A stretch of 64,000 nt of DNA from Rhizobiales bacterium UBA3584. Lineage in GTDB: Bacteria > Pseudomonadota > Alphaproteobacteria > Rhizobiales > Devosiaceae. The notes beneath the pieces were generated by a model, which was given only the letters and a program-made list of their open reading frames with translations, had not been told where the DNA came from and ran no database searches. Below, piece by piece: positions 1 through 64,000 of the stretch (the first letter of the stretch is position 1; the number at the start of each line of letters is the position of its first letter). A program made the position numbers and the translations under genes. The stretch covers positions 62,001-126,000 of the forward strand of contig DFMV01000063.1 of NCBI GenBank assembly GCA_002375765.1. The letters are read 5' to 3'.

Positions 1-365
1 CAATTGGATATGCAAACCATGGCGTCCGCACAGTGCGCGTTGACCATGTACTCGACACTGTCGGCGATCACCTCGCGGGAGGGTAGGGAATAGAGCATCC
101 CGTCATGGCCCATCGCGATGCCGTCATCGACCGCGATCGTGTTGAATTCCTTGGCCACACCACCGGCGCGCTCGATTTCTCGCGCCACCATCTGCCCCAG
201 GTCTTTCAGATGCACATGGCCCGGCACGAACTGGGTGAAAGAATTGACGACGGCAATGATCGGCTTGCCGAAATCGCCATCCTTCATGCCGGTGGCGCGC
301 CAAAGGCCGCGGGCGCCGGCCATGTTGCGGCCATGGGTGGTTGTGCGAGAGCGATATGCGGGCAT
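1..365 (-). CDS. ilvD: dihydroxy-acid dehydratase, N-terminal part (cut by window edge)
   Basis: This gene would make the dehydratase that converts 2,3-dihydroxy-3-methylvalerate or -isovalerate to the 2-oxo acid in isoleucine/valine synthesis, in the cytosol. It is missed as a complete ORF because it runs off the left edge; 121 codons are readable from an ATG at 365. The N-terminus [20 protein letters not shown], then [10 protein letters not shown] and [10 protein letters not shown], follows the E. coli IlvD type closely. The visible part ends at MVCISN, just before the Cys expected to bind the Fe-S cluster. It diverges from the gene at 595, with about 230 bp between the two starts. Identity is near certain from these family motifs; the catalytic C-terminal domain lies outside the window. 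Confidence 0.95.
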
Positions 366-486
366 GAGGTCACCTGCGGAAAAAGAAAAATTGTCGGCTC
401 TTGGCCCGTCCCGGTCGGCGTCTCCTCGGGCACCGCCGGAACCACCCCCTATCTCTAACGCCGCTGGGCCGGAGTGTAAAGACAAA

Positions 487-509
487 CCGTACCGTAACGT
501 ACGGTACGG
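487..509. promoter_or_regulatory. perfect inverted repeat, candidate operator between ilvD and a quinoprotein gene
   Basis: The arms CCGTACCGTA (487-496) and TACGGTACGG (500-509) are perfect reverse complements around a 3-nt centre. No T-run follows, so it does not look like a terminator. The compact symmetry and the place in a divergent intergenic region suggest a repressor operator, perhaps TetR-like; the regulator is unknown. Confidence 0.5.
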
Positions 510-594
510 CAGAAATTTGTTCTGCTCGGTTGCCCCGGCGGGCCGGATCGCGCAATAGATCACTTTTTGGAAGTTTCGCCTCGGGGAGGGCCTT

Positions 595-1908
595 ATGTCG
601 GTCTGGACAATCTTGCTGGTGATCGCGGTTCTTGCGGTCGCAATCGTTGGCGGCTTCTATGTGTGGTGGAATACGCGCGTCAAAACGTACACTCCCCAAT
701 TCGGCACAAAGCCGTCCATTCCCTCTGCCCAGCCCCAGGGCGCTGTTCCCATGCTCAAGATGCCGACGGCGCGCGGCTGGGTTGGCGGCGCCAAACCAAG
801 AACGGCGGCGGGCCTCAAGGTCGCCGTGTTCGCCGAGAAACTCAAGCACCCCCGCTGGGTCTATGCGCTGCCCAATGGCGATGTGCTGGTCGCTGAATCT
901 GCAACCATTCCCCGTAAGGTCAGCGGCTTCATGGATTACGCCATGAACCGCACCATGAAACGGGCGGGGGCGACGTTTCCCAATGCCAATCAGATCACGC
1001 TGTTGCGTGACGCGGATGGCGACGGTGTGCCCGAAATCCGCGAAGTGTTCCTCAAGGGCCAGCACCAGCCTTTCGGCATGGCCCTGATCGGCTCGACTCT
1101 CTATGTGGGCAATTCCAACAGCGTTGTTGCTTTCCCCTATGAGGATGGCCAGACCAGCATCGAGGCTCAGGGCAAGACCATTTTCACAATGAAGGATGGC
1201 GGCCACTGGACCCGGAACCTTATCCCCAGCGCCGACGGAACCAAGCTCTATGTTGCGATCGGTTCACTGTCCAACATTGCTGAAGAAGGCTTTGAAGTCG
1301 AGGAGGGTCGGGCCTGCATTGTCGAGCTCGATCTGACGACAGGCCAGAATCGCGAGTTTGCCGGCGGCCTGCGCAACCCGGTCGGCATGGCCTGGGAACC
1401 GACGGACGGGAAATTGTGGACTGTCGTCAACGAGCGTGATGGTCTGGGCGACGAAACACCTCCTGACTATCTGACTTCTGTAAAAGATGGCGGCTTTTAC
1501 GGATGGCCCTATTCGTATTGGGGCGACACGGTCGACGACCGCGTGCAGCCGCAGCGGACCGATCTGGTCGCCAAGGCAACGGCGCCCGATTATGCACTTG
1601 GCGGGCATACGGCTTCGCTGGGGCTGTGCTGGCTGCCGGCCGGTACGCTCCCTGGTCTTCCTGAGGGCATGGTGATCGGTCAGCACGGCTCCTGGAACCG
1701 CTCGAAGCTTTCGGGCTACAAGGTTATTCTCGTGCCCTTTAAGGACGGAAAGCCGTCAGGCGAACCCATTGAAATCCTTGGCGGCTTCCTTTCCGAGGAT
1801 GAGAAATTCTCCAATGGCCGCCCGGTGGGCGTCGCTCTCGCCAAGGATGGTGCATTGCTGGTTGCCGACGACGTTGGTCACATCGTCTGGCGCGTAACCG
1901 CCGCTTAG
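595..1908 (+). CDS. membrane-anchored PQQ-dependent sugar (sorbosone/glucose-type) dehydrogenase
   Basis: This is a 437-aa beta-propeller protein of the glucose/sorbosone dehydrogenase family, which oxidises aldoses in the periplasm using PQQ or a related quinone. A hydrophobic segment at residues 5-25 should act as an uncleaved N-terminal anchor. Family blocks visible in order are [39 protein letters not shown] and [12 protein letters not shown]. The ATG has a strong GGGGAGGG site about 5 nt upstream. There is no cytochrome c domain, unlike the related gene at 6124. The stop overlaps the convergent YjbR gene by 4 nt. The exact sugar substrate cannot be read from the sequence, and PQQ use is a family inference. 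Confidence 0.85.
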
Positions 1909-2270
1909 TCGGTGATCCCGATTTCCTGACGCGCCTTGCGCGTCAGGCCGGCGGCCACAAGCGCATAGGAGCGCTTCACATAGGCTTCGAGTTCGGACGC
2001 GGACAGCGGTGCTCCTTCCGCGACCGATACCCATTTGCGCTTGGCAAAATAGGGAGCCTGGTCGACGCCATCGAGCGTTGTGAGCAGTTCAAAGCTCTCT
2101 TCGGTGCATTTGAAGGTGACATGCGCTTCATCCTTGTCGGCGCTCAAAAGAACGAACACCTTGCCGCCGACCTTGGCGACATGGGACTCCCACTGATCGA
2201 CCAGTGAGGTCCCCGCCATTGCCAAAACGAAGGTCTCAAAACCCTTCTTGCCGAAGATACCGGCGGCCAT
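1905..2270 (-). CDS. MmcQ/YjbR family protein
   Basis: This 121-aa protein belongs to the MmcQ/YjbR (CyaY-like fold) family, whose members are small cytosolic proteins annotated as DNA-binding on structural grounds. The family pattern is visible in the FKCTEESFELLTT block, the YFAKRKWVSV block typical of the middle of the fold, and the final helix ELEAYVKRSYALVAAGL. No catalytic residues are known. It lies just upstream of the PreP-like gene's stop on the same strand, separated by 3 nt, so they may share a transcript. Function in the cell is unknown. Confidence 0.8.
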   Translation of the reverse strand: MAAGIFGKKGFETFVLAMAGTSLVDQWESHVAKVGGKVFVLLSADKDEAHVTFKCTEESFELLTTLDGVDQAPYFAKRKWVSVAEGAPLSASELEAYVKRSYALVAAGLTRKARQEIGITD

Positions 2271-2273
2271 GAT

Positions 2274-5177
2274 TCACAGCACCTTGGAAACGGCGAGAAA
2301 TCCGTTCCGCTCGCGGTTTGCGGCAGTTATCGATTTCTCCGATCCCATGGCAACGATATGCCCGTTGCGGGCGACTTCATCGAGAAGATCCGCCGCCTTC
2401 GCGAAATCGGCTTCAGAGGTCGAGAGCACCTGCTCGCGGCGCTTTTGCCGGTAGTCTTCGGTCACGCCCGTCAGCGTCCGAACCAGCGCGGTATAGCCCT
2501 TGGCATCGGGCAGAAGATAAGGGTCGAGATCACCGATTGTGCCGATGATGGAACGGGCGATGTCGGACTGTGAAACGCCCTTGCGCAGATAGGCAGGGGC
2601 GGCGTCGTAGATCTCGAGCGTTGCGACCAGATTGGGGTCGCGATAGGAGCCGAACGCATAGGTGTCGGCGAGAGGATTGAAGCTCGCGAACCCTCCATAC
2701 GCTCCGCCTTCGACGCGAACCTTGTCCCAGAGATAGGTGGTGCCGAGATATTTGGTGACCACCGACAGCGCGCCCGACGGCTCATGGCCGAGCGCCTTGA
2801 GGTTCACCCCCTTGGCAACGTAGTTGACCTGAGCCGGAATGGTCAGGCCCTCATTGGCCGGATGGGGCAGGGGCGACCAGTCGGCCCGGACAAAATCGTG
2901 ACGCGGGAGACGCTGGATGAAGGCTCTGAGCTCGTCCGCAAACCCCGGCCATGCCGCACCATCGGTTGTGACATTGGCAATTGCCGCATTGGCGTTGATG
3001 AGATGGGCGCGAATATCCTCAAGCGCCGATTGGACCGAAGCCCAGTCGTTCTCGATCTTTTGCGCCAACTCACGCAGGAACAGCAATTGGGTGACGCCGC
3101 CAGTCTGCTCGGATAGCCAATCGGCTTCGTGCAGCGAGGCGCGGAGCCGGGTGAAGACATATTGGTGGCCCGAAGGGACAAGCGAGGCCTCGGTTCGCGC
3201 CTTGTCTTCCGCAACGATCTGACGGATGCGATCGCGATTGTCCAGCCGGGCATCGGTCAGGATATCATGAACGATATCAAGCATCTCATTGGTTTTATCG
3301 GACGTGGCCTTGGCCCGGAGGATCAAAAAGGCAGCCGCTTCGTCGCTGTCGAGGATTGCCGAATTGAGGCGCGAAATCCCGATGCCGCCAGTCGAGCGCC
3401 CGATGCGCTGTGTGAGCGCGACGAAATCGGCTTTGGAGGTTCCGGTCTGCTTGAGTGCGCGGGAAAACAGCGGGAGATAAGGCAGCAGCTCGCGCGGCAG
3501 GGTTTTGAGATCGAAGCCAAGATCGAGATAGACGATACCGTTTGTGGCGATGTCGTGATAGAGCGTCCGCACACCCTCAACTGCCAATTCCTCAGTGGGG
3601 ATGCTCATCCCCTCGCGCGGCAGATCGTCCACTGTCAGGGTCGGAATTTTCGCGAGCTCTTCGGGCTTGTCGGGAGTGTTCTGCAGGGCCTTGAGCTTCT
3701 TGGTGGTCTCGACCGCGGCGATGATGTCGTCGTCGTTCATCGCCGCGCGCGCAGCATCGAGCCGTGCCCGTTCGACCGCCTCTTCGCGCTCGGCCTGCTC
3801 CGGATCGGGGCGCAGGACCAGAGTGGTGCGGTGGGTGTTGTCGAGCAGATTGGTGCGAATGAGATTTTCGATAACCTTCTCACCCGAGGCGATGCGGGCC
3901 TTGAGGCTCGTCAGCGCCTTTTCAAAGCGCAGCCCGTCGAGCGGATCGCGGCCATAAAGCCAGTTGCTCAAGGCGCCGAAAAAGTAAGCAATTCCGCGAG
4001 GATAGCCGCCGGTGTTCCGTTCGCGCAACTCGAACTCCAGCGAGTTGAGCGTCGCTTCAATCGTCGCATCATCAATGCCATGCTCGGCCAGATGGGCGAG
4101 GGTGTTGAGGATCAGGGTCTCGATCCGGTCCGCATCGTCCCCATCCGCGCCCCGCAAGCCGAAATTGAGAACCGGCTGGGACAATTCGATGGCCGAGGAA
4201 ATGATGGCTTCACCCAGCCCGGATTCGATCAGGGCCTTGTGCAGCGGCGCCGCGGAATTGCCGACCAGTGCGCGGCGCATGACAGTGCGAGCCAGCTGTT
4301 CCTCGATGTCATCGGTCGGATCGACCATCCAGTTCAGTGTGACGAAGGACGATCGCTTGTTGGCGTCGTCGGCCGGATAGGTCTTTTCATAGCGACGCGG
4401 CGCATCGAAGCGCTTTTGTGGCGTATGTGCCGGTGCTTTATCGCCTCTTTCAAAGCGCGAGATCACGGCATCGAGCAGTTCAAGCCGCTTCTCGGGGTCG
4501 TCGTTTCCGTAGAAAATGATCTGGGCGTTGGAAGGGTGATAGTAGCGTTTGTGGAAATCTCTGAACTGTTCGTAGGTCAGGTCGGGCATGACCCGCGGAT
4601 CGCCGCCACTATAATTGGAATAGACTGCGTCGGGGAAAAGTGATTGCAGCGCGTAGGCGTAATTGACCTGGTCAGGTGACGAAAAGCCGCCCTTCATTTC
4701 ATTGAAAACCACGCCCTTGAAGATCAGCGGGTCATCGGGGCTTTCGGCCTCGTAATGCCAGCCCTCCTGCTGGAAGGTTTCGCGGGTCAGGAGCGGAAAA
4801 AACACCGCGTCCAGATAAACTTCGGTCAAGTTGTAGAAATCCGCGAGGTTCTGGCTGGCCACCGGATAGACGGTCTTGTCCGGAAAGGTCATCGCGTTGA
4901 GGAAGGTGTGCAGAGAACCTTTGAGCATCTCGACAAACGGCTTTTTGACGGGGAACTTTTCCGAGCCGCAAAGCACTGAATGCTCGAGAATGTGGGGCAA
5001 GCCGGTGGAATCGTCGGGTGGGGTGGCAAAGGATACGCCGAACACCTTGTTCTCGTCGTCGTTAATGAGCGAAAGTACCTCTGCGCCGGTCTTTTTGTGC
5101 CGGTAATGGCGCACCAAGGCGTTGACCTCGTCGATCTGCTCTTCGGCGATCAACTCATAGGCGGGGTGGTGCGACAT
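2274..5177 (-). CDS. PreP-type M16C zinc metallopeptidase (presequence protease family)
   Basis: This is a 967-aa member of the large M16C insulinase-like family, clam-shell proteases that degrade short unfolded peptides. The inverted zinc motif HILEH is at residues 62-66, inside TGLPHILEHSVLCGSEKFP, which is diagnostic of the PreP branch. The downstream NEMKGGFSSPDQ block fits the usual helix of the active-site half. The length matches single-chain PreP proteins with four homologous domains. I chose the ATG at 5177 (MSHHPAYELI) because AGAGGAGC lies just upstream. The frame stays open for 79 codons further upstream, but that stretch shows no family similarity. It diverges from the secreted protein at 5333. 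Confidence 0.93.
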   Translation of the reverse strand: MSHHPAYELIAEEQIDEVNALVRHYRHKKTGAEVLSLINDDENKVFGVSFATPPDDSTGLPHILEHSVLCGSEKFPVKKPFVEMLKGSLHTFLNAMTFPDKTVYPVASQNLADFYNLTEVYLDAVFFPLLTRETFQQEGWHYEAESPDDPLIFKGVVFNEMKGGFSSPDQVNYAYALQSLFPDAVYSNYSGGDPRVMPDLTYEQFRDFHKRYYHPSNAQIIFYGNDDPEKRLELLDAVISRFERGDKAPAHTPQKRFDAPRRYEKTYPADDANKRSSFVTLNWMVDPTDDIEEQLARTVMRRALVGNSAAPLHKALIESGLGEAIISSAIELSQPVLNFGLRGADGDDADRIETLILNTLAHLAEHGIDDATIEATLNSLEFELRERNTGGYPRGIAYFFGALSNWLYGRDPLDGLRFEKALTSLKARIASGEKVIENLIRTNLLDNTHRTTLVLRPDPEQAEREEAVERARLDAARAAMNDDDIIAAVETTKKLKALQNTPDKPEELAKIPTLTVDDLPREGMSIPTEELAVEGVRTLYHDIATNGIVYLDLGFDLKTLPRELLPYLPLFSRALKQTGTSKADFVALTQRIGRSTGGIGISRLNSAILDSDEAAAFLILRAKATSDKTNEMLDIVHDILTDARLDNRDRIRQIVAEDKARTEASLVPSGHQYVFTRLRASLHEADWLSEQTGGVTQLLFLRELAQKIENDWASVQSALEDIRAHLINANAAIANVTTDGAAWPGFADELRAFIQRLPRHDFVRADWSPLPHPANEGLTIPAQVNYVAKGVNLKALGHEPSGALSVVTKYLGTTYLWDKVRVEGGAYGGFASFNPLADTYAFGSYRDPNLVATLEIYDAAPAYLRKGVSQSDIARSIIGTIGDLDPYLLPDAKGYTALVRTLTGVTEDYRQKRREQVLSTSEADFAKAADLLDEVARNGHIVAMGSEKSITAANRERNGFLAVSKVL

Positions 5178-5332
5178 GGAGGGCTCCTCTTGGGCGGGAC
5201 GTGTGCGACAATGTAGGAGTGAGCATGGCCGCTGCCAACCTCCCGCAAACAATGTCGTGAAAATGTATGGACTTGAGCGTTCGGGGCCACCACATTGATC
5301 AATAATGAAAAATATCGCGGGAGACCGGGCGG

Positions 5333-5971
5333 ATGAATCGATTTGGGTTGGCGGCGATGATGGCTTTGGCTGGATTTTCGGCTGCCCCGATACCCGCGCT
5401 GGCCCAGACCGCACCCGAACGTTGCGCCGCTATCGGACCGGCGAGCGAGCGGCTTGCCTGCTATGATTCGATTTTTCGTTCGGGTCAGTTCACCGGCGGC
5501 AATGGCGAGACCGATGCCGATCAGGGGCTCTGGACGAGTGGCATCGAGGTTTCCCAGATCGAGGGAACGGAGGTGCCATTTGCAACGCTCGAATCCGAGC
5601 AGCTGATTCCCGCACTTGCCGGTGGGCGAGCGCCGGCTCGCCTGACGGTGTTGTGCGTCGATGGCGAGACCACGCTTCAGTTCAGCTTTGCCGGCTCGGC
5701 CATGGGCACTCCGACGTCCAATAGCGCCGCGATCACGCTCCAATACGACCGCCAGCCCCCCAGGACCCAATCGGTCGATCTGTCCCCCGATCGGCTGGCT
5801 ATCGGATTTTTCGAAACCGAAGAAGCTCGGGCGGTGATCGGGCAACTGCAACAGACCCAGCGGCTGTTGGTGCGCGCCACGCCGCAGTCCCAGCGCTCGG
5901 TGACGGTCAGTTTCCGGCTCGAGGGAATCGAGACGGCACTGCAGCCGGTCCGCTTGGCCTGCGGATGGTAA
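5333..5971 (+). CDS. secreted VasI/TagO-like protein of unknown function
   Basis: This 212-aa protein has a clear signal peptide ending near ALAQ (residue 25). The mature N-terminus carries Cys31 and Cys43 in the pattern CxxI-x6-RLxCYDSIF, the hallmark of the VasI/TagO family first named from type VI secretion clusters. No other type VI secretion gene is in this window, so the link to that system is only by family resemblance. The rest is a beta-rich domain without recognisable catalytic residues. GGGAGACC precedes the ATG. It sits alone between the divergent protease gene and the quinoprotein at 6124. Periplasmic or outer-membrane-associated location is inferred. Confidence 0.65.
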   Translation: MNRFGLAAMMALAGFSAAPIPALAQTAPERCAAIGPASERLACYDSIFRSGQFTGGNGETDADQGLWTSGIEVSQIEGTEVPFATLESEQLIPALAGGRAPARLTVLCVDGETTLQFSFAGSAMGTPTSNSAAITLQYDRQPPRTQSVDLSPDRLAIGFFETEEARAVIGQLQQTQRLLVRATPQSQRSVTVSFRLEGIETALQPVRLACGW

Positions 5972-6026
5972 AGGCAACGCCTTAAGCCGTCACATTTATT
6001 TAATGCAAGTAAAGTTTGATTGTTGT

Positions 6027-6051
6027 GGAACGCACTCGCCGCTTGTACGTT
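6027..6051 (+). promoter_or_regulatory. candidate EcfG/RpoE2 general stress response promoter
   Basis: GGAAC at 6027-6031 and CGTT at 6048-6051 are separated by exactly 16 nt. This matches the alphaproteobacterial EcfG (RpoE2) consensus GGAAC-N16-CGTT known from Sinorhizobium and relatives. It sits about 72 bp upstream of the start codon at 6124, on the right strand. Confidence 0.6.
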
Positions 6052-6123
6052 TTCTGACGGGCAGCCGCATCGTTTTTGTGGCCGCAGACTCATAACTTTT
6101 TCAAAATTTACAGGAGATTGCTC

Positions 6124-8022
6124 ATGGCTACGCGACATTCAGCACGCGGAGGCAGGACTCCGGTTGCGAAGGCGTTTATGGGAGGCGCGGTTGCCGCTGC
6201 CCTCATGCTGTCCACGAGCATGGTGTCCGCACAGGTTACGCCAGTCGAAATCGAAAGTGGCGACAATTCTTTGTTTTCCTCTCGCGTACTGACCACTGAT
6301 CTTTCCAATCCGTGGGCGCTGCGCTGGGGTCCGGACGACATGATCTGGGTCACCGAGCGCACCAGCGGTGAAGTTACCCGCGTCGATCCGACGACGGGAG
6401 CCCAGCAGCTGCTCCTCACGCTCGATGACGTTTATACCGGGCCACAGCACGAGGGCCTGCTGGGTATGGCGCTCCATCCCGAACTGCTCGAGGGCACGGG
6501 GAATGACTACGTCTATATCGGCTACACGATAAACAACGGCACGGCCGAAGAGCCCGACCCCTCCGCCCAGATCGTGCGCTTCACCTACGACGAAAGCCTC
6601 CAGCAACTCGTCGATCCGATGGTCCTGATCGAGGGCCTGCCGGCGTGGAACGATCACAACGCTGGGCGCGTCGTATTTGGACCTGACGACAAGCTCTATT
6701 ATTCGATCGGCGAACAGGGCGCCAATTTCGGTCGCAACCTGCGCCGGCCCAATCTGGCCCAGGCCCTGCCGACCCAGGATGAGGTCGAGAGCGAAGATTG
6801 GCACACCTATTCAGGCAAGATATTGCGGCTAAACCTCGACGGCTCGATTCCCGAGGACAATCCCGAGATCGAAGGCGTCAAAAGCCACATCCTGAGCTAT
6901 GGGCATCGCAATCCCCAGGGCATCGATTTCGGACCCGATAGTACGCTCTATGAAACCGAGCATGGTCCTGCCAGCGGCGACGAATTAAACATCATCGAGC
7001 CCGGCGGCAATTACGGCTGGCCCAATGTTTCTGGCTATATCGACGATCAGGCCTACACCTATATCAATTGGAGCGAAGCGCCCGAGGATGTGGACCAGAA
7101 CGCCGACCCGCTGCCCGAAAGCGTGCCGCAGTTCGCAGAAAGCGACTTTGAAGGCGACATGGTCGATCCGCTGGCGGCCTATTGGGTGGTTGAGAACGAT
7201 TATCCGATCGGGGAAATCTGCGGCTATATCTGTGATCCCACCATCGCTCCGTCTTCTGTCCGTTACTATGACGCGGGCGAGAACGGCATCGCCGAATGGG
7301 ACAATTCGCTGCTGATCCCGACCCTCAAGCACGGCACGCTTTATGTGCAGGCGCTGAGCGAAGATGGAACGGAGGCTGAGGGCCTGCCGACCGCCTGGCT
7401 TTCGACCCAGAACCGCTATCGCGACGTCATCGTTTCGCCCGACGGCAGGACGGTGTTCATCGCAACGGACGCGTTTGGCTCGGCCGCGCAGAAATTCGGC
7501 GAGGGGCTCAACACGTCCGTGTTGCACAATCCCGGTTCGATCCTGATGTTCACCTATGGTGAAGAAGGCGGCGGTCTGGGCCTTGTCGAAGGCAATGACC
7601 ACGACGCCGCGCCAGCCACAGATGGGGCCGCGGGCCCGGCAGAATGGGAAGATCCCAACACCGGGAACGAATCTGCGCCCGCCGAAGGTGAAATGGGCGA
7701 CGAAGCGGCTGCCGGTGCCATCACCAGCGAGTCTGACGTCACCGAAGTCGCCAATCTGGGCGCCCCCAAATTTGCCGCCAATTGCGCCATGTGCCATGGC
7801 GCCGGCGGGCAGGGGGGAGCCGGTGCGGTGCTGGCCGGAAACGAAAATCTGGCGGACGCCAGCTTCGTTGCCAACACCATCGTCCACGGCTTTGGCTACA
7901 TGCCCGCTTTCGGCAGCCAGTTCAGCGACGAAGACATCGCCCAGATCGGGACGTATATCCGCAATTCGTGGGGCAATGATTTCGGCGTGCTGACGACCGA
8001 AGACGTTCAAGCGGCCCGCTAG
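6124..8022 (+). CDS. soluble-type PQQ glucose dehydrogenase (GdhB-like) fused to a cytochrome c domain
   Basis: This 632-aa periplasmic protein should oxidise glucose or similar aldoses with PQQ and pass electrons to its own haem. A signal peptide ends near residue 36 (MVSAQ). The N-terminal beta-propeller resembles Acinetobacter GdhB: AWNDHNAGR with His178 as the likely catalytic base, KILRLNLDGSIPEDNP, GHRNPQGIDF and GGNYGWPNVSGY. An acidic linker leads to a class I cytochrome c domain with CAMCH at residues 554-558 and the likely axial Met593 in YMPAFG. The start at 6124 has CAGGAG upstream; an in-frame ATG at 6076 lacks one. A GGAAC-N16-CGTT promoter precedes it and a strong terminator follows. 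Acinetobacter GdhB itself lacks the haem domain. Confidence 0.9.
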   Translation: MATRHSARGGRTPVAKAFMGGAVAAALMLSTSMVSAQVTPVEIESGDNSLFSSRVLTTDLSNPWALRWGPDDMIWVTERTSGEVTRVDPTTGAQQLLLTLDDVYTGPQHEGLLGMALHPELLEGTGNDYVYIGYTINNGTAEEPDPSAQIVRFTYDESLQQLVDPMVLIEGLPAWNDHNAGRVVFGPDDKLYYSIGEQGANFGRNLRRPNLAQALPTQDEVESEDWHTYSGKILRLNLDGSIPEDNPEIEGVKSHILSYGHRNPQGIDFGPDSTLYETEHGPASGDELNIIEPGGNYGWPNVSGYIDDQAYTYINWSEAPEDVDQNADPLPESVPQFAESDFEGDMVDPLAAYWVVENDYPIGEICGYICDPTIAPSSVRYYDAGENGIAEWDNSLLIPTLKHGTLYVQALSEDGTEAEGLPTAWLSTQNRYRDVIVSPDGRTVFIATDAFGSAAQKFGEGLNTSVLHNPGSILMFTYGEEGGGLGLVEGNDHDAAPATDGAAGPAEWEDPNTGNESAPAEGEMGDEAAAGAITSESDVTEVANLGAPKFAANCAMCHGAGGQGGAGAVLAGNENLADASFVANTIVHGFGYMPAFGSQFSDEDIAQIGTYIRNSWGNDFGVLTTEDVQAAR

Positions 8023-8054
8023 TGTGCGGTGCCTCTAACCCAAGGTTCTGGAAA

Positions 8055-8083
8055 GGCGGGAGCGATCCCGCCTTTTTCTTTTT
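8055..8083 (+). terminator. Rho-independent terminator after the GDH-cytochrome gene
   Basis: The stem GGCGGGA (8055-8061) pairs with TCCCGCC (8066-8072) around the loop GCGA and is followed by TTTTTCTTTTT. This is a textbook intrinsic terminator 33 bp after the stop codon. Confidence 0.93.
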
Positions 8084-8144
8084 GTCGTGTCGGAACGGAA
8101 TAGGCTGCCGCGTCCTTGAGGAGGAACATGAGAGGAGAACCATT

Positions 8145-8528
8145 ATGGCGCATTTAAAGGACAAGGTTTCGTCGGCCATCATCGCGGTCGGCGACATAGA
8201 GCGCGCGCGCAAATTCTACAGCGAAACGCTCGGCCTCGAACTGGAGGAGGACGGGATGGGCGGCGTGCTGGTGTACAAGACGGGCAGTACCCGTCTGCTC
8301 GTCTATCCCTCCGACTTTGCCGGCACCAACAAGGCCAACGCCGTGGTCTTCGATTGCGGAGGGGATATTGAGGGGATTGTAGAAAGCCTGCGCGGCAAGG
8401 GCGTCACCTTCGAGCACTATCCCGACATGGGCCTCGATTTCGAGAACGGCATCCACAGCTCGGGCGACTTCAAGATGGTCTGGTTCAAGGATCCCGACGG
8501 CAACATCTTGCACTTGAACAGTGCTTGA
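8145..8528 (+). CDS. VOC (glyoxalase/bleomycin-resistance fold) family protein
   Basis: This 127-aa protein has the paired beta-alpha-beta-beta-beta modules of the vicinal oxygen chelate superfamily. Typical landmarks are VGDIERARKFYSETLGLEL at the start of module one and MVWFKDPDGNILHLNSA at the end of module two. The substrate cannot be told from sequence. The ATG at 8145 has AGAGGAG 6 nt upstream. The reading frame is open back to 8022, but that stretch contains the preceding gene's terminator. A GC-rich hairpin (8544-8551 with 8558-8565) follows the stop without a T-run. Confidence 0.85.
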   Translation: MAHLKDKVSSAIIAVGDIERARKFYSETLGLELEEDGMGGVLVYKTGSTRLLVYPSDFAGTNKANAVVFDCGGDIEGIVESLRGKGVTFEHYPDMGLDFENGIHSSGDFKMVWFKDPDGNILHLNSA

Positions 8529-8651
8529 ACGCGCCGGTTGAAGGGGCGGAACTGTGTTTCCGCCCTCAGGTTCGGCTTCATGGCAGAAGCGGCCGCCGGG
8601 AATCAGATGGTCAATGATTTCCGGTGCATTTGATCGTCACAATTGGGCCGA

Positions 8652-9563
8652 TCAAACGAAGGCGACGTCCAGGGCGTTGGCATAGGAAGGTGCCTTTGGC
8701 TGATGGCTTGGGACGCTGTAGGTATTGGCCGCTGGTGACTGCAGGTGGCGTTCGAGCAGGGAAAGGATCCCGGTGTCGTCCTCTGCATCGAATTTGCGTG
8801 CGAAAAGGTCGGGGCTCCGTCGAAGCTGGTCGAGATCTTTCTCCCCGTAATTGCGGGGGCGCAATTTGATATCGCCATCCGGAACCCAATCGATCATGCG
8901 CAAATCGTCGTTCATAACGATGCCCTGATCTCCGCTGTTCATGATCACGGTCTGGAAGAACGCCTCATCCGCAATGAAGCTGTTGCGATAGAATGTCTTG
9001 AACCGGTCAGCCCGGGGATCATGACAGACAAACTCGCAAAAGCTGCGGGTGACCGCTTTCCACTGTGTCCCGATAAAGGGCGTGTCGCTTGAGAGGAAGG
9101 GACGTGCAACGCCGGTTGCGGTCATCTTTCCTCGCTCTTCGACGAACAGGTGGCTGATCCGGTTCAGGGTGTCGGGACGTTCCTTGCGCTGATCGAGCGC
9201 GCAAATAAACTGCTTGCCGGGGTTTGCGGCGAAGAATTCGCGGATATATTTCTGGCTCTTGAGCGGAAAATCCTGCCCTGACAGATTGATGTAGTGGGTC
9301 CAGCCGCTATCCATTTCGAGCAGTCGGGCCATGCCACGCAGCTCCGCTTCGACGAGGCTGTACCCGCCCCAAAGCGCATCCTGCGGCTCCAGGAGTTCAA
9401 CGCCCTGGTAGGGCTCGAGGAAGGCCGAAATGTCGTTCGCCAGTTCGGCGCCCGAGGTTTTGTCCACATGGACAACATATTGGTTCCCCGTCAGGTAAAT
9501 CGCCTTGAAGAGACGCTTGAACTGCGCGGGATAACGGTGAACGAGCACAAAATAGGCGATCAT
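8652..9563 (-). CDS. GT14 (core-2/I-branching) beta-1,6-N-acetylglucosaminyltransferase-like protein
   Basis: This 303-aa protein is a member of glycosyltransferase family 14, best known from animal mucin core-2 branching enzymes but present in scattered bacteria. The family layout is visible: MIAYFVLVHRYPAQFKRLF, VVHVDKTSG, the LWGGYSLVEAELRGM block, HYINLSGQDFPLKSQ, a PFIGTQWKAVTRSF block and SFIADEAFFQTVIMNS. No signal peptide or membrane segment is seen, so it probably acts in the cytoplasm on a surface-glycan precursor; that is an inference. I start it at 9563, where GGAGAGG precedes the ATG; the 31 upstream codons lack similarity. It has no glycan-synthesis neighbours here. Confidence 0.85.
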   Translation of the reverse strand: MIAYFVLVHRYPAQFKRLFKAIYLTGNQYVVHVDKTSGAELANDISAFLEPYQGVELLEPQDALWGGYSLVEAELRGMARLLEMDSGWTHYINLSGQDFPLKSQKYIREFFAANPGKQFICALDQRKERPDTLNRISHLFVEERGKMTATGVARPFLSSDTPFIGTQWKAVTRSFCEFVCHDPRADRFKTFYRNSFIADEAFFQTVIMNSGDQGIVMNDDLRMIDWVPDGDIKLRPRNYGEKDLDQLRRSPDLFARKFDAEDDTGILSLLERHLQSPAANTYSVPSHQPKAPSYANALDVAFV

Positions 9564-9762
9564 CAGGCATACCTCTCCAGATCGCTGCCGCCAGCTGTCG
9601 GAAGCCTGGAGTACAGCGACTGCGTTTCCTGTCTCAGGAAAACCAATCAAATCCATTTCTGATCGAAAAGAGACAACGCCGGACAGAACTGCGCTCCGAT
9701 GAGCGACACAGCGTATTTAACTATATGGCGATTGAAAGCGGCTATTACAAGGAGCGGCGGAA

Positions 9763-9784
9763 AGGGGCGGGAGTTCCCGCCCCT
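9763..9784 (-). terminator. hairpin, probable weak terminator of the symporter gene
   Basis: AGGGGCGGGA and TCCCGCCCCT form a perfect 10-bp stem around 2 nt, 35 bp beyond the symporter stop. Only a short T-run follows on the minus strand, so termination efficiency is doubtful. Confidence 0.45.
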
Positions 9785-9818
9785 CGCCAGTATGGGTACG
9801 GGGCCAGCGCCCCTCGCT

Positions 9819-11396
9819 CTAATGCCCCTTCATCTTGCGGATCTCACCCGACTTTATCTTGGCGAAATACTGGTTCACCTCGCGTTTGACGACCGGCATC
9901 AAGAGGTACAGCCCGATGATGTTGGGCAGCGCCATCGCAAAGATCATCGAGTCCGAAAAGTCGATGACGGGACCCAGGCTCATCGAGGCGCCGATGATCA
10001 CGAAGACGCAGAAGATGATCTTGAAGACATTTTCCTTTTTCTTGCCCTCGCCGAACAGATAGGTCCACGATTTGAGCCCGTAATAGGACCAGCTGAGCAT
10101 TGTCGAAAACGCGAACAACAGCACGGCCAGCGCAAGGATATAGGGAAAGAAGCTGAACTGCGCGCCGAAGGCGGCCGAGGTCAGCTCAACACCCGTAAGC
10201 CCGGTGCTGAGCGAGCCGGTGAAGATGATGACCAACGCGGTCATGGTGCAGATCACCACCGTATCGATGAACGGTTCGAGCAGCGAGACGATGCCTTCGG
10301 TTGCAGGCTCCTTGGTGCGCACCGCCGAGTGTGCGATGGCCGCCGAGCCGATGCCGGCCTCGTTGGAAAACGCAGCGCGCCTGAAGCCCTGGATCAGCGC
10401 GCCGATGGCACCGCCCGCGACGCCTTCGGGCGAGAACGCTCCGCCGATGATCTGGGAGAAGGCCCAGCCGATGGAACCGATGTTCATCAGGATGATGACG
10501 AGCGCGGTGCCGACATAGAGGATGCCCATGAAGGGCACGATCTTTTCGGTGACCTTGGCGATCGACTTGATGCCGCCGATGATTACCGCGCCGACGATGA
10601 GCGCCATGACCAATCCGAACAGCCAGCCGAAGCCGGCGAGCGGGCTGTTTCCGTTGCCGCCCGTGACGTTGACGAGTTGCTGGAAGGACTGGTTGGCCTG
10701 GAACATGTTGCCCCCGCCAAGCGCCCCGCCGATGCAGCAGATGGCGAAGAATACGGCGAAGAATTTGCCCAATCCGGTCATGCCGCGCTCGGCGAGGCCC
10801 TTGGACAAATAGTACATCGGACCGCCCGAGACACGCCCGTCGGGCAGCTCATTGCGGTATTTGACGCCCAATGTACACTCGGTGAACTTGGACGCCATGC
10901 CCAATAGACCGGCCAAAATCATCCAGAATGTCGCCCCCGGACCCCCGACGGCGACGGCGACGCCAACCCCGGCGATATTGCCCAGGCCGACCGTTCCCGA
11001 CAGAGCCGTGGCCAGAGCCTGGAAGTGAGAGACCTCACCCGCATCATTGGGATCGGCATAATCGCCCCGCACCAGTGCGATGGCGTGGCCGAACACCCGG
11101 AACTGGATGAAGCCGAAATAGAGGGTGAATACGGTCGCGGCCAGAACCAGCCAGCCCACGATGAGGGGGAAGTCCACGCCTGCGATGGGCACGGCGTAAA
11201 AGATGACGCTGACGACAGCGTTGGAGATGGGTGAAATGGCGTCGTTGACCATCATGTCGATGGTTCGGGTGGTCTCCTCGATGGTCTCCTGCGCCACGGC
11301 CGCGGATTCGGCGGCTTCCTCGGTTGCCTCCTGCCCGAAGGCGGGGAGGGCGAACAATGGCAGCAGCAGCGCCAGTGCCAAAAACAGTTTTCTCAT
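9819..11396 (-). CDS. alanine/glycine:cation symporter (AGCS family)
   Basis: This 525-aa inner-membrane protein should import alanine or glycine with Na+ (or H+). The family signatures are plain: FHQ-like entry [48 protein letters not shown] with [11 protein letters not shown], and [19 protein letters not shown] later in the chain. About ten hydrophobic segments are visible. An unusual extra is the cleavable-looking signal peptide (to about ALPAFGQ, residue 22) followed by an acidic/alanine-rich stretch rich in Glu and Thr before the first core segment. A GGGGAT site precedes the start. It stands alone upstream of the UspA gene on the same strand. Confidence 0.93.
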
Positions 11397-11474
11397 TTTT
11401 GATATCCCCTTGAACCTTCGCTCCGGCCCGTTTTGCCGTCGGACGCGGGCGAAGTTTTTGATTGGTGCGACGCC

Positions 11475-11906
11475 TTACGGAACCACGGTGACCGGAACCG
11501 TGGCGATCTGGACGAGCGCCATGGTCAGCCCGCCAAGGAGGCGATCGGTGAGCTTGCGCGAGCCCTGCCGGCCCACAAAGATCTGCCTGGCGCCCGACGC
11601 TTTGGCGATGTCTGAAATGATCTCGCCGGCGTGGCCATATCGCACCTCATGGGTGGTGGTGATGCCCATGGCGCTGTATTTCGCGGCGACCGGCTCGACG
11701 ACCCTTGCGGCGCGAACCAGTTCTTCCTCGCGGCGCTTGTGGCGTTCGGCCAGCTCTTCCTGACTTAGAAAACTGTAGGGCGACCATTCGAGTACCAACA
11801 CCAGATGCAGCGTGGCGCCCGATGTTCTGGCGTGGCTGGCCGCAAGATCAGCGGCGCGCCCCGAAGCTTCGGTCCCGTCGAAGCCCACTATATAGATGTC
11901 CGACAT
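11475..11906 (-). CDS. universal stress protein (UspA family)
   Basis: This 143-aa protein has the Rossmann-like Usp fold. It begins IYIVGFDGTEASGRAADLAA, the usual first strand and nucleotide-side Asp. The C-terminal ATP-binding motif appears as IFVGRQGSRKLTDRLLGGLT, close to the canonical G-2x-G-9x-G-S/T. Binding of ATP is therefore plausible. Members help survival in stress or starvation by unclear means. The ATG at 11906 has GAGGGG 8 nt upstream; the 20 codons before it are not Usp-like. It precedes the AGCS symporter on the same strand with a 78-bp gap, so co-transcription is possible but unproven. Confidence 0.9.
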   Translation of the reverse strand: MSDIYIVGFDGTEASGRAADLAASHARTSGATLHLVLVLEWSPYSFLSQEELAERHKRREEELVRAARVVEPVAAKYSAMGITTTHEVRYGHAGEIISDIAKASGARQIFVGRQGSRKLTDRLLGGLTMALVQIATVPVTVVP

Positions 11907-12219
11907 CCATTTTCCCCTCAACTCGCCAGCACAAGTACGGATCGGATGAAGGGGGCTTTGCGCCACAATCGGGCGCCATCTGGTTTTCTATTATCCGCAA
12001 CAGCCCGGCATACCCATTTGGTCCCCTTAACAACAAGTTAAGCGCAAATTGTCGCAGGAGTCTCGATTTATTGCCGTGGGCGCTCTCGGCTGGGGAAATC
12101 ACGGCGGCGGACGGCCGCGCGGCGGCAGGTTTTCCACAAGACCGGCTCCAGCCGCTCCCTTGCCGATCTCGAACCAACCTGCGCAAAATCGCTCTTTGAA
12201 ACGGAAAAGGTGCACCCCG
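11907..12219. other. intergenic region, 313 bp, between divergent uspA and DUF5996 genes
   Basis: This stretch should hold the promoters of the divergent flanking genes. I found no EcfG-type GGAAC motif, no strong palindrome and no RNA gene. A frame is open here in phase with the DUF5996 gene, but its translation is low-complexity and not family-like. Confidence 0.5.
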
Positions 12220-13164
12220 ATGACTGTGAACGCCAATTGGCCCGATATTCCCTTCACCCCATGGAAAGAGAGCTGCGCGGCGCTCCATCTTTTTACCCAG
12301 ATCGTCGGGAAATACCGGCTGGCGCACACGCCATGGGTCAACCATTCCTGGCACGCCACGCTCTATGTCACGCCGCGCGGGCTGACCACGGGCATGGTGA
12401 GCGACGGCGCGGGCGGCGGGGCCGAGATCGTTTTCGATTTCCACGATCACGCGGTGATCGGCATGGCGGCGGACGGGACGAGTGCCCGGTTTGATCTGGA
12501 GCCCATGTCGGTGGCGGGATTCGCCAAAAAGTTCGCCGGGCTGCTGCGGGAAATTGGTGCGACCCCCGAGTTTGACGGCAGGCCCAACGAAATTCCCGAC
12601 GCGATTCCTTTTGCTCAGGATGTGGCCGAGCGCCCCTATGATGCCGACGCAGTGCGGCGCTTTCACGGGGCTCTGGTGCAGATCACGCGGGTTTTCGAGA
12701 CCTTCCGGACTGGCTTTCTGGGCAAGGTCAGCCCGGTCCATCTGTTCTGGGGTAGCTTCGATATGGCGGTGACGCGGTTTTCCGGACGCGACGCACCCTT
12801 GCACCCCGGCGGCATTCCCGCCTTGCCCGATGAGGTGACGCGGGAGGCCTATAGCCATGAGGTTTCCTCGGCCGGGTTCTGGCCGGGCGGTGGCGGGATC
12901 GATTATCCGGCGTTTTATTCCTACACCTACCCAACGCCCGATGCGTTTTCAAAGGCGGCGGTCCGGCCCGAGGCGGCGTTTTTCCACGACACGCTGGGCG
13001 AGTTCGTTCTGCCCTATGACGCGGTGCGGAAGGCCGACGATCCCGATGCAACGCTGCTGGCCTTTTTGCAGAGCACTTATGATGCGGCAGCGAGTCTCGG
13101 CAATTGGGACCGGACGAAACTGGACTGCCATCCCGGCAGGCCGCGCCAGCCGCGTGCGATCTGA
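12220..13164 (+). CDS. DUF5996 family protein
   Basis: This 314-aa cytosolic protein matches the DUF5996 family: WPDIPFTPWKESCAALHLFTQIVGK at the start, NHSWHATLYVTPRGLTTG, and a late HEVSSAGFWPGGGGIDYPAFYSYTYP block. No catalytic motif is established for the family. I chose the ATG at 12220, which has GGAAAAGG 9 nt upstream. It is followed after 14 nt by the GNAT gene at 13179, so the two form a probable operon. The function is unknown. Confidence 0.8.
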   Translation: MTVNANWPDIPFTPWKESCAALHLFTQIVGKYRLAHTPWVNHSWHATLYVTPRGLTTGMVSDGAGGGAEIVFDFHDHAVIGMAADGTSARFDLEPMSVAGFAKKFAGLLREIGATPEFDGRPNEIPDAIPFAQDVAERPYDADAVRRFHGALVQITRVFETFRTGFLGKVSPVHLFWGSFDMAVTRFSGRDAPLHPGGIPALPDEVTREAYSHEVSSAGFWPGGGGIDYPAFYSYTYPTPDAFSKAAVRPEAAFFHDTLGEFVLPYDAVRKADDPDATLLAFLQSTYDAAASLGNWDRTKLDCHPGRPRQPRAI

Positions 13165-13178
13165 AAGGACTTCTGACG

Positions 13179-13481
13179 ATGAGCGACTTTACCATCGAGC
13201 GCGAGGATGGCGAGACCAAGGGGCGCTACGTGGTCCGTCTCGACGGGCATGAAGCGGAGATGACCTACACCAAGGTGGGCACGCGCCAGCGGATCATCGA
13301 CCATACCGGCGTGCCCGATGCCCTGCGCGGACGCGGGGTAGGCGAAGCGCTGGTGCTGCGCGGTGTCGAGGACGCGCGGGCCGAGGGGGTCAAGATCATC
13401 CCGCTATGCCCGTTCGCCAAGGCACAGATCGAGCGGCATCCCGAATGGCAGGATGTGCTGCGGGGTAAGGTGCGGGAATAA
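13179..13481 (+). CDS. small GNAT-fold (YidJ-type) N-acetyltransferase-like protein
   Basis: This 100-aa protein is of the short GNAT type: MTYTKVGTRQRIIDHTGVP, then the acetyl-CoA pyrophosphate loop PDALRGRGVGEALV (R/Q-x-x-G-x-A/G-like, here RGRGVGEA), then IIPLCPFAKAQIERHPEW, the typical C-terminal motif of these minimal GNATs. Substrate is unknown; several relatives are thought to handle small metabolites. AAAGGA precedes the ATG at 13179. It follows the DUF5996 gene at 14 nt, and a long repeat (13506-13600) lies after it. Confidence 0.85.
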   Translation: MSDFTIEREDGETKGRYVVRLDGHEAEMTYTKVGTRQRIIDHTGVPDALRGRGVGEALVLRGVEDARAEGVKIIPLCPFAKAQIERHPEWQDVLRGKVRE

Positions 13482-13505
13482 GAAACCAGTAACACCCCCT
13501 CGCTG

Positions 13506-13600
13506 TCCCGGGCTCGACCCGGGATCCGGTAACTGGCAGAGCCAGTGGTTCGGTCATATCCGCCGAGTGTACTGGACCCCGGCTCAGGGCCGGGGTGACA
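13506..13600. repeat. full-length CCCGGG palindrome mosaic repeat, copy 1
   Basis: Two GC-rich palindromes frame a roughly 50-nt spacer: TCCCGGGCTCGACCCGGGA at 13506-13524 and CCCCGGCTCAGGGCCGGGG at 13577-13595 followed by TGACA. The same arrangement recurs at 20687 and 40247. It lies between the convergent GNAT and yjfF genes. Confidence 0.85.
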
Positions 13601-13641
13601 GGGGAGGGTTGGCAGTGTCGGGGGCCAAGGGGGCAGGCGCT

Positions 13642-14631
13642 CTACGCCCGAACCGCTTCTACCTTCTTTTTGCGCCAGTCGCGTTTTGAGGCGGCGATGA
13701 TAATGCGTTGGAGGACGATGAAGCCGAACAGCAATCCGCCGATGACGATCTTGGTCCACCAGCTCGAGAGCGTGCCGTCGAAAACGATATAGGTCTGGAT
13801 CATCCCCTGGATGAACACCCCCACCAGCGAGCCGAGCATGAAGCCGAAGCCGCCAGAAAGCAGCGTTCCGCCGATGACCACGGCGGCGATGGTATCGAGT
13901 TCGACACCGACGGCGGCCAGCGGATAGCCCGAGGACGTGTAGAGCGAATAGACCACGCCCGAAAGCCCGGCCAGAAAGCTCGAGACGGCATAAATCCCGA
14001 TGGTCGTGCGGGCGACGGGGACACCGAGCAGGGCGGCGGACTGCGCATTGCCGCCCAGCGCATAGACATACGCGCCAAACCGGGTGCGGTGGCAGACGAT
14101 GATGCCGATGGCGAAGACAATAAGCATCAGCCCGCCATTGAAGGTGAGGCGCCCGCCGCCGGGCATGACGTAATAGAACTGGCGCACCCAGGTATAGAAA
14201 TCATGGCTGACCGAGATCGAATCCTGGGTCAGAAGGAAGGTCAGCCCGCGCGCCAGAAACATGCCGGCCAGTGTGACAATGAAGGGCGGGACTTCGAGAT
14301 AGTGGATCATCGTGCCCATGGAAGCCCCGAACAGGGTGGTGACCAGCAGCGTTATCGCGAAGGCGGGCAGGGGGTGGATGCCGAGCTGAGTGATGAGCAC
14401 CGCGATCAGCACCGAGGAAAAGGCGATGACCGAGCCGACCGACAGGTCGATGCCGCCTGACAAAATGACAAAGGTCATCCCGACCGCCGCCACGCCGAGA
14501 AAGGCGTTGTCGGTCAAGAGATTGCCAAGAACGCGCGTGGAAAACAGCGCCGGGAACTGCATCACGGCAAGCGCGTAGGCGAGGACGAAAATGGTGATGG
14601 TGGCGATCAGCGGCCAGTAGCGCGGGTTCAT
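13642..14631 (-). CDS. yjfF: sugar ABC transporter permease, YjfF-like
   Basis: This 329-aa inner-membrane permease is the second membrane subunit of a galactofuranose-type importer. It has about eight to ten hydrophobic helices and the RbsC-family motifs GMTFVILSGGIDLSVGSV, ALGGNAQSAALLGVPV (ATPase-coupling loop) and VVIGGTLLSGGFGFMLGSLVG. Its start overlaps the ytfT stop in a 4-nt ATGA arrangement, so translation is probably coupled. The reading frame stays open upstream to 15306, but the true N-terminus is MNPRYWPLIATITIFVLAYA. It is the last gene of ytfQ-ytfR-ytfT-yjfF. Assignment to galactofuranose rests on the strong match of the binding protein YtfQ. Confidence 0.9.
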   Translation of the reverse strand: MNPRYWPLIATITIFVLAYALAVMQFPALFSTRVLGNLLTDNAFLGVAAVGMTFVILSGGIDLSVGSVIAFSSVLIAVLITQLGIHPLPAFAITLLVTTLFGASMGTMIHYLEVPPFIVTLAGMFLARGLTFLLTQDSISVSHDFYTWVRQFYYVMPGGGRLTFNGGLMLIVFAIGIIVCHRTRFGAYVYALGGNAQSAALLGVPVARTTIGIYAVSSFLAGLSGVVYSLYTSSGYPLAAVGVELDTIAAVVIGGTLLSGGFGFMLGSLVGVFIQGMIQTYIVFDGTLSSWWTKIVIGGLLFGFIVLQRIIIAASKRDWRKKKVEAVRA

Positions 14632-15641
14632 TTCGGGCTGACCTCGGAACGTTTGGTGCGGGGGCGGGCGGCGAAGTGCCAGGCCCGGCCGGCGAGAGGA
14701 GACTGGACCACCAGAATGATGATGATGAGCGCCGCCTTGACCAGCAGGTTGAATTCGGGCGGGAAACCCGAGACCAGAATGCCGGTGTTCATGGCCTGAA
14801 TGATCAGCGCGCCGATGACCGACATGGGGATGGAAAACCGCCCGCCCATCAATGAGGTGCCGCCGATGACCACGGCAAGGATGGCGTCGAGTTCGAGCCA
14901 CAGACCGACATTGTTGGCGTCGGCGCCGCGAATGTCGGCGGCGGCGATGATGCCGGAAATGGCCGCGCAGAACCCGGCGAAGGCATAAACACCGATCAGG
15001 AGCGAGCGGGCGCGCAACCCCGCATAGGACGAGGCCGAGCGGTTGATGCCGACGGATTCGATGAACAGGCCGAGGGCGGTCAGCCGCATGACCAGCGTTG
15101 TGATGATGGCCAGCGCCAGCATGATGATGATGGGCGTGGGCAGGCCGAGAATGGAGCCGGAACCGAGAAAGATCAGGCCCGGATCGTTGAAGGTGACGAT
15201 GAAGCCTTCGGTGATGGTTTGGGCGATGCCGCGCCCGGCGACCATGAGGATCAGAGTGGCGATGATCGGTTGCAGCCCGAGCACGGCGACGAGGGCGCCG
15301 TTCCACAACCCGCAGAGAAGGCCGACCCCGAGGGCGGCGCCAAGGACCACGATGAGCGCGTTGCCATCGCCCTGAACCATGGTGGCGGCGACCGCGCCGG
15401 CAATGGCCATGACCGCGCCGACCGACAGATCGACCCCGCGCGTGGCGATGACGGCGGTCATGCCGATGGCCAGAATGGCGACCGGGGCGCCGCGATTGAG
15501 CACGTCGATCAGCGAGCCATAAACACGGCCATCGCGGATGAAGAGGTTGAAGAAGCCCGGAAACAGCATCCAGTTGATGAGCAGGATGGCGGCAAGCGCA
15601 ATAAATTGCGGCTTGATGACCGAAAAGATCGAGCGGGTCAT
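14628..15641 (-). CDS. ytfT: sugar ABC transporter permease, YtfT-like
   Basis: This 337-aa permease is the first membrane subunit of the importer. Motifs include GMTAVIATRGVDLSVGAVMA near residue 60, SVGINRSASSYAGLRARSL as the coupling loop, and VVIGGTSLMGGRFSIPMSV. The start overlaps the stop of ytfR by 4 nt and its own stop overlaps yjfF, giving tight translational coupling across three genes. The C-terminal tail is basic (RPRTKRSEVSPK) and cytoplasmic. E. coli uses the same pair YtfT/YjfF for galactofuranose; here that substrate is inferred. Confidence 0.9.
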   Translation of the reverse strand: MTRSIFSVIKPQFIALAAILLINWMLFPGFFNLFIRDGRVYGSLIDVLNRGAPVAILAIGMTAVIATRGVDLSVGAVMAIAGAVAATMVQGDGNALIVVLGAALGVGLLCGLWNGALVAVLGLQPIIATLILMVAGRGIAQTITEGFIVTFNDPGLIFLGSGSILGLPTPIIIMLALAIITTLVMRLTALGLFIESVGINRSASSYAGLRARSLLIGVYAFAGFCAAISGIIAAADIRGADANNVGLWLELDAILAVVIGGTSLMGGRFSIPMSVIGALIIQAMNTGILVSGFPPEFNLLVKAALIIIILVVQSPLAGRAWHFAARPRTKRSEVSPK

Positions 15642-17155
15642 TGGGGCCGTGCCTCCGGCTCGCTGGCGATCATTTCCATGATCGCTGTGGTGTTGATCGC
15701 TTCGCCCGTCAACTCCCCGGCGATGGCGCGTTCGCGCAGGACGAGGACACGGGAGGAATAGGCGGTGATTTCGTCGAGTTCGGACGAGATGACGAACAGG
15801 CTCATGCCGTCATCGCACAACCGGTTGATCATCCTGATGATTTCGGCGTGGGCACCCACATCGATGCCGCGGGTGGGCTCGTCGAGGATGAGGAGTTTGG
15901 GGTTTGTGGCCAGCCAGCGGGCCAGCACCACCTTTTGCTGATTACCGCCCGAGAGGAATTTGACCGGCTGTTCGGGGCCGGTGCAGCGGATATCGAGCGC
16001 CTTGATGTAGCGATCGGCCAGTTCGGACTGTTCGGCGCCGCTCATGGGTTTCGTCCAGCCGCGATGGGCCTGGAGCGCCAGCATGATGTTTTCGCGCACG
16101 GTGAGATCGCCCACGATGCCGTCGAGCTTGCGATCTTCCGGTGCGAAGGCGAAGGCCAGTGCAATGGCGTCGCGTGGTTCACGCAGCGTGGCGGGCTGGC
16201 CCGCGACGGTCAATTGGCCGGTATCGGGCTTGTCGATGCCGAACAGCAGGCGCGCCATTTCGGTGCGGCCCGAACCGAGCAGGCCGGCTACACCGACGAT
16301 TTCGCCCTTGTGCAGATCGAGATCGAACGGGGCGGCCTTCCCGGTGAGGGAATAGTTCTTGAACGAGGCGTAGAGCTCGCCGGGCTTGCGGGTGACCCCG
16401 ATGCGCATGGCGTCTTCGTGTTCGAGCGCTTCGCCCAGCATCATGGTGACAAGGTCCATGCGGCCCAGCCCCTCGATGGGGCGCGAGCCGACGCGGCGGC
16501 CGTTGCGCAGCACCGTGACGCGGTCGGCGATTTCATAGACCTGATCGAGAAAGTGGGTGATGAACACGATCGCCATGCCCTGCGCCTTGAGCTGCCGGAC
16601 GATCTCGAACAGGATTTCGACCTCGTGCTGGTCAAGGCTGGCGGTGGGTTCGTCAAGGATGAGCACCTTGCCCGAAATATCGACGGCCCGCGCGATGGCG
16701 ACGATCTGCTGCACGGCGACCGAAAAGCTGTCGAGCTGGGCGCCGGGATCGATCTTGAGGTCGTAGCGGGCGAGGAGGGCGCGGGCGTCTCGCTGCATCT
16801 TTCTTGTGTCGACCAGGCCCCATTTCATGGGCTGGCGGCCGACATAGAGATTGTCGGCAACGCTCATATTGGGGAGGAGATTGACCTCCTGATAGACGGT
16901 GCCGATGCCCATTTCCTGCGCGTGGCGGGTGTCGCGCGGATGGATGGGCTGGCCATCGAGCATGATGGTGCCGGCATCATGGGTGTAGGCGCCGGTGAGG
17001 ATCTTGATGAGGGTCGATTTGCCCGCGCCGTTCTCGCCGAGCAGGGCATGCACCTCGCCGGGGAAAAGCTCGATGCCGACATCGTCGAGGACCTTGTGGG
17101 AGAGAAAGGATTTCTCGATTCCCGATGCGGCGAGGATGGGGGCGGGTTGGGGCAT
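15638..17155 (-). CDS. ytfR: sugar ABC transporter ATP-binding protein, YtfR-like (two ATPase domains)
   Basis: This 505-aa cytosolic ATPase powers the importer. The first domain has Walker A GENGAGKST and Walker B VLILDEPTASLD, with a divergent signature SVAVQQ. The second has a degenerate Walker A GLLGSGRTE, the signature LSGGNQQK and LILDEPTRGIDVG, as usual for sugar importers of the RbsA/XylG type. I start it at ATG 17155 (MPQPAPILAASGIEKSF). The frame is open to 17251, but that extension translates a repeat element (VIPGLVPGIQ). It is separated from ytfQ by about 180 bp holding that repeat, so the operon is interrupted by the element, though still colinear. Confidence 0.93.
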   Translation of the reverse strand: MPQPAPILAASGIEKSFLSHKVLDDVGIELFPGEVHALLGENGAGKSTLIKILTGAYTHDAGTIMLDGQPIHPRDTRHAQEMGIGTVYQEVNLLPNMSVADNLYVGRQPMKWGLVDTRKMQRDARALLARYDLKIDPGAQLDSFSVAVQQIVAIARAVDISGKVLILDEPTASLDQHEVEILFEIVRQLKAQGMAIVFITHFLDQVYEIADRVTVLRNGRRVGSRPIEGLGRMDLVTMMLGEALEHEDAMRIGVTRKPGELYASFKNYSLTGKAAPFDLDLHKGEIVGVAGLLGSGRTEMARLLFGIDKPDTGQLTVAGQPATLREPRDAIALAFAFAPEDRKLDGIVGDLTVRENIMLALQAHRGWTKPMSGAEQSELADRYIKALDIRCTGPEQPVKFLSGGNQQKVVLARWLATNPKLLILDEPTRGIDVGAHAEIIRMINRLCDDGMSLFVISSELDEITAYSSRVLVLRERAIAGELTGEAINTTAIMEMIASEPEARPQ

Positions 17156-17208
17156 GAAGTCCGTTCCGTCAAACCAAGGCAGCGCGTGCGGCAAAGCTGC
17201 CAGCTGGA

Positions 17209-17303
17209 TTCCGGGGACAAGCCCCGGAATGACAGCAGAGAGATTGGCCACCTCGCTCGATCCAACCGCCGCCTGTCACCCCGGGATTTATTCCCGGGGT
17301 CCA
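17209..17303. repeat. CCCGGG palindrome repeat pair, copy 2, inside the ytf operon
   Basis: TTCCGGGGACAAGCCCCGGAA (17209-17229, then TGACA) and ACCCCGGGATTTATTCCCGGGGT (17278-17300) are two palindromes in opposite relative orientation to copy 1. They occupy the gap between ytfQ and ytfR and could form stable hairpins in the mRNA. Confidence 0.8.
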
Positions 17304-17335
17304 GTCAGCACTGTGTCAGGCGCGATGGCAGGCGA

Positions 17336-18310
17336 TCAATACCCCAGATCGCGGCGGCGTTCGGCTTCGCCTTCGGGATCGTCCTCGGCCGTGTAGAGCT
17401 TGGACTCGGTGATGATGAACTTTTCAGGTTCCACACCATCGTTGAGATAGGCGGCAAGCGCTTCGAACGCGGGTCCGGCCATGTTGGGGGTCAACTCGAC
17501 GGTGGCGTTGGCTTCGCCCGCGGCGATGGCGGTGAAGATGTCGGGCACGGCATCGATCGAGACGACGAGAATGTCTTCGCCGGGGTTGAGGCCGGCTTCC
17601 TTGATGGCCTGGATGGCGCCCACGGCCATGTCGTCATTGTGGGCGTAAAGGGCGCAGATGTCGGCTCCGCCATTTTCGGCGCGCAGGAAGCCTTCCATCA
17701 CCTGCTTGCCCAGAGCGCGGGTGAAATCGCCGGTCTGGGAGCGTACGATCTCGATGTTGTCGTGATCGGCGATGGCTTCTTCAAAGCCCTGCTTGCGGTT
17801 GATGGCGGGGGAGGACCCCACGGTGCCCTGGAGTTCGACAACGCGGCATTCCTCGTCACCGACTGTCTCGACCAGCCAGTCGCCGGCGACGCGGCCCTCA
17901 AGGACCTGATCGGACGCCACCGAGGTAAGATAGAGATCTTCGGGTGCCTCGATGCCGCGGTCGAGAAGGACCACGGGGATGTCAGCGTCCTTGGCTTCGC
18001 TCAGAACTTCTTCCCAGCCGGTGGCGACCACGGGAGCGAGCAGGATGGCATCGACGCCCTGGGCGACGAACGAGCGGATGGCGCGGATCTGGTTTTCCTG
18101 ACGCTGCTGGGCGTCCGAGAACTGCAGATTGACACCCCATTCTTCGGCCTGCTGGCGGGTGACCGAGGTTTCGGCGGCGCGCCAGCCCGATTCCGAGCCG
18201 ATCTGCGAGAAGCCGATGGTCATGCCCTCAAGGCCTTCCTGCGCCATGGCGGCGGATCCGAGAAGGGCGACAGTGCTCACGCCAAGCGCGAGTTGCTTGA
18301 TGAATTTCAT
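17336..18310 (-). CDS. ytfQ: galactofuranose-type sugar-binding protein, YtfQ-like
   Basis: This 324-aa periplasmic protein captures the sugar for the YtfR/YtfT/YjfF importer. A signal peptide ends near residue 23 (AAMAQ). The mature part follows E. coli YtfQ almost block by block: GFSQIGSESGWRAAET, QQRQENQIRAIRSFVAQGVD, LAPVVATGWEEVL, VVELQGTVGSSPAI, IVRSQTGDFTRALGKQVMEG, YAHNDDMAVGAIQAIKEAGL and VELTPNMAGPAFEAL, ending RRRDLGY. That match supports galactofuranose or a close furanose as substrate, though the transported sugar in this organism is not shown. It is the first gene of the operon, behind two identical-type operators at 18376 and 18537. Confidence 0.93.
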   Translation of the reverse strand: MKFIKQLALGVSTVALLGSAAMAQEGLEGMTIGFSQIGSESGWRAAETSVTRQQAEEWGVNLQFSDAQQRQENQIRAIRSFVAQGVDAILLAPVVATGWEEVLSEAKDADIPVVLLDRGIEAPEDLYLTSVASDQVLEGRVAGDWLVETVGDEECRVVELQGTVGSSPAINRKQGFEEAIADHDNIEIVRSQTGDFTRALGKQVMEGFLRAENGGADICALYAHNDDMAVGAIQAIKEAGLNPGEDILVVSIDAVPDIFTAIAAGEANATVELTPNMAGPAFEALAAYLNDGVEPEKFIITESKLYTAEDDPEGEAERRRDLGY

Positions 18311-18375
18311 TGATTTTTCCTCCTGATGGCGCCGATCGGAGCCTCCCTCCGACCCGTGCCGTGGAGGAAAGATTG

Positions 18376-18394
18376 CATATAGTATTACTATATG
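18376..18394. promoter_or_regulatory. candidate FadR-type GntR operator 1 upstream of ytfQ
   Basis: CATATAGT and ACTATATG form perfect 8-bp arms around 3 nt. The core TAGTATTACTA fits the TNGTNNNACNA consensus of the FadR subfamily of GntR regulators. It lies 66 bp upstream of the ytfQ start. Confidence 0.6.
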
Positions 18395-18536
18395 TAAAGA
18401 CCGAAAAAGTTTGAATAGTCAGGACCGGGAAGGCCGGGAAATATGGAGTGTTATCGGTTACATTGTAAGGATCGTGGTTCGGTTTCCGGCCTGGCGGCGA
18501 ACCGGGAAGGGGGTGGCGGGGGCGAAAATGGGTCAA

Positions 18537-18549
18537 TTAGTATGACTAA
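18537..18549. promoter_or_regulatory. candidate FadR-type GntR operator 2 upstream of ytfQ
   Basis: TTAGTATGACTAA is a second site with the core TAGTATGACTA, differing from operator 1 only at the central position. The 161-bp spacing between the two starts would allow repression by DNA looping. No GntR gene lies in this window. The rest of 18311-18662 holds nothing else I can recognise. Confidence 0.55.
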
Positions 18550-18662
18550 ACGCGAAATCGTCTGGTTGGCCGAGGCGGGGCATGGACACAAAAGGCCGCA
18601 TTGGCTTTTTGCCCGCTTGCTGTAAAAGCGCAGGAAACGGAACGGTTGAGGGTGGCGAGGGC

Positions 18663-19016
18663 ATGAGCCTTGCGCGCGACATCGGCGGAGAAATCATCAA
18701 GGCGCTGGCGGTGCTGGCGGTGGTGTTTCTTTCGTTCGCCCATCAGCCTGTGGCCATTGCGACAGCCGATGACGGGTTGTCCTATTCTCTCGCCGATCTT
18801 TCGTTCTGCGGCGGCTCGCCCGAGGGCGACGGTGCGGGCCATTCCCCGTGTCATGCCTGCCGGGCCGGGGTGGCCGACCTGCCGGAAGCGCCTTGCGAGA
18901 ATGAGCCGGCCTATACCCGGTTCAGTCAGGTCCGATTCTCGCTCGCCGACGACCTGGTGGCCGAGCAGCACGCGTTTTCGACCCGCAAATCCCGAGCGCC
19001 GCCAGCACTGGCCTGA
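18663..19016 (+). CDS. DUF2946-like small secreted/membrane protein of a copper operon
   Basis: This 117-aa protein starts MSLARDIGGEIIKALAVLAVVFLSF, a signal anchor or signal peptide, followed by a short Cys-containing region (FCGGSPEG, SPCHACR, APC). That pattern resembles DUF2946-type proteins commonly found beside periplasmic copper chaperones. A role in copper handling is inferred from this and from its place 50 bp upstream of the YcnI-PCu(A)C gene. I prefer the ATG at 18663 with GAGGG upstream; an earlier in-frame ATG at 18582 would add 27 residues with no signal-like character. Confidence 0.6.
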   Translation: MSLARDIGGEIIKALAVLAVVFLSFAHQPVAIATADDGLSYSLADLSFCGGSPEGDGAGHSPCHACRAGVADLPEAPCENEPAYTRFSQVRFSLADDLVAEQHAFSTRKSRAPPALA

Positions 19017-19066
19017 TTGAAGCCGAATTTCTTTCAGACCAATCTTGTTCATGCTGGAGATCATCC

Positions 19067-19945
19067 ATGATCCGCATCGCTTCCCGCGCGGCGCTCGCCG
19101 CTGCATCCACATTTGCCATTGCTTCGCCCGCCCTGGCGCATATGACCTTTGAGACCGCCCAATCGGCGCCCGGTGAACAGTTCCGGGGCGTGCTCGTCCT
19201 GCCCCATGGCTGCGATGGCGCGCCGACCGACACAATCCGTGTGACGCTGCCCCAAGGCTTTGTTGACGTCAGCGCCGAGGCCAAGGATGGCTGGACGCTC
19301 GAAACGCCGGGCAGCGATGGTCAGGTCAGCCAGATCGTCTGGTCGGGCGGCTCGGTGCCAGACGACGGGCACGAGACGTTCGCCTTTACCGGCACCTTTG
19401 CCGCCGACCTGCCCGAGACTGACATGGTGTTTGCCGTCGAGCAGATGTGTGGCGAGGTTTCGCTGGGCTGGGAGCCGGCGGTGAGCCTTGGGGACGAGCC
19501 GGTCTCTCACGGGCAAGACGGCTCTGATGCCATCACCGTGGGCGACCTGGAACTGACCGGCGCCTTTACCCGCGCCACGCTGCCCAACGCGCCGGTCGGC
19601 GGGGGCTATGTGACGATCACCAACAAGGGGGACGAGGCCGACCGGCTGGTCTCGGCGCAATCGTCGTTTTCGCCGGACGTGCAGATCCACGAAATGGCGG
19701 TGGTCAATGACGTGATGCAAATGCAGCAATTGCCCGAGGGGCTCGAAATTCCGGCCGGTGAGACCGTGACGCTGGCACCCGGCGGGCTGCACATGATGTT
19801 CATGAACATTTCCGCCCCGTTCGTCGAGGGCGAGACCGTGCCGGTGACGCTAGTGTTCGAGAAGGCCGGCGAGGTCGAGATCGAGCTGGCGGTGCAGGCC
19901 TTCGGGGCATCGGGGATGAACACTTCCGGCCATGAGGGGCACTGA
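19067..19945 (+). CDS. YcnI-like (DUF1775) and PCu(A)C copper chaperone fusion
   Basis: This 292-aa periplasmic protein joins two copper-binding domains. After a signal peptide (ends SPALA, residue 24) the mature protein begins with His25 in HMTFE, the N-terminal His that binds copper in YcnI. The second domain (about 155-280) is PCu(A)C with ligands His208 and Met219 plus His242 and Met244 in GGLHMMFM. The C-terminus carries extra His (SGHEGH). PCu(A)C proteins deliver Cu(I) to the CuA site of cytochrome oxidase, often together with SCO. The SCO gene follows at once, so a role in oxidase assembly or copper recycling is likely. GGAG precedes the ATG. Confidence 0.9.
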   Translation: MIRIASRAALAAASTFAIASPALAHMTFETAQSAPGEQFRGVLVLPHGCDGAPTDTIRVTLPQGFVDVSAEAKDGWTLETPGSDGQVSQIVWSGGSVPDDGHETFAFTGTFAADLPETDMVFAVEQMCGEVSLGWEPAVSLGDEPVSHGQDGSDAITVGDLELTGAFTRATLPNAPVGGGYVTITNKGDEADRLVSAQSSFSPDVQIHEMAVVNDVMQMQQLPEGLEIPAGETVTLAPGGLHMMFMNISAPFVEGETVPVTLVFEKAGEVEIELAVQAFGASGMNTSGHEGH

Positions 19946-19949
19946 TCCG

Positions 19950-20576
19950 ATGGCCAATTCGATGCTTCATACGGTGCGTATCGTGCTCTGGACCCTGGTT
20001 ATGGTTGCTGCCGCCGGGGCGGGGGTGCTTTGGTATTCGACGCAGGTGCGGCCCGACCCCTCCAGCCAACTGGCCGCAGCGCCCCAGGGGCAATATGGGG
20101 CCGGGGATTACCAGCTTGTCGATCACACCGGCGCGCCGGTCGACCAATCGGTATTCACCGGCAAACCCTCAATGGTGTTTTTCGGGTTCACCCATTGCCC
20201 CGATGTGTGCCCGACCACTTTGGGCGACATGCAGCACTGGTATGCCGAACTGGGCGATGACGCCGATGCGGTGAACGCCTTTTTTGTTTCCGTCGATCCC
20301 GAACGCGACACGCCCGAGGTTCTGGGCGAATATGTTGGCTGGGTCTCCGAGCGGATCACCGGGATCACCGGCGAGCCCGAGGAGGTCGAGAAGGCCATCA
20401 ATGCCTGGGGCGTGTTTGCCGAGAAAGCGCCGCTCGAGGGCGGCGGCTATAACGTCAACCACACCGCCTCGGTGTTTTTGATCGATAGCGCGGGGCAATT
20501 GTTTGGCACGATTGCCTACGGGGAAGGCGCCGAGACGGCTGTGGGCAAGCTCAGGCGGCTGATCGGCGAGGGTTAG
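19950..20576 (+). CDS. SCO1/SenC family copper chaperone
   Basis: This 208-aa protein is a membrane-anchored thioredoxin-fold SCO protein that helps load the CuA centre of cytochrome c oxidase. One N-terminal membrane helix (about 11-29) precedes the domain. The copper ligands are Cys83 and Cys87 in CPDVC and His171 in NVNHTASVF. FVSVDPERDTPEVL is the typical central block. I start it at ATG 19950, just after the upstream gene's stop; an ATG at 19932 overlapping that gene is possible. It closes the copper operon; a repeat mosaic follows. Confidence 0.93.
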   Translation: MANSMLHTVRIVLWTLVMVAAAGAGVLWYSTQVRPDPSSQLAAAPQGQYGAGDYQLVDHTGAPVDQSVFTGKPSMVFFGFTHCPDVCPTTLGDMQHWYAELGDDADAVNAFFVSVDPERDTPEVLGEYVGWVSERITGITGEPEEVEKAINAWGVFAEKAPLEGGGYNVNHTASVFLIDSAGQLFGTIAYGEGAETAVGKLRRLIGEG

Positions 20577-20621
20577 GGCCGGCGATTTCCGGGCGGTCCT
20601 TTCACCGGCGCTGAGCGTACT

Positions 20622-20784
20622 GGGCCCCGGCTCGAGGCCGGGGTGACAAGGGTGGGGAGGACAGGGCCGGTTCTTCTCCATCGACGTCATCCCGGGCGCA
20701 GACCCGGGATCCAGCAACCAGCGGGGTTTGCGGTTCTGTCTCTGGCGTTGAGCGTACCGGGCCCCGGCGCAAGGCCGGGGTGAC
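20622..20784. repeat. CCCGGG palindrome mosaic, copy 3 (three palindromes)
   Basis: Palindromes lie at 20622-20648, 20687-20712 and 20759-20784. The last two with their spacer form a full-length element (20687-20784) nearly colinear with the copy at 40247, including the shared spacer piece GTTTGCGGTTCTGTC. It separates convergent scO-type and hydrolase genes. Confidence 0.85.
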
Positions 20785-20802
20785 AAAGGGGGCAGGGAGA
20801 GG

Positions 20803-21669
20803 CTAGGCCAGGGCCTCAAGGACCGCCTTGGCGGTCTCGTCGGGGTATTCCTCGTAAAATGACAGCTTGCCCTGCGGCAGGACACTGGCGCCGACGCCGG
20901 GCAATTGCGCCAGGGCCGCCATTTCCGCCTTGGATTTACGCGGCGTGTGTTCGCCGTAAATCAGGGCAACGGTGCCCGGTACGCGGCGAGCGGCGTCGAG
21001 CCAGTCCTCGCGGGTCTCGAAGGGGTCGAGCTCGCCGGCCACGAAGCGGAACGAACCGTGGCGGGCGCCGGGCGCTTCGGTGACCTTGCGCTTTTCCGCC
21101 ATCCGCTCCGACGTGACCCACGCCGGGTCCGAATAGACATGGCCGCGCGTCATCATGCCGATGACCGGACCATTGACGTTGAGCCGGTAGAGTGCCGCGC
21201 CGGCTATGGGGATATCGACGGCCCTGGCCAGAAATTTGAAGAGTGCCATGCGCTTGCCTGTCATTGTGGGTAGCGGCCCGCGCCATGTTGGGGCCAGAAG
21301 GCAGAGCTGGCCGGTGCTCGAGGGCGCGGCGGTGGCCTGCGCGAGGGCGTATCCGGCGGCGTGGCCGGCTGCGATGGTGGCGAAAGGGTGAGCGATTTCG
21401 GTCAGAACGAACCGCAGGAAATCGCGATAGAGGCTCGGCCGCCAATCGATCCTGGGACGGGGCAGATCGCCAAAGCCGGGCCAGTCGATGGCCAGTGTGG
21501 CGTAATGGGCGGCGAGCCGTTGCTGCAGCGGCCGCATCTCGTGCCGGGTGGAAATCGAACTGAGCGCGGGGAGCAAAAGGAGTTGCGGCCCGGAACCGGC
21601 GCGCGTCAGCCCGATTGTGACGGGCTTTCCGTCGGCCGTCCACTCGATCCGGTCTTCAGTCCATTCCAC
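20803..21669 (-). CDS. alpha/beta-hydrolase-fold protein lacking catalytic Ser and His
   Basis: This 288-aa cytosolic protein has the alpha/beta-hydrolase order of elements: LLLLPALSSISTRHEMRPL, TLAIDWPGFGDLPRP (oxyanion strand region), then a nucleophile-elbow equivalent AAGHAAGYALA at 101-110. The elbow has Ala104 where GxSxG would place Ser. Near the C-terminus GKLSFYEEYPDE stands where this fold usually keeps its His before EE-P; here it is Tyr. It therefore looks non-hydrolytic, perhaps a binding protein. I believe similar sequences with GHAAGY exist elsewhere, so this may be a family trait. It diverges from dmeR. Confidence 0.75.
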   Translation of the reverse strand: MEWTEDRIEWTADGKPVTIGLTRAGSGPQLLLLPALSSISTRHEMRPLQQRLAAHYATLAIDWPGFGDLPRPRIDWRPSLYRDFLRFVLTEIAHPFATIAAGHAAGYALAQATAAPSSTGQLCLLAPTWRGPLPTMTGKRMALFKFLARAVDIPIAGAALYRLNVNGPVIGMMTRGHVYSDPAWVTSERMAEKRKVTEAPGARHGSFRFVAGELDPFETREDWLDAARRVPGTVALIYGEHTPRKSKAEMAALAQLPGVGASVLPQGKLSFYEEYPDETAKAVLEALA

Positions 21670-21693
21670 GGCTTCACCATTGCGCCCAATTAT

Positions 21694-21716
21694 AATATAG
21701 TCCCCTATACTATATT
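21694..21716. promoter_or_regulatory. candidate DmeR operator (RcnR/CsoR type)
   Basis: AATATAGT (21694-21701) and ACTATATT (21709-21716) are perfect inverted arms around CCCCTAT. A C/G tract flanked by A/T-rich inverted repeats is the known operator form of RcnR-type repressors, and DmeR of Rhizobium binds a similar ATATAGTAT-C-tract site. It is 22 bp upstream of the dmeR start. Confidence 0.75.
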
Positions 21717-21737
21717 GAAATCGGGTTTGCCATCGCC

Positions 21738-22010
21738 ATGTCTCACACCATCCGCAACAAAGAGAAGCTGACGGCCAGGGTGCGCCGGCTCAAGGGCCAG
21801 ATCGAGGGGATCGAGCGCGCGCTGGAAGCTGAAAAGCCCTGCGCGGAAATTCTGCGCCAACTCGCTTCGGCACGCGGGGCGATGAGCGGACTGACCGCCG
21901 AGGTGATGGAGGACCATCTGCGCGAGCATGTGCTGAAACCCCAGACCGACGCGCTGCGCGATGCGGGCGGCCAGGAACTGATCGAAATCATCCGAACCTA
22001 TATGAAATAG
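21738..22010 (+). CDS. dmeR: RcnR/CsoR-family Ni/Co-responsive repressor
   Basis: This 90-aa all-helical regulator binds DNA without metal and releases it on Ni(II)/Co(II). The RcnR metal ligands are all present: His3 in MSHTIR, Cys35 in KPCAEIL, His60 and His64 in EDHLREHV. The formaldehyde sensor FrmR lacks His64, so a metal sensor is the better reading. It precedes the cation exporter dmeF by 26 nt and has a matching operator just upstream, which reproduces the rhizobial dmeRF arrangement. Autorepression of the operon is inferred. Confidence 0.9.
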   Translation: MSHTIRNKEKLTARVRRLKGQIEGIERALEAEKPCAEILRQLASARGAMSGLTAEVMEDHLREHVLKPQTDALRDAGGQELIEIIRTYMK

Positions 22011-22036
22011 GCCGGTTTACCGGCGGGAGTTTCCCC

Positions 22037-23017
22037 ATGTCAGCAATCGATGTTTCGGCCCACACCCATGGGCACAATTTTCTCGGCAGCGACCATCGGC
22101 GCAACGAGGGGCGCGTCTGGCTGGTCATAGGTCTGACCGCCGCGATGATGGTGGCCGAAATCGGTGCCGGGGCGATCTATGGCTCGATGGCGCTGATTGC
22201 CGATGGCTGGCACATGTCCACCCATGCCGGGGCGATGCTGATTACCGCGCTGACCTATCTCTATGCCCGCCGCCACGCCGCCGACCCGCGCTTCACCTTC
22301 GGAACCGGCAAGCTCGGAGACCTCGGGGCTTTCGCCAGTGCCATCATTCTGGCGCTGGTCGCGCTGCTGATCGGCTGGGAGAGCCTGACGCGGCTGGCCA
22401 ATCCGGTGGCGATCAGCTTTGAACAGGCCATCGCCGTTGCCTGTCTGGGGCTGGTGGTCAATCTGGTCTGCGCATGGCTGCTCAGGGACGACCATTCCCA
22501 CCATCACGGGCATGGGCACGCCCATCATCACCACGACGATGACGGCGCGCACGGCCACAGCCATGACGGTCGTCATAATCACGCGCGCGACAACAATCTC
22601 CGCGCTGCCTATCTGCACGTTCTAGCCGATGCGCTGACCTCGATCCTGGCCATCGCGGCGCTGCTGGCGGGCCGCAGCTATGGTTGGAACTGGGCCGATC
22701 CGGCCATGGGCGTTGTCGGCGCGCTGGTGATTGCCCGCTGGTCATGGGGCCTGATCCGCGATTCCGGCGGTGTTCTGCTCGACCGGACGCCCGACAGCGA
22801 TGATCTGCCGGGACAAATCCGCTCGGCCCTCGAAACCGAGATCGACCGGATTGCCGATTTGCATGTCTGGCAGGTGGGGCCGGGCCATCACGCGGCTATC
22901 GTCTCGCTGGTGTCGAGCGAGCCTCGACAGCCCTCGGCTTACAAATCGCGTCTCGCAAAGATCGGCAGACTCTCGCACGTTACCGTCGAGGTGGATGGCG
23001 TGAACGCGGGTGCATGA
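22037..23017 (+). CDS. dmeF: CDF-family divalent metal exporter (Ni/Co), DmeF
   Basis: This 326-aa inner-membrane antiporter of the cation diffusion facilitator family should export Co(II) and Ni(II). Six membrane helices are visible. The metal-site motifs are ALIADGWHMSTH in helix II and YLHVLADALTS in helix V (HxxxD type). A long His-rich loop between helices IV and V (about 150-185, with HSHHHGHGHAHHHH) is typical of DmeF. A cytoplasmic C-terminal domain with DLHVWQVGPGHHAA follows. GGGAG precedes the ATG. It is co-transcribed with dmeR and convergent with ilvA. Confidence 0.93.
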   Translation: MSAIDVSAHTHGHNFLGSDHRRNEGRVWLVIGLTAAMMVAEIGAGAIYGSMALIADGWHMSTHAGAMLITALTYLYARRHAADPRFTFGTGKLGDLGAFASAIILALVALLIGWESLTRLANPVAISFEQAIAVACLGLVVNLVCAWLLRDDHSHHHGHGHAHHHHDDDGAHGHSHDGRHNHARDNNLRAAYLHVLADALTSILAIAALLAGRSYGWNWADPAMGVVGALVIARWSWGLIRDSGGVLLDRTPDSDDLPGQIRSALETEIDRIADLHVWQVGPGHHAAIVSLVSSEPRQPSAYKSRLAKIGRLSHVTVEVDGVNAGA

Positions 23018-23029
23018 GCCTGCGCCGCT

Positions 23030-24544
23030 TTACGCCGGTGCGAGGAACATCGCATAGGCCGGGTTGCCGCTTTCGTCCCAATGGGCGTAGCCCAGCGTAT
23101 CGAGATAGGTTTCAAACACGTCCCGCTCGGCGGGCGGAACCTGGATGCCGATGAGGATGCGGCCATAGTCCGAGCCGTGATTGCGGTAGTGGAACAGGGA
23201 AATATTCCAGTCGGGCGCCAGGCCCTCGAGGAATTTGAGCAGCGCGCCGGGCCGTTCGGGAAATTCAAAGCGGTAGAGCAATTCGTTTCTCAAGCCCTCG
23301 ACGCGGCCGCCGACCATGTAGCGGATGTGCAGCTTGGCGACCTCATTGTCGCTCAGATCGAGAACCGTGTGCCCGTGTTCACGCAGCATGGCGATGATCT
23401 CGGCCTTTTCCGCATCGCCGCGCTTGAGCCCGATGCCGACAAAGATGTTCGCCGAATTGCCCGGCGCGATGCGGTAGTTGAATTCGGTGATGGCGCGGGC
23501 GCCCAAAAGACCGATAAAGGCGCGGTAGGCGCCGGGTTTTTCGGGGATCGTGACAGCCAGAACCGCTTCGGCGCGCTCACCCAACTCGGCCCGTTCGGCG
23601 ACGTGGCGCAGACGGTCGAAATTGATGTTGGCGCCCGAGCAGATGGCGATGGCGGCGCCACGGGTTTGGAGCGTTGGAGCGTGCTTGCGCAGCCCGGCCA
23701 GCGATACGGCCCCCGCGGGTTCGGCGATGGCGCGCGTGTGTTCGAACACATCCTTGATGGCGGCGCAGATCTCGTCGGTCGAAACGGTGACGATGTCGTC
23801 GAGCGTGTCCTTGAGGATGTCGAAAGTGTGCTCGCCCGCCTGCTTGACGGCAACGCCATCGGCAAAGATGCCCACTTCATTCAGCGGCACGGGACGCCCG
23901 GCGGCCAGCGCGGCTTTCATCGAGGCGGCGTCTTCGGGTTCGACCCCGATCAGCTTGATGTCGGGGCGCAGGAATTTGGCGTAGGCCGCGACCCCGGCAG
24001 CCAGCCCGCCGCCGCCGATGGGCAGATAGATCGCCGCGATGGGGCCGCCATGCTGGCGCAGGATTTCGACCCCGATGGTGCCCTGGCCGGCGATGACCTG
24101 GGGGTCGTCATAGGGGTGGACGAAGGTGAGGTTTTCGGTTTCGCACAGGTCGAGTGCGTGAATGCGGGCGTCATCGAAACTGTCGCCCTTTATCACCACT
24201 TCGCCGCCCAGGCGCTTGACCGCCTCGACCTTGATCGAAGGTGTGGTGGTGGGCATGACGATGACCGCGCGCGTGCCCATGCGGGTGGCAGAGTAGGCCA
24301 GCCCCTGCGCATGATTGCCGGCAGAAGCGCAGATGACGCCTTTCTGGCGCTCGGCATCGGTGAGCGAGGCGAGCTTGTTGTAGGCGCCGCGCAGCTTGAA
24401 GGAAAAGACCGGCTGAAGATCTTCGCGCTTGAGAAAGACCGGGCGGGAGAGCTTGTCGGACAGCGGCCCCATCCTCTCGAGCGGGGTTTCGACCGCAACG
24501 TCATAGACCGAGGAGGACAGGATGGAGCGGATGATCTCTTGCAT
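23030..24544 (-). CDS. ilvA: threonine ammonia-lyase (biosynthetic, with regulatory domains)
   Basis: This 504-aa PLP enzyme deaminates threonine to 2-oxobutanoate, the first step of isoleucine synthesis. Lys50 in VFSFKLRGAYNK is the PLP lysine; SAGNHAQG and the glycine loop PIGGGGLAAG hold the cofactor. The C-terminal 170 residues contain two ACT-like regulatory modules (AVTIPEKPGAYRAF and YRFEFPERPGALLKF), which mark the isoleucine-inhibited biosynthetic form rather than the catabolic TdcB. GAAGG precedes the ATG. The other isoleucine gene here, ilvD, is 23 kb away. Confidence 0.95.
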   Translation of the reverse strand: MQEIIRSILSSSVYDVAVETPLERMGPLSDKLSRPVFLKREDLQPVFSFKLRGAYNKLASLTDAERQKGVICASAGNHAQGLAYSATRMGTRAVIVMPTTTPSIKVEAVKRLGGEVVIKGDSFDDARIHALDLCETENLTFVHPYDDPQVIAGQGTIGVEILRQHGGPIAAIYLPIGGGGLAAGVAAYAKFLRPDIKLIGVEPEDAASMKAALAAGRPVPLNEVGIFADGVAVKQAGEHTFDILKDTLDDIVTVSTDEICAAIKDVFEHTRAIAEPAGAVSLAGLRKHAPTLQTRGAAIAICSGANINFDRLRHVAERAELGERAEAVLAVTIPEKPGAYRAFIGLLGARAITEFNYRIAPGNSANIFVGIGLKRGDAEKAEIIAMLREHGHTVLDLSDNEVAKLHIRYMVGGRVEGLRNELLYRFEFPERPGALLKFLEGLAPDWNISLFHYRNHGSDYGRILIGIQVPPAERDVFETYLDTLGYAHWDESGNPAYAMFLAPA

Positions 24545-24687
24545 GACAAAGCCTTCGGACGCGTCTTGTCCCCGACATAGCGCCGATGGGCGTGTGTGTC
24601 ACTTGGGTGTCGTGGGAAAGGGGTAGGGCGACTGGGCGAGACGTTGCGGGAATAACTGCCGGGTGGGGCGCTGAGAGGCCCTTAGAT

Positions 24688-24782
24688 GGACCCCGGGAAC
24701 AAGTCCTGGGGTGACATGTTGGGGTATGGAGATGGTATTGCTTCAAACTCACTCTGTCATTCCGGGACTTGTTCCCGGAATC
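24688..24782. repeat. CCCGGG palindrome repeat pair, copy 4
   Basis: ACCCCGGGAACAAGTCCTGGGGT (24690-24712) and TTCCGGGACTTGTTCCCGGAA (24760-24780) sit 50 bp apart in the 332-bp gap between ilvA and the TlpA gene. The rest of 24545-24876 should hold the two divergent promoters; I see no other element. Confidence 0.8.
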
Positions 24783-24876
24783 CAGCGGCGATGGCCACAG
24801 GCACGGCATCGATGGGCTGGATGAGGCGCATATTGAGATCGGCGCGAAAACATTGGTCGGAACAGAAGGTGTTGCG

Positions 24877-25362
24877 ATGAGGATTGCCCGAAATTTGCTG
24901 ATTGCCGCTCTGCTCGTGCCCGGCGTTGCATCCGGACAGGCGACAGCAGCCGATCTGTCGACCATCACCGTGCGCGATGCGGCGGGGGAGACGACGGCGC
25001 TGTCCGATCTGGTAGGCGGGCCGACGATCGTCCATTTCTGGGCGACCTGGTGTGCGCCGTGCCTTGAGGAATTGCCGCAACTCGATGCGTTTGCGCAGGG
25101 GCTGGAGCCGGGCGAACTGGTTGTGGTTTCGGTCGATACCGCCGGATATGAGCGGATTACCGATTATCTCGGCGATCTGGGGGTGGGGCTGGAGAGTTAC
25201 CAGCAGATCGAGGGGAATGTGGGGAGCGTGTTCGGGATTTTGGGATATCCGAGCACGCTTGTTGTCGATGACGGCGGAGAGATCGTTTTCCGGCGGCAGG
25301 GGGCGGTCCAGTGGTCAGACGCGGATACCGCCGCCGAAATGATGGCGTTAATCGAGCCCTAG
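24877..25362 (+). CDS. TlpA-family periplasmic thioredoxin
   Basis: This 161-aa protein is an exported thiol-disulfide oxidoreductase. A signal peptide ends near residue 25 (ATAAD). The active site is WATWCAPC with Cys59 and Cys62, and the cis-Pro loop is GYPSTLVVD. The acidic TlpA-like insertion is short. Reducing roles in cytochrome c or oxidase assembly are typical for the family, but no such gene is adjacent. I chose ATG 24877 with AGAAGG upstream; the open frame before it runs through a repeat element. Confidence 0.85.
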   Translation: MRIARNLLIAALLVPGVASGQATAADLSTITVRDAAGETTALSDLVGGPTIVHFWATWCAPCLEELPQLDAFAQGLEPGELVVVSVDTAGYERITDYLGDLGVGLESYQQIEGNVGSVFGILGYPSTLVVDDGGEIVFRRQGAVQWSDADTAAEMMALIEP

Positions 25363-25460
25363 AGCCAAGGATTTGATTGAATCAAATCCTTGGCTCTAAG
25401 CCCTTGTTTTGTCGCGTGTCCGAACCGCAAAACCGTTTCCACTTTTGCTGGACACGCTCT
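25363..25460. repeat. rhizobial-type palindromic repeat (family 2), copy 1
   Basis: It begins with a perfect 19-bp palindrome around 1 nt: TAGAGCCAAGGATTTGATT and its complement, spanning about 25364-25402. Then comes a segment with TCGCGTGTCCGAACCGC, AAACCGTTTCCACTTTTG and CTGGACACGCTCTAA. Very similar sequence is abundant between genes in Rhizobiales (from memory). A second copy of the latter part is at 42955. The first palindrome may also end TlpA transcription. Confidence 0.75.
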
Positions 25461-25482
25461 AAGAGCGCGTCCAGTACAAGGT

Positions 25483-25689
25483 TCAGGAATCGCCGCCGGA
25501 ATTGTGCTGGCGGTCTTCCTGGTTCATGCCGTGGCGGCTGACGGCGTACTCGCTGTCGCGAGCGTCCTTGTCGCGCGGGGCGCGGCTGTGGGACTGTTCG
25601 GGGTGGCGGTCGACCTCGCCGGGTTTGGGCACGTCGGATTTGTGCTCGAGATTTCTTTCGAACTGCTCGTGGGTTTTCTTGCCTTGCAT
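25483..25689 (-). CDS. small hydrophilic protein, conserved hypothetical
   Basis: This 68-aa protein (MQGKKTHEQFERNLEHKSDV...) is very polar, rich in Arg, Asp, His and Gln, has no membrane segment or Cys, and is predicted to be disordered. AAAGGAG lies 8 nt before the ATG, a strong sign that it is translated. I do not recognise a function; such proteins are often stress-related in Hyphomicrobiales, but that is a guess. It is a single gene, transcribed toward the repeat at 25363. Confidence 0.65.
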   Translation of the reverse strand: MQGKKTHEQFERNLEHKSDVPKPGEVDRHPEQSHSRAPRDKDARDSEYAVSRHGMNQEDRQHNSGGDS

Positions 25690-25794
25690 GGCGCGAACTC
25701 CTTTGTTGAGGTTCGGTGTGCAAGGGAAAACGGCCAGCTGCTGTTTCGTTGCAGGCGGCCAGCCTGGGTTAACGGGCGCGTGTTCGGGCCAAGC

Positions 25795-26208
25795 TTAACC
25801 CTCTTGCGGAGGATCGCTCGATATCAGCGCGTCACGCACAGGCTCGGGTGCGGCTTCGGCCCAGACGAGCAGCGCGTCGAGCGCCGGGCAGAGCGCCTGG
25901 CCCCATTCGGTCAGGTGGTATTCGACCTTGGGCGGAACCTGATGATGGACGATGCGGGCGACGACCCCGTCTTCTTCGAGCCGGCGGAGCTGCTGAATGA
26001 GCATCTTCTGCGAAATGCCGGGAATGGCGCGCTCGAGTTCGGAAAAGCGGCGGCGCTGGCCGCCGAACAACTGGAACAGGATGACCAGCTTCCAGCGGCC
26101 TTCGACGATCCGGAGCGTGTTCTGGACGCTCTGGGCGCCGCTGAGCGCGGAATAGGAATAACGCTTACCTTTCGGTAAGTACCCTACTTTTTCGTCTGTA
26201 CTTGTCAT
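25795..26208 (-). CDS. HxlR-family winged-helix transcriptional regulator
   Basis: This 137-aa regulator has the HxlR winged helix: IVEGRWKLVILFQLFGGQRRRFSELERAIPGISQKMLIQQLRRLEEDGVV, then VPPKVEYHLTEWGQAL. Such proteins bind short palindromes as dimers and often sense electrophiles or oxidants by Cys; here the only Cys is in the late ALCPALDALL segment. The start at 26208 (GTCATCG context) lacks a clear ribosome site. It is divergent from the NTF2-like gene at 26266, its likely target. A palindrome lies inside its first codons (26164-26179). Confidence 0.88.
   Translation of the reverse strand: MTSTDEKVGYLPKGKRYSYSALSGAQSVQNTLRIVEGRWKLVILFQLFGGQRRRFSELERAIPGISQKMLIQQLRRLEEDGVVARIVHHQVPPKVEYHLTEWGQALCPALDALLVWAEAAPEPVRDALISSDPPQEG
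26164..26179. promoter_or_regulatory. inverted repeat inside the HxlR gene start, candidate autoregulatory site
   Basis: CTTACC and GGTAAG flank TTTC about 30-45 nt into the HxlR coding region, and about 87 bp upstream of the divergent start at 26266. The short TTAC/GTAA palindrome fits HxlR operators in general form only. Confidence 0.3.
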
Positions 26209-26265
26209 CGAGGCAGGTTAGAGCCATCTTCAGTTTCCCGCAACACAGATCTGCCAGGAGATAAA

Positions 26266-26598
26266 ATGATCGTCGATCTGCCCGCCCCCATTGCCGCCTA
26301 TCTCGCCGCTGGCCGGAGGCTGGATGCCGACGGCATGGTCGCCGCCTTTGCCGAGGATGCCGTGGTCGACGATTCAGGCGACGGGCATCATCCGCAGGGC
26401 AAGGCGGAAATCCGGGAATGGATCGAAAACGCCACTATCGCGGTGCGGGCGGTATTCTCCCCCGTTTCGGCGCGCGAGGAGGCGGGAACCTGGATACTCG
26501 AGGGCCCGGTGGCCGGCGATTTCCCCGGCAGTCCGGTCAAGCTGACGTTTTCGTTCACCCTCAATGGGGACGCGATCACCAGGCTGAAAATCCGGTGA
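26266..26598 (+). CDS. SnoaL/NTF2-like fold protein
   Basis: This 110-aa protein has the NTF2-like layout: an N-terminal helix pair (PIAAYLAAGRRLDADGMVAAFAEDAVVDD), a charged HHPQGKAEIREWIEN turn and beta-strands ending FTLNGDAITRLKIR. Members range from isomerases to binding proteins, so no reaction can be assigned. CAGGAG precedes the ATG. It is divergent from an HxlR regulator 57 bp away and may be its target, as is common for such pairs. Confidence 0.82.
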   Translation: MIVDLPAPIAAYLAAGRRLDADGMVAAFAEDAVVDDSGDGHHPQGKAEIREWIENATIAVRAVFSPVSAREEAGTWILEGPVAGDFPGSPVKLTFSFTLNGDAITRLKIR

Positions 26599-26626
26599 TC
26601 GCCGAATTTTTCCGGCCGGTTGCCGC

Positions 26627-27139
26627 TCAGTGATTGTGGCCGGCGTGGCTGTGCTGGGTGGCGGTGGCGGATTCGATTTCGACTTCGAGGTCGAGATGGA
26701 AGATCTCAAATTCCAGTTCGAGATCGAAATGTTCGCCCTCGGCGAGGGGGCCGGTGAGGCCGGAAAGGGCGATGGCGAGGCCGTTGGGGGCAAAGACCAT
26801 ATCGGCGCCGGCCGGGATGGGCAGGGCGGGGATGGCAGTGTAGCTGAGCTCGCCGCCAGTGTTTTCCAGCCCGACGATTTCCGCTGACGCGGCGATTTCG
26901 GTTTCGGCGCCAATGAGGGTCACGAGCGCGTCCGAGCCGTTCTCGATATCGACATAGACCAGAGCGGTTGAAGCGTCGGTGGCGTTGGCCCAGGCGTGGA
27001 CGGCGCGGATGCCATTGGCTTCGGAGACGTGCTCGTCCTCCTCCTGCGCGTGCTCTTCGTGATGCTCGTCGGAATGGTCATCCTGCGCGAAGGTCGGGCT
27101 TGCGACAAGGGCGAGGGAAAAGAGGGCGGCGCGGATCAT
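26627..27139 (-). CDS. His-rich PCu(A)C-like periplasmic protein with altered metal site
   Basis: This 170-aa exported protein has a signal peptide to about FAQ (residue 19), then a His/Asp/Glu-rich segment (DDHSDEHHEEHAQ). The domain after it (AVHAWANAT, STALVYVDIENGSD, PAGADMVFAPNGLAIALSGL) follows the PCu(A)C scaffold. However, the usual HEM is replaced by an AEIV-type stretch and the HxMF loop by LAIALSGL, so the classic copper ligands are gone. The C-terminus is again His-rich (HSHAGHNH). It is the last gene of a cluster with an ABC ATPase, FtsX-like permease and DUF3299-like protein, which suggests a metal-carrying role. The metal may be Zn, an inference. ATG 27139 has TGGAG upstream. 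Confidence 0.75.
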   Translation of the reverse strand: MIRAALFSLALVASPTFAQDDHSDEHHEEHAQEEDEHVSEANGIRAVHAWANATDASTALVYVDIENGSDALVTLIGAETEIAASAEIVGLENTGGELSYTAIPALPIPAGADMVFAPNGLAIALSGLTGPLAEGEHFDLELEFEIFHLDLEVEIESATATQHSHAGHNH

Positions 27140-27159
27140 GATCGTGCTCCAGTGCAAAT

Positions 27160-27172
27160 GTTATATCTTAAC
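27160..27172. promoter_or_regulatory. Zur-box-like motif before the His-rich chaperone gene
   Basis: GTTATATCTTAAC agrees with the alphaproteobacterial Zur palindrome GTTATAnTATAAC at all but two positions. It overlaps the permease stop codon in the short gap before the His-rich gene. This is suggestive only. Confidence 0.3.
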
Positions 27173-28496
27173 TGCGCAGATCGGTAACGACGGGACGTGA
27201 CAGAGCGATGAACGCCGGGAGCAGCGCAAGGATGACCGTGAGGCTGACGAAGGCGGCAACCAGATGGAATTCGGGCCAGCCGAGCGTGGCGTTGACGAGG
27301 ATGTCGGTGCGCTCGGTGACAATTCGGGAAATGATGGCCGAGGCGCCATAGCCCACAGCGACGCCCCCAATGGCGCCCAGGACGATCAGCGTGGCCGCGT
27401 AGGACCAGACCACCGAAAAGACGAACCGGGCCGGGGCGCCGAGCGCGCGCAAAAGGGCGAGGCGCCGGGCGAACAGGCGCGTGAGGATGACGAGCCCGGT
27501 CAGAACGCCCGCGGTGACGAGGATTTGCGTCACGACCGCCATGACACTCATCACCTGGCGCACATCGCCCATAAGGCTGTGAAGGCTGGCAAGGACCGCG
27601 CCGGGGAAGAACGCCATGGTTTCGGCAGTGGTGAACTGGGCGCGCAGGGCGTAATTGGCGTAGAGCTGTTCGGCGGAGACCAGGATGGCCGGGGTGCCGG
27701 GGAAATAGGCCGGATCGAAGGGCGGGCCGAGTTGATCGGCGTTTTGCGGGGCGTGGCCATTGGCAAGGCCATGGATTTCCCAGACCGCTTCGACCGGCAC
27801 GATGATGGCGCGATCCCAGGGGCTGCCGGTGGGGGCCATGCGACCCGATACGGTGTATTGAAAACTTGCGTGGGCATCGTCTTCGGCCACCTCGCCAACG
27901 CCATGGGCGGGGGAGAAATTTTCGCCAATCGAAAGATCAACGCGCGAGCCGATGACCGCATCGGTGTGGGTGGCAAACATTTCGCCCTCGGCCAGCGTAT
28001 CGGACATGTGGGTGACGAACTGGGCCGTCGAGCCGACGATGGGGAAGCTATTGTAGCTGTCGCCATAGGCGATGGGGGCGGCAAGCGACACGTCGGGCGC
28101 CGTGGCGACCCGATCGTAGATTTCGCCCGAGAGCAGGGGGACGTCCGAGGGCTGGAGATAGACAGCGGCGAACAGCATGGTGATTTCGCTGCCCGGCGCT
28201 GCGATGACCAGATCGAACGGATCGGCGGCGCGAGCGGTGCCCTGGCGCAAACCGCGCTCCTGGGCAATCAGGCCTACCCCGATGCCGACCGAAACGGCAA
28301 TCAGGGTAACAAACAGCACATTGGTCCAGCGGAAGCGCCAGAGCATGGCGCGAACCAGCGCAAAGGGGCGAAAACCGAAAAGGACAAGGGCGCCGACGAT
28401 AATGGCGGGCAAGAGCAGGACGATGAGCACGGTCATGTCCTGCCAGACAACCGGCATCCACTCGATGGCGCGGAACAGCGGGGCGAGGGGGTTCAT
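27168..28496 (-). CDS. FtsX/MacB-like ABC transporter permease
   Basis: This 442-aa membrane protein has the layout of type VII ABC permeases: N-terminal helices (LIVLLLPAIIVGALVLFGF, VLFVTLIAVSVGIGVGLIA), a large periplasmic domain of about 200 residues (ending near AMAFFPGAVLASLHSLMG), then three more helices with VTAGVLTGLVILTRL, VVWSYAATLIVLGAIGGVAVGYG and HLVAAFVSLTVILALL. Such permeases do mechanical work or export across the envelope and need not transport through the membrane. Its start overlaps the ATPase stop by 4 nt. Neighbours suggest metal handling, as in Zrg-type clusters (recalled, not checked). Confidence 0.8.
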   Translation of the reverse strand: MNPLAPLFRAIEWMPVVWQDMTVLIVLLLPAIIVGALVLFGFRPFALVRAMLWRFRWTNVLFVTLIAVSVGIGVGLIAQERGLRQGTARAADPFDLVIAAPGSEITMLFAAVYLQPSDVPLLSGEIYDRVATAPDVSLAAPIAYGDSYNSFPIVGSTAQFVTHMSDTLAEGEMFATHTDAVIGSRVDLSIGENFSPAHGVGEVAEDDAHASFQYTVSGRMAPTGSPWDRAIIVPVEAVWEIHGLANGHAPQNADQLGPPFDPAYFPGTPAILVSAEQLYANYALRAQFTTAETMAFFPGAVLASLHSLMGDVRQVMSVMAVVTQILVTAGVLTGLVILTRLFARRLALLRALGAPARFVFSVVWSYAATLIVLGAIGGVAVGYGASAIISRIVTERTDILVNATLGWPEFHLVAAFVSLTVILALLPAFIALSRPVVTDLRS

Positions 28497-29173
28497 GGCT
28501 GGGCCTCGTCGGAAACGATGCGGCCATCGAAGATTTCGATCACCCGGTCCATGCGGGAATGGACGGCGGGATCGTGGCTGACGGCGATCAGGGTCTTGCC
28601 CTCGTCGCGGGCGAGGGTGACCAGATCGTTTATCAGTGCATCTGCGGTCTTGCGGTCGAGGCTGGCGGTGGGTTCGTCGGCGAGGATGATTTCGGGGTTT
28701 GCCGCAAGGGCGCGGGCAATGGCGACGCGCTGGCGCTCGCCTCCCGAAAAGCTCTCGACGGTGCGCGCGCCATGGGTGATGCCGAGGCGGGCAAGGACCG
28801 ATTGGGCGGTTTGGGCAATGCCCGATTGTCTGGCACGGGACGCATAGGCGCCGGGGAGGGCGGCGTTGGCGGCGGCGGACAGTTCCTCGAACAGCAGAAA
28901 GTCCTGAAACACCATGCCGACATGATGGCGGCGGAATTTGGCGCGCGCTTCAGCCGAAAGCGGCATCAGATCGGTTGCGTCCCAGGTGACGGCGCCTCTG
29001 GCGTTTTCGGCCAGCCCGGCAAGGGCGAAAAGAAAGGTCGATTTGCCCGCGCCCGAGGGGCCACGCACGCCAAGGCAGGTGCCGGGCGCCAGGGTGAAGG
29101 CGGGGACCGCGAGCAGGGTCCTTCCCGAGGGGGCGGTGACCGCAAGGTCTGTGATGGTAAGGCCGAGGGTCAT
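28493..29173 (-). CDS. ABC transporter ATP-binding protein (LolD/MacB-type)
   Basis: This 226-aa ATPase has Walker A GPSGAGKS (38-45), the Q-loop VGMVFQDFLLF, the signature FSGGERQRVAIARA, Walker B IILADEPTASLD and the H-loop AVSHD. The class is that of LolD/MacB/FtsE partners of FtsX-like permeases. The next gene is its permease, overlapping 4 nt, so they form one complex. I chose ATG 29173; the frame is open further upstream through a repeat (DVIPGLMPGID). It is separated from the DUF3299-like gene by that repeat. Confidence 0.88.
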   Translation of the reverse strand: MTLGLTITDLAVTAPSGRTLLAVPAFTLAPGTCLGVRGPSGAGKSTFLFALAGLAENARGAVTWDATDLMPLSAEARAKFRRHHVGMVFQDFLLFEELSAAANAALPGAYASRARQSGIAQTAQSVLARLGITHGARTVESFSGGERQRVAIARALAANPEIILADEPTASLDRKTADALINDLVTLARDEGKTLIAVSHDPAVHSRMDRVIEIFDGRIVSDEAQP

Positions 29174-29224
29174 GGACGTGCTGGGGGTGCCGAGGGGCCA
29201 GGGGCGTGGAGAGGCGTCATGATC

Positions 29225-29252
29225 GATTCCGGGCATAAGGCCCGGAATGACA
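29225..29252. repeat. CCCGGG palindrome repeat, copy 5, inside the metal-ABC cluster
   Basis: ATTCCGGGCATAAGGCCCGGAATGACA is a single palindrome between the DUF3299-like gene and the ABC ATPase gene, the same placement seen between ytfQ and ytfR. Confidence 0.75.
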
Positions 29253-29312
29253 TCGGGTGGGGCTAGACGTTCGTGTCGTGTCCTGCAGAGAGCGGCGACC
29301 CGCTTGGTACGG

Positions 29313-29750
29313 TCAGGCGCGTTCCTGCACGGCATCGACAAGGCGAACGCGGGAGACGAAGCCCAATTCGGGATCGGTGTAGGTGCCCAACTCGAGCGTG
29401 CCGCGCGTGATGATCTTGACGTTGAAGGGAATGGTATCGACCACCCGCTGGGCATAGACGGCCAGAATGTCGTTGGGCCATTCGGTTTCCGAAGAGCAGA
29501 ACGGGCAGACGGCCATGGGGATATTGGTCAGAACGTAGAAATTGGAATCCGCCTTGAGCGGGGGCGCCATAAAGCCCTCGATGGCCACGCGTGCCCCCTC
29601 GTTTTCAAGCGCGAAGGGGGTAAAGCTCATGTCTTTTTCATAGAGCTCGCGCAGGCGCACTTGCGGTTCGGCGGCCACGGCACGGGTGACGATGAAGGGG
29701 GCGGCCAGAACGGCGCCGGAGGCGGTGGCGAAAAATCCGCGTCGGTTCAT
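29313..29750 (-). CDS. Tat-exported DUF3299-like protein with CPFC motif
   Basis: This 145-aa protein has a Tat-type signal (MNRRGFFATASGAVLAAPF). The mature part contains VAIEGFMAPPLKADSNFYVL and IPMAVCPFCSS, with Cys82 and Cys85 forming a CxxC. This resembles the DUF3299 core, though the usual CIH-PPPP-NQ segment is absent. CxxC could bind metal or act in redox. It is the first gene of the metal-ABC cluster on the minus strand. Its place beside an FtsX-type ABC pair and a His-rich periplasmic protein recalls the zinc-linked Zrg genes of Vibrio (from memory). The function is inferred. Confidence 0.65.
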   Translation of the reverse strand: MNRRGFFATASGAVLAAPFIVTRAVAAEPQVRLRELYEKDMSFTPFALENEGARVAIEGFMAPPLKADSNFYVLTNIPMAVCPFCSSETEWPNDILAVYAQRVVDTIPFNVKIITRGTLELGTYTDPELGFVSRVRLVDAVQERA

Positions 29751-29822
29751 GGGAAATCTCCTTTGCCTGGTGCGAAAATACTAGCAGGCAGCGGCCCCTG
29801 TTGTGTGACAGTGATATGAAAA

Positions 29823-29844
29823 GAGGGCCGGTGGACCGGCCCTC
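29823..29844 (-). terminator. terminator of phoA
   Basis: GAGGGCCGG (29823-29831) and CCGGCCCTC (29836-29844) form a 9-bp stem around 4 nt, followed by TTTT on the minus strand. It lies just past the phoA stop. Confidence 0.75.
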
Positions 29845-29868
29845 CCCAAAATTTGTGATCGGGACCGA

Positions 29869-31347
29869 TTATTCGGCGGCGCCGAAGACAGCGTGGTTCA
29901 TGACGTGGAAGATCATTTCCTGATCCATGGTGCCACCGAACAGGTGCGACCAGGGGCCAGTGGCCCAAAGGGCAACGTCAACGCCGGAGTGGGTTTCCGA
30001 ACCCATCGGGATGAGCGCCTGCTGGAGGTAATCAGGATCCTGAGCTTCTTCCTGGGTCAGGTCGGGACGCGAACCGGCATAGGTGCCGTCTTCCTGTTCG
30101 ACGAGAACCGAACCGGCGCCCTGTCCGAAGGTGACCACGGTGTAAGGCAGGCCATCGGCGGCCAGCACGGGCTCTCCCGAATGTTCGACCTGGCCCTTGG
30201 CCACGCCCATGCACAGACCGGTGATCGGCGTGCCACGGCCGCAATAGCCGTTGAAGACGATCGAATGTTCGTGGTCGGCGGTGACGATGATGAGCGTGTT
30301 TTCCGGGTCGGTCATTTCCTGAGCGGCACGGATGGCGTCCGAGAACGCCACGCCATCGGTGAAGGTGCGATGAGCGTTGCCCGCATGGCTGGCGTGATCG
30401 ACGCGGCCAGCTTCGACTTCGAGGTAGAAGCCGTTTTCATTGCCGGAGAGCTGCTCGATCGCTGCCGTGGTCAGATCGGCCAGCGAGGGTTCGTCCTCGG
30501 GACGGTCATGTTCGTAGGACATGTGCGAGTTGGAGAACAGGCCCAGGATCGGCTGGCTGCGGTCTGCCGCAGCAAGGGTTTCGGCATCATAGACATACTG
30601 GATGCCAGAGGCGGTGGCGCGTTCGACGAGGTTGACATCGTCTTCACGGTTGCCGGTGCCTGTTTCCATCTCGACGCCTGCCGGAGCAAAGGCGCGGATG
30701 CCGCCGCCGAGCGCAACGTCGATCACGCCAGCTTCCATTTGTTCGATGAGCTGGGTCGCGATGTCGGTGCAGCCTTCCGGCGCGGAGCCTTCCCAGTTGC
30801 GGTTGGCAGTCTTGGCGTAAACGGCGGCCGGGGTGGCATGGGTAATGGACGCAGTGGAAACCGCGCCGACCGACATGCCGGCGTCCGAAGCCATCTCGGA
30901 GAACAGGCGCAGCGGGCTTTCGGTCGAGCAATCGTCGTGGATGACGGTATCGGCCATGTTGATGGTGTTGAAGACCTGCTTGACGCCGGTGTTCATCGCG
31001 CCGGCGGTCGGGGCGGAGTCCGGAGTCTGGGAGTTGATGTTGTAGGTCTTGATGATGGCCGAGTTGGGGAACAGGTCATGGGGCAGATCATATTCTTCGC
31101 CCAAAAATCCGTTCTGCTGGCCTTCATAGAGGCGAATGCCGTAGTTTGTATGGACACCCTGTCCATCGGCCACGAACAGGATGACGTTCATTGCCTTGTT
31201 GGTGTTGGGCTGCAGGTTGATGCGCTCAGCAAGAGCGTCCTGAGCCGCAGTGTAATAGTCGCTCCCGGCCTGGGGAAGATCCTGGGCGAGGGCGGTGGAT
31301 GCGCAAAGCGCGATGGAAAGGGTAGACACTAGCGTCCGACGAAACAT
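29869..31347 (-). CDS. phoA: alkaline phosphatase
   Basis: This 492-aa periplasmic enzyme hydrolyses phosphomonoesters to free phosphate. A signal peptide ends near residue 22 (STALAQD). Asp61 in LFVADGQG and the nucleophile Ser111 in QTPDSAPTAGAMNTG fit the PhoA metal site; VDHASHAGN and TADHEHS hold the other metal ligands. The C-terminal SETHSGVDVALWATGPWSHLF is the usual Zn-His block. ATG 31347 has GGAGG 6 nt upstream, better than ATG 31359. A four-unit PHO box lies upstream, so PhoB control under phosphate starvation is very likely. A terminator follows. Confidence 0.95.
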   Translation of the reverse strand: MFRRTLVSTLSIALCASTALAQDLPQAGSDYYTAAQDALAERINLQPNTNKAMNVILFVADGQGVHTNYGIRLYEGQQNGFLGEEYDLPHDLFPNSAIIKTYNINSQTPDSAPTAGAMNTGVKQVFNTINMADTVIHDDCSTESPLRLFSEMASDAGMSVGAVSTASITHATPAAVYAKTANRNWEGSAPEGCTDIATQLIEQMEAGVIDVALGGGIRAFAPAGVEMETGTGNREDDVNLVERATASGIQYVYDAETLAAADRSQPILGLFSNSHMSYEHDRPEDEPSLADLTTAAIEQLSGNENGFYLEVEAGRVDHASHAGNAHRTFTDGVAFSDAIRAAQEMTDPENTLIIVTADHEHSIVFNGYCGRGTPITGLCMGVAKGQVEHSGEPVLAADGLPYTVVTFGQGAGSVLVEQEDGTYAGSRPDLTQEEAQDPDYLQQALIPMGSETHSGVDVALWATGPWSHLFGGTMDQEMIFHVMNHAVFGAAE

Positions 31348-31394
31348 GGTTGCCTCCATGGGGTTTCGATCGGGGCGGACGCTATTTGTGTTGT

Positions 31395-31434
31395 GTGACG
31401 GTCAGGTCACCTGCGCATGACGGTTCGGTGACGG
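31395..31434 (-). promoter_or_regulatory. PHO box upstream of phoA (four 11-bp units)
   Basis: On the minus strand the units CCGTCAC, CCGTCAT, AGGTGAC and CCGTCAC begin at 31434, 31423, 31412 and 31401, an exact 11-bp period. Three match the PhoB half-site CTGTCAT well. The first unit pair CCGTCAC-CGAA-CCGTCAT is a standard PHO box. Confidence 0.8.
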
Positions 31435-31457
31435 TGGATAAGTTCTGGCCGGAACCG

Positions 31458-32264
31458 CTATTTTCCGCTCGTTTGCTCGCGGCGCAACTCGGCAACTTCG
31501 GCGCGCAGGGCGCGAACTTCGGCCAGAACCAGCTCGGTTTCGCTGCGCAATTCCTGGCGTTGGGTCGTGGCTTCGGAATCGTGTTCTTCCTGCATGGCCG
31601 ACACGATCACACCGATGAACAGGTTGAGCACCGTAAAGGCGGTGGCGCCGATGAAGGGCACGAAAAGAAGCCAGGCGGAGGGGTGAACCTCCATGACCGG
31701 CCGCACAATGCCCATCGACCAGCTTTCCAGCGTCATCACCTGGAACAGGGTGTAGAACGAAGCTGGGATCGAGCCGAACCATTGGGGGAATGTGGCGCCG
31801 TAGAGCTTGGTCGCCATGACGGCAAAGACGTAAAACACCAGCATGAGCAAGACAAAGATCGAGGCGATGCCGGGCAGGGACGCAACCAGCCCGCCAATGA
31901 CCTTGCGCAGCGATGGCACCACCGAAATCAGCCGCAAGACCCGCAGGATGCGCAGGGCGCGCAAAACGGTGAAGGGGCCCGAGGCGGGAATGAGCGCGAT
32001 GGCGACGATGGCAAAATCAAAGATCGACCACGGATCGCGGAAGAATTTGAACCCGTGCGCGTAGAGCCGCAGCGCGATTTCAACGACAAAGATCGCCAGG
32101 ATGATCGAGTCGAGCGCGACGAGCGCCGGGCCGATGGCCGCCATGACCTCCGGGGACGTTTCGAGCCCCAGCGTGATGGCATTGATAACGATCACCGTGA
32201 TGATGAACTGCTCCCAGCGGCGGGAGGAGAGCAAGAGGGCAAGCTGGCCACGCATCCTGGGCAC
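31458..32264 (-). CDS. bacterial voltage-gated sodium channel (NaChBac-type)
   Basis: This 268-aa protein is a single six-helix channel subunit that assembles as a tetramer in the inner membrane. S4 carries spaced arginines (Arg102, 105, 108, 111, then 120) in VLRALRILRVLRLISVVPSLRK. The selectivity filter TLESWSM is at 178-184, matching the Na+-selective TLESWAS-type filter of NaChBac. S6 is GATAFTVLNLFIGVIVSAM, followed by a coiled-coil tail (EVRALRAEVAELRRE). A GTG start at 32264 with AGGA upstream is preferred. It has no operon partners; a role in Na+ homeostasis or motility is guessed. Confidence 0.93.
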   Translation of the reverse strand: MPRMRGQLALLLSSRRWEQFIITVIVINAITLGLETSPEVMAAIGPALVALDSIILAIFVVEIALRLYAHGFKFFRDPWSIFDFAIVAIALIPASGPFTVLRALRILRVLRLISVVPSLRKVIGGLVASLPGIASIFVLLMLVFYVFAVMATKLYGATFPQWFGSIPASFYTLFQVMTLESWSMGIVRPVMEVHPSAWLLFVPFIGATAFTVLNLFIGVIVSAMQEEHDSEATTQRQELRSETELVLAEVRALRAEVAELRREQTSGK

Positions 32265-32406
32265 ACGATCCTGAAGTGATTTCGGCGCGGCAAGCCAAAT
32301 CGGATTTGATGGGGGTGGTCAAGGGGCGATGATGGCGCAGCAAGGCGGACGCCGGGGCCGAGTACACTCAGCGCCGGAGATGGAACCGCCGACGCTGGCG
32401 GCTACT

Positions 32407-32433
32407 GGATCCCGGGCCGAGCCCGGGATGACC
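32407..32433. repeat. CCCGGG palindrome repeat, copy 6
   Basis: GGATCCCGGGCCGAGCCCGG plus GATGACC forms a single palindrome downstream of gcd, in the gap before the sodium channel gene. Confidence 0.75.
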
Positions 32434-32459
32434 AAGGTGGGAGGGCTAGCCTTGTCCTC

Positions 32460-35093
32460 CTAATCGCCGGTGGCGCCTTCGACCGCCTGGACGGTCTCGG
32501 GCAGGGCCCAGGCGATGACGGCGTCCGAGACCGGGGTTTCCATGAAGTGGTGGCCGCCCGGCGCGATGACCAGGAACTGGCGGCCCGCGACTTCATAGAT
32601 GATGGGCGTTGTCTGCCCGCCACCGGGCAGGGTGTCCTGCCAGACGGTTTCGCCGGTTTCGATATCGATGGCCCGGATGAGATCATCGGTTGTCGCGGCG
32701 ATGAAGATCAGGCCGCTGGCCGTAACGATCGGGCCGCCATTGTTGGGCGTGCCGATAGGGATGGGCAACATCGAGGGGATACCCCAGGGACCGTTCTTGC
32801 GGGCGCTACCGAAAGGTTTGTCCCAGAGCGTTTCCCCGGTTTCCAGATCGATGGCCCGGATGCCGCCATAGGGCGGCTCGCTGCACAAAAGCCCCGTCGA
32901 CTGGCGCCAGCCGGCATTGACCGCGATGGCGTAGGGCGAACCGAGCTGTGGTCCCGGACCTTCCGCGCCGCGCTCCCATTCGGGCTCGAAAATGGCGCGA
33001 ACGCCCATCTCGTCGGCCTCTTCACGCGGGATCAGGCGGTTGTAATTGGGCATGTTGTTGTAATTGGCGATCATGATGCCGCGCTCTTCGTCGACGGCCA
33101 GCGATCCCCAATCCTGCCCGCCATTATAGCCCGGATACTGGATCCAGCGCTGATCGGAGGTGGGCGGGGTGTAGATGCCCTCGTAATGGGCCTGGCGGAA
33201 CTGGATGCGGCACCAGAGCTGATCGAGCGGTGTCATGCCCCACATGTCTTTTTCTTCAAGCGGCTCGAAGGCGAGCGTGTGGTAGGTCGAAAAGGGCTGG
33301 GTGGGCGAGAGATAGTCGGGTTCGACCCCGCCCTGGGGCACTTCGCGTTCCTCGGGGGCAAAGAGCGGCTCGCCGGTTTCGCGGTCGAGGATGTAGATGT
33401 CGCCCTGCTTGGAGGAAACGATGATGGCGGGAACACTGCCCTCGCCGGTGGGGAAATCGACCAGCGCGGGCTGGCTTCCCAGATCATAGTCCCAGACGTC
33501 GTTATGGACGGTCTGGAAGTGCCAGACGTCATCGCCCGTGGTTGCATCGACCGCGACGATCGAGGTGGCGTATTCGTTTTCCAGCTCCGAGCGGTTCGAG
33601 CCGTAATAATCGACGGCCGAATTGCCCAGGGGCAGATACACCAGCCCCAGTTCCTCGTCGGCTGCCGCGATGGTCCACATGTTGGGCGTGCCGCGCGAAT
33701 AGGTTTCCCCTTCGGGAGGCGCGGTGCGGCTGTCGGGATTTTCCAGATCCCAGGCCCAGGCGAGTTCGCCCGTAACCGCATCATAGCCGCGCACGACGCC
33801 CGAGGGAGCGTCTTCGGCCTGGCCGTCATTGACCTGGGCGCCCATCACCGCGATGCCCCGAACGATTGTGGGGGGCGAAGTGACCGCGTACCAGCCGGGC
33901 ACCGTGTCACCCAGACCCTCTTCGAGATAGACCTCACCGGCCAGGCCGAAATCGGGGCAGGGCTGTCCCGTGCGCGCGTCGACGGCGAGCAGGCGGGCGT
34001 CGAGCGTGCCCCACAGGATGCGCGTGGCGCAGATGGCATCGGGATCGGCGTCCGGGACCTCGAAATAGGCGGCGCCACGGCAGGTTGCGCCGTAGGGAAT
34101 GGCATCGGTGGGGACTTCAGGATCGTAGCGCCATTCCTCAAGGCCGGTCGCGGCGTCGATGGCGACCATGATGCCCATGGCGGTGCAGTGATAGAGATCG
34201 TCGCCCACCTTGAGCGGGGTGTTTTCGGGCGAATAGCTGGAGGCATCGCCCTCGGGCAGATCGCCCGAATGGAATTCCCAGACGCGGGTCAGTTCTCCGA
34301 CATTGTCGGGGGTGATCTGATCGAGGGGGGAATAGCGGGTGCCGTGATAGGTGCCGCCATAGGCGGGCCAGTTTTCACCGACCTCCATCGTGGCGAGGGG
34401 CGCGCGCGCTTCAACGCCGGTGGGCGTGGTATCGCCCGTGGCTTCCTCGCCCGTTTCCGGCGCCGCAGGGGCTTCGGGTGACGGCGGCGCGGCACCTTGG
34501 ACCGGAGCCGCTTCATCGGTTTCGATGGTCGGCGCCTGGCCTTCCGGGACTTCGCCGGGTTCCTCGGGCAGAATTTCGGTCACCGGAGCTTCGGTTTCTT
34601 CCACCGGTGCGGCCTCATCGGCCGCGGGGGCGTCCTGGGCTATGGCGGTGCCCTGCTGGGAAATCGTGAGGACCGAGAGCGAGCCGGCCAGTGCCAATCC
34701 GCCCGCAATGGCCGCGGCTGCGGTGCTGGCGGGGCGGGCGAAGCGTCCGCGCAGCGCGGGAATGGTGGCAAGGACCAGAACGAGCACCACGGTGGGCGCC
34801 ACGAGGCGCGGCACCTGTGCCCATCCGTCAAACCCCGCCTCCCAGAGCGCCCAGACAACGGTGCCCGCAAAGGTCACCAGATAAACCCACACGGCGAGCA
34901 TGGAGCGTCGGAAGAGAAAGAATGCGGTGATGAGAAGACCGATACCGGCGAGAATGTAGTACCAGGACCCGCCGAGCGCAGCGAGCCAGACGCCGCCGGC
35001 GAGAATGGGAACTCCGAAAATTGCGATGATGGCGCCAATGACCATTGCGGCCCAAAAGCCAAAGCCGCGGCGCGCGCGATGCGTGTCGTCCAT
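32460..35093 (-). CDS. gcd: membrane-bound PQQ-dependent glucose dehydrogenase
   Basis: This 877-aa quinoprotein oxidises glucose to gluconolactone in the periplasm and reduces ubiquinone. Residues 12 to about 140 hold five membrane helices (AAMVIGAIIAIFGVPILAGG, LVTFAGTVVWALW and others). An unusually long Ala/Pro/Glu-rich linker (about 150-235) follows. The PQQ propeller begins ENWPAYGGTYHGTRYSPLDQI and includes QTVHNDVWDYDLGSQPALVD with the active-site Asp, and IIYEVAGRQFLVIAPGGHHFM. E. coli Gcd is about 80 residues shorter, mostly through this linker. ATG 35093 has GGGAGAG upstream. A GGAAC-N17-TGTT motif precedes it (35128-35153). Confidence 0.95.
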   Translation of the reverse strand: MDDTHRARRGFGFWAAMVIGAIIAIFGVPILAGGVWLAALGGSWYYILAGIGLLITAFFLFRRSMLAVWVYLVTFAGTVVWALWEAGFDGWAQVPRLVAPTVVLVLVLATIPALRGRFARPASTAAAAIAGGLALAGSLSVLTISQQGTAIAQDAPAADEAAPVEETEAPVTEILPEEPGEVPEGQAPTIETDEAAPVQGAAPPSPEAPAAPETGEEATGDTTPTGVEARAPLATMEVGENWPAYGGTYHGTRYSPLDQITPDNVGELTRVWEFHSGDLPEGDASSYSPENTPLKVGDDLYHCTAMGIMVAIDAATGLEEWRYDPEVPTDAIPYGATCRGAAYFEVPDADPDAICATRILWGTLDARLLAVDARTGQPCPDFGLAGEVYLEEGLGDTVPGWYAVTSPPTIVRGIAVMGAQVNDGQAEDAPSGVVRGYDAVTGELAWAWDLENPDSRTAPPEGETYSRGTPNMWTIAAADEELGLVYLPLGNSAVDYYGSNRSELENEYATSIVAVDATTGDDVWHFQTVHNDVWDYDLGSQPALVDFPTGEGSVPAIIVSSKQGDIYILDRETGEPLFAPEEREVPQGGVEPDYLSPTQPFSTYHTLAFEPLEEKDMWGMTPLDQLWCRIQFRQAHYEGIYTPPTSDQRWIQYPGYNGGQDWGSLAVDEERGIMIANYNNMPNYNRLIPREEADEMGVRAIFEPEWERGAEGPGPQLGSPYAIAVNAGWRQSTGLLCSEPPYGGIRAIDLETGETLWDKPFGSARKNGPWGIPSMLPIPIGTPNNGGPIVTASGLIFIAATTDDLIRAIDIETGETVWQDTLPGGGQTTPIIYEVAGRQFLVIAPGGHHFMETPVSDAVIAWALPETVQAVEGATGD

Positions 35094-35127
35094 GATGCTC
35101 TCCCGGTGCGATTGCCTCTCAGGACAC

Positions 35128-35153
35128 AACACAGCCCGGCGGGATCGGGTTCC
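35128..35153 (-). promoter_or_regulatory. weak EcfG-like promoter candidate before gcd
   Basis: On the minus strand GGAAC (35153-35149) is followed after 17 nt by TGTT (35131-35128). This fits the loose GGAAC-N19-TT form of RpoE2 promoters but lacks the C of CGTT. It is 35 bp upstream of the gcd ATG. Confidence 0.35.
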
Positions 35154-35181
35154 TAAATTCTCCCAAGTGGTTTTTTCCCTC

Positions 35182-36168
35182 TCAGGACGCGGCAGGAGCA
35201 ACCGTCTGGCCGCGCACAGGTTCTCCGCGCACCACGGGTTCACCATCTGCAATGTAGTTCTGGAACTGGGCGGGAAGGCCCTCGCCATCTCTCAGATCAG
35301 GCGTGGTCTGGAGGTGGAAATGCAGGTGCGGTTCGGACGTGTTGCCCGAGTTCCCGCACAACCCCAACACATCGCCCGACGATACATCCTGGCCGCGCTG
35401 CACGGTGATCGAGCCTTGCTGCATATGGGCCAGGAAGGCGAACTCGCCTTTTGCCAGTGCCAGGATCACATGATTGCCGGCGGGATTTTCCGCATCGGTT
35501 TGCCCGATCGGCTGGTCAGGGAGATCATTGACCATGGCGATGACCTGACCGTCGGCGGGCGCGAGAATGTCGCGGCCCCAGCAATGGTAGTTTTCCAGCT
35601 GTTGGGGATCGCCCGTGTAGGACTGGCCGTCCTCATGGACCACGAAATCATAGGCAAAGCGCTGGGCAGGATCGGTGGCGTGGTAATTGTCGGCGATGTC
35701 GCGCCCGCCCCAGAAGACGTGCCATTCATCCCTAAAGGGCAGCCGCAGATCGGATCTGGTTTCATAGTCGAAATAGGCCGAAGGAGCGGCCTCGGGCTGG
35801 GGCTGGATGAAAAAGCCCGCGATCATGCCATCGGGGGCAAACGCCCATTCCATGACAATGGGGGTGTCGAGCGCAGACCACTCGCCAATACGTGTGTAAA
35901 CGGCAAGTTCGCCCTGGGCGGTCGCCTCTTCGTCGAGGATCGCGGTTTCTTCGCCCAGATCGGTGGTGATCTGCTGGTGGAAGGCGGAAAGATCCTCGAG
36001 CGAACCGAGGGCTTCGTGCATTTGCGGCGTCATGTCGTTCCAGATCGCCTCGAGATCGCCGGACAGGAACGCTTCGGACCGTTCGCGGCCCATCTCCAGA
36101 GTTGCGTCCTGCGCGAAGGCGGGCAAGGCGAAAGCGGCAAGAAGGGCTGCGGGCAGGAGGCGGTTCAT
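35182..36168 (-). CDS. secreted M23 peptidase-like protein
   Basis: This 328-aa exported protein (signal to about FAQ, residue 20) has an N-terminal helical domain resembling DUF3887 (SEAFLSGDLEAIWNDMTPQMHEAL). It is followed by an M23 LytM domain: NYHATDPAQRFAYDF (His and Asp ligands), RDILAPADGQV, GNHVILALAKGEFAFLAHM, and HLHFHLQ near the C-terminus. The zinc ligands are complete, so endopeptidase activity on peptidoglycan cross-links is likely. It is not coupled to its neighbours; gcd lies about 90 bp downstream on the same strand. Confidence 0.88.
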   Translation of the reverse strand: MNRLLPAALLAAFALPAFAQDATLEMGRERSEAFLSGDLEAIWNDMTPQMHEALGSLEDLSAFHQQITTDLGEETAILDEEATAQGELAVYTRIGEWSALDTPIVMEWAFAPDGMIAGFFIQPQPEAAPSAYFDYETRSDLRLPFRDEWHVFWGGRDIADNYHATDPAQRFAYDFVVHEDGQSYTGDPQQLENYHCWGRDILAPADGQVIAMVNDLPDQPIGQTDAENPAGNHVILALAKGEFAFLAHMQQGSITVQRGQDVSSGDVLGLCGNSGNTSEPHLHFHLQTTPDLRDGEGLPAQFQNYIADGEPVVRGEPVRGQTVAPAAS

Positions 36169-36287
36169 TGATGAAACTCCGGGCTATTGATCTCTCTCGC
36201 AAATCCGCGTCGGCGGCGCGATCTTACGGCGACGCTTTGAGGGGAGCGCGGCTGTTGAACGCGCCGGGCGGGCGGGAGTTTCAAAAA

Positions 36288-36316
36288 ATACCAGGGGATT
36301 TATCCCCGCGTCACGC
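36288..36316. repeat. degenerate CCCGGG-type palindrome, copy 7, before the GTA remnant
   Basis: ACCAGGGGATTTATCCCCGC followed by GTCACG resembles the right palindrome of copy 2 (ATTTATTCCC core) with point changes. It is 130-160 bp before the first GTA-type gene. Confidence 0.5.
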
Positions 36317-36447
36317 CGCTCGGTTAGATTTGTGGCACGGTGAGATTACTGCGGACGCGACCTTGTTTGGGTCGCACTCGAGAGCAACGGCCCCTCCACG
36401 GTGCTCCGGGGCGCAGGGTCTCACCGGACCTTTTTTCAACGACAGCG

Positions 36448-36876
36448 ATGGATCGGGCGATGAGCGGGACGGTGGAGCCGGACTGGGATGCCGTGCGGGC
36501 GGAATATGAGGCCGGCAAAGTGCCGATTTCGGAAATTGCCGCGCGTCACGGCGTTTCGCGCAGCGGGATCAATGCGCGCGTCAAGGCCAAGGGCTGGCCG
36601 ATGCGCAAGCCGACGGTCGGCCATACGCAACGCACGACGCTGATAAGGCGCATGTTTCGCGTTCTCGAACGCCAACTCAACCTGCTCGACGAGGAGATGA
36701 CATCGGTGAGCAACACGGAAGTGACAATGCTGGGCAATCTCGTGCGATCGCTCGACAAGCTGATCGACCTCGACAATGCCGAACGCAAGATCGAAAAGAC
36801 CAAGCGCCCGAGCGCCGAGATGGCAGCCATCAAGCAACGGCTGGCCGAACGCATGGCCGAGATCGAACGCAAGTGA
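36448..36876 (+). CDS. helix-turn-helix protein, GTA g1-like (small-terminase position)
   Basis: This 142-aa protein has an N-terminal helix-turn-helix (DWDAVRAEYEAGKVPISEIAARHGVSRSGINARVKAKGW) and a helical C-terminal half rich in Glu/Lys with LNLLDEEMTSVSNTEVTMLGNLVRSLDKLID. It stands where RcGTA-type clusters place g1, which encodes a small terminase-like DNA-binding protein. Its stop overlaps the terminase fusion's GTG start by 4 nt (GTGA), the usual g1-g2 coupling. ATG 36460 is an equally possible start. DNA recognition for packaging is the inferred ancestral job. Confidence 0.7.
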   Translation: MDRAMSGTVEPDWDAVRAEYEAGKVPISEIAARHGVSRSGINARVKAKGWPMRKPTVGHTQRTTLIRRMFRVLERQLNLLDEEMTSVSNTEVTMLGNLVRSLDKLIDLDNAERKIEKTKRPSAEMAAIKQRLAERMAEIERK

Positions 36877-39269
36877 GCGTCGATGACCATGCGGGAGACG
36901 ACGACCTTGCCGGTTTTGAAGAGCGGGTCGCCTATTGGCGTGAGCATGCCGACAGGATGCCGGACGAAGAGGTCATCGAATGGACCTTCGCCTGGGATTT
37001 ATGGGGCCGTGACGAACAGCGCGCCCCCAAGGGCGACTGGACGACCTGGCTTTTGATTGGTGGACGCGGCTCGGGCAAGACACGGGCCGGTGCCGAATGG
37101 GTCCGCGAACTTGCGACCGGCGAGCGACCCGTCAGCCCCATAGCGCTGGTGGGCGAAACCATGGCCGAGGCGCGCGCGGTCATGGTCGAGGGTGTTTCGG
37201 GGCTCAAGGCGATCCACCCCTACAATGAGGCGCCGCGCTATGAGGCGAGCGCGGAGCGGCTGGTCTGGTCCAATGGCGCTGTGGCGCTGCTGATGCCGGC
37301 CAACGATCCCGAACGGTTTCGCGGGCCCCAATTTGCCGCCGCATGGTGCGACGAATTGGGATGCGGTGCGGTGGACAAGGGGCCGAACGCGCCCAACGCG
37401 TTTGGCGACCCCAAAAGCGCCGAGGACAAGCGACCGCCATTTTCGAGCGGCGCGCCCGATCCGCTGATCCAGCGCCAGATGCTGCGGGCGTGCCACCAAT
37501 ACTGGCGGGAAGCGGGGGCGCACAATCCCGTGTCGGGCATCTATGGCGCACCGATGCTCGATGCCGAGCGCATATATCTCTGGTGCTGGGACGCGCGGCC
37601 CTATCCGGCGTTTCCCGGCATGCCCGACATCTGGTCGGACGCTGCCAATTACGACACGGGGCATTGGCTGAACGGGCGGTTGGGGGCGGCGAGTGCCGAG
37701 GAGCTTTTGGCCGCCATGGCCGATGAGTTCGGAGTGCCGGTCGAGGCAATCGATATACGGGCGCCCATGGTGCATGGGCTGGGAATCGAGGCGGTGACCA
37801 GTCTGCGCGACGCGTCGGCGGGGCTGGTCGAGGCGCTGGGACTTTCGGTGCGCGATGGGGAGGCGGGGATCGTCTGGCGGGCCGGGGATACGCGGTCGGT
37901 TGTCGAGATGGCGCACGCGGATCTGGTGGCAGGCGAGGGGGCTATCGTTTCACGCAAGCGCGGCGATTGGGCCGAGCGGGCCGGGCGGCTGACGCTGAGC
38001 TATTCCGACAGGGACCGCGATTATCAGACGGCGACCGCCCTGGCGGTGGCGCCGAAAGGCGAACGCTATGCGGGGGCGGAAATGGGGCTGGTGCTCGATC
38101 CGGCGGATGCGGGGGGCGTGGCTGAAGCCATGTTGCGGGCCATGCGCCGGGGCGAGGACGGATTGGAGTTTGCGCTGCCGCCTTCGATGCTGGCGCTCGA
38201 GGCGGGCGATATGGTGGCCGTCGAGGGGCAGGCGGACGGGCCGTTCGTGATCGGCACGGTGCGCGACGGGGCGGTGCGGCAGGTTTCTGCCTTGGCTTTC
38301 GGGGGAACGATCAACGGGGTGGCAGGCACTGCAGAGCGACGCATGCCGCAGATCAGCCCCCCGATTGCCGCGACCCCGCTCATCACCATTGCGCATCTGC
38401 CGGCGGGCGATGGAGGGACCGAGCTTGTAGCGGCGGCAATGTGCGATCCCTGGCCAGGGCCGATCAGCCTGCGCGAAACCGAAACGGGAACCGAGCTGGC
38501 GCGGCTGGCGGGGGCAGGGACGCTGGGTGTTCTGGCGCAGCCTCTGGCGGCGGGGCCAAGCGGAATTTGGGATCGGGCGGGTGGGATCGTCCTGTCATTG
38601 TATGGCGGGCATCTGGCGTCTGCCGCGCCGCAGGCGGTGCTGGCAGCGAGCAACCGGGTGGCGGTGGAGACCGATGCCGGACATTGGGAACTGGTCGGGT
38701 TTGAACAGGCCGAACTGATCGAGGCTTCGACCTATCGGCTGACGGGGTTGTTGCGGGGGCAGGACGGGACGCGGGCCGGTGAAGCGTCGGCGGGCAACCG
38801 GGTGCTGGTTTTGAACGGCTCCTGCGTGCGGTTTGCAGTGCCGCAGAGCGCGCTGGGCGATACGCGGACTTTGCTTGCCTATGCCGGGCCGCGTGATGCG
38901 GAGGGCACGGCGCTGGGCGTTGATGTGGATATCGGCACGGCGCTGCCCCTGGCGCCGATGCACCTGCGGGCGGTTCGCGACGGGAGCGGCGATATTGCCC
39001 TGAGCTGGATCCGGCGGGGCCGGGTGGGCGGCAACGGCTGGACCTATGGCGACATTCCGCTCGACGTCGTGCCCGAGCACTATCGGGTTTGTATTTTCGA
39101 TGGCGGGACAGCGGTGCGCGTCGAAGATGTCGGCGCGGCGGGCTGGACCTATTCGGCGGCCGACCAGACAGCCGATTTCGGGGGTCCGGCGGGCGGGTTC
39201 AGTTTCACAGTTCAACAGGTTAGCCCGGTCCTTGGCGCGGGGCTGGCCGCACAGGGAGTTTATCCATGA
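36873..39269 (+). CDS. in-frame fusion: GTA large terminase ATPase N-terminus joined to g15 tail protein C-terminus
   Basis: This 798-aa reading frame joins parts of two GTA proteins. Residues 1 to about 163 are the start of a phage/GTA large terminase: WTTWLLIGGRGSGKTRAGAEW with the Walker A GGRGSGKT at 63-70, ALVGETMAEARAVM, and RFRGPQFAAAWCDEL with the Walker B region near 154-161. From CGAVDKGPNAPNAFGDPKSAED (164 on) it is the end of the g15 TIM-barrel tail protein and its C-terminal domains (DLIQRQMLRACHQYW-like block, CWDARPYPAFPG, GHWLNGRLG, later TYRLTGLLRGQDGT). The nuclease half of terminase and all genes g3 to g14 are gone. The join is at about 37350-37364. No stop interrupts it. 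Whether it is expressed is unknown. Confidence 0.9.
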   Translation: MSVDDHAGDDDLAGFEERVAYWREHADRMPDEEVIEWTFAWDLWGRDEQRAPKGDWTTWLLIGGRGSGKTRAGAEWVRELATGERPVSPIALVGETMAEARAVMVEGVSGLKAIHPYNEAPRYEASAERLVWSNGAVALLMPANDPERFRGPQFAAAWCDELGCGAVDKGPNAPNAFGDPKSAEDKRPPFSSGAPDPLIQRQMLRACHQYWREAGAHNPVSGIYGAPMLDAERIYLWCWDARPYPAFPGMPDIWSDAANYDTGHWLNGRLGAASAEELLAAMADEFGVPVEAIDIRAPMVHGLGIEAVTSLRDASAGLVEALGLSVRDGEAGIVWRAGDTRSVVEMAHADLVAGEGAIVSRKRGDWAERAGRLTLSYSDRDRDYQTATALAVAPKGERYAGAEMGLVLDPADAGGVAEAMLRAMRRGEDGLEFALPPSMLALEAGDMVAVEGQADGPFVIGTVRDGAVRQVSALAFGGTINGVAGTAERRMPQISPPIAATPLITIAHLPAGDGGTELVAAAMCDPWPGPISLRETETGTELARLAGAGTLGVLAQPLAAGPSGIWDRAGGIVLSLYGGHLASAAPQAVLAASNRVAVETDAGHWELVGFEQAELIEASTYRLTGLLRGQDGTRAGEASAGNRVLVLNGSCVRFAVPQSALGDTRTLLAYAGPRDAEGTALGVDVDIGTALPLAPMHLRAVRDGSGDIALSWIRRGRVGGNGWTYGDIPLDVVPEHYRVCIFDGGTAVRVEDVGAAGWTYSAADQTADFGGPAGGFSFTVQQVSPVLGAGLAAQGVYP

Positions 39270-40210
39270 GTTCGACGGCGCGGCTCGATCTGCCGCTGAT
39301 CGCCTCCGAGCAGGCGCAAAAACACGTGACCCACAATGAGGCGCTGCTATTGCTCGATGCGCTGGTGCAGATCCGGCTTGTCGGGCTGGCGGTGATTGAA
39401 CCGCCTGCCGATCCCGAGGCGGGCGACACCTATGGCATCGGGGCGATGGCGACAGGGGCGTGGGAAGGCCGTGACGGGCAATTGGCGGCCTGGAGCGAGG
39501 GCGGCTGGCGGTTTGCCGAACCGGCTGAGGGCTGGTTGGCATGGGATATCGCCGGCGGCCAGCCGATAATGTTTCGGGCCGGGAACTGGGCGCCGCTTTT
39601 CAATGGATTGGCGGGGATGGGGATCGGAACGGACCCTGATGCGACCAACCGGCTGGCCGTGCGTTCCGAAGCGGCTCTGTTTACAGCGATCCCTGATGGA
39701 GAGGGCGGCAATGGCGATGTGCGGCTGACGCTCAACAAGGAGGACGGGGCCGACAGCGCGACGCTGATCTTCCAGTCGGGTTGGTCGGGGCGGGCCGAAA
39801 TCGGGCTGGCGGGGGATGATGATTTCACCTTCAAGGTCTCCGATGACGGGGCCGATTTCAAGACCGCGATGAGCCTGGAAGGCGCAACCGGGTTCGTGCG
39901 GTTTTCGAGCTTTGCGGGGTGCGCGGTGAGCTTTCCCACAATTGCCGGAGGCTTTCTGGCCGCCGAGACCGGTTATGTGGTTCCGACACCTGAAAGCGGG
40001 ACGACCGACGATGTGGATACCATCGAAGGTGGGTTCGATGGCGCAACGCTGATTGTCACCGGGACGGCGGGCAATGCGCTGACCTTTCGCGACGGGACCG
40101 GAAATTTGAAGCTGGGCGGCGATCGGGTGCTCGATGCTTTCGAGGATGCTCTGATGCTCGTCAGGCGCGGGAGCGACTGGATCGAGTTGTCGTTTTCCAA
40201 CAACGGCTGA
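39266..40210 (+). CDS. DUF2793 protein, GTA head-spike/tail-fibre-like
   Basis: This 314-aa protein starts STARLDLPLIASEQAQKHVTHNEALLLLDALVQ, the diagnostic DUF2793 block found in GTA head-spike (GhsB-like) and prophage fibre proteins. GDTYGIGAMATGAWEGRDGQLAAW follows. The C-terminal half is beta-rich and Gly/Asp-rich, as in fibre shafts. It overlaps the fusion gene's stop by 4 nt, so it was translated with g15 in the intact cluster. It is complete and undamaged here. Confidence 0.85.
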   Translation: MSSTARLDLPLIASEQAQKHVTHNEALLLLDALVQIRLVGLAVIEPPADPEAGDTYGIGAMATGAWEGRDGQLAAWSEGGWRFAEPAEGWLAWDIAGGQPIMFRAGNWAPLFNGLAGMGIGTDPDATNRLAVRSEAALFTAIPDGEGGNGDVRLTLNKEDGADSATLIFQSGWSGRAEIGLAGDDDFTFKVSDDGADFKTAMSLEGATGFVRFSSFAGCAVSFPTIAGGFLAAETGYVVPTPESGTTDDVDTIEGGFDGATLIVTGTAGNALTFRDGTGNLKLGGDRVLDAFEDALMLVRRGSDWIELSFSNNG

Positions 40211-40246
40211 TTTCGAGGGACCACAGGCCTCTTGGCCTCCCCATCG

Positions 40247-40346
40247 TCATCCCGGGCGAGGGCCCGGGACCCAGGAACCGGCAGCGTTTGTGGTTCTGTC
40301 TCAAGCACCGAGTGTACTGGGCCCCGGCTCAAGGCCGGGGTGACGG
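40247..40346. repeat. full-length CCCGGG palindrome mosaic repeat, copy 8
   Basis: TCATCCCGGG...CCCGGGA (from 40247) and GGCCCCGG...CCGGGGTGACG (to 40345) frame a spacer with AACCGGCAGCGTTTGTGGTT. It is colinear with 20687-20784 and 13506-13600. It sits between the DUF2793 and muramidase genes within the GTA remnant. Confidence 0.85.
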
Positions 40347-40402
40347 GTCTTTGGGAAGGCAGTCATTGGGTGCAAATCATTGATTCAAAAGGGAGAAGCA
40401 AT

Positions 40403-41152
40403 ATGCCGGCTTCGCGCTGGACGCTTTGCCTTGCCAAGATTTTGGAGCATGAGGGCGGTTATGCCGACCATCCCTCCGATCCGGGCGGGGCGACCAATAT
40501 GGGGATCACCCACAAAACGCTGGCCCGCTGGCGCGGGGCCGATCCGTGGTGGAATCTGCCAAAATCGGAGATCAAGGCGCTGGAGCGGGCCGAGGCGTCG
40601 GCGATCTACAAGGCACTGTATTGGGATAGATGCAAAGCGGGCTCGCTTCCGGCGGGACTGGACCTCGCCGTGTTCGACTATGCGGTCAATTCCGGGCCCG
40701 ACCGCGCGGTGCGGGTGCTGCAGGCGCTGGTGGGCGTGGTGCAGGACGGATTCGTGGGGCCGTTGACGCTGGCGGCCGTGCAAAAGCGCGACCCGCGCGC
40801 CCTGATCGAAGCGCTGTGCGACCAGCGCATGGGCTTTCTGCAACGGCTTGCCACATGGGCGACCTTCGGGCGGGGTTGGACGAGCCGCGTCACGGACATT
40901 CGTGCGACGGCGCTTTCTGCTGTCGGACTGCAACCACCTTCGCAAAGCACAAAGGAAATCAAGGAAATGAACGTTTTCGACGGCTACAAGACCTATATCG
41001 TCGGCGCTCTGATGCTGGTTGTCGGTATTGCCCAGAGTCTGGGGTTCGATATCCCCATGTTCGGGGAATATTCGGGGCCGCAGATGGTCATGGAGGCACT
41101 GGCGGTGATCTTCCTGCGGCGCGGGCTCAAAAGCGAGCTTTCAAACAGCTAG
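40403..41152 (+). CDS. GTA/phage-type N-acetylmuramidase with C-terminal holin-like segment
   Basis: This 249-aa lysis protein has the GH108-type catalytic start ILEHEGGYADHPSDPGGATNMGIT, where Glu of EGGY is the likely acid. It continues with LPAGLDLAVFDYAVNSGPDRAVRVLQ and a peptidoglycan-binding-like tail (VGVVQDGFVGPLTLAAV). The last 61 residues form a separate-looking membrane segment (KTYIVGALMLVVGIAQSLGF). An in-frame ATG at 40967 with AAGGAAATCAAGGAAATG context could start this part alone. In intact GTAs such an enzyme releases particles by lysing the cell. GGGAGAA precedes the ATG at 40403. No lysis regulator is nearby. Confidence 0.85.
   Translation: MPASRWTLCLAKILEHEGGYADHPSDPGGATNMGITHKTLARWRGADPWWNLPKSEIKALERAEASAIYKALYWDRCKAGSLPAGLDLAVFDYAVNSGPDRAVRVLQALVGVVQDGFVGPLTLAAVQKRDPRALIEALCDQRMGFLQRLATWATFGRGWTSRVTDIRATALSAVGLQPPSQSTKEIKEMNVFDGYKTYIVGALMLVVGIAQSLGFDIPMFGEYSGPQMVMEALAVIFLRRGLKSELSNS
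40967..41152 (+). CDS. possible internally started holin-like peptide (61 aa)
   Basis: Inside the muramidase gene an in-frame ATG (40967) has AAGGA 7-8 nt upstream, a better ribosome site than many real starts here. The product MNVFDGYKTYIVGALMLVVG... is one membrane segment plus a second hydrophobic stretch, the size of phage holins. It may be translated separately in addition to being the C-terminus of the muramidase. Confidence 0.35.
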   Translation: MNVFDGYKTYIVGALMLVVGIAQSLGFDIPMFGEYSGPQMVMEALAVIFLRRGLKSELSNS

Positions 41153-41162
41153 ACCTCGGCAG

Positions 41163-41188
41163 AAACGCCCTTCGGGTGAAGGGCGTTT
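41163..41188. terminator. hairpin terminator between the muramidase and the broken MBL gene
   Basis: AAACGCCCTTC (41163-41173) and GAAGGGCGTTT (41178-41188) form a perfect 11-bp stem around GGGT. It lies between converging genes, so it probably ends transcription from both sides, although the T-run is short. Confidence 0.7.
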
Positions 41189-41201
41189 CCGCTGCTTGAG
41201 A

Positions 41202-41929
41202 TCAGGCCGATTTGGTGTCGAAGCGATAGGTTTCACCAGGCTGCGCCGTGGTAATCGCGCCCAGAGACGGGAACGGAAAGTGATACCCGCCGACCAGGCC
41301 GCCCTGTTCGCTCATCTGTTGCAGGATGGCGTGACGTGGGCGGTCTAGGGGTTCATGTCGAACTGGACGTGCCAGTCGGGATTGGTCACAAACAGTGCCG
41401 GGTAGTGTGCCACGTCCGCAATGTAGCTGAAGCTCGCGGTTCCCGACCCGATGGTAAAGGCGGTTTGCCCCGGCGCGTGGCCGAAACAGGGGGTGGTCTT
41501 GAAGACGTCTTCCACGGTCGCGCCAGGCTCGAAGAGCACGATCTTGCCCTCGGGATAGTCGGCCAGCACACGCCGGACCGCAAGAAAGCCCCCGCGCCCA
41601 GCTTCGGGAACGCCAGCCATCTTCTCGTCATCCATCCAATGATCGAATTCGGGCTGTGGGATGTAAACGGTGGCATCGGGATAAACCAGTGATCCGTCTT
41701 TGCGGCGCAGACCATTGATATGATCGCCATGCAAATGGCTCATCAGCACAACGTCGATACTGGCGGGTTCGATGCCGGCCTTTTCCATGTTCTCATGCAA
41801 TAGCCCGGTTCCGGCCGGGCCATTGTCGGCAAAGCCTGTATCGAGGAGATATCGCTTGCCGCCCGCCTCGACGACGAATGGGGTGTAGGGCACCATGATG
41901 TGATCGGTGGGGAGGCCGCAAACGTTCAT
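41202..41929 (-). pseudogene. metallo-beta-lactamase-fold hydrolase, frameshifted and 5'-truncated
   Basis: The first 194 codons (41929-41345) give LLDTGFADNGPAG, VLMSHLHGDHINGL (the zinc motif HxHxDH), CFGHAPGQTAF and VQFDMNP, then a stop. One extra C in the CCCC at about 41347-41350 would restore the frame through RHAILQQMSEQGGLVGGYHFPFPSLG to a stop at 41202-41204, giving the normal family C-terminus. The N-terminal 50-60 residues that usually precede LLDTG are also missing, and an in-frame stop lies just upstream of the ATG. The metal site itself is intact. A sequencing error in the C-run could explain the frameshift but not the missing start. Confidence 0.8.
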
Positions 41930-41964
41930 TTGAAGTTCAGAAAGATCACGCTAAAGATGCGGAT

Positions 41965-42264
41965 ATGAAAAACGCACTTTTTAGCCACTTTTTGTCTGTG
42001 ATTGTCGTCGCGACCCTGCTTGCTCCCGCCGGCTCGGGAGCCGCTTTCGCGCAGGACGCATGCTGGGACAATTCGACGATCCAGGCCGCCCTCGCTGAAG
42101 GGCGCATTCAGCCGGTGGCTGCGGTGCTCTCGCGCGAGGGGATTGATCCTTCCACCGAAGTACTGAGCGTCAAGGTCTGTGAGCAGAGCGGGGCGCTGGT
42201 CTATGTGCTTGCGGTGCTCGAATCCTCGGGGCAGGCGCGAAATCTCACGTTGAATGCACAATAG
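41965..42264 (+). CDS. small exported PepSY-like protein
   Basis: This 99-aa protein has a signal peptide to about AFAQD (residue 30), then a compact domain with QDACWDNSTIQAALAEGRIQPVAAVLSREGID and VLSVKVCEQSGALVYVLAVL, resembling a single PepSY unit. It precedes the FeuP-like response regulator by 24 nt and probably shares its transcript. A similar small PepSY protein often sits beside feuPQ, where it may tune the sensor; this is recalled rather than proven. Confidence 0.6.
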   Translation: MKNALFSHFLSVIVVATLLAPAGSGAAFAQDACWDNSTIQAALAEGRIQPVAAVLSREGIDPSTEVLSVKVCEQSGALVYVLAVLESSGQARNLTLNAQ

Positions 42265-42288
42265 GCCAAACGCAGGCGGGGCGGGACG

Positions 42289-42948
42289 ATGCGGATTCTT
42301 GTTGTCGAAGACGACGAAAACCTCAACAGGCAACTTTGCGAAGCGTTGACCGACGCCGGCTATGTCTGTGACAGCGCCACGGATGGCGAGGAAGGGCACT
42401 TCCTGGGCGATACCGAACCCTATGATGCCGTGGTGCTCGACATCGGCCTGCCGCGCATGGACGGGATTTCGGTGCTCGAAGCCTGGCGGCGCGAAAACCG
42501 CATGATGCCGGTTCTCTTGCTGACGGCGCGGGACCGCTGGAGCGACAAGGTGCAGGGGATCGACGCCGGCGCCGACGACTATGTGGCCAAGCCCTTTCAT
42601 ATGGAAGAGGTTCTGGCACGGCTGCGCGCGCTGGTGCGCCGGGCGGCGGGCCATGCGTCCAACGAGATTACCGCGGGAAAAGTGCGGCTCGACACCAAGG
42701 CGGGCCGGGTGACCGTGGACGGCCAGGCGGTAAAGCTGACCAGTCACGAGTTCCGGCTTTTGTCCTACCTTATGATGCACAAGGGCAAGGTGATCTCGCG
42801 CACCGAGCTGACCGAACATCTCTATGATCAGGATTTCGACCGCGATTCCAATACGATCGAGGTTTTCGTCGGGCGATTGCGCAAGAAGCTGCCCGAGGAA
42901 CTGATCCAGACCATTCGCGGGCTCGGCTATCAGATCCTGGCGGATTGA
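42289..42948 (+). CDS. feuP: OmpR-family response regulator, FeuP-like
   Basis: This 219-aa regulator has a receiver with Asp51 in VVLDIGLPRMDG, Thr/Lys switch residues in LLTARDRWSDKVQGIDAGADDYVAKPFH, and a winged-helix DNA-binding domain (LTSHEFRLLSYLMMHKGKVISR, FVGRLRKKLPEELIQTIRGLGYQI). The order of motifs follows Sinorhizobium FeuP, which with FeuQ controls envelope and cyclic glucan genes under low osmolarity. That role is an inference. The FeuQ-like sensor follows after a repeat element. Confidence 0.8.
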   Translation: MRILVVEDDENLNRQLCEALTDAGYVCDSATDGEEGHFLGDTEPYDAVVLDIGLPRMDGISVLEAWRRENRMMPVLLLTARDRWSDKVQGIDAGADDYVAKPFHMEEVLARLRALVRRAAGHASNEITAGKVRLDTKAGRVTVDGQAVKLTSHEFRLLSYLMMHKGKVISRTELTEHLYDQDFDRDSNTIEVFVGRLRKKLPEELIQTIRGLGYQILAD

Positions 42949-42954
42949 GCCGTG

Positions 42955-43049
42955 TTCAGCTTTCTGCGAAACCCGAAACTGGCTCAATTTTCCTTGTGGT
43001 CGCAGGTCCGGACGGAAAACCGGTTCCCACTTTTCCTGGACCTGCTCTA
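42955..43049. repeat. rhizobial-type palindromic repeat (family 2), copy 2, between feuP and feuQ
   Basis: The segment TCGCAGGTCCGGACGG, AAACCGGTTCCCACTTTTC and CTGGACCTGCTCTAG aligns along its length with the repeat at 25410-25460. It starts just past the feuP stop and ends in CTCTAG, immediately before the GTG at 43050. It also reads open in the feuQ frame. Confidence 0.75.
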
Positions 43050-44417
43050 GTGACTCGGGGCTCCATCGCCTTCCGGCTGTTCTGGCTTTCGGCAGGCTGG
43101 CTGATCGTCGCGCTGGTCGCGACGGCGTTCCTTCTGACCGAGCTTTATTCGCAGGCCCTCGACAGGGACCTGACTGAAAGCCTTGATCTGCAGATCTCGT
43201 CGTTGGTCGGGCAGACGCTCGAGCTCGATTCGGCAGCGTCCGGCGAGATCGGACTGGCCGATACGCGGTTTTCGCGTCCCACCTCCGGCTGGTACTGGCA
43301 GATCCGCAATGAGGCGGGAACGCTGGTCAATTTCTCTCCCTCCATGGTTGGCACCGTGCTGCCCGATCTGGTGGGCGCCTTCAACGCATCAGGCACCCGT
43401 TCGGGCATGATCCACGACGATTACGGCCAGCAGACCCTGCGGGCTGTGGAACGCTGGGTGACGCTCGATGATCTGGGCCGCCACGTCATCACCGTGACGG
43501 GCAATTATACCGATGTGGAGGGCCGCGCCGCCGCGTTTCGTGGGCAGGCCATTATCGTTCTTGCGGTGGTCGGTTTGATCCTGGCCGCCATGAGCGGCAT
43601 GATCGCGCGCTTTGCCCTGAAACCCATCGAGCGGCTGCGCGAGGCCATAGAGGCGGTGCGCGAGGGCGACAAGCCCAGCGTCGAAGGCGCCTTTCCGCAA
43701 GAGATCGCGCCGCTGGCCGACGAACTCAATGAGTTGTTGCGCTCCAACACCCAGATAGTGGAGCGCTCGCGGGCCCAGGTGGGCAATCTCGCCCATGGGC
43801 TGAAAACGCCCTTGGCCGTGCTGCGCAACGAGGCCGAGGGCGGCAAGACAGCGCTGGCCAAGGCGGTGCTCCACGAGACCGACAACATGAGCCGTATCGT
43901 TTCCACCTATCTCGACAAGGCGCGGCTGGCCGCACGCTCGAGCGTGGTGGGCAAAAGGGCGGACACGCGCGCCGTTCTCGAACGGCTCGGGCGCGTCATG
44001 GGCAAGCTCAACAAGCAATGCGATATCGCCATCGACCTGCCGCCAGACGTCCCGTGGTTCCGGGGCGATGAGGGCGATCTGGAAGAAATGGCCGGCAACC
44101 TTCTGGACAATGGCTGCAAATGGGCGCGCTCGGAAGTCCGCCTTTCAGCGCGAGAGGCCCATGTTGCGGGGAACCGGAGCGTCGAGATCGTCGTTGAAGA
44201 CAATGGACCGGGTCTGACCGATGCGGAGGCAGAGCATGTGTTGCGCCGCGGGGTCAGGCTGGACGAAAAAACGCCGGGGAGCGGGCTTGGACTCGATATC
44301 GTCAAGGAACTCGTCGATATTTACGGGGGAGAATTGACGCTGACACGCTCGGACCTCGGTGGCCTCCGGGCAACACTTCGGCTTCCTGCTGCACGTCAGG
44401 CACGGCAACAGACTTGA
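43050..44417 (+). CDS. feuQ: sensor histidine kinase, FeuQ-like
   Basis: This membrane kinase pairs with the FeuP-like regulator. Two helices (WLSAGWLIVALVATAFLLTEL and AIIVLAVVGLILAAMSGMIARF) flank a periplasmic domain of about 130 residues. Then come HAMP, the H-box LAHGLKTPLAVLRNEAEG and the ATPase motifs NLLDNGCKWA, EDNGPGL and GSGLGLDIVKEL. The likely start is the GTG at 43050 (455 aa), created at the edge of a repeat; it has no clear ribosome site. A TTG at 42945 overlapping the feuP stop would add 35 residues translated from the repeat. Which start is used is unknown. Confidence 0.85.
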   Translation: MTRGSIAFRLFWLSAGWLIVALVATAFLLTELYSQALDRDLTESLDLQISSLVGQTLELDSAASGEIGLADTRFSRPTSGWYWQIRNEAGTLVNFSPSMVGTVLPDLVGAFNASGTRSGMIHDDYGQQTLRAVERWVTLDDLGRHVITVTGNYTDVEGRAAAFRGQAIIVLAVVGLILAAMSGMIARFALKPIERLREAIEAVREGDKPSVEGAFPQEIAPLADELNELLRSNTQIVERSRAQVGNLAHGLKTPLAVLRNEAEGGKTALAKAVLHETDNMSRIVSTYLDKARLAARSSVVGKRADTRAVLERLGRVMGKLNKQCDIAIDLPPDVPWFRGDEGDLEEMAGNLLDNGCKWARSEVRLSAREAHVAGNRSVEIVVEDNGPGLTDAEAEHVLRRGVRLDEKTPGSGLGLDIVKELVDIYGGELTLTRSDLGGLRATLRLPAARQARQQT

Positions 44418-44502
44418 ACCAAGGGCGGCAAACCGCAATTTGGCCGTATTGGCTGAGATAGACATTAAATGGCTCATGGGCCGCTATGAAAGGTATTGCG
44501 CA

Positions 44503-44973
44503 ATGAAAATGTTGAGGGCGATTGCACTTGTTTCGCTGGCTTTGGTGGTCGCGGGTTGTACCCGCACGGCAAACTTCCAGACCTCCCAGCCGGTGATGCC
44601 ACAGCCGACTGTTCAGACCAACCCGACGCCCGATACCGTCACGCCGAGCGATTCGACGCCCATTCAGCAGGCGCGTCTGGAGCCTGGCAGCTACGACTAT
44701 ATCGATGCGGCGATTATCGGTCAGTTGACCCCGGCCCAGCGCTCGGCAGCAAACGACGCCCAGTTCTATGCCCTCCAGTTCGGTCGTCCCGGCGCGCCGC
44801 GCACCTGGTCCTCGGGCGGGGCGACCGGTCAGGTTTCGGTCGGGCCCTATGTGCGGGTCAACAATCTCGATTGCCGCGAATTCTCGCACCGCGTGACCGT
44901 GGGCGGCCAGACCTACACACGCTCCGGCCAGGCCTGCCGCGAGCTGGATGGCGCCTGGGGTGTGACTGCTTAG
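44503..44973 (+). CDS. RT0821/Lpp0805-type surface lipoprotein
   Basis: This 156-aa protein has a lipoprotein signal with lipobox VVAGC (lipid Cys19), a Pro/Thr-rich linker and the RT0821/Lpp0805 domain: PGSYDYIDAAIIGQLTPAQRSAANDAQFYAL and DCREFSHRVTVGGQTYTRSGQACREL, with paired Cys. Such proteins are outer-membrane lipoproteins of unknown function. The ATG at 44503 is preferred (AAGG upstream). It follows feuQ by about 85 bp and is ended by the terminator at 45004. Confidence 0.85.
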   Translation: MKMLRAIALVSLALVVAGCTRTANFQTSQPVMPQPTVQTNPTPDTVTPSDSTPIQQARLEPGSYDYIDAAIIGQLTPAQRSAANDAQFYALQFGRPGAPRTWSSGGATGQVSVGPYVRVNNLDCREFSHRVTVGGQTYTRSGQACRELDGAWGVTA

Positions 44974-45003
44974 GCGTTTATCCCAACCCTCAAAGCAATT
45001 GAC

Positions 45004-45033
45004 GGGTGTCGCCACTGGCGGCACCCTTTTTTT
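45004..45033 (+). terminator. Rho-independent terminator after the lipoprotein gene
   Basis: GGGTGTCGCC and GGCGGCACCC pair (one G-T wobble) around ACT, followed by seven T. It lies 30 bp after the stop. Confidence 0.93.
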
Positions 45034-45113
45034 AATACTTTGAAAGGTTTTTTTAGCCCGTTGCCGATAACCTCGGCGTCCGGTCCCTCACGCAGCACCG
45101 CTTATAGGATTTC

Positions 45114-46352
45114 ATGGCTCTTCCCGATACATTTCCCGGCGCAAAGAACCAGCCGCGGGGCGCCGCCGGCGCCAAACGCGGGGCCGATTCGGGCAAGGAC
45201 GCTTTTCTCGAAGCGCTGGCCGGGGTTCTGGTTGATCCCCCGATCTATCATGGGTTTGCGGGCGCCATCGAGCGCGAGACCGCGGGCAAGGTCTGGACGT
45301 GGATGGCGCGAGACATCGCCGGCGACGCGGTTTCGAGACTGGCCGACGCGATTGAGTCGGGCGCTGATCCTCTGGAAGCCTTCGACCTGCTGCTCCCCGA
45401 AATTCTCGAAAGGCTCAAGGCCAACGCTGTCGCCGAAAAGGACGATCGCGAGCTCGAGCGCCGCAACACGATGCAGATGGGAGGCGAGGACGCGCGACTG
45501 CGCCTCGCGCCCATCATCATGGCCATGCGGCGGCGTCCGCTTCTGGTGCAGGCGGGAAAATTCGGCGTCGCAGTCGGATCGATTTCCGATGAGGCGGCGC
45601 TGGCGACGGCGCTGCAATCGATCTCAATCACCAACCCCCTGACCCGCGCGCTTTGGATGCAAGCCATGGTGGGGCACATGGCCAATCCAAGCCGCGTCAT
45701 GGCGGCGGCGGTGGCCATAGCGGGCGGCAACACCGAAACCCGGATCACCAATGCCGGTTATGGCGCGCTGGTCGAGGCGCTGCTGAGCCACGCCCAGAGT
45801 CAGATCGGCTGTCTTGCCAGCCAGCCCAACCTGTTCGCCGACATCGATTTCTCGTGCAAGGCGATTGACCGGTTCCACAGGCTGATGCGCGCCATTACCT
45901 ACAATCTGGACATTGAGAGACGTTCGCTGTGGGGGACCATCATGACCGATCTCACGGCACGATTGTCCGAGCGGCTCGAACGTCCGATGAAGGAAATCAC
46001 GCTCAACGTTACTCAGGCGCTGCGGCGTCCACGTGATGGCAATGACAGGGTCGATGCCGATGACGTGCTCGCTGCGCTCAACGGGCTGTATCTGCTGATG
46101 ACCGTCAGAAAATGCCGCGACTCCCTGGCGGTCAACGCTCTGCTCGATCAGGCCTGGGCCGATACCGGGCAGACGGTCGAAGTGCTGGTGACCCGTGCGC
46201 TCGACATGTACCGGACCAACCCGGCCGATCCGGTGGCGCGTGAACGGCTGGACGCGGGCATCAAGATGGCCGAAATCCGCTTCAATGCCGAATATGCCGA
46301 TATCCTGCGCAGGGCCCGCGACGGCGCCGAACGCCGAACCGCGCAGGGCTAG
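45114..46352 (+). CDS. conserved hypothetical protein
   Basis: This 412-aa protein has a basic, disordered start and then a long mostly helical body (AIERETAGKVWTWMARDIAGDAVSRLADAIESG, KFGVAVGSISDEAALATALQSISITNPLTRAL, YNLDIERRSLWGTIMTDLTARLSERLERPM). No signal, membrane helix or known motif is visible. I do not recognise it. AGGA lies 5 nt before the ATG. It is convergent with the SoxA-like gene, 5 bp apart. Confidence 0.75.
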   Translation: MALPDTFPGAKNQPRGAAGAKRGADSGKDAFLEALAGVLVDPPIYHGFAGAIERETAGKVWTWMARDIAGDAVSRLADAIESGADPLEAFDLLLPEILERLKANAVAEKDDRELERRNTMQMGGEDARLRLAPIIMAMRRRPLLVQAGKFGVAVGSISDEAALATALQSISITNPLTRALWMQAMVGHMANPSRVMAAAVAIAGGNTETRITNAGYGALVEALLSHAQSQIGCLASQPNLFADIDFSCKAIDRFHRLMRAITYNLDIERRSLWGTIMTDLTARLSERLERPMKEITLNVTQALRRPRDGNDRVDADDVLAALNGLYLLMTVRKCRDSLAVNALLDQAWADTGQTVEVLVTRALDMYRTNPADPVARERLDAGIKMAEIRFNAEYADILRRARDGAERRTAQG

Positions 46353-46357
46353 CCAGG

Positions 46358-48322
46358 TTACAAGGGCTGTTCGAGCCGGGCGGCGAGAACGGTCAGGCCA
46401 TCCCGGATAAAGACGGTATCGCCGGTGCTCATCCCCAGGGGGCCGAGCAGGGCGCGGACCTTTCCGCGCTCGTCCGCCAGCACCACGCCAATCGCCTCGA
46501 GCGGTGAGCGGTTGTCGGTGTTGGCAAACACCAGACATCCCGGATCAAAGCGCCGGTGCTCTGCCGGGGTGAGGGTCCATTGCATCTGGTTGGCGCCGAA
46601 GCGGTGGTCGAGATAGAGCGGCATGCCCTCGGGCACATGCGTCGGCAAGGGCGCGGCGTTGGCGGTCTTTTCCAGTGCCCTCGGCAGGATGCAGCGTTCG
46701 GCGCAGAGTGCCGGCGCAAACGCGGGATCGAGGCGCTGCGTGACGATTTCTCCAACGACGTCCAGCGCGGTGAGCGGCCCCGCCAACGGTCCGGAGGCGG
46801 GGGGCTGGGGGCGCTGCCAACCGCGCGTGATCGGGGCGGCGATGGTTCGCGATGCTCCCGGCGCGACAAAGGCGCCGTTGTTCCGGTCAGGCGGCGACAC
46901 GAGCAGAGGGCCGTCCGGCGTATCGAAAATGGGGTCGATGCGAGGATCGGCGACAGGGCGCGCTTGCCCGTCGATGGCTGTTTCAAGCGCAGCCTTGCCA
47001 TGGGCAACACAGCCGCCAAGGCTGAGATAGCCCGCAACACTGCCGGCGAGAACGACGCCGTCGAGAGAGCCGTCCGCCACGAGCGCCTGGGCGTTCCCGT
47101 CCCATCTGACCGGCCCTGACGCCTTGAGCCAGAGGTCGAGATCGGGCTGCCAGCCGCCCGAAACGATGAGGCGATCGCAGGCGATGGCCTCGTTTTCGGG
47201 CGTGCCGTTTTCGGCATTGGCCAGATGCACATTCAGCCCTTTGCCGCGCGCCTGTGCTACCGACCCGATCCCCATGCCCCAACCCAGCCGGTAGCCATAG
47301 GCCTTGCAGAATTCGATGAACCGGGTTTGCGGATCGATGCGCGGATCGCTGGTGCGCAGGATCGATTTGCCGCTGGCCGCGCCAAGCAGCGCCATGCGGT
47401 AGCCCACATTGGTCACCGAATGGATATGGGCGTTTTCTCCCGGCCATATGTTGTACCGTGCAGCCAGCCGCCACGCGGCGCTTGCCTCGGCCACACCCGG
47501 CAGCCTGTTGCCCGGAAAGATCGGCATGCGGCCGACCATTCCGGTGGCAAGAACGATGGTGTCCGCCTTTACCGACAGGCGTTCGGGCTGGGGCAGCCCG
47601 CTGGCCTTGTGAACGCGGACGGCCTCGATGGCCGAATTGGCAATATCGAAGGCCAGCGTGCCCAATGAAAGGGTGATGAGCCCGGACTCTCCGATCTGGC
47701 TGGCGAGGTCACCGATCATGTCCTCAGGGATCGGCTCGCCTTCCGCCTTGCCGAAAAACACCGACAATCCGCCAAGCGTTGCGTCCTTTTCGACAAGACA
47801 GACGCGCAGACCCTTGCGTGCGGCGGCAAGCGCCGCCGAAAGCCCGGCAACGCCCCCACCGACAATGGCGACATCGGCGGTGATGCGGCGGGTCGCTTCG
47901 GTATCGATCCAGCCGCCCGGCGCGGCAGATCCGGTGCTGTAGAGCAGGCCAAGCGTATCCTTGCGGCGCGGCAGGAAGCGGGCCAGCAGCGTTTTGGTGA
48001 CGGTGCGGCGCGGGCCGACCGAGACAAACGATGCGCCATCGCTGGCCGGGCAGAGCGCCATGGGCATGGTAAGGTCCGGACGGTTCTCGTTTCCTTCCAG
48101 CACTATGGGTGGGGCGGTGTGCTCATCGAGCGCGATTACGTCCTCGCCGTAGCGTCCGGCTGTGTGAATACCGTTGGCCAGAAGGGCGGACAGAACCGTA
48201 TCGCCTTCAAAGCCGCTCACCGGGCGTCCGTTGAGCCGGAACCGGATGGGACGGGTGCGGTCGATGACCGGGCGCGCAAATTCGGGCGGCAGGTCGCCGC
48301 CAAGGCGACAGCTTTCGCTCAT
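46358..48322 (-). CDS. FAD-dependent oxidoreductase, sarcosine oxidase alpha-subunit-like
   Basis: This 654-aa protein resembles the N-terminal and FAD parts of SoxA-type subunits. First is the ferredoxin-like domain FRLNGRPVSGFEGDTVLSALLANGI, here without a CxxC pair. Then the FAD domain DVAIVGGGVAGLSAALAAARKGLRVCLVEKD, TIVLATGMVGRMPIFPGNRLPGV and an NAD(P)-type loop VTNVGYRMALLGAASGKS. The last 150 residues are not the usual GcvT-like folate domain. Its start overlaps the SoxB-like gene's stop by 4 nt (ATGA). The substrate is probably an N-methyl or secondary amine; that is inferred from the family. Confidence 0.75.
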   Translation of the reverse strand: MSESCRLGGDLPPEFARPVIDRTRPIRFRLNGRPVSGFEGDTVLSALLANGIHTAGRYGEDVIALDEHTAPPIVLEGNENRPDLTMPMALCPASDGASFVSVGPRRTVTKTLLARFLPRRKDTLGLLYSTGSAAPGGWIDTEATRRITADVAIVGGGVAGLSAALAAARKGLRVCLVEKDATLGGLSVFFGKAEGEPIPEDMIGDLASQIGESGLITLSLGTLAFDIANSAIEAVRVHKASGLPQPERLSVKADTIVLATGMVGRMPIFPGNRLPGVAEASAAWRLAARYNIWPGENAHIHSVTNVGYRMALLGAASGKSILRTSDPRIDPQTRFIEFCKAYGYRLGWGMGIGSVAQARGKGLNVHLANAENGTPENEAIACDRLIVSGGWQPDLDLWLKASGPVRWDGNAQALVADGSLDGVVLAGSVAGYLSLGGCVAHGKAALETAIDGQARPVADPRIDPIFDTPDGPLLVSPPDRNNGAFVAPGASRTIAAPITRGWQRPQPPASGPLAGPLTALDVVGEIVTQRLDPAFAPALCAERCILPRALEKTANAAPLPTHVPEGMPLYLDHRFGANQMQWTLTPAEHRRFDPGCLVFANTDNRSPLEAIGVVLADERGKVRALLGPLGMSTGDTVFIRDGLTVLAARLEQPL

Positions 48323-49377
48323 TGGACACCCCCAGCAACGAGCCCGGGATGGAATTCGGCGACCTCGCGTCGCGGTTGCCGCAGATTGGTGCCATGGGCA
48401 ACTGCCCATTCGGCCTCCACCCCGCTTGCCTGTTCCGCAATGATCCCCGCGATAAGCGGCGCCAGGATCAGATCGAGCGTTCCGAGCCCGGCGACAACGA
48501 AGATCTTGTCGCGTCGCGTGGGGCCGAGCACCGGCGCGCCATCATGGGAAAAAAGCCGCGTAAGGCTGGTCCGGGCGGCCAGGCGCGGGGCGGGGTCCAG
48601 CGACAGGCAATCTGCAATGCGATCCAGGGCCCTGCCATCGTCGTTGCGGGCCGCGGCGCGGATGGTGCCGTCGCCCGACTGGGCAAAGACGGTTCCTGTA
48701 TCGAGATCGAAGCCGGCCCGGTATCGTCCAGGGCGCTGTGGGGCCGTCTCGATGCCGGCCCAATGTTCGATGCGCGCGAACTTGGAAATTTCATCGGCGT
48801 CCAGCCATTCCATAATGGCGGTATCATCGGCCAGGATCACCTGATCGATGGACGTGGTTCCGAACTGGGCGCTGCCATCGCGGCGAATCTTGAGCCCATC
48901 GAGGGAATTGAGCACCGCCACATTGGCTGCGGCAAGCCAGGACGGCGAGGCACGATAGAGGGCAGCGGCATCGATCAACCGGACATCACGCAGCCCCATG
49001 AAGGTGCCGTTGGCATCTTTTTCGATCGGATCGGCGGGATAGCGGAAGCCTTGGGCGCTATGGCGCATATGGCTCAGCGCCACGATCGCTTCGGCCGATC
49101 GCGCCAGGACGCGGATGTCTATCCGCTCACCGATGGTGGGCACGATGCGCGAGAGGCGCCGCAAGGCAGGCCGGGTGTGGTTCAAAAGGATCGACCAGGT
49201 TTCCGGTCGTGTAACAGGCGCAAATGACAGCGAGGGAAGGGCGCGCAGGGCGTAGGGATTGGCCGGTGGGCTGAGCAGCACAATTGCTCGTGAATGGTCA
49301 GACGCCAAAAGCCCTGCTAGAAGCCACGCAAAAGGGGAGGCGCCGACCACGGCAATGGTTTTGACTTGCTCGGTCAT
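48319..49377 (-). CDS. FAD-dependent oxidoreductase, SoxB/DAO-like partner
   Basis: This 352-aa protein begins with a Rossmann dinucleotide loop VVGASPFAWLLAGLLASD (GxSxxx-type, less conserved than the usual GxGxxG) and ends with a DAO-like block HDGAPVLGPTRRDKIFVVAGLGTLDLILAPLIAGIIAEQASG. This fits a DAO-family subunit partner for the SoxA-like gene. The N-terminal FAD loop is divergent, so tight FAD binding is uncertain. ATG 49377 has GGGACGGAC upstream. The pair is translationally coupled and isolated from other amine-degradation genes. Confidence 0.65.
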   Translation of the reverse strand: MTEQVKTIAVVGASPFAWLLAGLLASDHSRAIVLLSPPANPYALRALPSLSFAPVTRPETWSILLNHTRPALRRLSRIVPTIGERIDIRVLARSAEAIVALSHMRHSAQGFRYPADPIEKDANGTFMGLRDVRLIDAAALYRASPSWLAAANVAVLNSLDGLKIRRDGSAQFGTTSIDQVILADDTAIMEWLDADEISKFARIEHWAGIETAPQRPGRYRAGFDLDTGTVFAQSGDGTIRAAARNDDGRALDRIADCLSLDPAPRLAARTSLTRLFSHDGAPVLGPTRRDKIFVVAGLGTLDLILAPLIAGIIAEQASGVEAEWAVAHGTNLRQPRREVAEFHPGLVAGGVQ

Positions 49378-49519
49378 GTCCGTCCCGTCCGGCCCCTCAC
49401 TCTGCGGTGCCGATCGGCGCCAAGGTGCGGCAAAGCGCGCTCCAATCGCTGACTGCAATCTGCACGAGTTTGGCCTATAGAAACGGCATCTCATTGGTTT
49501 TCAAGGGTTAGTCTCACAC

Positions 49520-50602
49520 TTGTTCTGGATTTTCGCGATATTGCTGGTTGTGGCGAGCCTTGGCGCTTTGGCTTGGGGGCTGCGCACGCCGCCGCACGCC
49601 ACAGGAACGGGCGAGAGCCCCGACGCGGCACGCGCCTTTTTCCGCCACCAGCTAGAGGGAATTGACCGCGATCTCGAAGCGGGCCGACTTTCGGCCGACG
49701 AAGCGACAGCAGCGCGGGCGGAACTGGCGCGCGAAGTGATGCTGCATGAAAAAGAGGGCGGGGCGCAAAAGAGCGGGCGCGGCGGCCGGATAATCATGCT
49801 TGCGAGTTTGCCGGTCGTCGCGGCAGCAAGCCTGGGACTTTACGCCTGGATCGGCCGCGCGGATTTGCCGGCCCTTCCGCTGGCCGAACGTGAACCGCCA
49901 ACCCAGATATCGGCCAGCGATATCGAGGCGGCTGTGGCGACCGTGGAAGCACAGATGGAGCAGACGCCCGACGATGTGCGCGGATGGCTGGTCCTGGCCC
50001 CCATCTATATGGAACAGGGCCGTTTTGCCGAGGCCGCCAACGCCTGGCGCCGTATTATGGCGCTTGAGCCGCCGACGGCGGACCGGGAAACCAATCTGGC
50101 CGAAGCCCTGATACTGGGCAATGACGGCGTGGCCAGCGAGGAAGCGATGACGCTTTTGCGCAGCGCGGTGGAGGCGGACCCGATTCACGTCCGTTCGCGC
50201 TTCTATCTGGCTGGTCAATTGACCCAATCGGGTCAATATGAGGAGGCTGTGGCGCTCTGGGAAGAATTGCTGGGCCTTGCCACCGGCGAGGAGGCCTGGG
50301 TCGACACGGCGCGTTCGGGCCTGGTGGCCGCGCAGGCAGGGCTTGAGAGCGGAACATTGGGTCAGAGCGAGCCCGACGCAACAATGGACGTGATGATCCG
50401 CGGCATGGTCGACGGGCTCGCCGCCCGGCTGTACGACGAAGGCGGCAGCCCGGCCGAATGGATACAGCTGGTGCGCTCGCGCATCGAGCTGGATGGCGAG
50501 GATGCGGCGCTGGCCGACCTCGAACGCGGTCTTGCCGCACTTTCAGGGCAGGACAGGCTGGCGCTCGAGGATTTCGGGCGCGAAGCGGGATTGATGGAGT
50601 AA
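49520..50602 (+). CDS. ccmI: cytochrome c maturation protein CcmI (CycH)
   Basis: This 360-aa membrane protein holds apocytochrome c for haem attachment. Two N-terminal helices (LFWIFAILLVVASLGALAWG and IIMLASLPVVAAASLGLYAW) flank a cytosolic leucine-zipper-like loop (FFRHQLEGIDRDLEAGRLSADEA). The periplasmic part has TPR repeats (DDVRGWLVLAPIYMEQGRFAEAANAWRRI, PIHVRSRFYLAGQLTQSGQYEEAV). The start is TTG at 49520; no ATG or GTG lies in frame before it. It is the first gene of the ccmIEFH operon (rhizobial cycHJKL). Confidence 0.92.
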   Translation: MFWIFAILLVVASLGALAWGLRTPPHATGTGESPDAARAFFRHQLEGIDRDLEAGRLSADEATAARAELAREVMLHEKEGGAQKSGRGGRIIMLASLPVVAAASLGLYAWIGRADLPALPLAEREPPTQISASDIEAAVATVEAQMEQTPDDVRGWLVLAPIYMEQGRFAEAANAWRRIMALEPPTADRETNLAEALILGNDGVASEEAMTLLRSAVEADPIHVRSRFYLAGQLTQSGQYEEAVALWEELLGLATGEEAWVDTARSGLVAAQAGLESGTLGQSEPDATMDVMIRGMVDGLAARLYDEGGSPAEWIQLVRSRIELDGEDAALADLERGLAALSGQDRLALEDFGREAGLME

Positions 50603-50606
50603 GCCA

Positions 50607-51050
50607 ATGGCGTGGACACGCAAACAGAAACGCCTCGGCGTCATTGCCGGCCTCGGTGTCATTCTTGCGCTGGCGGCGGGGCTGATCCTGACCGCGCTGC
50701 GCGACCAGATCGTGTTTTTCTATTCCCCCACCGAGATTGCCGAGGCGGGCATAGCGCCGGGAACGCCGATCCGGCTGGGAGGGCTTGTGCTCGAGGGCAG
50801 CTGGCAACAGGATGGTGAGAACAACGTGTTTGTCGTCCATGACGGCGCCGGCGAGATGACCGCGCACTATACCGGCATTCTGCCCGACCTGTTCCGGGAA
50901 GGGCAGGGTGTTGTGGCCGAGGGCAGCGTGCAGGCCGACGGCACCTTCCTGGCCACCAATGTGCTCGCCAAGCATGACGAAACCTACATGCCCCGTGAAG
51001 TGGCCGACTCGCTACGCGAGCAAGGCGTCTGGCAGGGCGAGGAAGGATAG
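50607..51050 (+). CDS. ccmE: haem chaperone CcmE (CycJ)
   Basis: This 147-aa periplasmic membrane-anchored protein carries haem covalently on His123 in LAKHDETYMP (Tyr127 is the usual axial ligand) and passes it to CcmF. The N-terminal anchor is VIAGLGVILALAAGLILTAL. FYSPTEIAEAG and RLGGLVLEGSW are family blocks. It starts 4 nt after ccmI and 7 nt before ccmF, as expected for the operon. Confidence 0.95.
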   Translation: MAWTRKQKRLGVIAGLGVILALAAGLILTALRDQIVFFYSPTEIAEAGIAPGTPIRLGGLVLEGSWQQDGENNVFVVHDGAGEMTAHYTGILPDLFREGQGVVAEGSVQADGTFLATNVLAKHDETYMPREVADSLREQGVWQGEEG

Positions 51051-51056
51051 CGCAGC

Positions 51057-53033
51057 GTGACCATCGAACTGGGACATTTCGCCTTCGTTCTGGCCTTCGT
51101 TCTGGCCATCGTCCAGGCCGGGGCCGGCTTTGCGTTCTGGCGCGGCAGCGCGTTGGCGCAACGGTTCGTTTCGCAGGCGGCGATATTGCAGTTCGCGCTT
51201 GTCGGGTTGGCCTTCGCAGCGCTGGTTTCAGCGTTCGCCGTTGATGATTTTTCGGTGCGGCTGGTGGTTGAGCACTCCCATTCGCTCCAACCCATGCTCT
51301 ACAAGATCACCAGCACCTGGGGGAACCACGAAGGTTCCATGCTGCTGTTTGTTTTCATCCTGACCCTGTTCGGGGCGGCGGTGGCGGCGTTCGGGCGCAA
51401 TCTGCCCGATGACCTGAAAACGCTGGTGCTCTCCAATCAGGGACTCATGGTCGCCGCGTTTTCCGGCTTTGTGCTGTTTACCTCGAACCCGTTCTGGCGA
51501 CTGGATCCGGCGCCGTTCAATGGCACCGAACTCAATCCCGTGCTCCAGGATATCGGCCTGGCCATCCACCCCCCGCTGCTCTATCTGGGCTATGTCGGGT
51601 TCTCGATCTGCTTTTCCTTTGCGGTGGCCGCCCTGGTTTCCGGGCGGATCGATGCGGCCTGGGCCCGCTGGGTGCGGCCATGGACGCTGGCCAGCTGGTC
51701 GTTTCTGACGCTCGGGATCGCCATGGGCTCGTACTGGGCCTATTACGAGCTTGGTTGGGGCGGCTGGTGGTTCTGGGATCCGGTGGAAAACGCCAGTTTC
51801 ATGCCCTGGCTGGCCGGAACGGCGCTGCTCCATTCAGCCATCGTCATGGAAAAGCGCAACGCGCTGAAGATCTGGACGATCTTTCTGGCCATTATCACGT
51901 TTTCACTGAGCCTGCTCGGCACGTTCCTCGTGCGCTCGGGCATCCTGACCTCGGTACATTCGTTCGCTTCGGACCCAACGCGCGGCATTATCATCCTGGC
52001 CATGCTGGCGGCCTTTATCGGCGGCGCGTTCGCGCTGTTTGCGCTGCGCGCTTCCACATTGCGCCATGGTGGCCTGTTTGCGCCGATCAGCCGCGAAGGC
52101 GCTTTGATCCTCAACAATCTGTTTCTTTCGGCGGCTACGGCGGGCGTTCTGATCGGGACGCTTTATCCGCTGGTCCTCGAAGCCCTGACCGGCGCGCGAA
52201 TTACCGTTGGCGCCCCGTTCTTCGATCTGACGTTCGGGGCGCTGATGGTGCCGTTGTTGTTGCTGATCCCGTTCGGCCCGTTCCTCGCCTGGAAGAGGGG
52301 CGATCTGGTTGCCGTGGGCCAAAGGCTTTTTGCGGCGATGATCGCGACACTGGTCCTTACGCTTCTGGTCTTCGGCTTTATGGGCTTTCCGATTTCTCTC
52401 GCTCCCATCGGGCTGGGCATCGGCATCTGGGTCATGGTCGGCGCCATTGCCGAACTGGCCGAGCGAGCCGCCATCGGCAAGACGAAATGGGCACAGAGCT
52501 GGCAGCGGCTCAAGGGGCTGCCCAAGACCGCATGGTCGACGGCTATCGCCCATTTCGGCGTGGGGGTTTCGGTGATCGGCATTGTCTGCGCCACGGCGTT
52601 CCAGACTGAGATCGTCACTTCGATGCAGGCCGGGGAAGCCGTCGATATCGCAGGGTATTCAATCTCCTATCAGGGTGAAACTCACATCGAAGGCCCGAAC
52701 TTTTCCGCCGACCGGGGCGCTTTCCTGATCGACGCGCCCTGGGGCCGTGACAGGCAATTGACCTCCGAGCGCCGCGTTTACGCGGTGAGCGGCACGCCGA
52801 CCACCGAGGCAGGGATCGCCACCTACGGTTTCAGCCAGATGTATGTGCAGTTCGGCGAGCGCTTCGGCGAGGATGGTCGGGTCGTGCGCCTGTGGCACAA
52901 GCCGTTCGTGCTGTTGATCTGGCTGGGCACCGCTCTGATGGCGGGGGCTGGCTTTCTGTCCCTGAGCGATCGGCGCATGCGGATCGGCGCGCCCGCCAAG
53001 TCCAAAGCCAAGCAAGCGGAGGCGGGGCAGTGA
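51057..53033 (+). CDS. ccmF: cytochrome c haem lyase subunit CcmF (CycK)
   Basis: This 658-aa protein with about 14 membrane helices attaches haem to apocytochrome. The WWD haem-handling segment [20 protein letters not shown] is clear, as are the His-bearing loops [13 protein letters not shown] and [11 protein letters not shown]. The start is GTG at 51057. The stop overlaps ccmH's GTG (GTGA), showing coupling. Confidence 0.96.
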
Positions 53034-53494
53034 AGCGCCTGATCTTGGCTCTTTCGGTATTGCTGGCATTGATGCTGCCCATGACGGCAAGCGCAGTGCA
53101 ACCCGACGAAGTGCTCGACAATCCCGTTCTCGAACAGCGGGCGCGGTCGATATCGGGCAATCTGCGCTGCCTTGTGTGCCAGAACCAGTCCATCGACGAT
53201 TCCGACGCCGAACTGGCGCGCGACCTGCGGTTGTTGGTGCGCGAGAGGCTGGTGGCGGGTGATACCGATACCGAGGTCTATGATTTCGTCGTCGCGCGCT
53301 ACGGGGAATTCGTACTGCTCAATCCGGTCTTTGGGGGGCACACGGTCTTTCTCTGGGTGGCCACACCCATTCTGCTGGGCAGTGGACTGATCGTTCTGGC
53401 CATCTGGGCCGTTCGCCGCCGCAAGACCGTAACAGGCAAGCCCGGTCTATCCTCCGAGGAAGAAAAGGCGCTCGAAAGACTGCGCAAGAGTTAG
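53030..53494 (+). CDS. ccmH: cytochrome c maturation thiol oxidoreductase CcmH (CycL)
   Basis: This 154-aa periplasmic protein reduces apocytochrome cysteines. A signal peptide ends near ASAVQ (residue 23). The active site is [11 protein letters not shown] with Cys47 and Cys50. A C-terminal anchor ([24 protein letters not shown]) follows. A GTG start at 53030 overlaps ccmF. No ccmG/dsbE gene lies in the operon, as is usual in Rhizobiales. Confidence 0.94.
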
Positions 53495-53592
53495 GGGTAG
53501 GACCTGGATTTACCGCACTGCGGAAACCCAAACCTTACGCGCGCTTGTGCTTGGTGACGGCCTCTGCCATCAAAAGGCAGGGAGCCTGCCAT

Positions 53593-54351
53593 ATGAATTT
53601 CGACATTGCTCAAGTCTTGCCGGACGGCCTTTCCTTGTGGGTCGCGCTGACGCTGGTTGCCGTCAGTTTCGTCGCGTCGATGATAACCGCCTTGTTCTCA
53701 CTGGGCGGCGGTATTGCAATGCTGGCGACGCTCGGGTTGTTTTTTCCGCCAGCCGTAGTCGTTCCCGTCCATGGTCTGGTTCAGCTTGGCTCCAATGGCG
53801 GCCGCGCCGTCGTCCAGCGCGCCCATATCCAGTGGCGTCTGATGGTCTGGTTCGGCGCGGGAAGCGTGCTGGGCATCGTTCTGGGTGGGAGTCTTGCGGT
53901 GTCGATCCCCGAAGCGCTGTTCCAGGCGGTGATCGGGCTGTTCATCCTCTATTGCGTGTGGGTGCCCCAACCGCGCGTGACGGGACGCGGACCTGTTGCC
54001 GACTTTGCAGCGGGCACGATCATTGGCGGGATCGGCATGTTCGTCGGCGCCGTGGGGCCGCTGGTCGCCAATTTCCTGCGCAAGCTCGATGACCGCCGAC
54101 AATTGATCGCGACCCAGGCGAGCCTGATGACGCTCAACAACACTGCCAAGGCGATCACCTTTACTCTTTTCGGCTTTGCGTTCGCGCAATACCTCCCCTT
54201 GGTCCTTGCCATGATCCTGACCGGTTTTCTGGGGACGATCATCGGCAGTCGCATCCTGGACAAGGTATCCGAGGTTACTTTCCGCAGGGGGTTCAAGTTG
54301 ATTTTGACGCTGATGGCGCTCGAAATGCTCAGGCAGGCGATATGGGGCTAG
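53593..54351 (+). CDS. TauE/SafE-family membrane exporter/permease
   Basis: This 252-aa protein has seven to eight membrane helices and the family blocks SLGGGIAMLATLGLFFPPAVVVPVHGLVQLGSNGGRA and IGGIGMFVGAVGPLVANFL. The family moves sulfite or organosulfonates, though the substrate here cannot be read. ATG 53593 has GGGAG upstream. It is not coupled to ccmH, 98 bp away, nor to degP. Confidence 0.87.
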   Translation: MNFDIAQVLPDGLSLWVALTLVAVSFVASMITALFSLGGGIAMLATLGLFFPPAVVVPVHGLVQLGSNGGRAVVQRAHIQWRLMVWFGAGSVLGIVLGGSLAVSIPEALFQAVIGLFILYCVWVPQPRVTGRGPVADFAAGTIIGGIGMFVGAVGPLVANFLRKLDDRRQLIATQASLMTLNNTAKAITFTLFGFAFAQYLPLVLAMILTGFLGTIIGSRILDKVSEVTFRRGFKLILTLMALEMLRQAIWG

Positions 54352-54500
54352 TGCGCTTGATCGGAACGGCTTTCAGTCACGATTTGGCCCACTCCATTAC
54401 CAAGATTTAATCTGCATGCAACTGTGCGGAAACCTCGCGCGTATTACATAGACGCCAACAGCAGAAATGAACTGCGTGTAACAGAGAGGATTTTTCCAAT

Positions 54501-56021
54501 ATGTCCAACATGCTTTCTACGCCGAAGCGCAAGTGGGTCGCCGCGTCTGCAATGGCAATGATTGTCGCGGCAGGTACGCTTGGCGCCGGCTTCGTCAACA
54601 CCCAGCCCGCAATTGCCCAGCAGGTGGGAACCAATGTCGGCTCGCCCCCCATGACCGGCTTTGCCGATCTGGTAGAGTCGGTTTCGCCGGCAGTCGTGTC
54701 TGTGCAGGTCAGCTCCGAGGTTCCTGTCCAGCAGGTCCAGCGTGGCCCCAACTTCCAGTTCGAATTCCCCGACCTGCCTGAAGATCATCCGCTGCGCCGC
54801 TTCTTCGAGCAGTTCGAAGAACCCTTCAATGCTCCGAACCCTGAGCGCCCCAACCGCCCGCGCGAATTCATGCAGGCCGTGGGATCTGGCTTCATCATCT
54901 CGGCGGACGGCTACATCGTGACCAACAATCACGTCGTACAGGACGCCACCGAAGTGACCGTGCTGCTTGAGGACGACAGCGAGTTGGCTGTCGACATCAT
55001 CGGCACCGATCCGCGCACCGATCTGGCGCTGCTCAAGGTTCGCGAAGAGCGCAATGATCTGCCCTTCGTCGAATTTGCCACCGATGAGGCCCGTGTCGGG
55101 GACTGGGTGGTCGCCGTTGGTAACCCGTTCGGTCTTGGCGGCACGGTAACGGCTGGTATCGTTTCGGCCCGTGGCCGTGACATCAACGCCTCCTATTACG
55201 ACGATTTCCTTCAGATCGATGCTGCGGTGAACCGCGGCAATTCGGGCGGCCCCTCGTTCAATACCGAAGGTCGGGTGGTTGGCGTCAACACCGCCATCTT
55301 CTCGCCCTCGGGCGGCAATGTCGGTATTGCGTTCGCCATTCCGGCCTCGCTTGCACAGAGCGTGATTTCCCAGCTCCAGGAGACGGGCTTTGTGACCCGC
55401 GGCTTCCTGGGTGTGTCGCTTCAGGACCTCAATGACGATCTGGCGGATGCGCTCGGCCTCGCCAACTCCAACGGTGCGCTGGTTACCCAGCCCATCGAAG
55501 GCGCACCGGCTGCTGCTGCCGGTGTCGAATCCGGCGACGTCATCGTCTCGGTCAACGGCGAGGGTGTAAACACGGCACGCGAGCTTTCGCGGTTGATTTC
55601 CCAGCAGTCGCCGGGCTCCGACGTCAAGCTCGGTATCATTCGCGATGGCGAGGAACTCGACATCACAGTGACCCTCGATCGTCTCGAGGAAGACGAAGAA
55701 GCCGCTCCGACGCCCCAGGCTCCGGCGGAAGAAGCCGAACCCGAAACAACAAGCTCGTCGATCGGAGTGACGGTGATCCCCAATGAAGACGGAGACGGGT
55801 TGGTGGTCGATTCCATCGAAGCCGACAGTGTGGCGGCCTCTCGCGGTCTGATGCCCGGTGACGTGATCGAGCAGGCCAATGGCGGTGCGGTGTCCTCGCC
55901 TGAGGACTTCGAAGCTGCCATCGACGCTGCCCGGAGCGAGGGCAAGTCCGCGGTCTCCCTGCGAGTGTCTCGCGACGGCGTGGTTCGCTTCGTGGGCGTC
56001 CCGCTTGAGATCGAAGAGTAA
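54501..56021 (+). CDS. degP: DegP/HtrA-family periplasmic serine protease
   Basis: This 506-aa chaperone-protease clears misfolded periplasmic proteins. After a signal peptide to about AIAQ (residue 40) the trypsin-like domain has the triad His144 (TNNHVV), Asp174 (RTDLALL) and Ser248 (GNSGGPSF). Two PDZ domains follow: GFVTRGFLGVSLQDLNDDLADALG and the C-terminal one ending SLRVSRDGVVRFVGVPLEIEE. An acidic, Glu-rich linker lies between them. Unlike E. coli DegP, the chain is followed by a two-component system that may sense envelope stress. A terminator separates them. Confidence 0.95.
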   Translation: MSNMLSTPKRKWVAASAMAMIVAAGTLGAGFVNTQPAIAQQVGTNVGSPPMTGFADLVESVSPAVVSVQVSSEVPVQQVQRGPNFQFEFPDLPEDHPLRRFFEQFEEPFNAPNPERPNRPREFMQAVGSGFIISADGYIVTNNHVVQDATEVTVLLEDDSELAVDIIGTDPRTDLALLKVREERNDLPFVEFATDEARVGDWVVAVGNPFGLGGTVTAGIVSARGRDINASYYDDFLQIDAAVNRGNSGGPSFNTEGRVVGVNTAIFSPSGGNVGIAFAIPASLAQSVISQLQETGFVTRGFLGVSLQDLNDDLADALGLANSNGALVTQPIEGAPAAAAGVESGDVIVSVNGEGVNTARELSRLISQQSPGSDVKLGIIRDGEELDITVTLDRLEEDEEAAPTPQAPAEEAEPETTSSSIGVTVIPNEDGDGLVVDSIEADSVAASRGLMPGDVIEQANGGAVSSPEDFEAAIDAARSEGKSAVSLRVSRDGVVRFVGVPLEIEE

Positions 56022-56029
56022 GAACCGAT

Positions 56030-56061
56030 GGGATCGGCCCTCTGTGGGCCGGTCCCTTTTT
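56030..56061 (+). terminator. terminator between degP and the response regulator
   Basis: GGGATCGGCCC (56030-56040) pairs with GGGCCGGTCCC (56046-56056), one wobble, around TCTGT and is followed by TTTTT. The regulator's GTG is only 13 bp beyond, so it could act as a partial attenuator. Confidence 0.88.
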
Positions 56062-56073
56062 CGGGGGCGTTCA

Positions 56074-56745
56074 GTGAAGATATTGCTTATCGAAGATGAC
56101 CGCGAAGCGGCGTCCTACCTTATTCAGGCCCTCGATGAATGCGGCCACGTCACCCACCATGCCAGCGACGGCGAGACCGGTTTCGCCATGGCGTCGGGCA
56201 TGGAATATGATGTCTTGATCATCGACCGCATGCTGCCCCGCCGCGACGGCCTTTCGATCATAGAATCCCTTCGGGCCGAGGACGACAACACACCGGTCCT
56301 TATCCTGTCGGCGCTTGGAGAGGTCGACGATCGCGTCACCGGCTTGCGCGCCGGTGGTGACGATTATCTCGTCAAACCCTACGCTTTTTCCGAACTTCTC
56401 GCCCGCATCGAGGTCATGGCGCGCCGGTCTGCTCCGAGCGAGGCAGCCACTTCATATCAGGTGGGAGATCTGACGCTGGATCGTTTGTCGCGCAAGGTCG
56501 AGCGGGCAAACGAAACCATTCTCCTCCAGCCGCGCGAATTCCGCCTGCTCGAATATCTCATGAAGAACGCCGGCCGGGTCGTGACCCGGACCATGCTGCT
56601 CGAAAATGTCTGGGACTACCACTTCGATCCCCAGACCAATGTGATCGACGTGCATATGTCGCGGCTGCGCGGCAAGGTGGATAAGGGTCATCAACGCCAG
56701 CTGCTGCAGACCGTGCGCGGCGCCGGATACATGATCCGTGACTGA
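56074..56745 (+). CDS. OmpR-family response regulator
   Basis: This 223-aa regulator has receiver Asp51 in LIIDRMLPRRDG, switch Lys in DDYLVKPYAFSELLARI, and a winged helix (LLQPREFRLLEYLMKNAGRVVTRTMLLENVWDYHF, HMSRLRGKVDKGHQRQLLQTVRGAGYMI). The start is GTG at 56074, just after the degP terminator. It overlaps the kinase gene by 8 nt. Neighbouring degP hints at envelope stress targets, not shown. Confidence 0.9.
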   Translation: MKILLIEDDREAASYLIQALDECGHVTHHASDGETGFAMASGMEYDVLIIDRMLPRRDGLSIIESLRAEDDNTPVLILSALGEVDDRVTGLRAGGDDYLVKPYAFSELLARIEVMARRSAPSEAATSYQVGDLTLDRLSRKVERANETILLQPREFRLLEYLMKNAGRVVTRTMLLENVWDYHFDPQTNVIDVHMSRLRGKVDKGHQRQLLQTVRGAGYMIRD

Positions 56746-58153
56746 CACGGCCCCCCGGACTTTTCGATTGCGCTCGCTGTGGCGGACCACCACGGTCCGG
56801 CTCACGGCGATGTTCATCGCGATCTTTGTGGGCTTTGCCATCGTGCTTTTGGGGCTGATTGCCTATCAGAGCGCCATCCAGATCCAGCGCGAGCAACTGC
56901 GCGATGTCGAGCGTGAGATCGTCCAGATACGTCTTCTGGCCAACCAGTCGGGCGTGCGCGCCGTGGCCTTTGCCGTCCAGAGGCTGGCCGACAGGCCAGG
57001 GCCGGGCATCTATTATCTTGGCGATCCTACCGGCGTCATGATCGCCGGCAATGTCACGGACTTTCCAGCGGTCGTCCTTGCCGAGCCTGGGCGTTACGAG
57101 CTCAATTACGAGCGTGGCCGGGAAATCTATGGCGGGCCCGAAGACGAGGTGCAGACGAGCGGTACGGCCATCGTGGAATCGCTCGAACTGCCCAACGGCC
57201 TGCGGCTGATCATCGGTCGGGATGTGGGAGAGCGGCGCGGGTTCAATGCCATTATCCTGCGGACGTTTTTCGGGGGCGTCATCGGAATCATTTTGCTTTC
57301 GGTTCTCGCCGGCGGACTGACGGCCCGCTATGTGCTGCGCCGCATTGACGCCATTACCGGGACGTCCAACAAGATCATGTCGGGCAATCTGTCCGAGCGC
57401 GTTCCGGTAACCGGCCGCAATGACGAGTTCGATGCCGTGGCCACGAGCCTTAACGCAATGCTCGAGCGCATCGAGCGGCTTATGGTGGGCCTCAAGGAAG
57501 TGACCGACAACGTTGCCCACGACCTCAAGACCCCGCTGACCCGCCTGCGCAACAAGGCCGAGGCGGCGCTGCGCAATCCCGATCCGGAGGCGCGGCGGGT
57601 GGCGCTCGAAACCACCATCGCCGAATCCGATCAGCTTATCCGCACCTTCAACGCGCTGCTGCTTATTGCGCGGGCTGAAGCGGGCACCTCGACCGGAGCC
57701 TTCTCCGACATAGATCTCAGTGAAGTGGTCGCCGATGTGGCTGAGCTCTATACGCCGGTGGCCGAAGACGCCGGCATGACGCTGGAAACCTCCATCGCCT
57801 CGGGAATCAGACTCGATGCGAACCGCGAACTTATCGGTCAAGCCCTTGTGAACCTTGTCGAAAACGCCATAAAGTACGGTCAGAGTTCCGAAGGCGGCAG
57901 GATAGCCATTTCTGCACGACGGGAAGCGGGGAGGATCGTCATTGAAGTCGCTGACAAGGGCCCCGGCATTCCCGAGGCGGACCGCACACGGGTCTTCGAG
58001 CGTTTCGCGCGACTGGAAGCCAGTCGCACCGAGCCGGGAGCGGGGCTGGGCCTGGCGTTGGTTTCGGCCGTCGTTCGTCTGCACAGGGGCGACATTCGGT
58101 TCGAGGACAACGGTCCTGGCGCAAGAGCCGTCATTACCTTCCCCGCGCCGTAA
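56738..58153 (+). CDS. sensor histidine kinase paired with the 56074 regulator
   Basis: This 471-aa kinase has two membrane helices (LTAMFIAIFVGFAIVLLGLIAY and FFGGVIGIILLSVLAGGLTARY) with a periplasmic domain of about 130 residues between them. HAMP follows, then the H-box NVAHDLKTPLTRLRNKAEA and ATPase motifs NLVENAIKYG, DKGPGIPEADRTRVFERFARLE and GAGLGLALVSAVV. It starts with GTG at 56738 inside the regulator's end. It is followed by glnE after 12 bp. Confidence 0.92.
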   Translation: MTDTAPRTFRLRSLWRTTTVRLTAMFIAIFVGFAIVLLGLIAYQSAIQIQREQLRDVEREIVQIRLLANQSGVRAVAFAVQRLADRPGPGIYYLGDPTGVMIAGNVTDFPAVVLAEPGRYELNYERGREIYGGPEDEVQTSGTAIVESLELPNGLRLIIGRDVGERRGFNAIILRTFFGGVIGIILLSVLAGGLTARYVLRRIDAITGTSNKIMSGNLSERVPVTGRNDEFDAVATSLNAMLERIERLMVGLKEVTDNVAHDLKTPLTRLRNKAEAALRNPDPEARRVALETTIAESDQLIRTFNALLLIARAEAGTSTGAFSDIDLSEVVADVAELYTPVAEDAGMTLETSIASGIRLDANRELIGQALVNLVENAIKYGQSSEGGRIAISARREAGRIVIEVADKGPGIPEADRTRVFERFARLEASRTEPGAGLGLALVSAVVRLHRGDIRFEDNGPGARAVITFPAP

Positions 58154-58165
58154 GGCGATTTTGTC

Positions 58166-61063
58166 ATGACCGCACTGGGGCTGCAATTGCGCGCGCTCGA
58201 TGGCGCGCCCGGAAGCTCGGCGTTGCCGGACGATTTGGTTGAAGCGCTGACTCAGAGCGAGCGTGCTGCTTTCCAAAGCGTTGCAGGCACCCTGGGACCG
58301 GTTTTTTCAACCGCGCCATATCTGCGCGACCTCGCGATCCGCCATGCTCAATGGTTTGCCGGAGTTTTAGAGCTCGAGCCGGAAACCGCCTTTTCCGAAT
58401 TGATTGCCGACATGACATCGGCGGGATCGTGTGAAGCCGAGAGCGAATTGGCCCAGCGCTTGCGGATCGGCAAGGCGCGCGGGGCGCTGCTCTCTGCGGT
58501 TGCCGAAATCGGTGGTGTCTGGACCGCGCGGGAAACCACGCGCTGCATGTCCGATCTTGCCGATGCCGCGCTCGAAGCGGCGCTCGATTTTCTGATGGCA
58601 GAGGCTGCGCGTGAGGGGAAGCTGGTCCAGCCGGTCGAACAGGCCCGCGCCGCCAATTCGGGTCTGGCGATCTTTGCGCTGGGCAAGCATGGCGGGCAGG
58701 AGCTGAACTACTCCTCTGACATCGACATCGTGGCATTCTACGATCCCATGGTGGCGGTGCTGCCCGACGATGCCGATCACAACAAATTCTACGTCCGGAT
58801 CATCCGCCGCCTGGTCTCGATCATGCAGGACCGCACCGCCGATGGGTATGTCTTCCGCACCGATGTGCGCCTGCGCCCCGACCCCGGCTCGACCCCGGTG
58901 GCCATCTCGTTTGATGCGGCGTTGGGCTACTATGAATCGCGTGGCCAGAACTGGGAGCGGGCGGCCTGGATCAAGGCGCGGCCCTGCGCGGGCGATATCG
59001 GGGTGGGCAATCAGTTCCTAAAGGAACTGGCGCCATTCATCTGGCGCAAGCACCTCGATTTCGCCATGATCGCCGACATTCAGGCCATGAAGCGCCAGAT
59101 CAACATTCACCGCAAGGTCGGTGAACAGCGCGTGCTCGGCCATAACGTCAAACTGGGGCGCGGCGGCATTCGCGAGATCGAATTTTTTGTCCAGACCCAG
59201 CAATTGATCGCCGGCGGCCGCGATCCCGACTTGCGCGTGCGACCCACCGTCAAGGCCCTGGCGGCACTGGTCGCGGGCCAATGGATCAGCGCCGCGGCGG
59301 CAGACGACCTCGAAGAAACCTATTGGTTCCTGCGGGCGGTCGAAAACCGGCTCCAGATGCTGCGCGACGAGCAGACCCATGTAATGCCGGAGACCGAAGA
59401 GGGTGTCGGCGAAATCGCACTGCTCATGGGGTGCGAAACCCGCGAGGCGTTCGAGGCCGATTATCGCGCCGCGCTGGCGCGCGTATCGGACTATTACGCC
59501 GAACTGTTTTCCGAGGGTGAAAGTCTTTCGGGCGAGTTGGGCAATCTGGTCTTTACCGGCTCTGACGATGATCCCGATACGCTCGAAACACTCGCAAATC
59601 TGGGGTTTTCCGATCCAGCAGCAGTTTCAGCCACCATCCGCAAATGGCACTATGGCGGCTATGCCGCGACCCGCGCCTCAAAGGCGCGCGAGCATTTGAC
59701 CGAGCTGATTCCGGGGCTGCTCAAGACCTTCGCCGACAGCGGCAACGCCGACATCGCCTTTGCCCGGTTCAATGACTTTCTCACCCGCCTGCCGGCCGGC
59801 GTGCAGATGTTTGCGCTGCTGCGCAACCACGCTCATCTGCGCCAATTGCTGCTCGATTTCATGTCGTCTGCTCCCCGTTTGGCCGAAGCCGTGATCCACC
59901 GGGCCCATGTGGTGGACGGACTGATCGATCCGCACTTTGCCGGAGATATCGCAACCTCGGATTCGCTTGTGGCGAGTGTCGATGCGTTTCTGGCCGAGGC
60001 CCGCAGCTTTGAAGATCTCATCGACCGGGCGCGCATCATCGGCCAGGAACAGAAATTCCTTATCGCCGCCGGGCTGGTAGGAGGAGCGCTGTCCGCGCAG
60101 CAGGCCGGACGCCAGTTCACAGCGCTCGCCGAAACGCTGCTGGCGCGCCTGTTTGCCGCTGTGCGTGAAAATTTTGCGCAGCGTCACGGCACGGTCCCTG
60201 GCGCGCGGGTCGGACTGCTCGGTTTCGGCAAGATGGCCAGCCGGGAGATGACGCTGACCTCCGATCTCGACTTCATCCTGCTCTACGATGTGCCTGAAGG
60301 GACAACGGGTTCGGATGGCGGGCGCGAACTGGACGTCGCCACCTATTTCACGCGCCTTACCCAGAGGCTGGTTGCCGCCATTTCCGCGCCGACGGCCGAG
60401 GGCGTGCTTTACGAGGCCGATATGCGGCTGCGCCCGTCGGGCAATGCCGGACCGCTCGCCACGAGTCTCAAGCGCTTCCGAACCTACCAGAGCGATGAGG
60501 CCTGGACCTGGGAGCACCTGGCGCTGACTCGTGCCCGCGTGGCCATCGGTGACGTGGGGCTGGCCGAAACCGTCGATGCCGAGATCGCCCGCATCATGGC
60601 GCTGCCGCGCGACCGGTCAAAGATCGTCGGCGACGTGCTAGATATGCGGGCCTTGATGGCCAGGGAGCGCCCGCCCCGACACCCGTTCGACCTCAAATTG
60701 CACGATGGCGGACTGGTCGATCTCGAGTTCATCGCCCAGACAGCGCAATTGCTCGAAGGGGCCAAGCTCGAAGTGCCACAGGCGCCGCCGGCCAAAGTGC
60801 TGTTGCGGCTGGCCGAAACGGGCATCCTGCCGCAAGGCGAACGTCTTGCGGAAATCCATGCGACCTATGCGACGATCCTGCAATTGATGAGCGCGTGCCT
60901 CGTTGATCCGCTCAAGGACGAGGGGTGGACGCCCGCTTTTCGCGAGTTGGTGGCGCGGCGGGCCAATTATCCGGACTTTTCCAGGCTGGAAGCCGATATC
61001 GGGGCGATGCGTGCCGAGGTGGGCGAGGCGGCAGCGCAGTTCTACCAAACAATGCGGGGCTAA
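58166..61063 (+). CDS. glnE: glutamine synthetase adenylyltransferase/adenylyl-removing enzyme
   Basis: This 965-aa enzyme adds or removes AMP on glutamine synthetase in response to PII. It has two nucleotidyltransferase halves. The N-terminal one has LGKHGGQELNYSSDIDIVAFYD (G-x-D-x-D type) and DVRLRPDPGSTPVAIS. The C-terminal one has LGFGKMASREMTLTSDLDFILLYD and DMRLRPSGNAGPLATS. The GGIREIEFFVQTQQLI block between them is also typical. The length is normal. Its stop overlaps the convergent PAS kinase by 4 nt. Confidence 0.97.
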   Translation: MTALGLQLRALDGAPGSSALPDDLVEALTQSERAAFQSVAGTLGPVFSTAPYLRDLAIRHAQWFAGVLELEPETAFSELIADMTSAGSCEAESELAQRLRIGKARGALLSAVAEIGGVWTARETTRCMSDLADAALEAALDFLMAEAAREGKLVQPVEQARAANSGLAIFALGKHGGQELNYSSDIDIVAFYDPMVAVLPDDADHNKFYVRIIRRLVSIMQDRTADGYVFRTDVRLRPDPGSTPVAISFDAALGYYESRGQNWERAAWIKARPCAGDIGVGNQFLKELAPFIWRKHLDFAMIADIQAMKRQINIHRKVGEQRVLGHNVKLGRGGIREIEFFVQTQQLIAGGRDPDLRVRPTVKALAALVAGQWISAAAADDLEETYWFLRAVENRLQMLRDEQTHVMPETEEGVGEIALLMGCETREAFEADYRAALARVSDYYAELFSEGESLSGELGNLVFTGSDDDPDTLETLANLGFSDPAAVSATIRKWHYGGYAATRASKAREHLTELIPGLLKTFADSGNADIAFARFNDFLTRLPAGVQMFALLRNHAHLRQLLLDFMSSAPRLAEAVIHRAHVVDGLIDPHFAGDIATSDSLVASVDAFLAEARSFEDLIDRARIIGQEQKFLIAAGLVGGALSAQQAGRQFTALAETLLARLFAAVRENFAQRHGTVPGARVGLLGFGKMASREMTLTSDLDFILLYDVPEGTTGSDGGRELDVATYFTRLTQRLVAAISAPTAEGVLYEADMRLRPSGNAGPLATSLKRFRTYQSDEAWTWEHLALTRARVAIGDVGLAETVDAEIARIMALPRDRSKIVGDVLDMRALMARERPPRHPFDLKLHDGGLVDLEFIAQTAQLLEGAKLEVPQAPPAKVLLRLAETGILPQGERLAEIHATYATILQLMSACLVDPLKDEGWTPAFRELVARRANYPDFSRLEADIGAMRAEVGEAAAQFYQTMRG

Positions 61064-62745
61064 GCCGCCCGCGCTGCGGCGATGGGGGTCGGAAGCCGGT
61101 CCTGGGTGGGCGGTGCCATAGGCAGTGAAATTGCCACTGTGGTCCCAACCCCTTCAAGCGAGTCGATGGCCAATCGCCCGCCGCTCTGTTCGGCGACGGC
61201 GCGCGCCATCGCGATGCCGAGTCCCACGCCGTCATGATCGCGCGCGAAGGCTGCATCCGGTAGCGCGAAGGGTTGGGAAAGTCTGCTCATTTGCTCCGCG
61301 CTCATCCCGATGCCTGTATCGGTCACCTCAAGCACGACGCCATTATCCGCCGGCCAGGCGGCGACCCGGATCATGCCGCCAGCCGGTGTGAACCGCAGTG
61401 CGTTCTCGACGAGGTTGGCCAGCATGAGATCGAGGTAATGGCGGTCGGCGGAAAGCCATCCCCGGGTCCGCCGCGCCACCTCCAGCCGGATGCCTGCCTT
61501 GGCGGCGCGACCGGCAAAACGGACCGAACAGCCCGAAAGCAGATCATCGATTGCGATGGAGTCTTTTTTCAGCGTCTTGCGACCGCCTTCGAGTTCGGCA
61601 AATTCTAGGATTTCCCCAAAAGAGGTCAGCAGTTTTTCGCCGGCGCATTTGATGTCGGCGACGTAGGATTGATATTTGGCGTCGCCCAACGGCCCGAATG
61701 TCTCCAGCGCGATCATGTCGGCAAAGCCGATGATGTGGTTGAGGGGCGTGCGAATTTCGTGGGAGAGATGGGCCAGAAAGCTGGTCTTGGCGCGGCTCGA
61801 TGCTTCCGCCTTGATCTTTTCCTCGTGATAGCGCCGTGCCAACAGGCGCTGTTCTTCGCGGATCGATCCCAGAAGGCGATCGGCTGCCTTGCGTTCGGTA
61901 ATGTCGGTCACGATCGTAACGAAGCCGCCGGACGGGCAGGGCCGTTCGTCCAGCATCACCACCGAGCCGTCTTCCCGCACCACCTCGACAACGCGCTGAC
62001 GTGCTGTATCGAGGACCGGCCTTGCGGAAATCTCGCCCGAGATCGTCTTGCTGATATCGGAATAGCATATTCCGGGCGCCGTCGCGGCCGGATCAAGCCG
62101 CAAGAGACGTGTAAAGGCGGGATTGGTGCAAACAAGCCGTCCGTCCTCGGACCAATGCGCAAGCCCGTAGGGAACGGCCTCGATGGCCGGAAGCATGGCG
62201 GTGCGCCGTCGCGATGCCTTGCGCGCTGAATGCCTGATCGCGATGATACCGAACAACAAGGCCATAAGGATCCATCCATGGCGCCAGGCGAGATCCTCCA
62301 GAATTGAGAGCTTCGGCACGAACACGGCCAGGTTTCCGCCGTTGTCGGACAAGGTTGTCGTCGCCTGCACGTAGTGGTCCGGCGAAAGCGGGAACGCCGC
62401 ATCCAGTTGAGGTGCGGAGCTGAACAATACCTCCCCGGTCCTGGCCAGCACGGCAAAATGTGTGCCGTCCGAAAGGGCTGGCGGGATGGTTGGGCTGGCC
62501 GTGGAGAACTGTCCGGGTTCTATTTGGGCCGCCGCCAGGGCGGCGACCAGTTGGGCGCGTTCTTCAAGTTCTGCGTGGGAGCGGGCGATGTCGTTGCCAA
62601 CGAAAAAGCCGGCCGAAGCCAGAGTGGCGACCAGGACGAGGAGCACTGGAGCGGGGAAGCTGCTGGCCGAAGCGCGCTGAAAGACGCCGCCTGCGGTGCC
62701 CCCGAATCCCTTATCGCTGACGCCGGATGACTCCGCCGAACCCAT
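61060..62745 (-). CDS. PAS-domain sensor histidine kinase
   Basis: This 561-aa kinase has an N-terminal membrane pair (APVLLVLVATLASAGFFVG and WILMALLFGIIAIRH), a periplasmic part, one PAS domain (AIEAVPYGLAHWSEDGRLVCTNPAF ... TDITERKAADRLL), a helical linker and a kinase core: FLAHLSHEIRTPLNHIIGFADMI, NLVENALRFTPAGG, DTGIGMSAEQM and GVGLGIAMARAVAEQSGGRL. The H-box resembles the DivJ/PleC branch, so a cell-cycle or developmental role is possible. No regulator gene lies beside it. Confidence 0.9.
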   Translation of the reverse strand: MGSAESSGVSDKGFGGTAGGVFQRASASSFPAPVLLVLVATLASAGFFVGNDIARSHAELEERAQLVAALAAAQIEPGQFSTASPTIPPALSDGTHFAVLARTGEVLFSSAPQLDAAFPLSPDHYVQATTTLSDNGGNLAVFVPKLSILEDLAWRHGWILMALLFGIIAIRHSARKASRRRTAMLPAIEAVPYGLAHWSEDGRLVCTNPAFTRLLRLDPAATAPGICYSDISKTISGEISARPVLDTARQRVVEVVREDGSVVMLDERPCPSGGFVTIVTDITERKAADRLLGSIREEQRLLARRYHEEKIKAEASSRAKTSFLAHLSHEIRTPLNHIIGFADMIALETFGPLGDAKYQSYVADIKCAGEKLLTSFGEILEFAELEGGRKTLKKDSIAIDDLLSGCSVRFAGRAAKAGIRLEVARRTRGWLSADRHYLDLMLANLVENALRFTPAGGMIRVAAWPADNGVVLEVTDTGIGMSAEQMSRLSQPFALPDAAFARDHDGVGLGIAMARAVAEQSGGRLAIDSLEGVGTTVAISLPMAPPTQDRLPTPIAAARAA

Positions 62746-63177
62746 GCCCGATCAACCGCATTCCAGCGGCTGCCCCAACCAATTCCATGATGCTAAGACT
62801 TTGAATCGGTTGAATGACTCTTGTCCATAGGCATTTTTTGCCGGTGTTTGATCCGGCCAAAATTGTTGAGTCGGCAGAGTCACTTAGGGCCGAGAAAAAT
62901 ATTTCCGCTTTGTTAAGGATTGCGCCGCGCCGAGCATATGTCATCGAAGAGACATGCGACTCGTCCTCAAGGCTGCTATTCTGTCCGGCTTGCCTGGCCG
63001 GTTTTATCGGGTGTCGGATTCGCCGGCGCGAAATCGTCCTTATGCCGGCCAATGCTTGACGAAGCTCGGAATTGAATTTATCAAGTATTAGCTTGCTAAA
63101 TTAATATCGCTATTTCCGTTCGCGCATGTGGGAAGGCGCGGGCGGTGATGCCTGTCCTCTTCCCTTCTGGTTGTCCG
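62746..63177. other. intergenic region, 432 bp
   Basis: This gap between the divergent kinase and ABC exporter genes is clearly more AT-rich than its surroundings toward the right end (tail near 63070-63115). It should hold promoters for both. The small inverted repeat TTAGC-TT-GCTAA at 63088-63099 is the only symmetrical element I see. Short open frames here have no ribosome site or family similarity. Confidence 0.5.
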
Positions 63178-64000
63178 ATGTTCCGTTGGTTTGAAAATCT
63201 GCTCAATCCCTATCCGCCCGATGCGCCCTCGCAGCCGCCAAAATCGCTATTGGCCTTCTGCCTGCACTACATGGATGGCGTAAAGCTGCCGCTGATTGCC
63301 ATGGCGGTGCTCTCGACGCTCGTTGCGCTGGCCGAGATCGCCCTGTTCGGGTTTCTGGGCAATGTCATTGACTGGCTTTCAGCCGCGGACAAAGAAACAT
63401 TTCTGGCCGACGAGGGCCCGATGCTGTTCTGGATGAGCCTGTTCGTGCTGCTGGTCGTGCCGACGCTGGTGCTGATCTCCAACCTGATTATCCACCAGAC
63501 GCTTCTGGGCAATTTCCCCCAGAGAATCCGCTGGATGGCGCACCGCTATCTCATCCGCCAATCGATGAGCTATTTCCAGGACGAGTTTGCCGGCCGCATT
63601 GCCACCAAAGTGATGCAGACGGCGCTGGCCGTTCGCGAAACGGTGATGAAGCTGCTCGATGTCTTGAACTATGTCATCGTCTATTTCATCGGCGCCGTCG
63701 TGCTGGCGGCCATGAACAATGTCTGGCTGGCATTGCCCTTTGTCGTCTGGGTGGTCGCCTATGTCCTGCTGCTCCGCCATTACGTGCCCAAACTGGGCAA
63801 GATTTCCGAGCTTCAGGCCGACGCGCGCTCGATGATGACCGGACGGATCGTCGACAGCTACACAAACATCGCAACGGTCAAGCTGTTCTCTCATTCGAGC
63901 CGGGAGGAAACCTATGCCAAGCAAGCCATGGATGAGTTCCTCGACACCGTCCATGGTCAGATGCGCTATGTGACGATCCTCAACCAGGGCATTACCATCC
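63178..64000 (+). CDS. ABC exporter (fused membrane and ATPase protein), N-terminal part
   Basis: The readable 274 codons from ATG 63178 give an N-terminal type IV ABC membrane domain: four hydrophobic helices, the first cytoplasmic loop RIRWMAHRYLIRQSMSYFQDEFAGRIATKVMQTALAVRETV, and SELQADARSMMTGRIVDSYTNIATVKLFSHSSREE, which is typical of multidrug/lipid exporters. The ATPase lies beyond the right edge. The frame is open to the window end, so no stop is seen. Substrate unknown. Confidence 0.9.
   Translation, partial: MFRWFENLLNPYPPDAPSQPPKSLLAFCLHYMDGVKLPLIAMAVLSTLVALAEIALFGFLGNVIDWLSAADKETFLADEGPMLFWMSLFVLLVVPTLVLISNLIIHQTLLGNFPQRIRWMAHRYLIRQSMSYFQDEFAGRIATKVMQTALAVRETVMKLLDVLNYVIVYFIGAVVLAAMNNVWLALPFVVWVVAYVLLLRHYVPKLGKISELQADARSMMTGRIVDSYTNIATVKLFSHSSREETYAKQAMDEFLDTVHGQMRYVTILNQGITI

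What the first reader, a model, noticed from the sequence alone, without database searches (positions are those of the whole stretch)
36873..39269. Gene transfer agent cluster collapsed into one in-frame terminase-g15 fusion gene
The reading frame starts as a GTA large terminase with Walker A at residues 63-70 and Walker B near 154-161. At DELG-CGAVDKG (about 37350-37364) it switches to the end of the g15 TIM-barrel tail protein and stays in frame to the normal g15 end. The terminase family has a WCDEL-type sequence at this spot and g15 has an EIGC-AVDKG-type one, so short shared sequence could have mediated a deletion of g3-g14 and the flanking halves. It is rare for such a deletion to leave a 798-codon open frame with intact upstream and downstream coupling (GTGA at both ends). 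The product may be a dead relic, or a new protein joining an ATPase half to a tail domain.
Basis: partly seen in the sequence, partly recalled or inferred. Interest (0 to 1): 0.88.

Follow-up and report, generated by a model that had tools for sequence, protein, structure and literature searches.

The report
Recurrent collapse of gene-transfer-agent cluster
A bacterium has lost almost all of its domesticated-virus (gene transfer agent) gene cluster and kept one fused gene made from its two ends, and the same fusion, joined at the same amino acids, appears to have formed again and again in related bacteria.

Summary
Window 36873-39269 is one 798-codon frame: a gene transfer agent (GTA) terminase up to Walker B (residues 1-161), then the last 637 residues of g15. 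Sister genomes carry the intact cluster; relative to G008, 13,825 bp are gone. A complete genome of the same species (G157) has the identical frame, so it is no assembly chimera.

It is not a rare accident. The same join, W-x-x-E-[L/I/V/F]-G in one register, occurs in 40 distinct sequences from Devosiaceae genomes and metagenomes, including 9 of 136 family genomes. Fused genes scatter among intact ones in trees of both halves; one clade is rejected (p 0.0002); no haplotype is shared beside the join. So it probably arose many times. DNA similarity at the two ends does not explain that. The same terminase site is also joined to other partners, some out of frame.

Best reading: recurrent GTA-null deletions at a preferred site; the protein is probably a by-product (join predicted disordered), though selection for it is not excluded.

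The parts
36460..36876 (+). g1-like small terminase subunit gene, directly upstream, overlapping the fusion by GTGA (start codon chosen by me)
   Evidence: PHROG 1206 terminase small subunit, E 1.9e-10; no Pfam or NCBIfam match
36873..37355 (+). Terminase (g2) N-terminal half of the fusion, residues 1-161, with Walker A (37059-37082) and Walker B (37332-37355)
   Evidence: Terminase_6N E 1.1e-15 for residues 61-162; 59% identity to G008 terminase residues 32-199
36510..37288 (+). Divergent tract: g1 and terminase N-part not of the G008/G009 type although both flanks are (edges approximate)
   Evidence: blastn against G009 finds no match between 36511 and 37017 and 77% for 37017-37354, against 89% in g15; G008 and G009 are 92% alike there
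37289..37351 (+). 63 bp identical to the G008 terminase, ending at the join
   Evidence: alignment
37352..37354 (+). Join; letters CGA shared by the terminase and the g15 ends (G009 as reference)
37356..39269 (+). g15 (megatron) C-terminal part of the fusion, residues 162-798: last part of the GTA TIM domain, Phage-tail_3 and C-terminal domains, with stop codon
   Evidence: 89% aa identity to G008 g15 residues 606-1252; PHROG 4271 tail protein E 7e-117; NCBIfam GTA_megatron profile 643-1296 of 1299
39266..40210 (+). Retained downstream gene with DUF2793 (tail-fibre-like), overlapping the fusion by ATGA
   Evidence: Pfam DUF2793 E 5.6e-30
40232..41152 (+). Retained downstream N-acetylmuramidase (lysis) gene; the start codon is uncertain
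   Evidence: Glyco_hydro_108 and PG_binding_3; NCBIfam holin_dep_muram, below its cut-off

Best explanation
The fusion is the scar of an in-situ deletion that removed the back of the terminase gene, g3-g14 and the front of g15 (13,825 bp relative to G008). Shown: the deletion, the fused frame, and its presence in two assemblies of the species. Well supported: the same deletion, in the same protein register, has happened independently many times in Devosiaceae and is not one allele passed around. Inferred: the cell can no longer make GTA particles. Inferred: the terminase Walker-B codons (TGG-N6-GA) are a preferred deletion end in this family, joined to sites that share only a few letters (g15 codon ~606, g15 codon ~80, the lysis gene), by a break or replication fault that I cannot name. 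Inferred: such GTA-null alleles are repeatedly favoured or tolerated because GTA production kills the producer, and the fused protein is mostly a young by-product, neither a working packaging motor nor a working TIM barrel.
For: Intact clusters in G008/G009 and in-situ deletion. g3-g14 DNA of G008 hits G000 only as short dispersed stretches of under 200 bp (40 of 171 candidates scored) and the G008 portal finds nothing in G000. Same frame in the complete genome G157; 15 SNPs in 20 kb, none in the frame. Same join in 33 of the 120 proteins listed, in 9 of 136 family genomes, 40 distinct sequences in all (after removing 4 duplicates). The short-fusion label needs 25 changes, 16 of them forced by starred branches, on the terminase tree and 27, 23 forced, on the quick g15 tree; 7 changes for 8 fused genomes, and one clade rejected, p-AU 0.00019. 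In the 60 bp beside the join the nearest sequence is a fused one in 0 of 10 cases on the left (2 ties) and 1 of 7 on the right (1 tie). Crossovers differ: WFTEL/WFSEL, WCDEL, WCDEI, WCDEV, WSDEL. The same terminase site is joined to g15 codon ~80 (9 rows, 8 distinct) and to the membrane part of the lysis gene out of frame (P0232, P0241). Two fused fragments, P0228 and P0212, appear to lose the g15 frame soon after the join, as a by-product would. AlphaFold2 gives pLDDT under 50 at 150-206 and 233-272.
Against: No DNA feature found makes the sites special: similarity at the join is ordinary in most relatives and hairpins are not consistently exceptional (no shuffled control). Fused branches show no relaxed selection, which a dead gene would show unless the fusions are young. 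All 10 species-level joins of this terminase site to g15 that were found in family genomes (8 short, 2 long) are in frame, which a pure by-product need not be. Deletions with other breakpoints exist in the family and outside it (G321, terminase 265 to g15 659), so the terminase site is not the only deletion end. Whether P0232 and P0241 are independent events is unresolved.
Confidence: 0.6

Rival explanations
1. The chimeric protein is selected: only this register gives a useful product (for example an ATP-binding or tail-hub decoy that interferes with GTAs or phages), so the same join is fixed repeatedly.
For: Same register W:W, E:E, G:G in 44 of 44 short-type rows although the crossover letters differ (that search pattern assumed this spacing, but the alignment-based table, which did not, shows only P0049 and the long type joined elsewhere); all 10 such joins found in genomes in frame; omega on fused branches 0.08-0.19 for g15, not raised over intact sisters; Walker A residues at least 90% conserved among 32 fused proteins.
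Against: Most fused rows sit beside an intact relative, so they may be too young to tell; the join and much of the TIM remnant are predicted unfolded; the same terminase site is used in out-of-frame joins (P0232, P0241) and in a second type that keeps nearly all of g15; two fused fragments, P0228 and P0212, seem frame-broken after the join.
Confidence: 0.2
2. One ancestral fused allele spread among Devosiaceae by homologous recombination (it is small enough to be moved by GTA particles, the intact cluster is not).
For: Same join everywhere; a mosaic breakpoint lies 63 bp left of the join in G000; no such fusion outside the family in the listed rows of 397 order genomes (list cut); fused rows are on average slightly more alike than fused and intact rows on the right side (0.82 against 0.80 next to the join, 0.61 against 0.58 farther away).
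Against: The nearest sequence beside the join is almost never a fused one; the slight excess does not rise towards the join; G083 is 93-94% like intact G133 over the 180 bp left of the join and G072 95% like intact G070 over 60 bp; crossover letters differ; one clade rejected.
Confidence: 0.08
3. An ordinary one-off relic made by random microhomology.
For: Three shared letters at the join; other GTA deletions with other breakpoints are common in the family.
Against: Recurrence of the same join is not expected from random joins: over 1600 better matches exist in 26 of the 28 relatives tested; G010 has 57 and G087 103.
Confidence: 0.05
4. Assembly or binning chimera.
For: The window's assembly has 87 contigs.
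Against: The complete single-contig genome G157 has the same frame; fusions also lie on the single-contig genomes G069 and G103.
Confidence: 0.01

Closest known systems
RcGTA-like head-tail cluster (g1-g15) of Alphaproteobacteria
   Same: Terminase half, g15 half, g1-like, DUF2793 and lysis genes are those of the family's cluster, in place
   Different: g3-g14, the back of g2 and the front of g15 are missing
Pseudogenised or lost GTA clusters, discussed as cheater lineages by Kogay et al. 2024 (PMC10883770, passages seen)
   Same: A GTA-null state that recurs across lineages
   Different: Here many losses share one join, which those passages do not mention
GTA megatron / g15 baseplate protein (NCBIfam NF048004)
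   Same: Residues 156-794 match profile 643-1296 of 1299
   Different: 503.5 bits against a cut-off of 800; the front half, with most of the TIM barrel, is replaced by terminase
Other in-frame GTA deletion fusions: capsid-g15 in G090, protease-R15 in G108, capsid-g15 P0058 and terminase-g15 P0049
   Same: In-frame fusion left by a cluster deletion
   Different: Each breakpoint was seen once here; not seen to recur

Membership tests
GTA/phage large terminase | Walker A and Walker B with catalytic Glu (motifs recalled) | tested here: met
   GGRGSGKT 63-70 and FAAAWCDE 154-161; Terminase_6N E 1.1e-15
GTA/phage large terminase | C-terminal half of the protein (nuclease domain, recalled) | tested here: not met
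   Homology stops at Walker B; residues 162-798 are g15
GTA megatron (g15) | Score over the curated NCBIfam cut-off along the full length | tested here: not met
   503.5 of 800 bits; profile 643-1296 of 1299
GTA megatron (g15) | Complete GTA TIM-barrel domain | tested here: not met
   Only profile 204-299 of 299 present
RcGTA-like particle-producing cluster | Portal, capsid and tail genes g3-g14 present | tested here: not met
   No long match to cluster DNA; no match to the G008 portal in G000 and only a 28% match in G157. HK97-type capsid genes exist elsewhere in G000 (1) and G157 (2), assumed prophage and not examined
GTA cheater lineage | Non-producer that still receives GTA DNA | not testable with these tools
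   Needs transfer assays

The most novel reading that the evidence does not exclude
Devosiaceae carry a sequence-directed process that cuts or mis-joins the GTA cluster at the terminase Walker-B codons and seals it onto a small set of sites of the form GG-N6-GA (g15 codon ~606, g15 codon ~80, the lysis gene), so that GTA production is switched off repeatedly and almost identically, as a mutational switch between GTA producers and non-producers.
Probability: 0.2. Interest if true: 0.88.

Novelty: new variant of a known kind. Interest (0 to 1): 0.62.

Why it matters
How GTAs persist although producers die is an open question, and loss of GTA production is the predicted cheater outcome. A loss allele that is recognisable by one join, recurs in many species and leaves a readable scar lets losses be counted, dated and compared with habitat, and gives a defined junction to detect in cultures and metagenomes. 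If the recurrence is mechanistic, it points to an unknown deletion process; if selective, to a chimeric protein that evolution keeps reinventing.

Tried and rejected
Homology hot spot: 57 to 56,530 better cells in the 28 of 34 intact relatives where the motif was found; 57 (G010) and 103 (G087) are the two lowest, the other 26 have over 1600. With the terminase site fixed, the g15 site is beaten by 4 to 3276 downstream positions in the 24 located of 30 tried, and the codon-80 site by 0 to 3115 in 15. Hairpins: the best local DNA hairpin near the terminase site is beaten by 0 to 25% of the gene's windows in the 13 printed of 16 relatives (it is the gene's strongest in one, G121), near the g15 site by 2 to 14% in 11; no shuffled control was run. 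Mobile carrier: no row spanning both halves among the 80 viral loci listed of 227, 15 listed of 16 plasmid records and 15 listed of 173 phage records. G504, which seemed to span both halves, is an intact cluster, and the 798-residue terminase frame of G153 holds a nearly full terminase. A folded ATPase-TIM chimera was considered and is not supported by the model (only 32 rows, pTM 0.37). Independence of the lysis-gene class could not be resolved. Foldseek's phage and GTA tail-tip matches are to the g15 side by description; its further matches were not examined.

Rows dropped before counts: one search left out G010 (frame broken), P0055, P0008, P0068, G111 (short) and P0020, P0059 (duplicates); one search left out duplicates P0020, P0059, P0068, P0032, P0042 and non-fused proteins ranked below 64, and 6 partial rows were not counted; the genome tree left out G157; one search left out G157, G157b and G504, lacked the right side of G072, and counted the 2 long-type genomes on the left only. 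In one search I chose the triples; 4 of the 10 fused lineages with DNA were tested (one of them long type).

Full report
WHAT IS THERE. The frame at 36873-39269 is real. Residues 1-161 are the front of a GTA large terminase with Walker A and B; residues 162-798 are the back of g15, starting inside its TIM-barrel domain. A small-terminase-like gene precedes it (GTGA overlap), and a DUF2793 gene (ATGA overlap) and a muramidase gene follow. The gene labels g1-g15 are recalled from RcGTA.

NOT AN ARTEFACT. The window lies in G000 (87 contigs). G157, a one-contig genome marked as the same species, has the same 798-residue frame; over 20 kb the two differ at 15 bases, none inside the frame.

HOW IT FORMED. 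G008 and G009 carry the intact cluster. The window matches their g15 end from 37352 onwards at 88.7-88.8% DNA identity and their terminase up to 37351 (G008) or 37354 (G009). Relative to G008, 13,825 bp are missing. The g3-g14 DNA of G008 finds only short dispersed stretches in G000 (40 of 171 candidates scored). The G008 portal finds nothing in G000 and a 28% match in G157; one HK97-type capsid gene on another contig of G000 and two elsewhere in G157 are assumed to be prophage and were not examined.

A MOSAIC. From about 36510 to 37288 the window is not of the G008/G009 type (no match or 77%, while these two are 92% alike there), but the last 63 bp before the join are identical to G008. So g1 and most of the terminase half were probably exchanged with another lineage, before or after the deletion.

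A RECURRENT JOIN. Of the 120 proteins listed (of 1589 found), 39 join a terminase to g15: 33 at the same place as here, 5 join the same terminase point to g15 residue ~80, and 1 (P0049) joins elsewhere. In 136 genomes of the family, 9 have the short type (two of them, G000 and G157, one species) and 2 the long type. Of 397 genomes of the order, at least 21 are in the family; among the rows listed for the others none spans both halves except G504, which proved to be an intact cluster (the list was cut). The host of the most distant fused protein, P0064, is unknown.

INDEPENDENT ORIGINS. On the terminase-half tree (84 rows, 126 columns) the short-fusion label needs 25 changes, at least 16 forced by starred branches; shuffled labels need 27 on average. 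On the g15-half tree (108 rows, quick method, so stars deserve less trust) it needs 27, with 23 forced; shuffled mean 31. These counts do not tell gain from loss, but regaining about 14 kb is less likely than losing it. With family genomes only, 8 fused rows need 7 changes; holding them together is rejected (p-AU 0.00019), also for the 7 fused genomes other than G000. Fused genes pair with different intact relatives on starred branches in both trees: P0025 with G089, G083 with G133 (together with P0050 in g15), and long-type G078 with G077. In the 60 bp beside the join, the nearest sequence is a fused one in 0 of 10 cases on the left (2 ties) and 1 of 7 on the right (1 tie), so no travelling haplotype is seen; mean identity among fused rows is slightly higher than between fused and intact rows on the right, but no more so near the join than far from it. 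The crossover differs: after W in P0025, P0055 and P0225, after E in most, after EI or EV in others.

WHY THE SAME JOIN. DNA similarity does not explain it. In the 28 of 34 intact relatives with the motif located, between 57 and 56,530 cells of the terminase-g15 comparison score better. With the terminase site held fixed, the g15 site is still beaten by 4 to 3276 downstream positions in 24 relatives, and the codon-80 site by 0 to 3115 in 15. Hairpins are not consistently exceptional. But the terminase end is shared by other partners. Among 120 listed short terminases (of 256 found), 44 carry a tail of 12 or more residues beyond the terminase match, or a match to another cluster gene. Eight of these tails lie in another frame of the terminase region and look like frameshifts. 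Joins within five residues after the W, by BLAST ends, include g15 ~80 (P0210, P0212), g15 ~606 (P0225, P0228), the membrane part of the lysis gene out of frame (P0232, P0241, recognised by resemblance to the end of the window's muramidase gene; P0244 by resemblance of its tail only, it gave no hit), the gene that follows g15 in G022, in frame (P0238), an aminotransferase-domain protein (P0300, PF00155) and an unknown partner (P0265, P0267). Because some of these are out of frame, selection for one chimeric protein cannot be the whole story. The terminase, g15 ~606, g15 ~80 and lysis-gene sites all read GG-N6-GA at the join; this was noticed after the fact and not tested. Against a universal hot spot, G096, G082, G032, G026, G010, G005, G011, G090, G108 and G129 have other breakpoints, and G321 outside the family joins terminase 265 to g15 659.

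IS THE PROTEIN USEFUL? Three-taxon codon models for four fused lineages give omega on the fused branch of 0.13-0.17 (G000), 0.15 (G083), 0.08-0.09 (G078, long type) and 0.19 (G072) for g15, and 0.001-0.08 for terminase halves (G083, G078, G072), not different from intact sisters (2 delta lnL below 1.4); four comparisons among intact rows only gave 0 to 4.4. Outgroup branches are long (1.5 to 8.4), so these are rough. There is no sign of decay in these four, but the fusions may simply be young. Two metagenomic fragments, P0228 and P0212, seem to leave the g15 frame soon after the join, as a decaying gene would. AlphaFold2 (32 fused proteins, mean pLDDT 69, pTM 0.37) gives under 50 at 150-206 and 233-272, the join and much of the TIM remnant, while most of the g15 remainder is modelled at 65-94 and the top structure matches are phage R4C, lambda-like and RcGTA tail tips. 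I therefore hold that a working ATPase or TIM barrel is unlikely.

LITERATURE. Searches for GTA with Devosia, terminase fusion and megatron, gene loss, homing endonuclease, cheater and microhomology listed no title or abstract start that mentions this fusion; only open-licence papers were searched, some lists were cut, and one paper was looked into. In that paper, Kogay et al. 2024 (PMC10883770, passages seen) propose that pseudogenised GTA clusters may be recent cheater lineages, which fits.

VERDICT. Confirmed observation. Mechanism of the preference unknown; protein function unproven and, on balance, doubtful.

Noticed in passing
window 36510-37288: g1 and the terminase N-part are a foreign-looking tract with sharp edges inside otherwise G008/G009-like DNA.
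   Followed up: partly
window 41131-42049: About 730 bp more than G008 in this interval, holding an ORF on the minus strand (41345-41929) that looks like a metallo-beta-lactamase-fold hydrolase (recalled, not searched).
   Followed up: no
L136 (G157:C1:1386000-1397000): The sister strain G157 has a second, distant g15-like gene (34% identity, 935-residue frame) that was not found in G000.
   Followed up: partly
L127 (G090), L122 (G108), P0058, P0049: Other GTA cluster deletions that left in-frame fusions: capsid-g15, protease-R15, capsid-g15 and terminase-g15 at another place.
   Followed up: partly
P0273, P0292, P0293, P0294: GTA terminases cut at W[CL]DELAKW and continued by a short hydrophobic, holin-like tail (likeness recalled); they lie near each other in the tree, so perhaps one inherited deletion.
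   Followed up: partly
P0232, P0241, P0244: Terminase Walker-B site joined out of frame to the membrane part of the downstream lysis gene (P0244 by resemblance of its tail only).
   Followed up: partly
P0228, P0212: Fused fragments whose g15 part appears frame-broken soon after the join, a hint of decay.
   Followed up: no
G000, many contigs: Short dispersed stretches of about 30-190 bp match parts of the G008 GTA region.
   Followed up: no
L119 (G115), L129 (G066): GTA clusters with many broken frames, either decaying or of low sequence quality.
   Followed up: no
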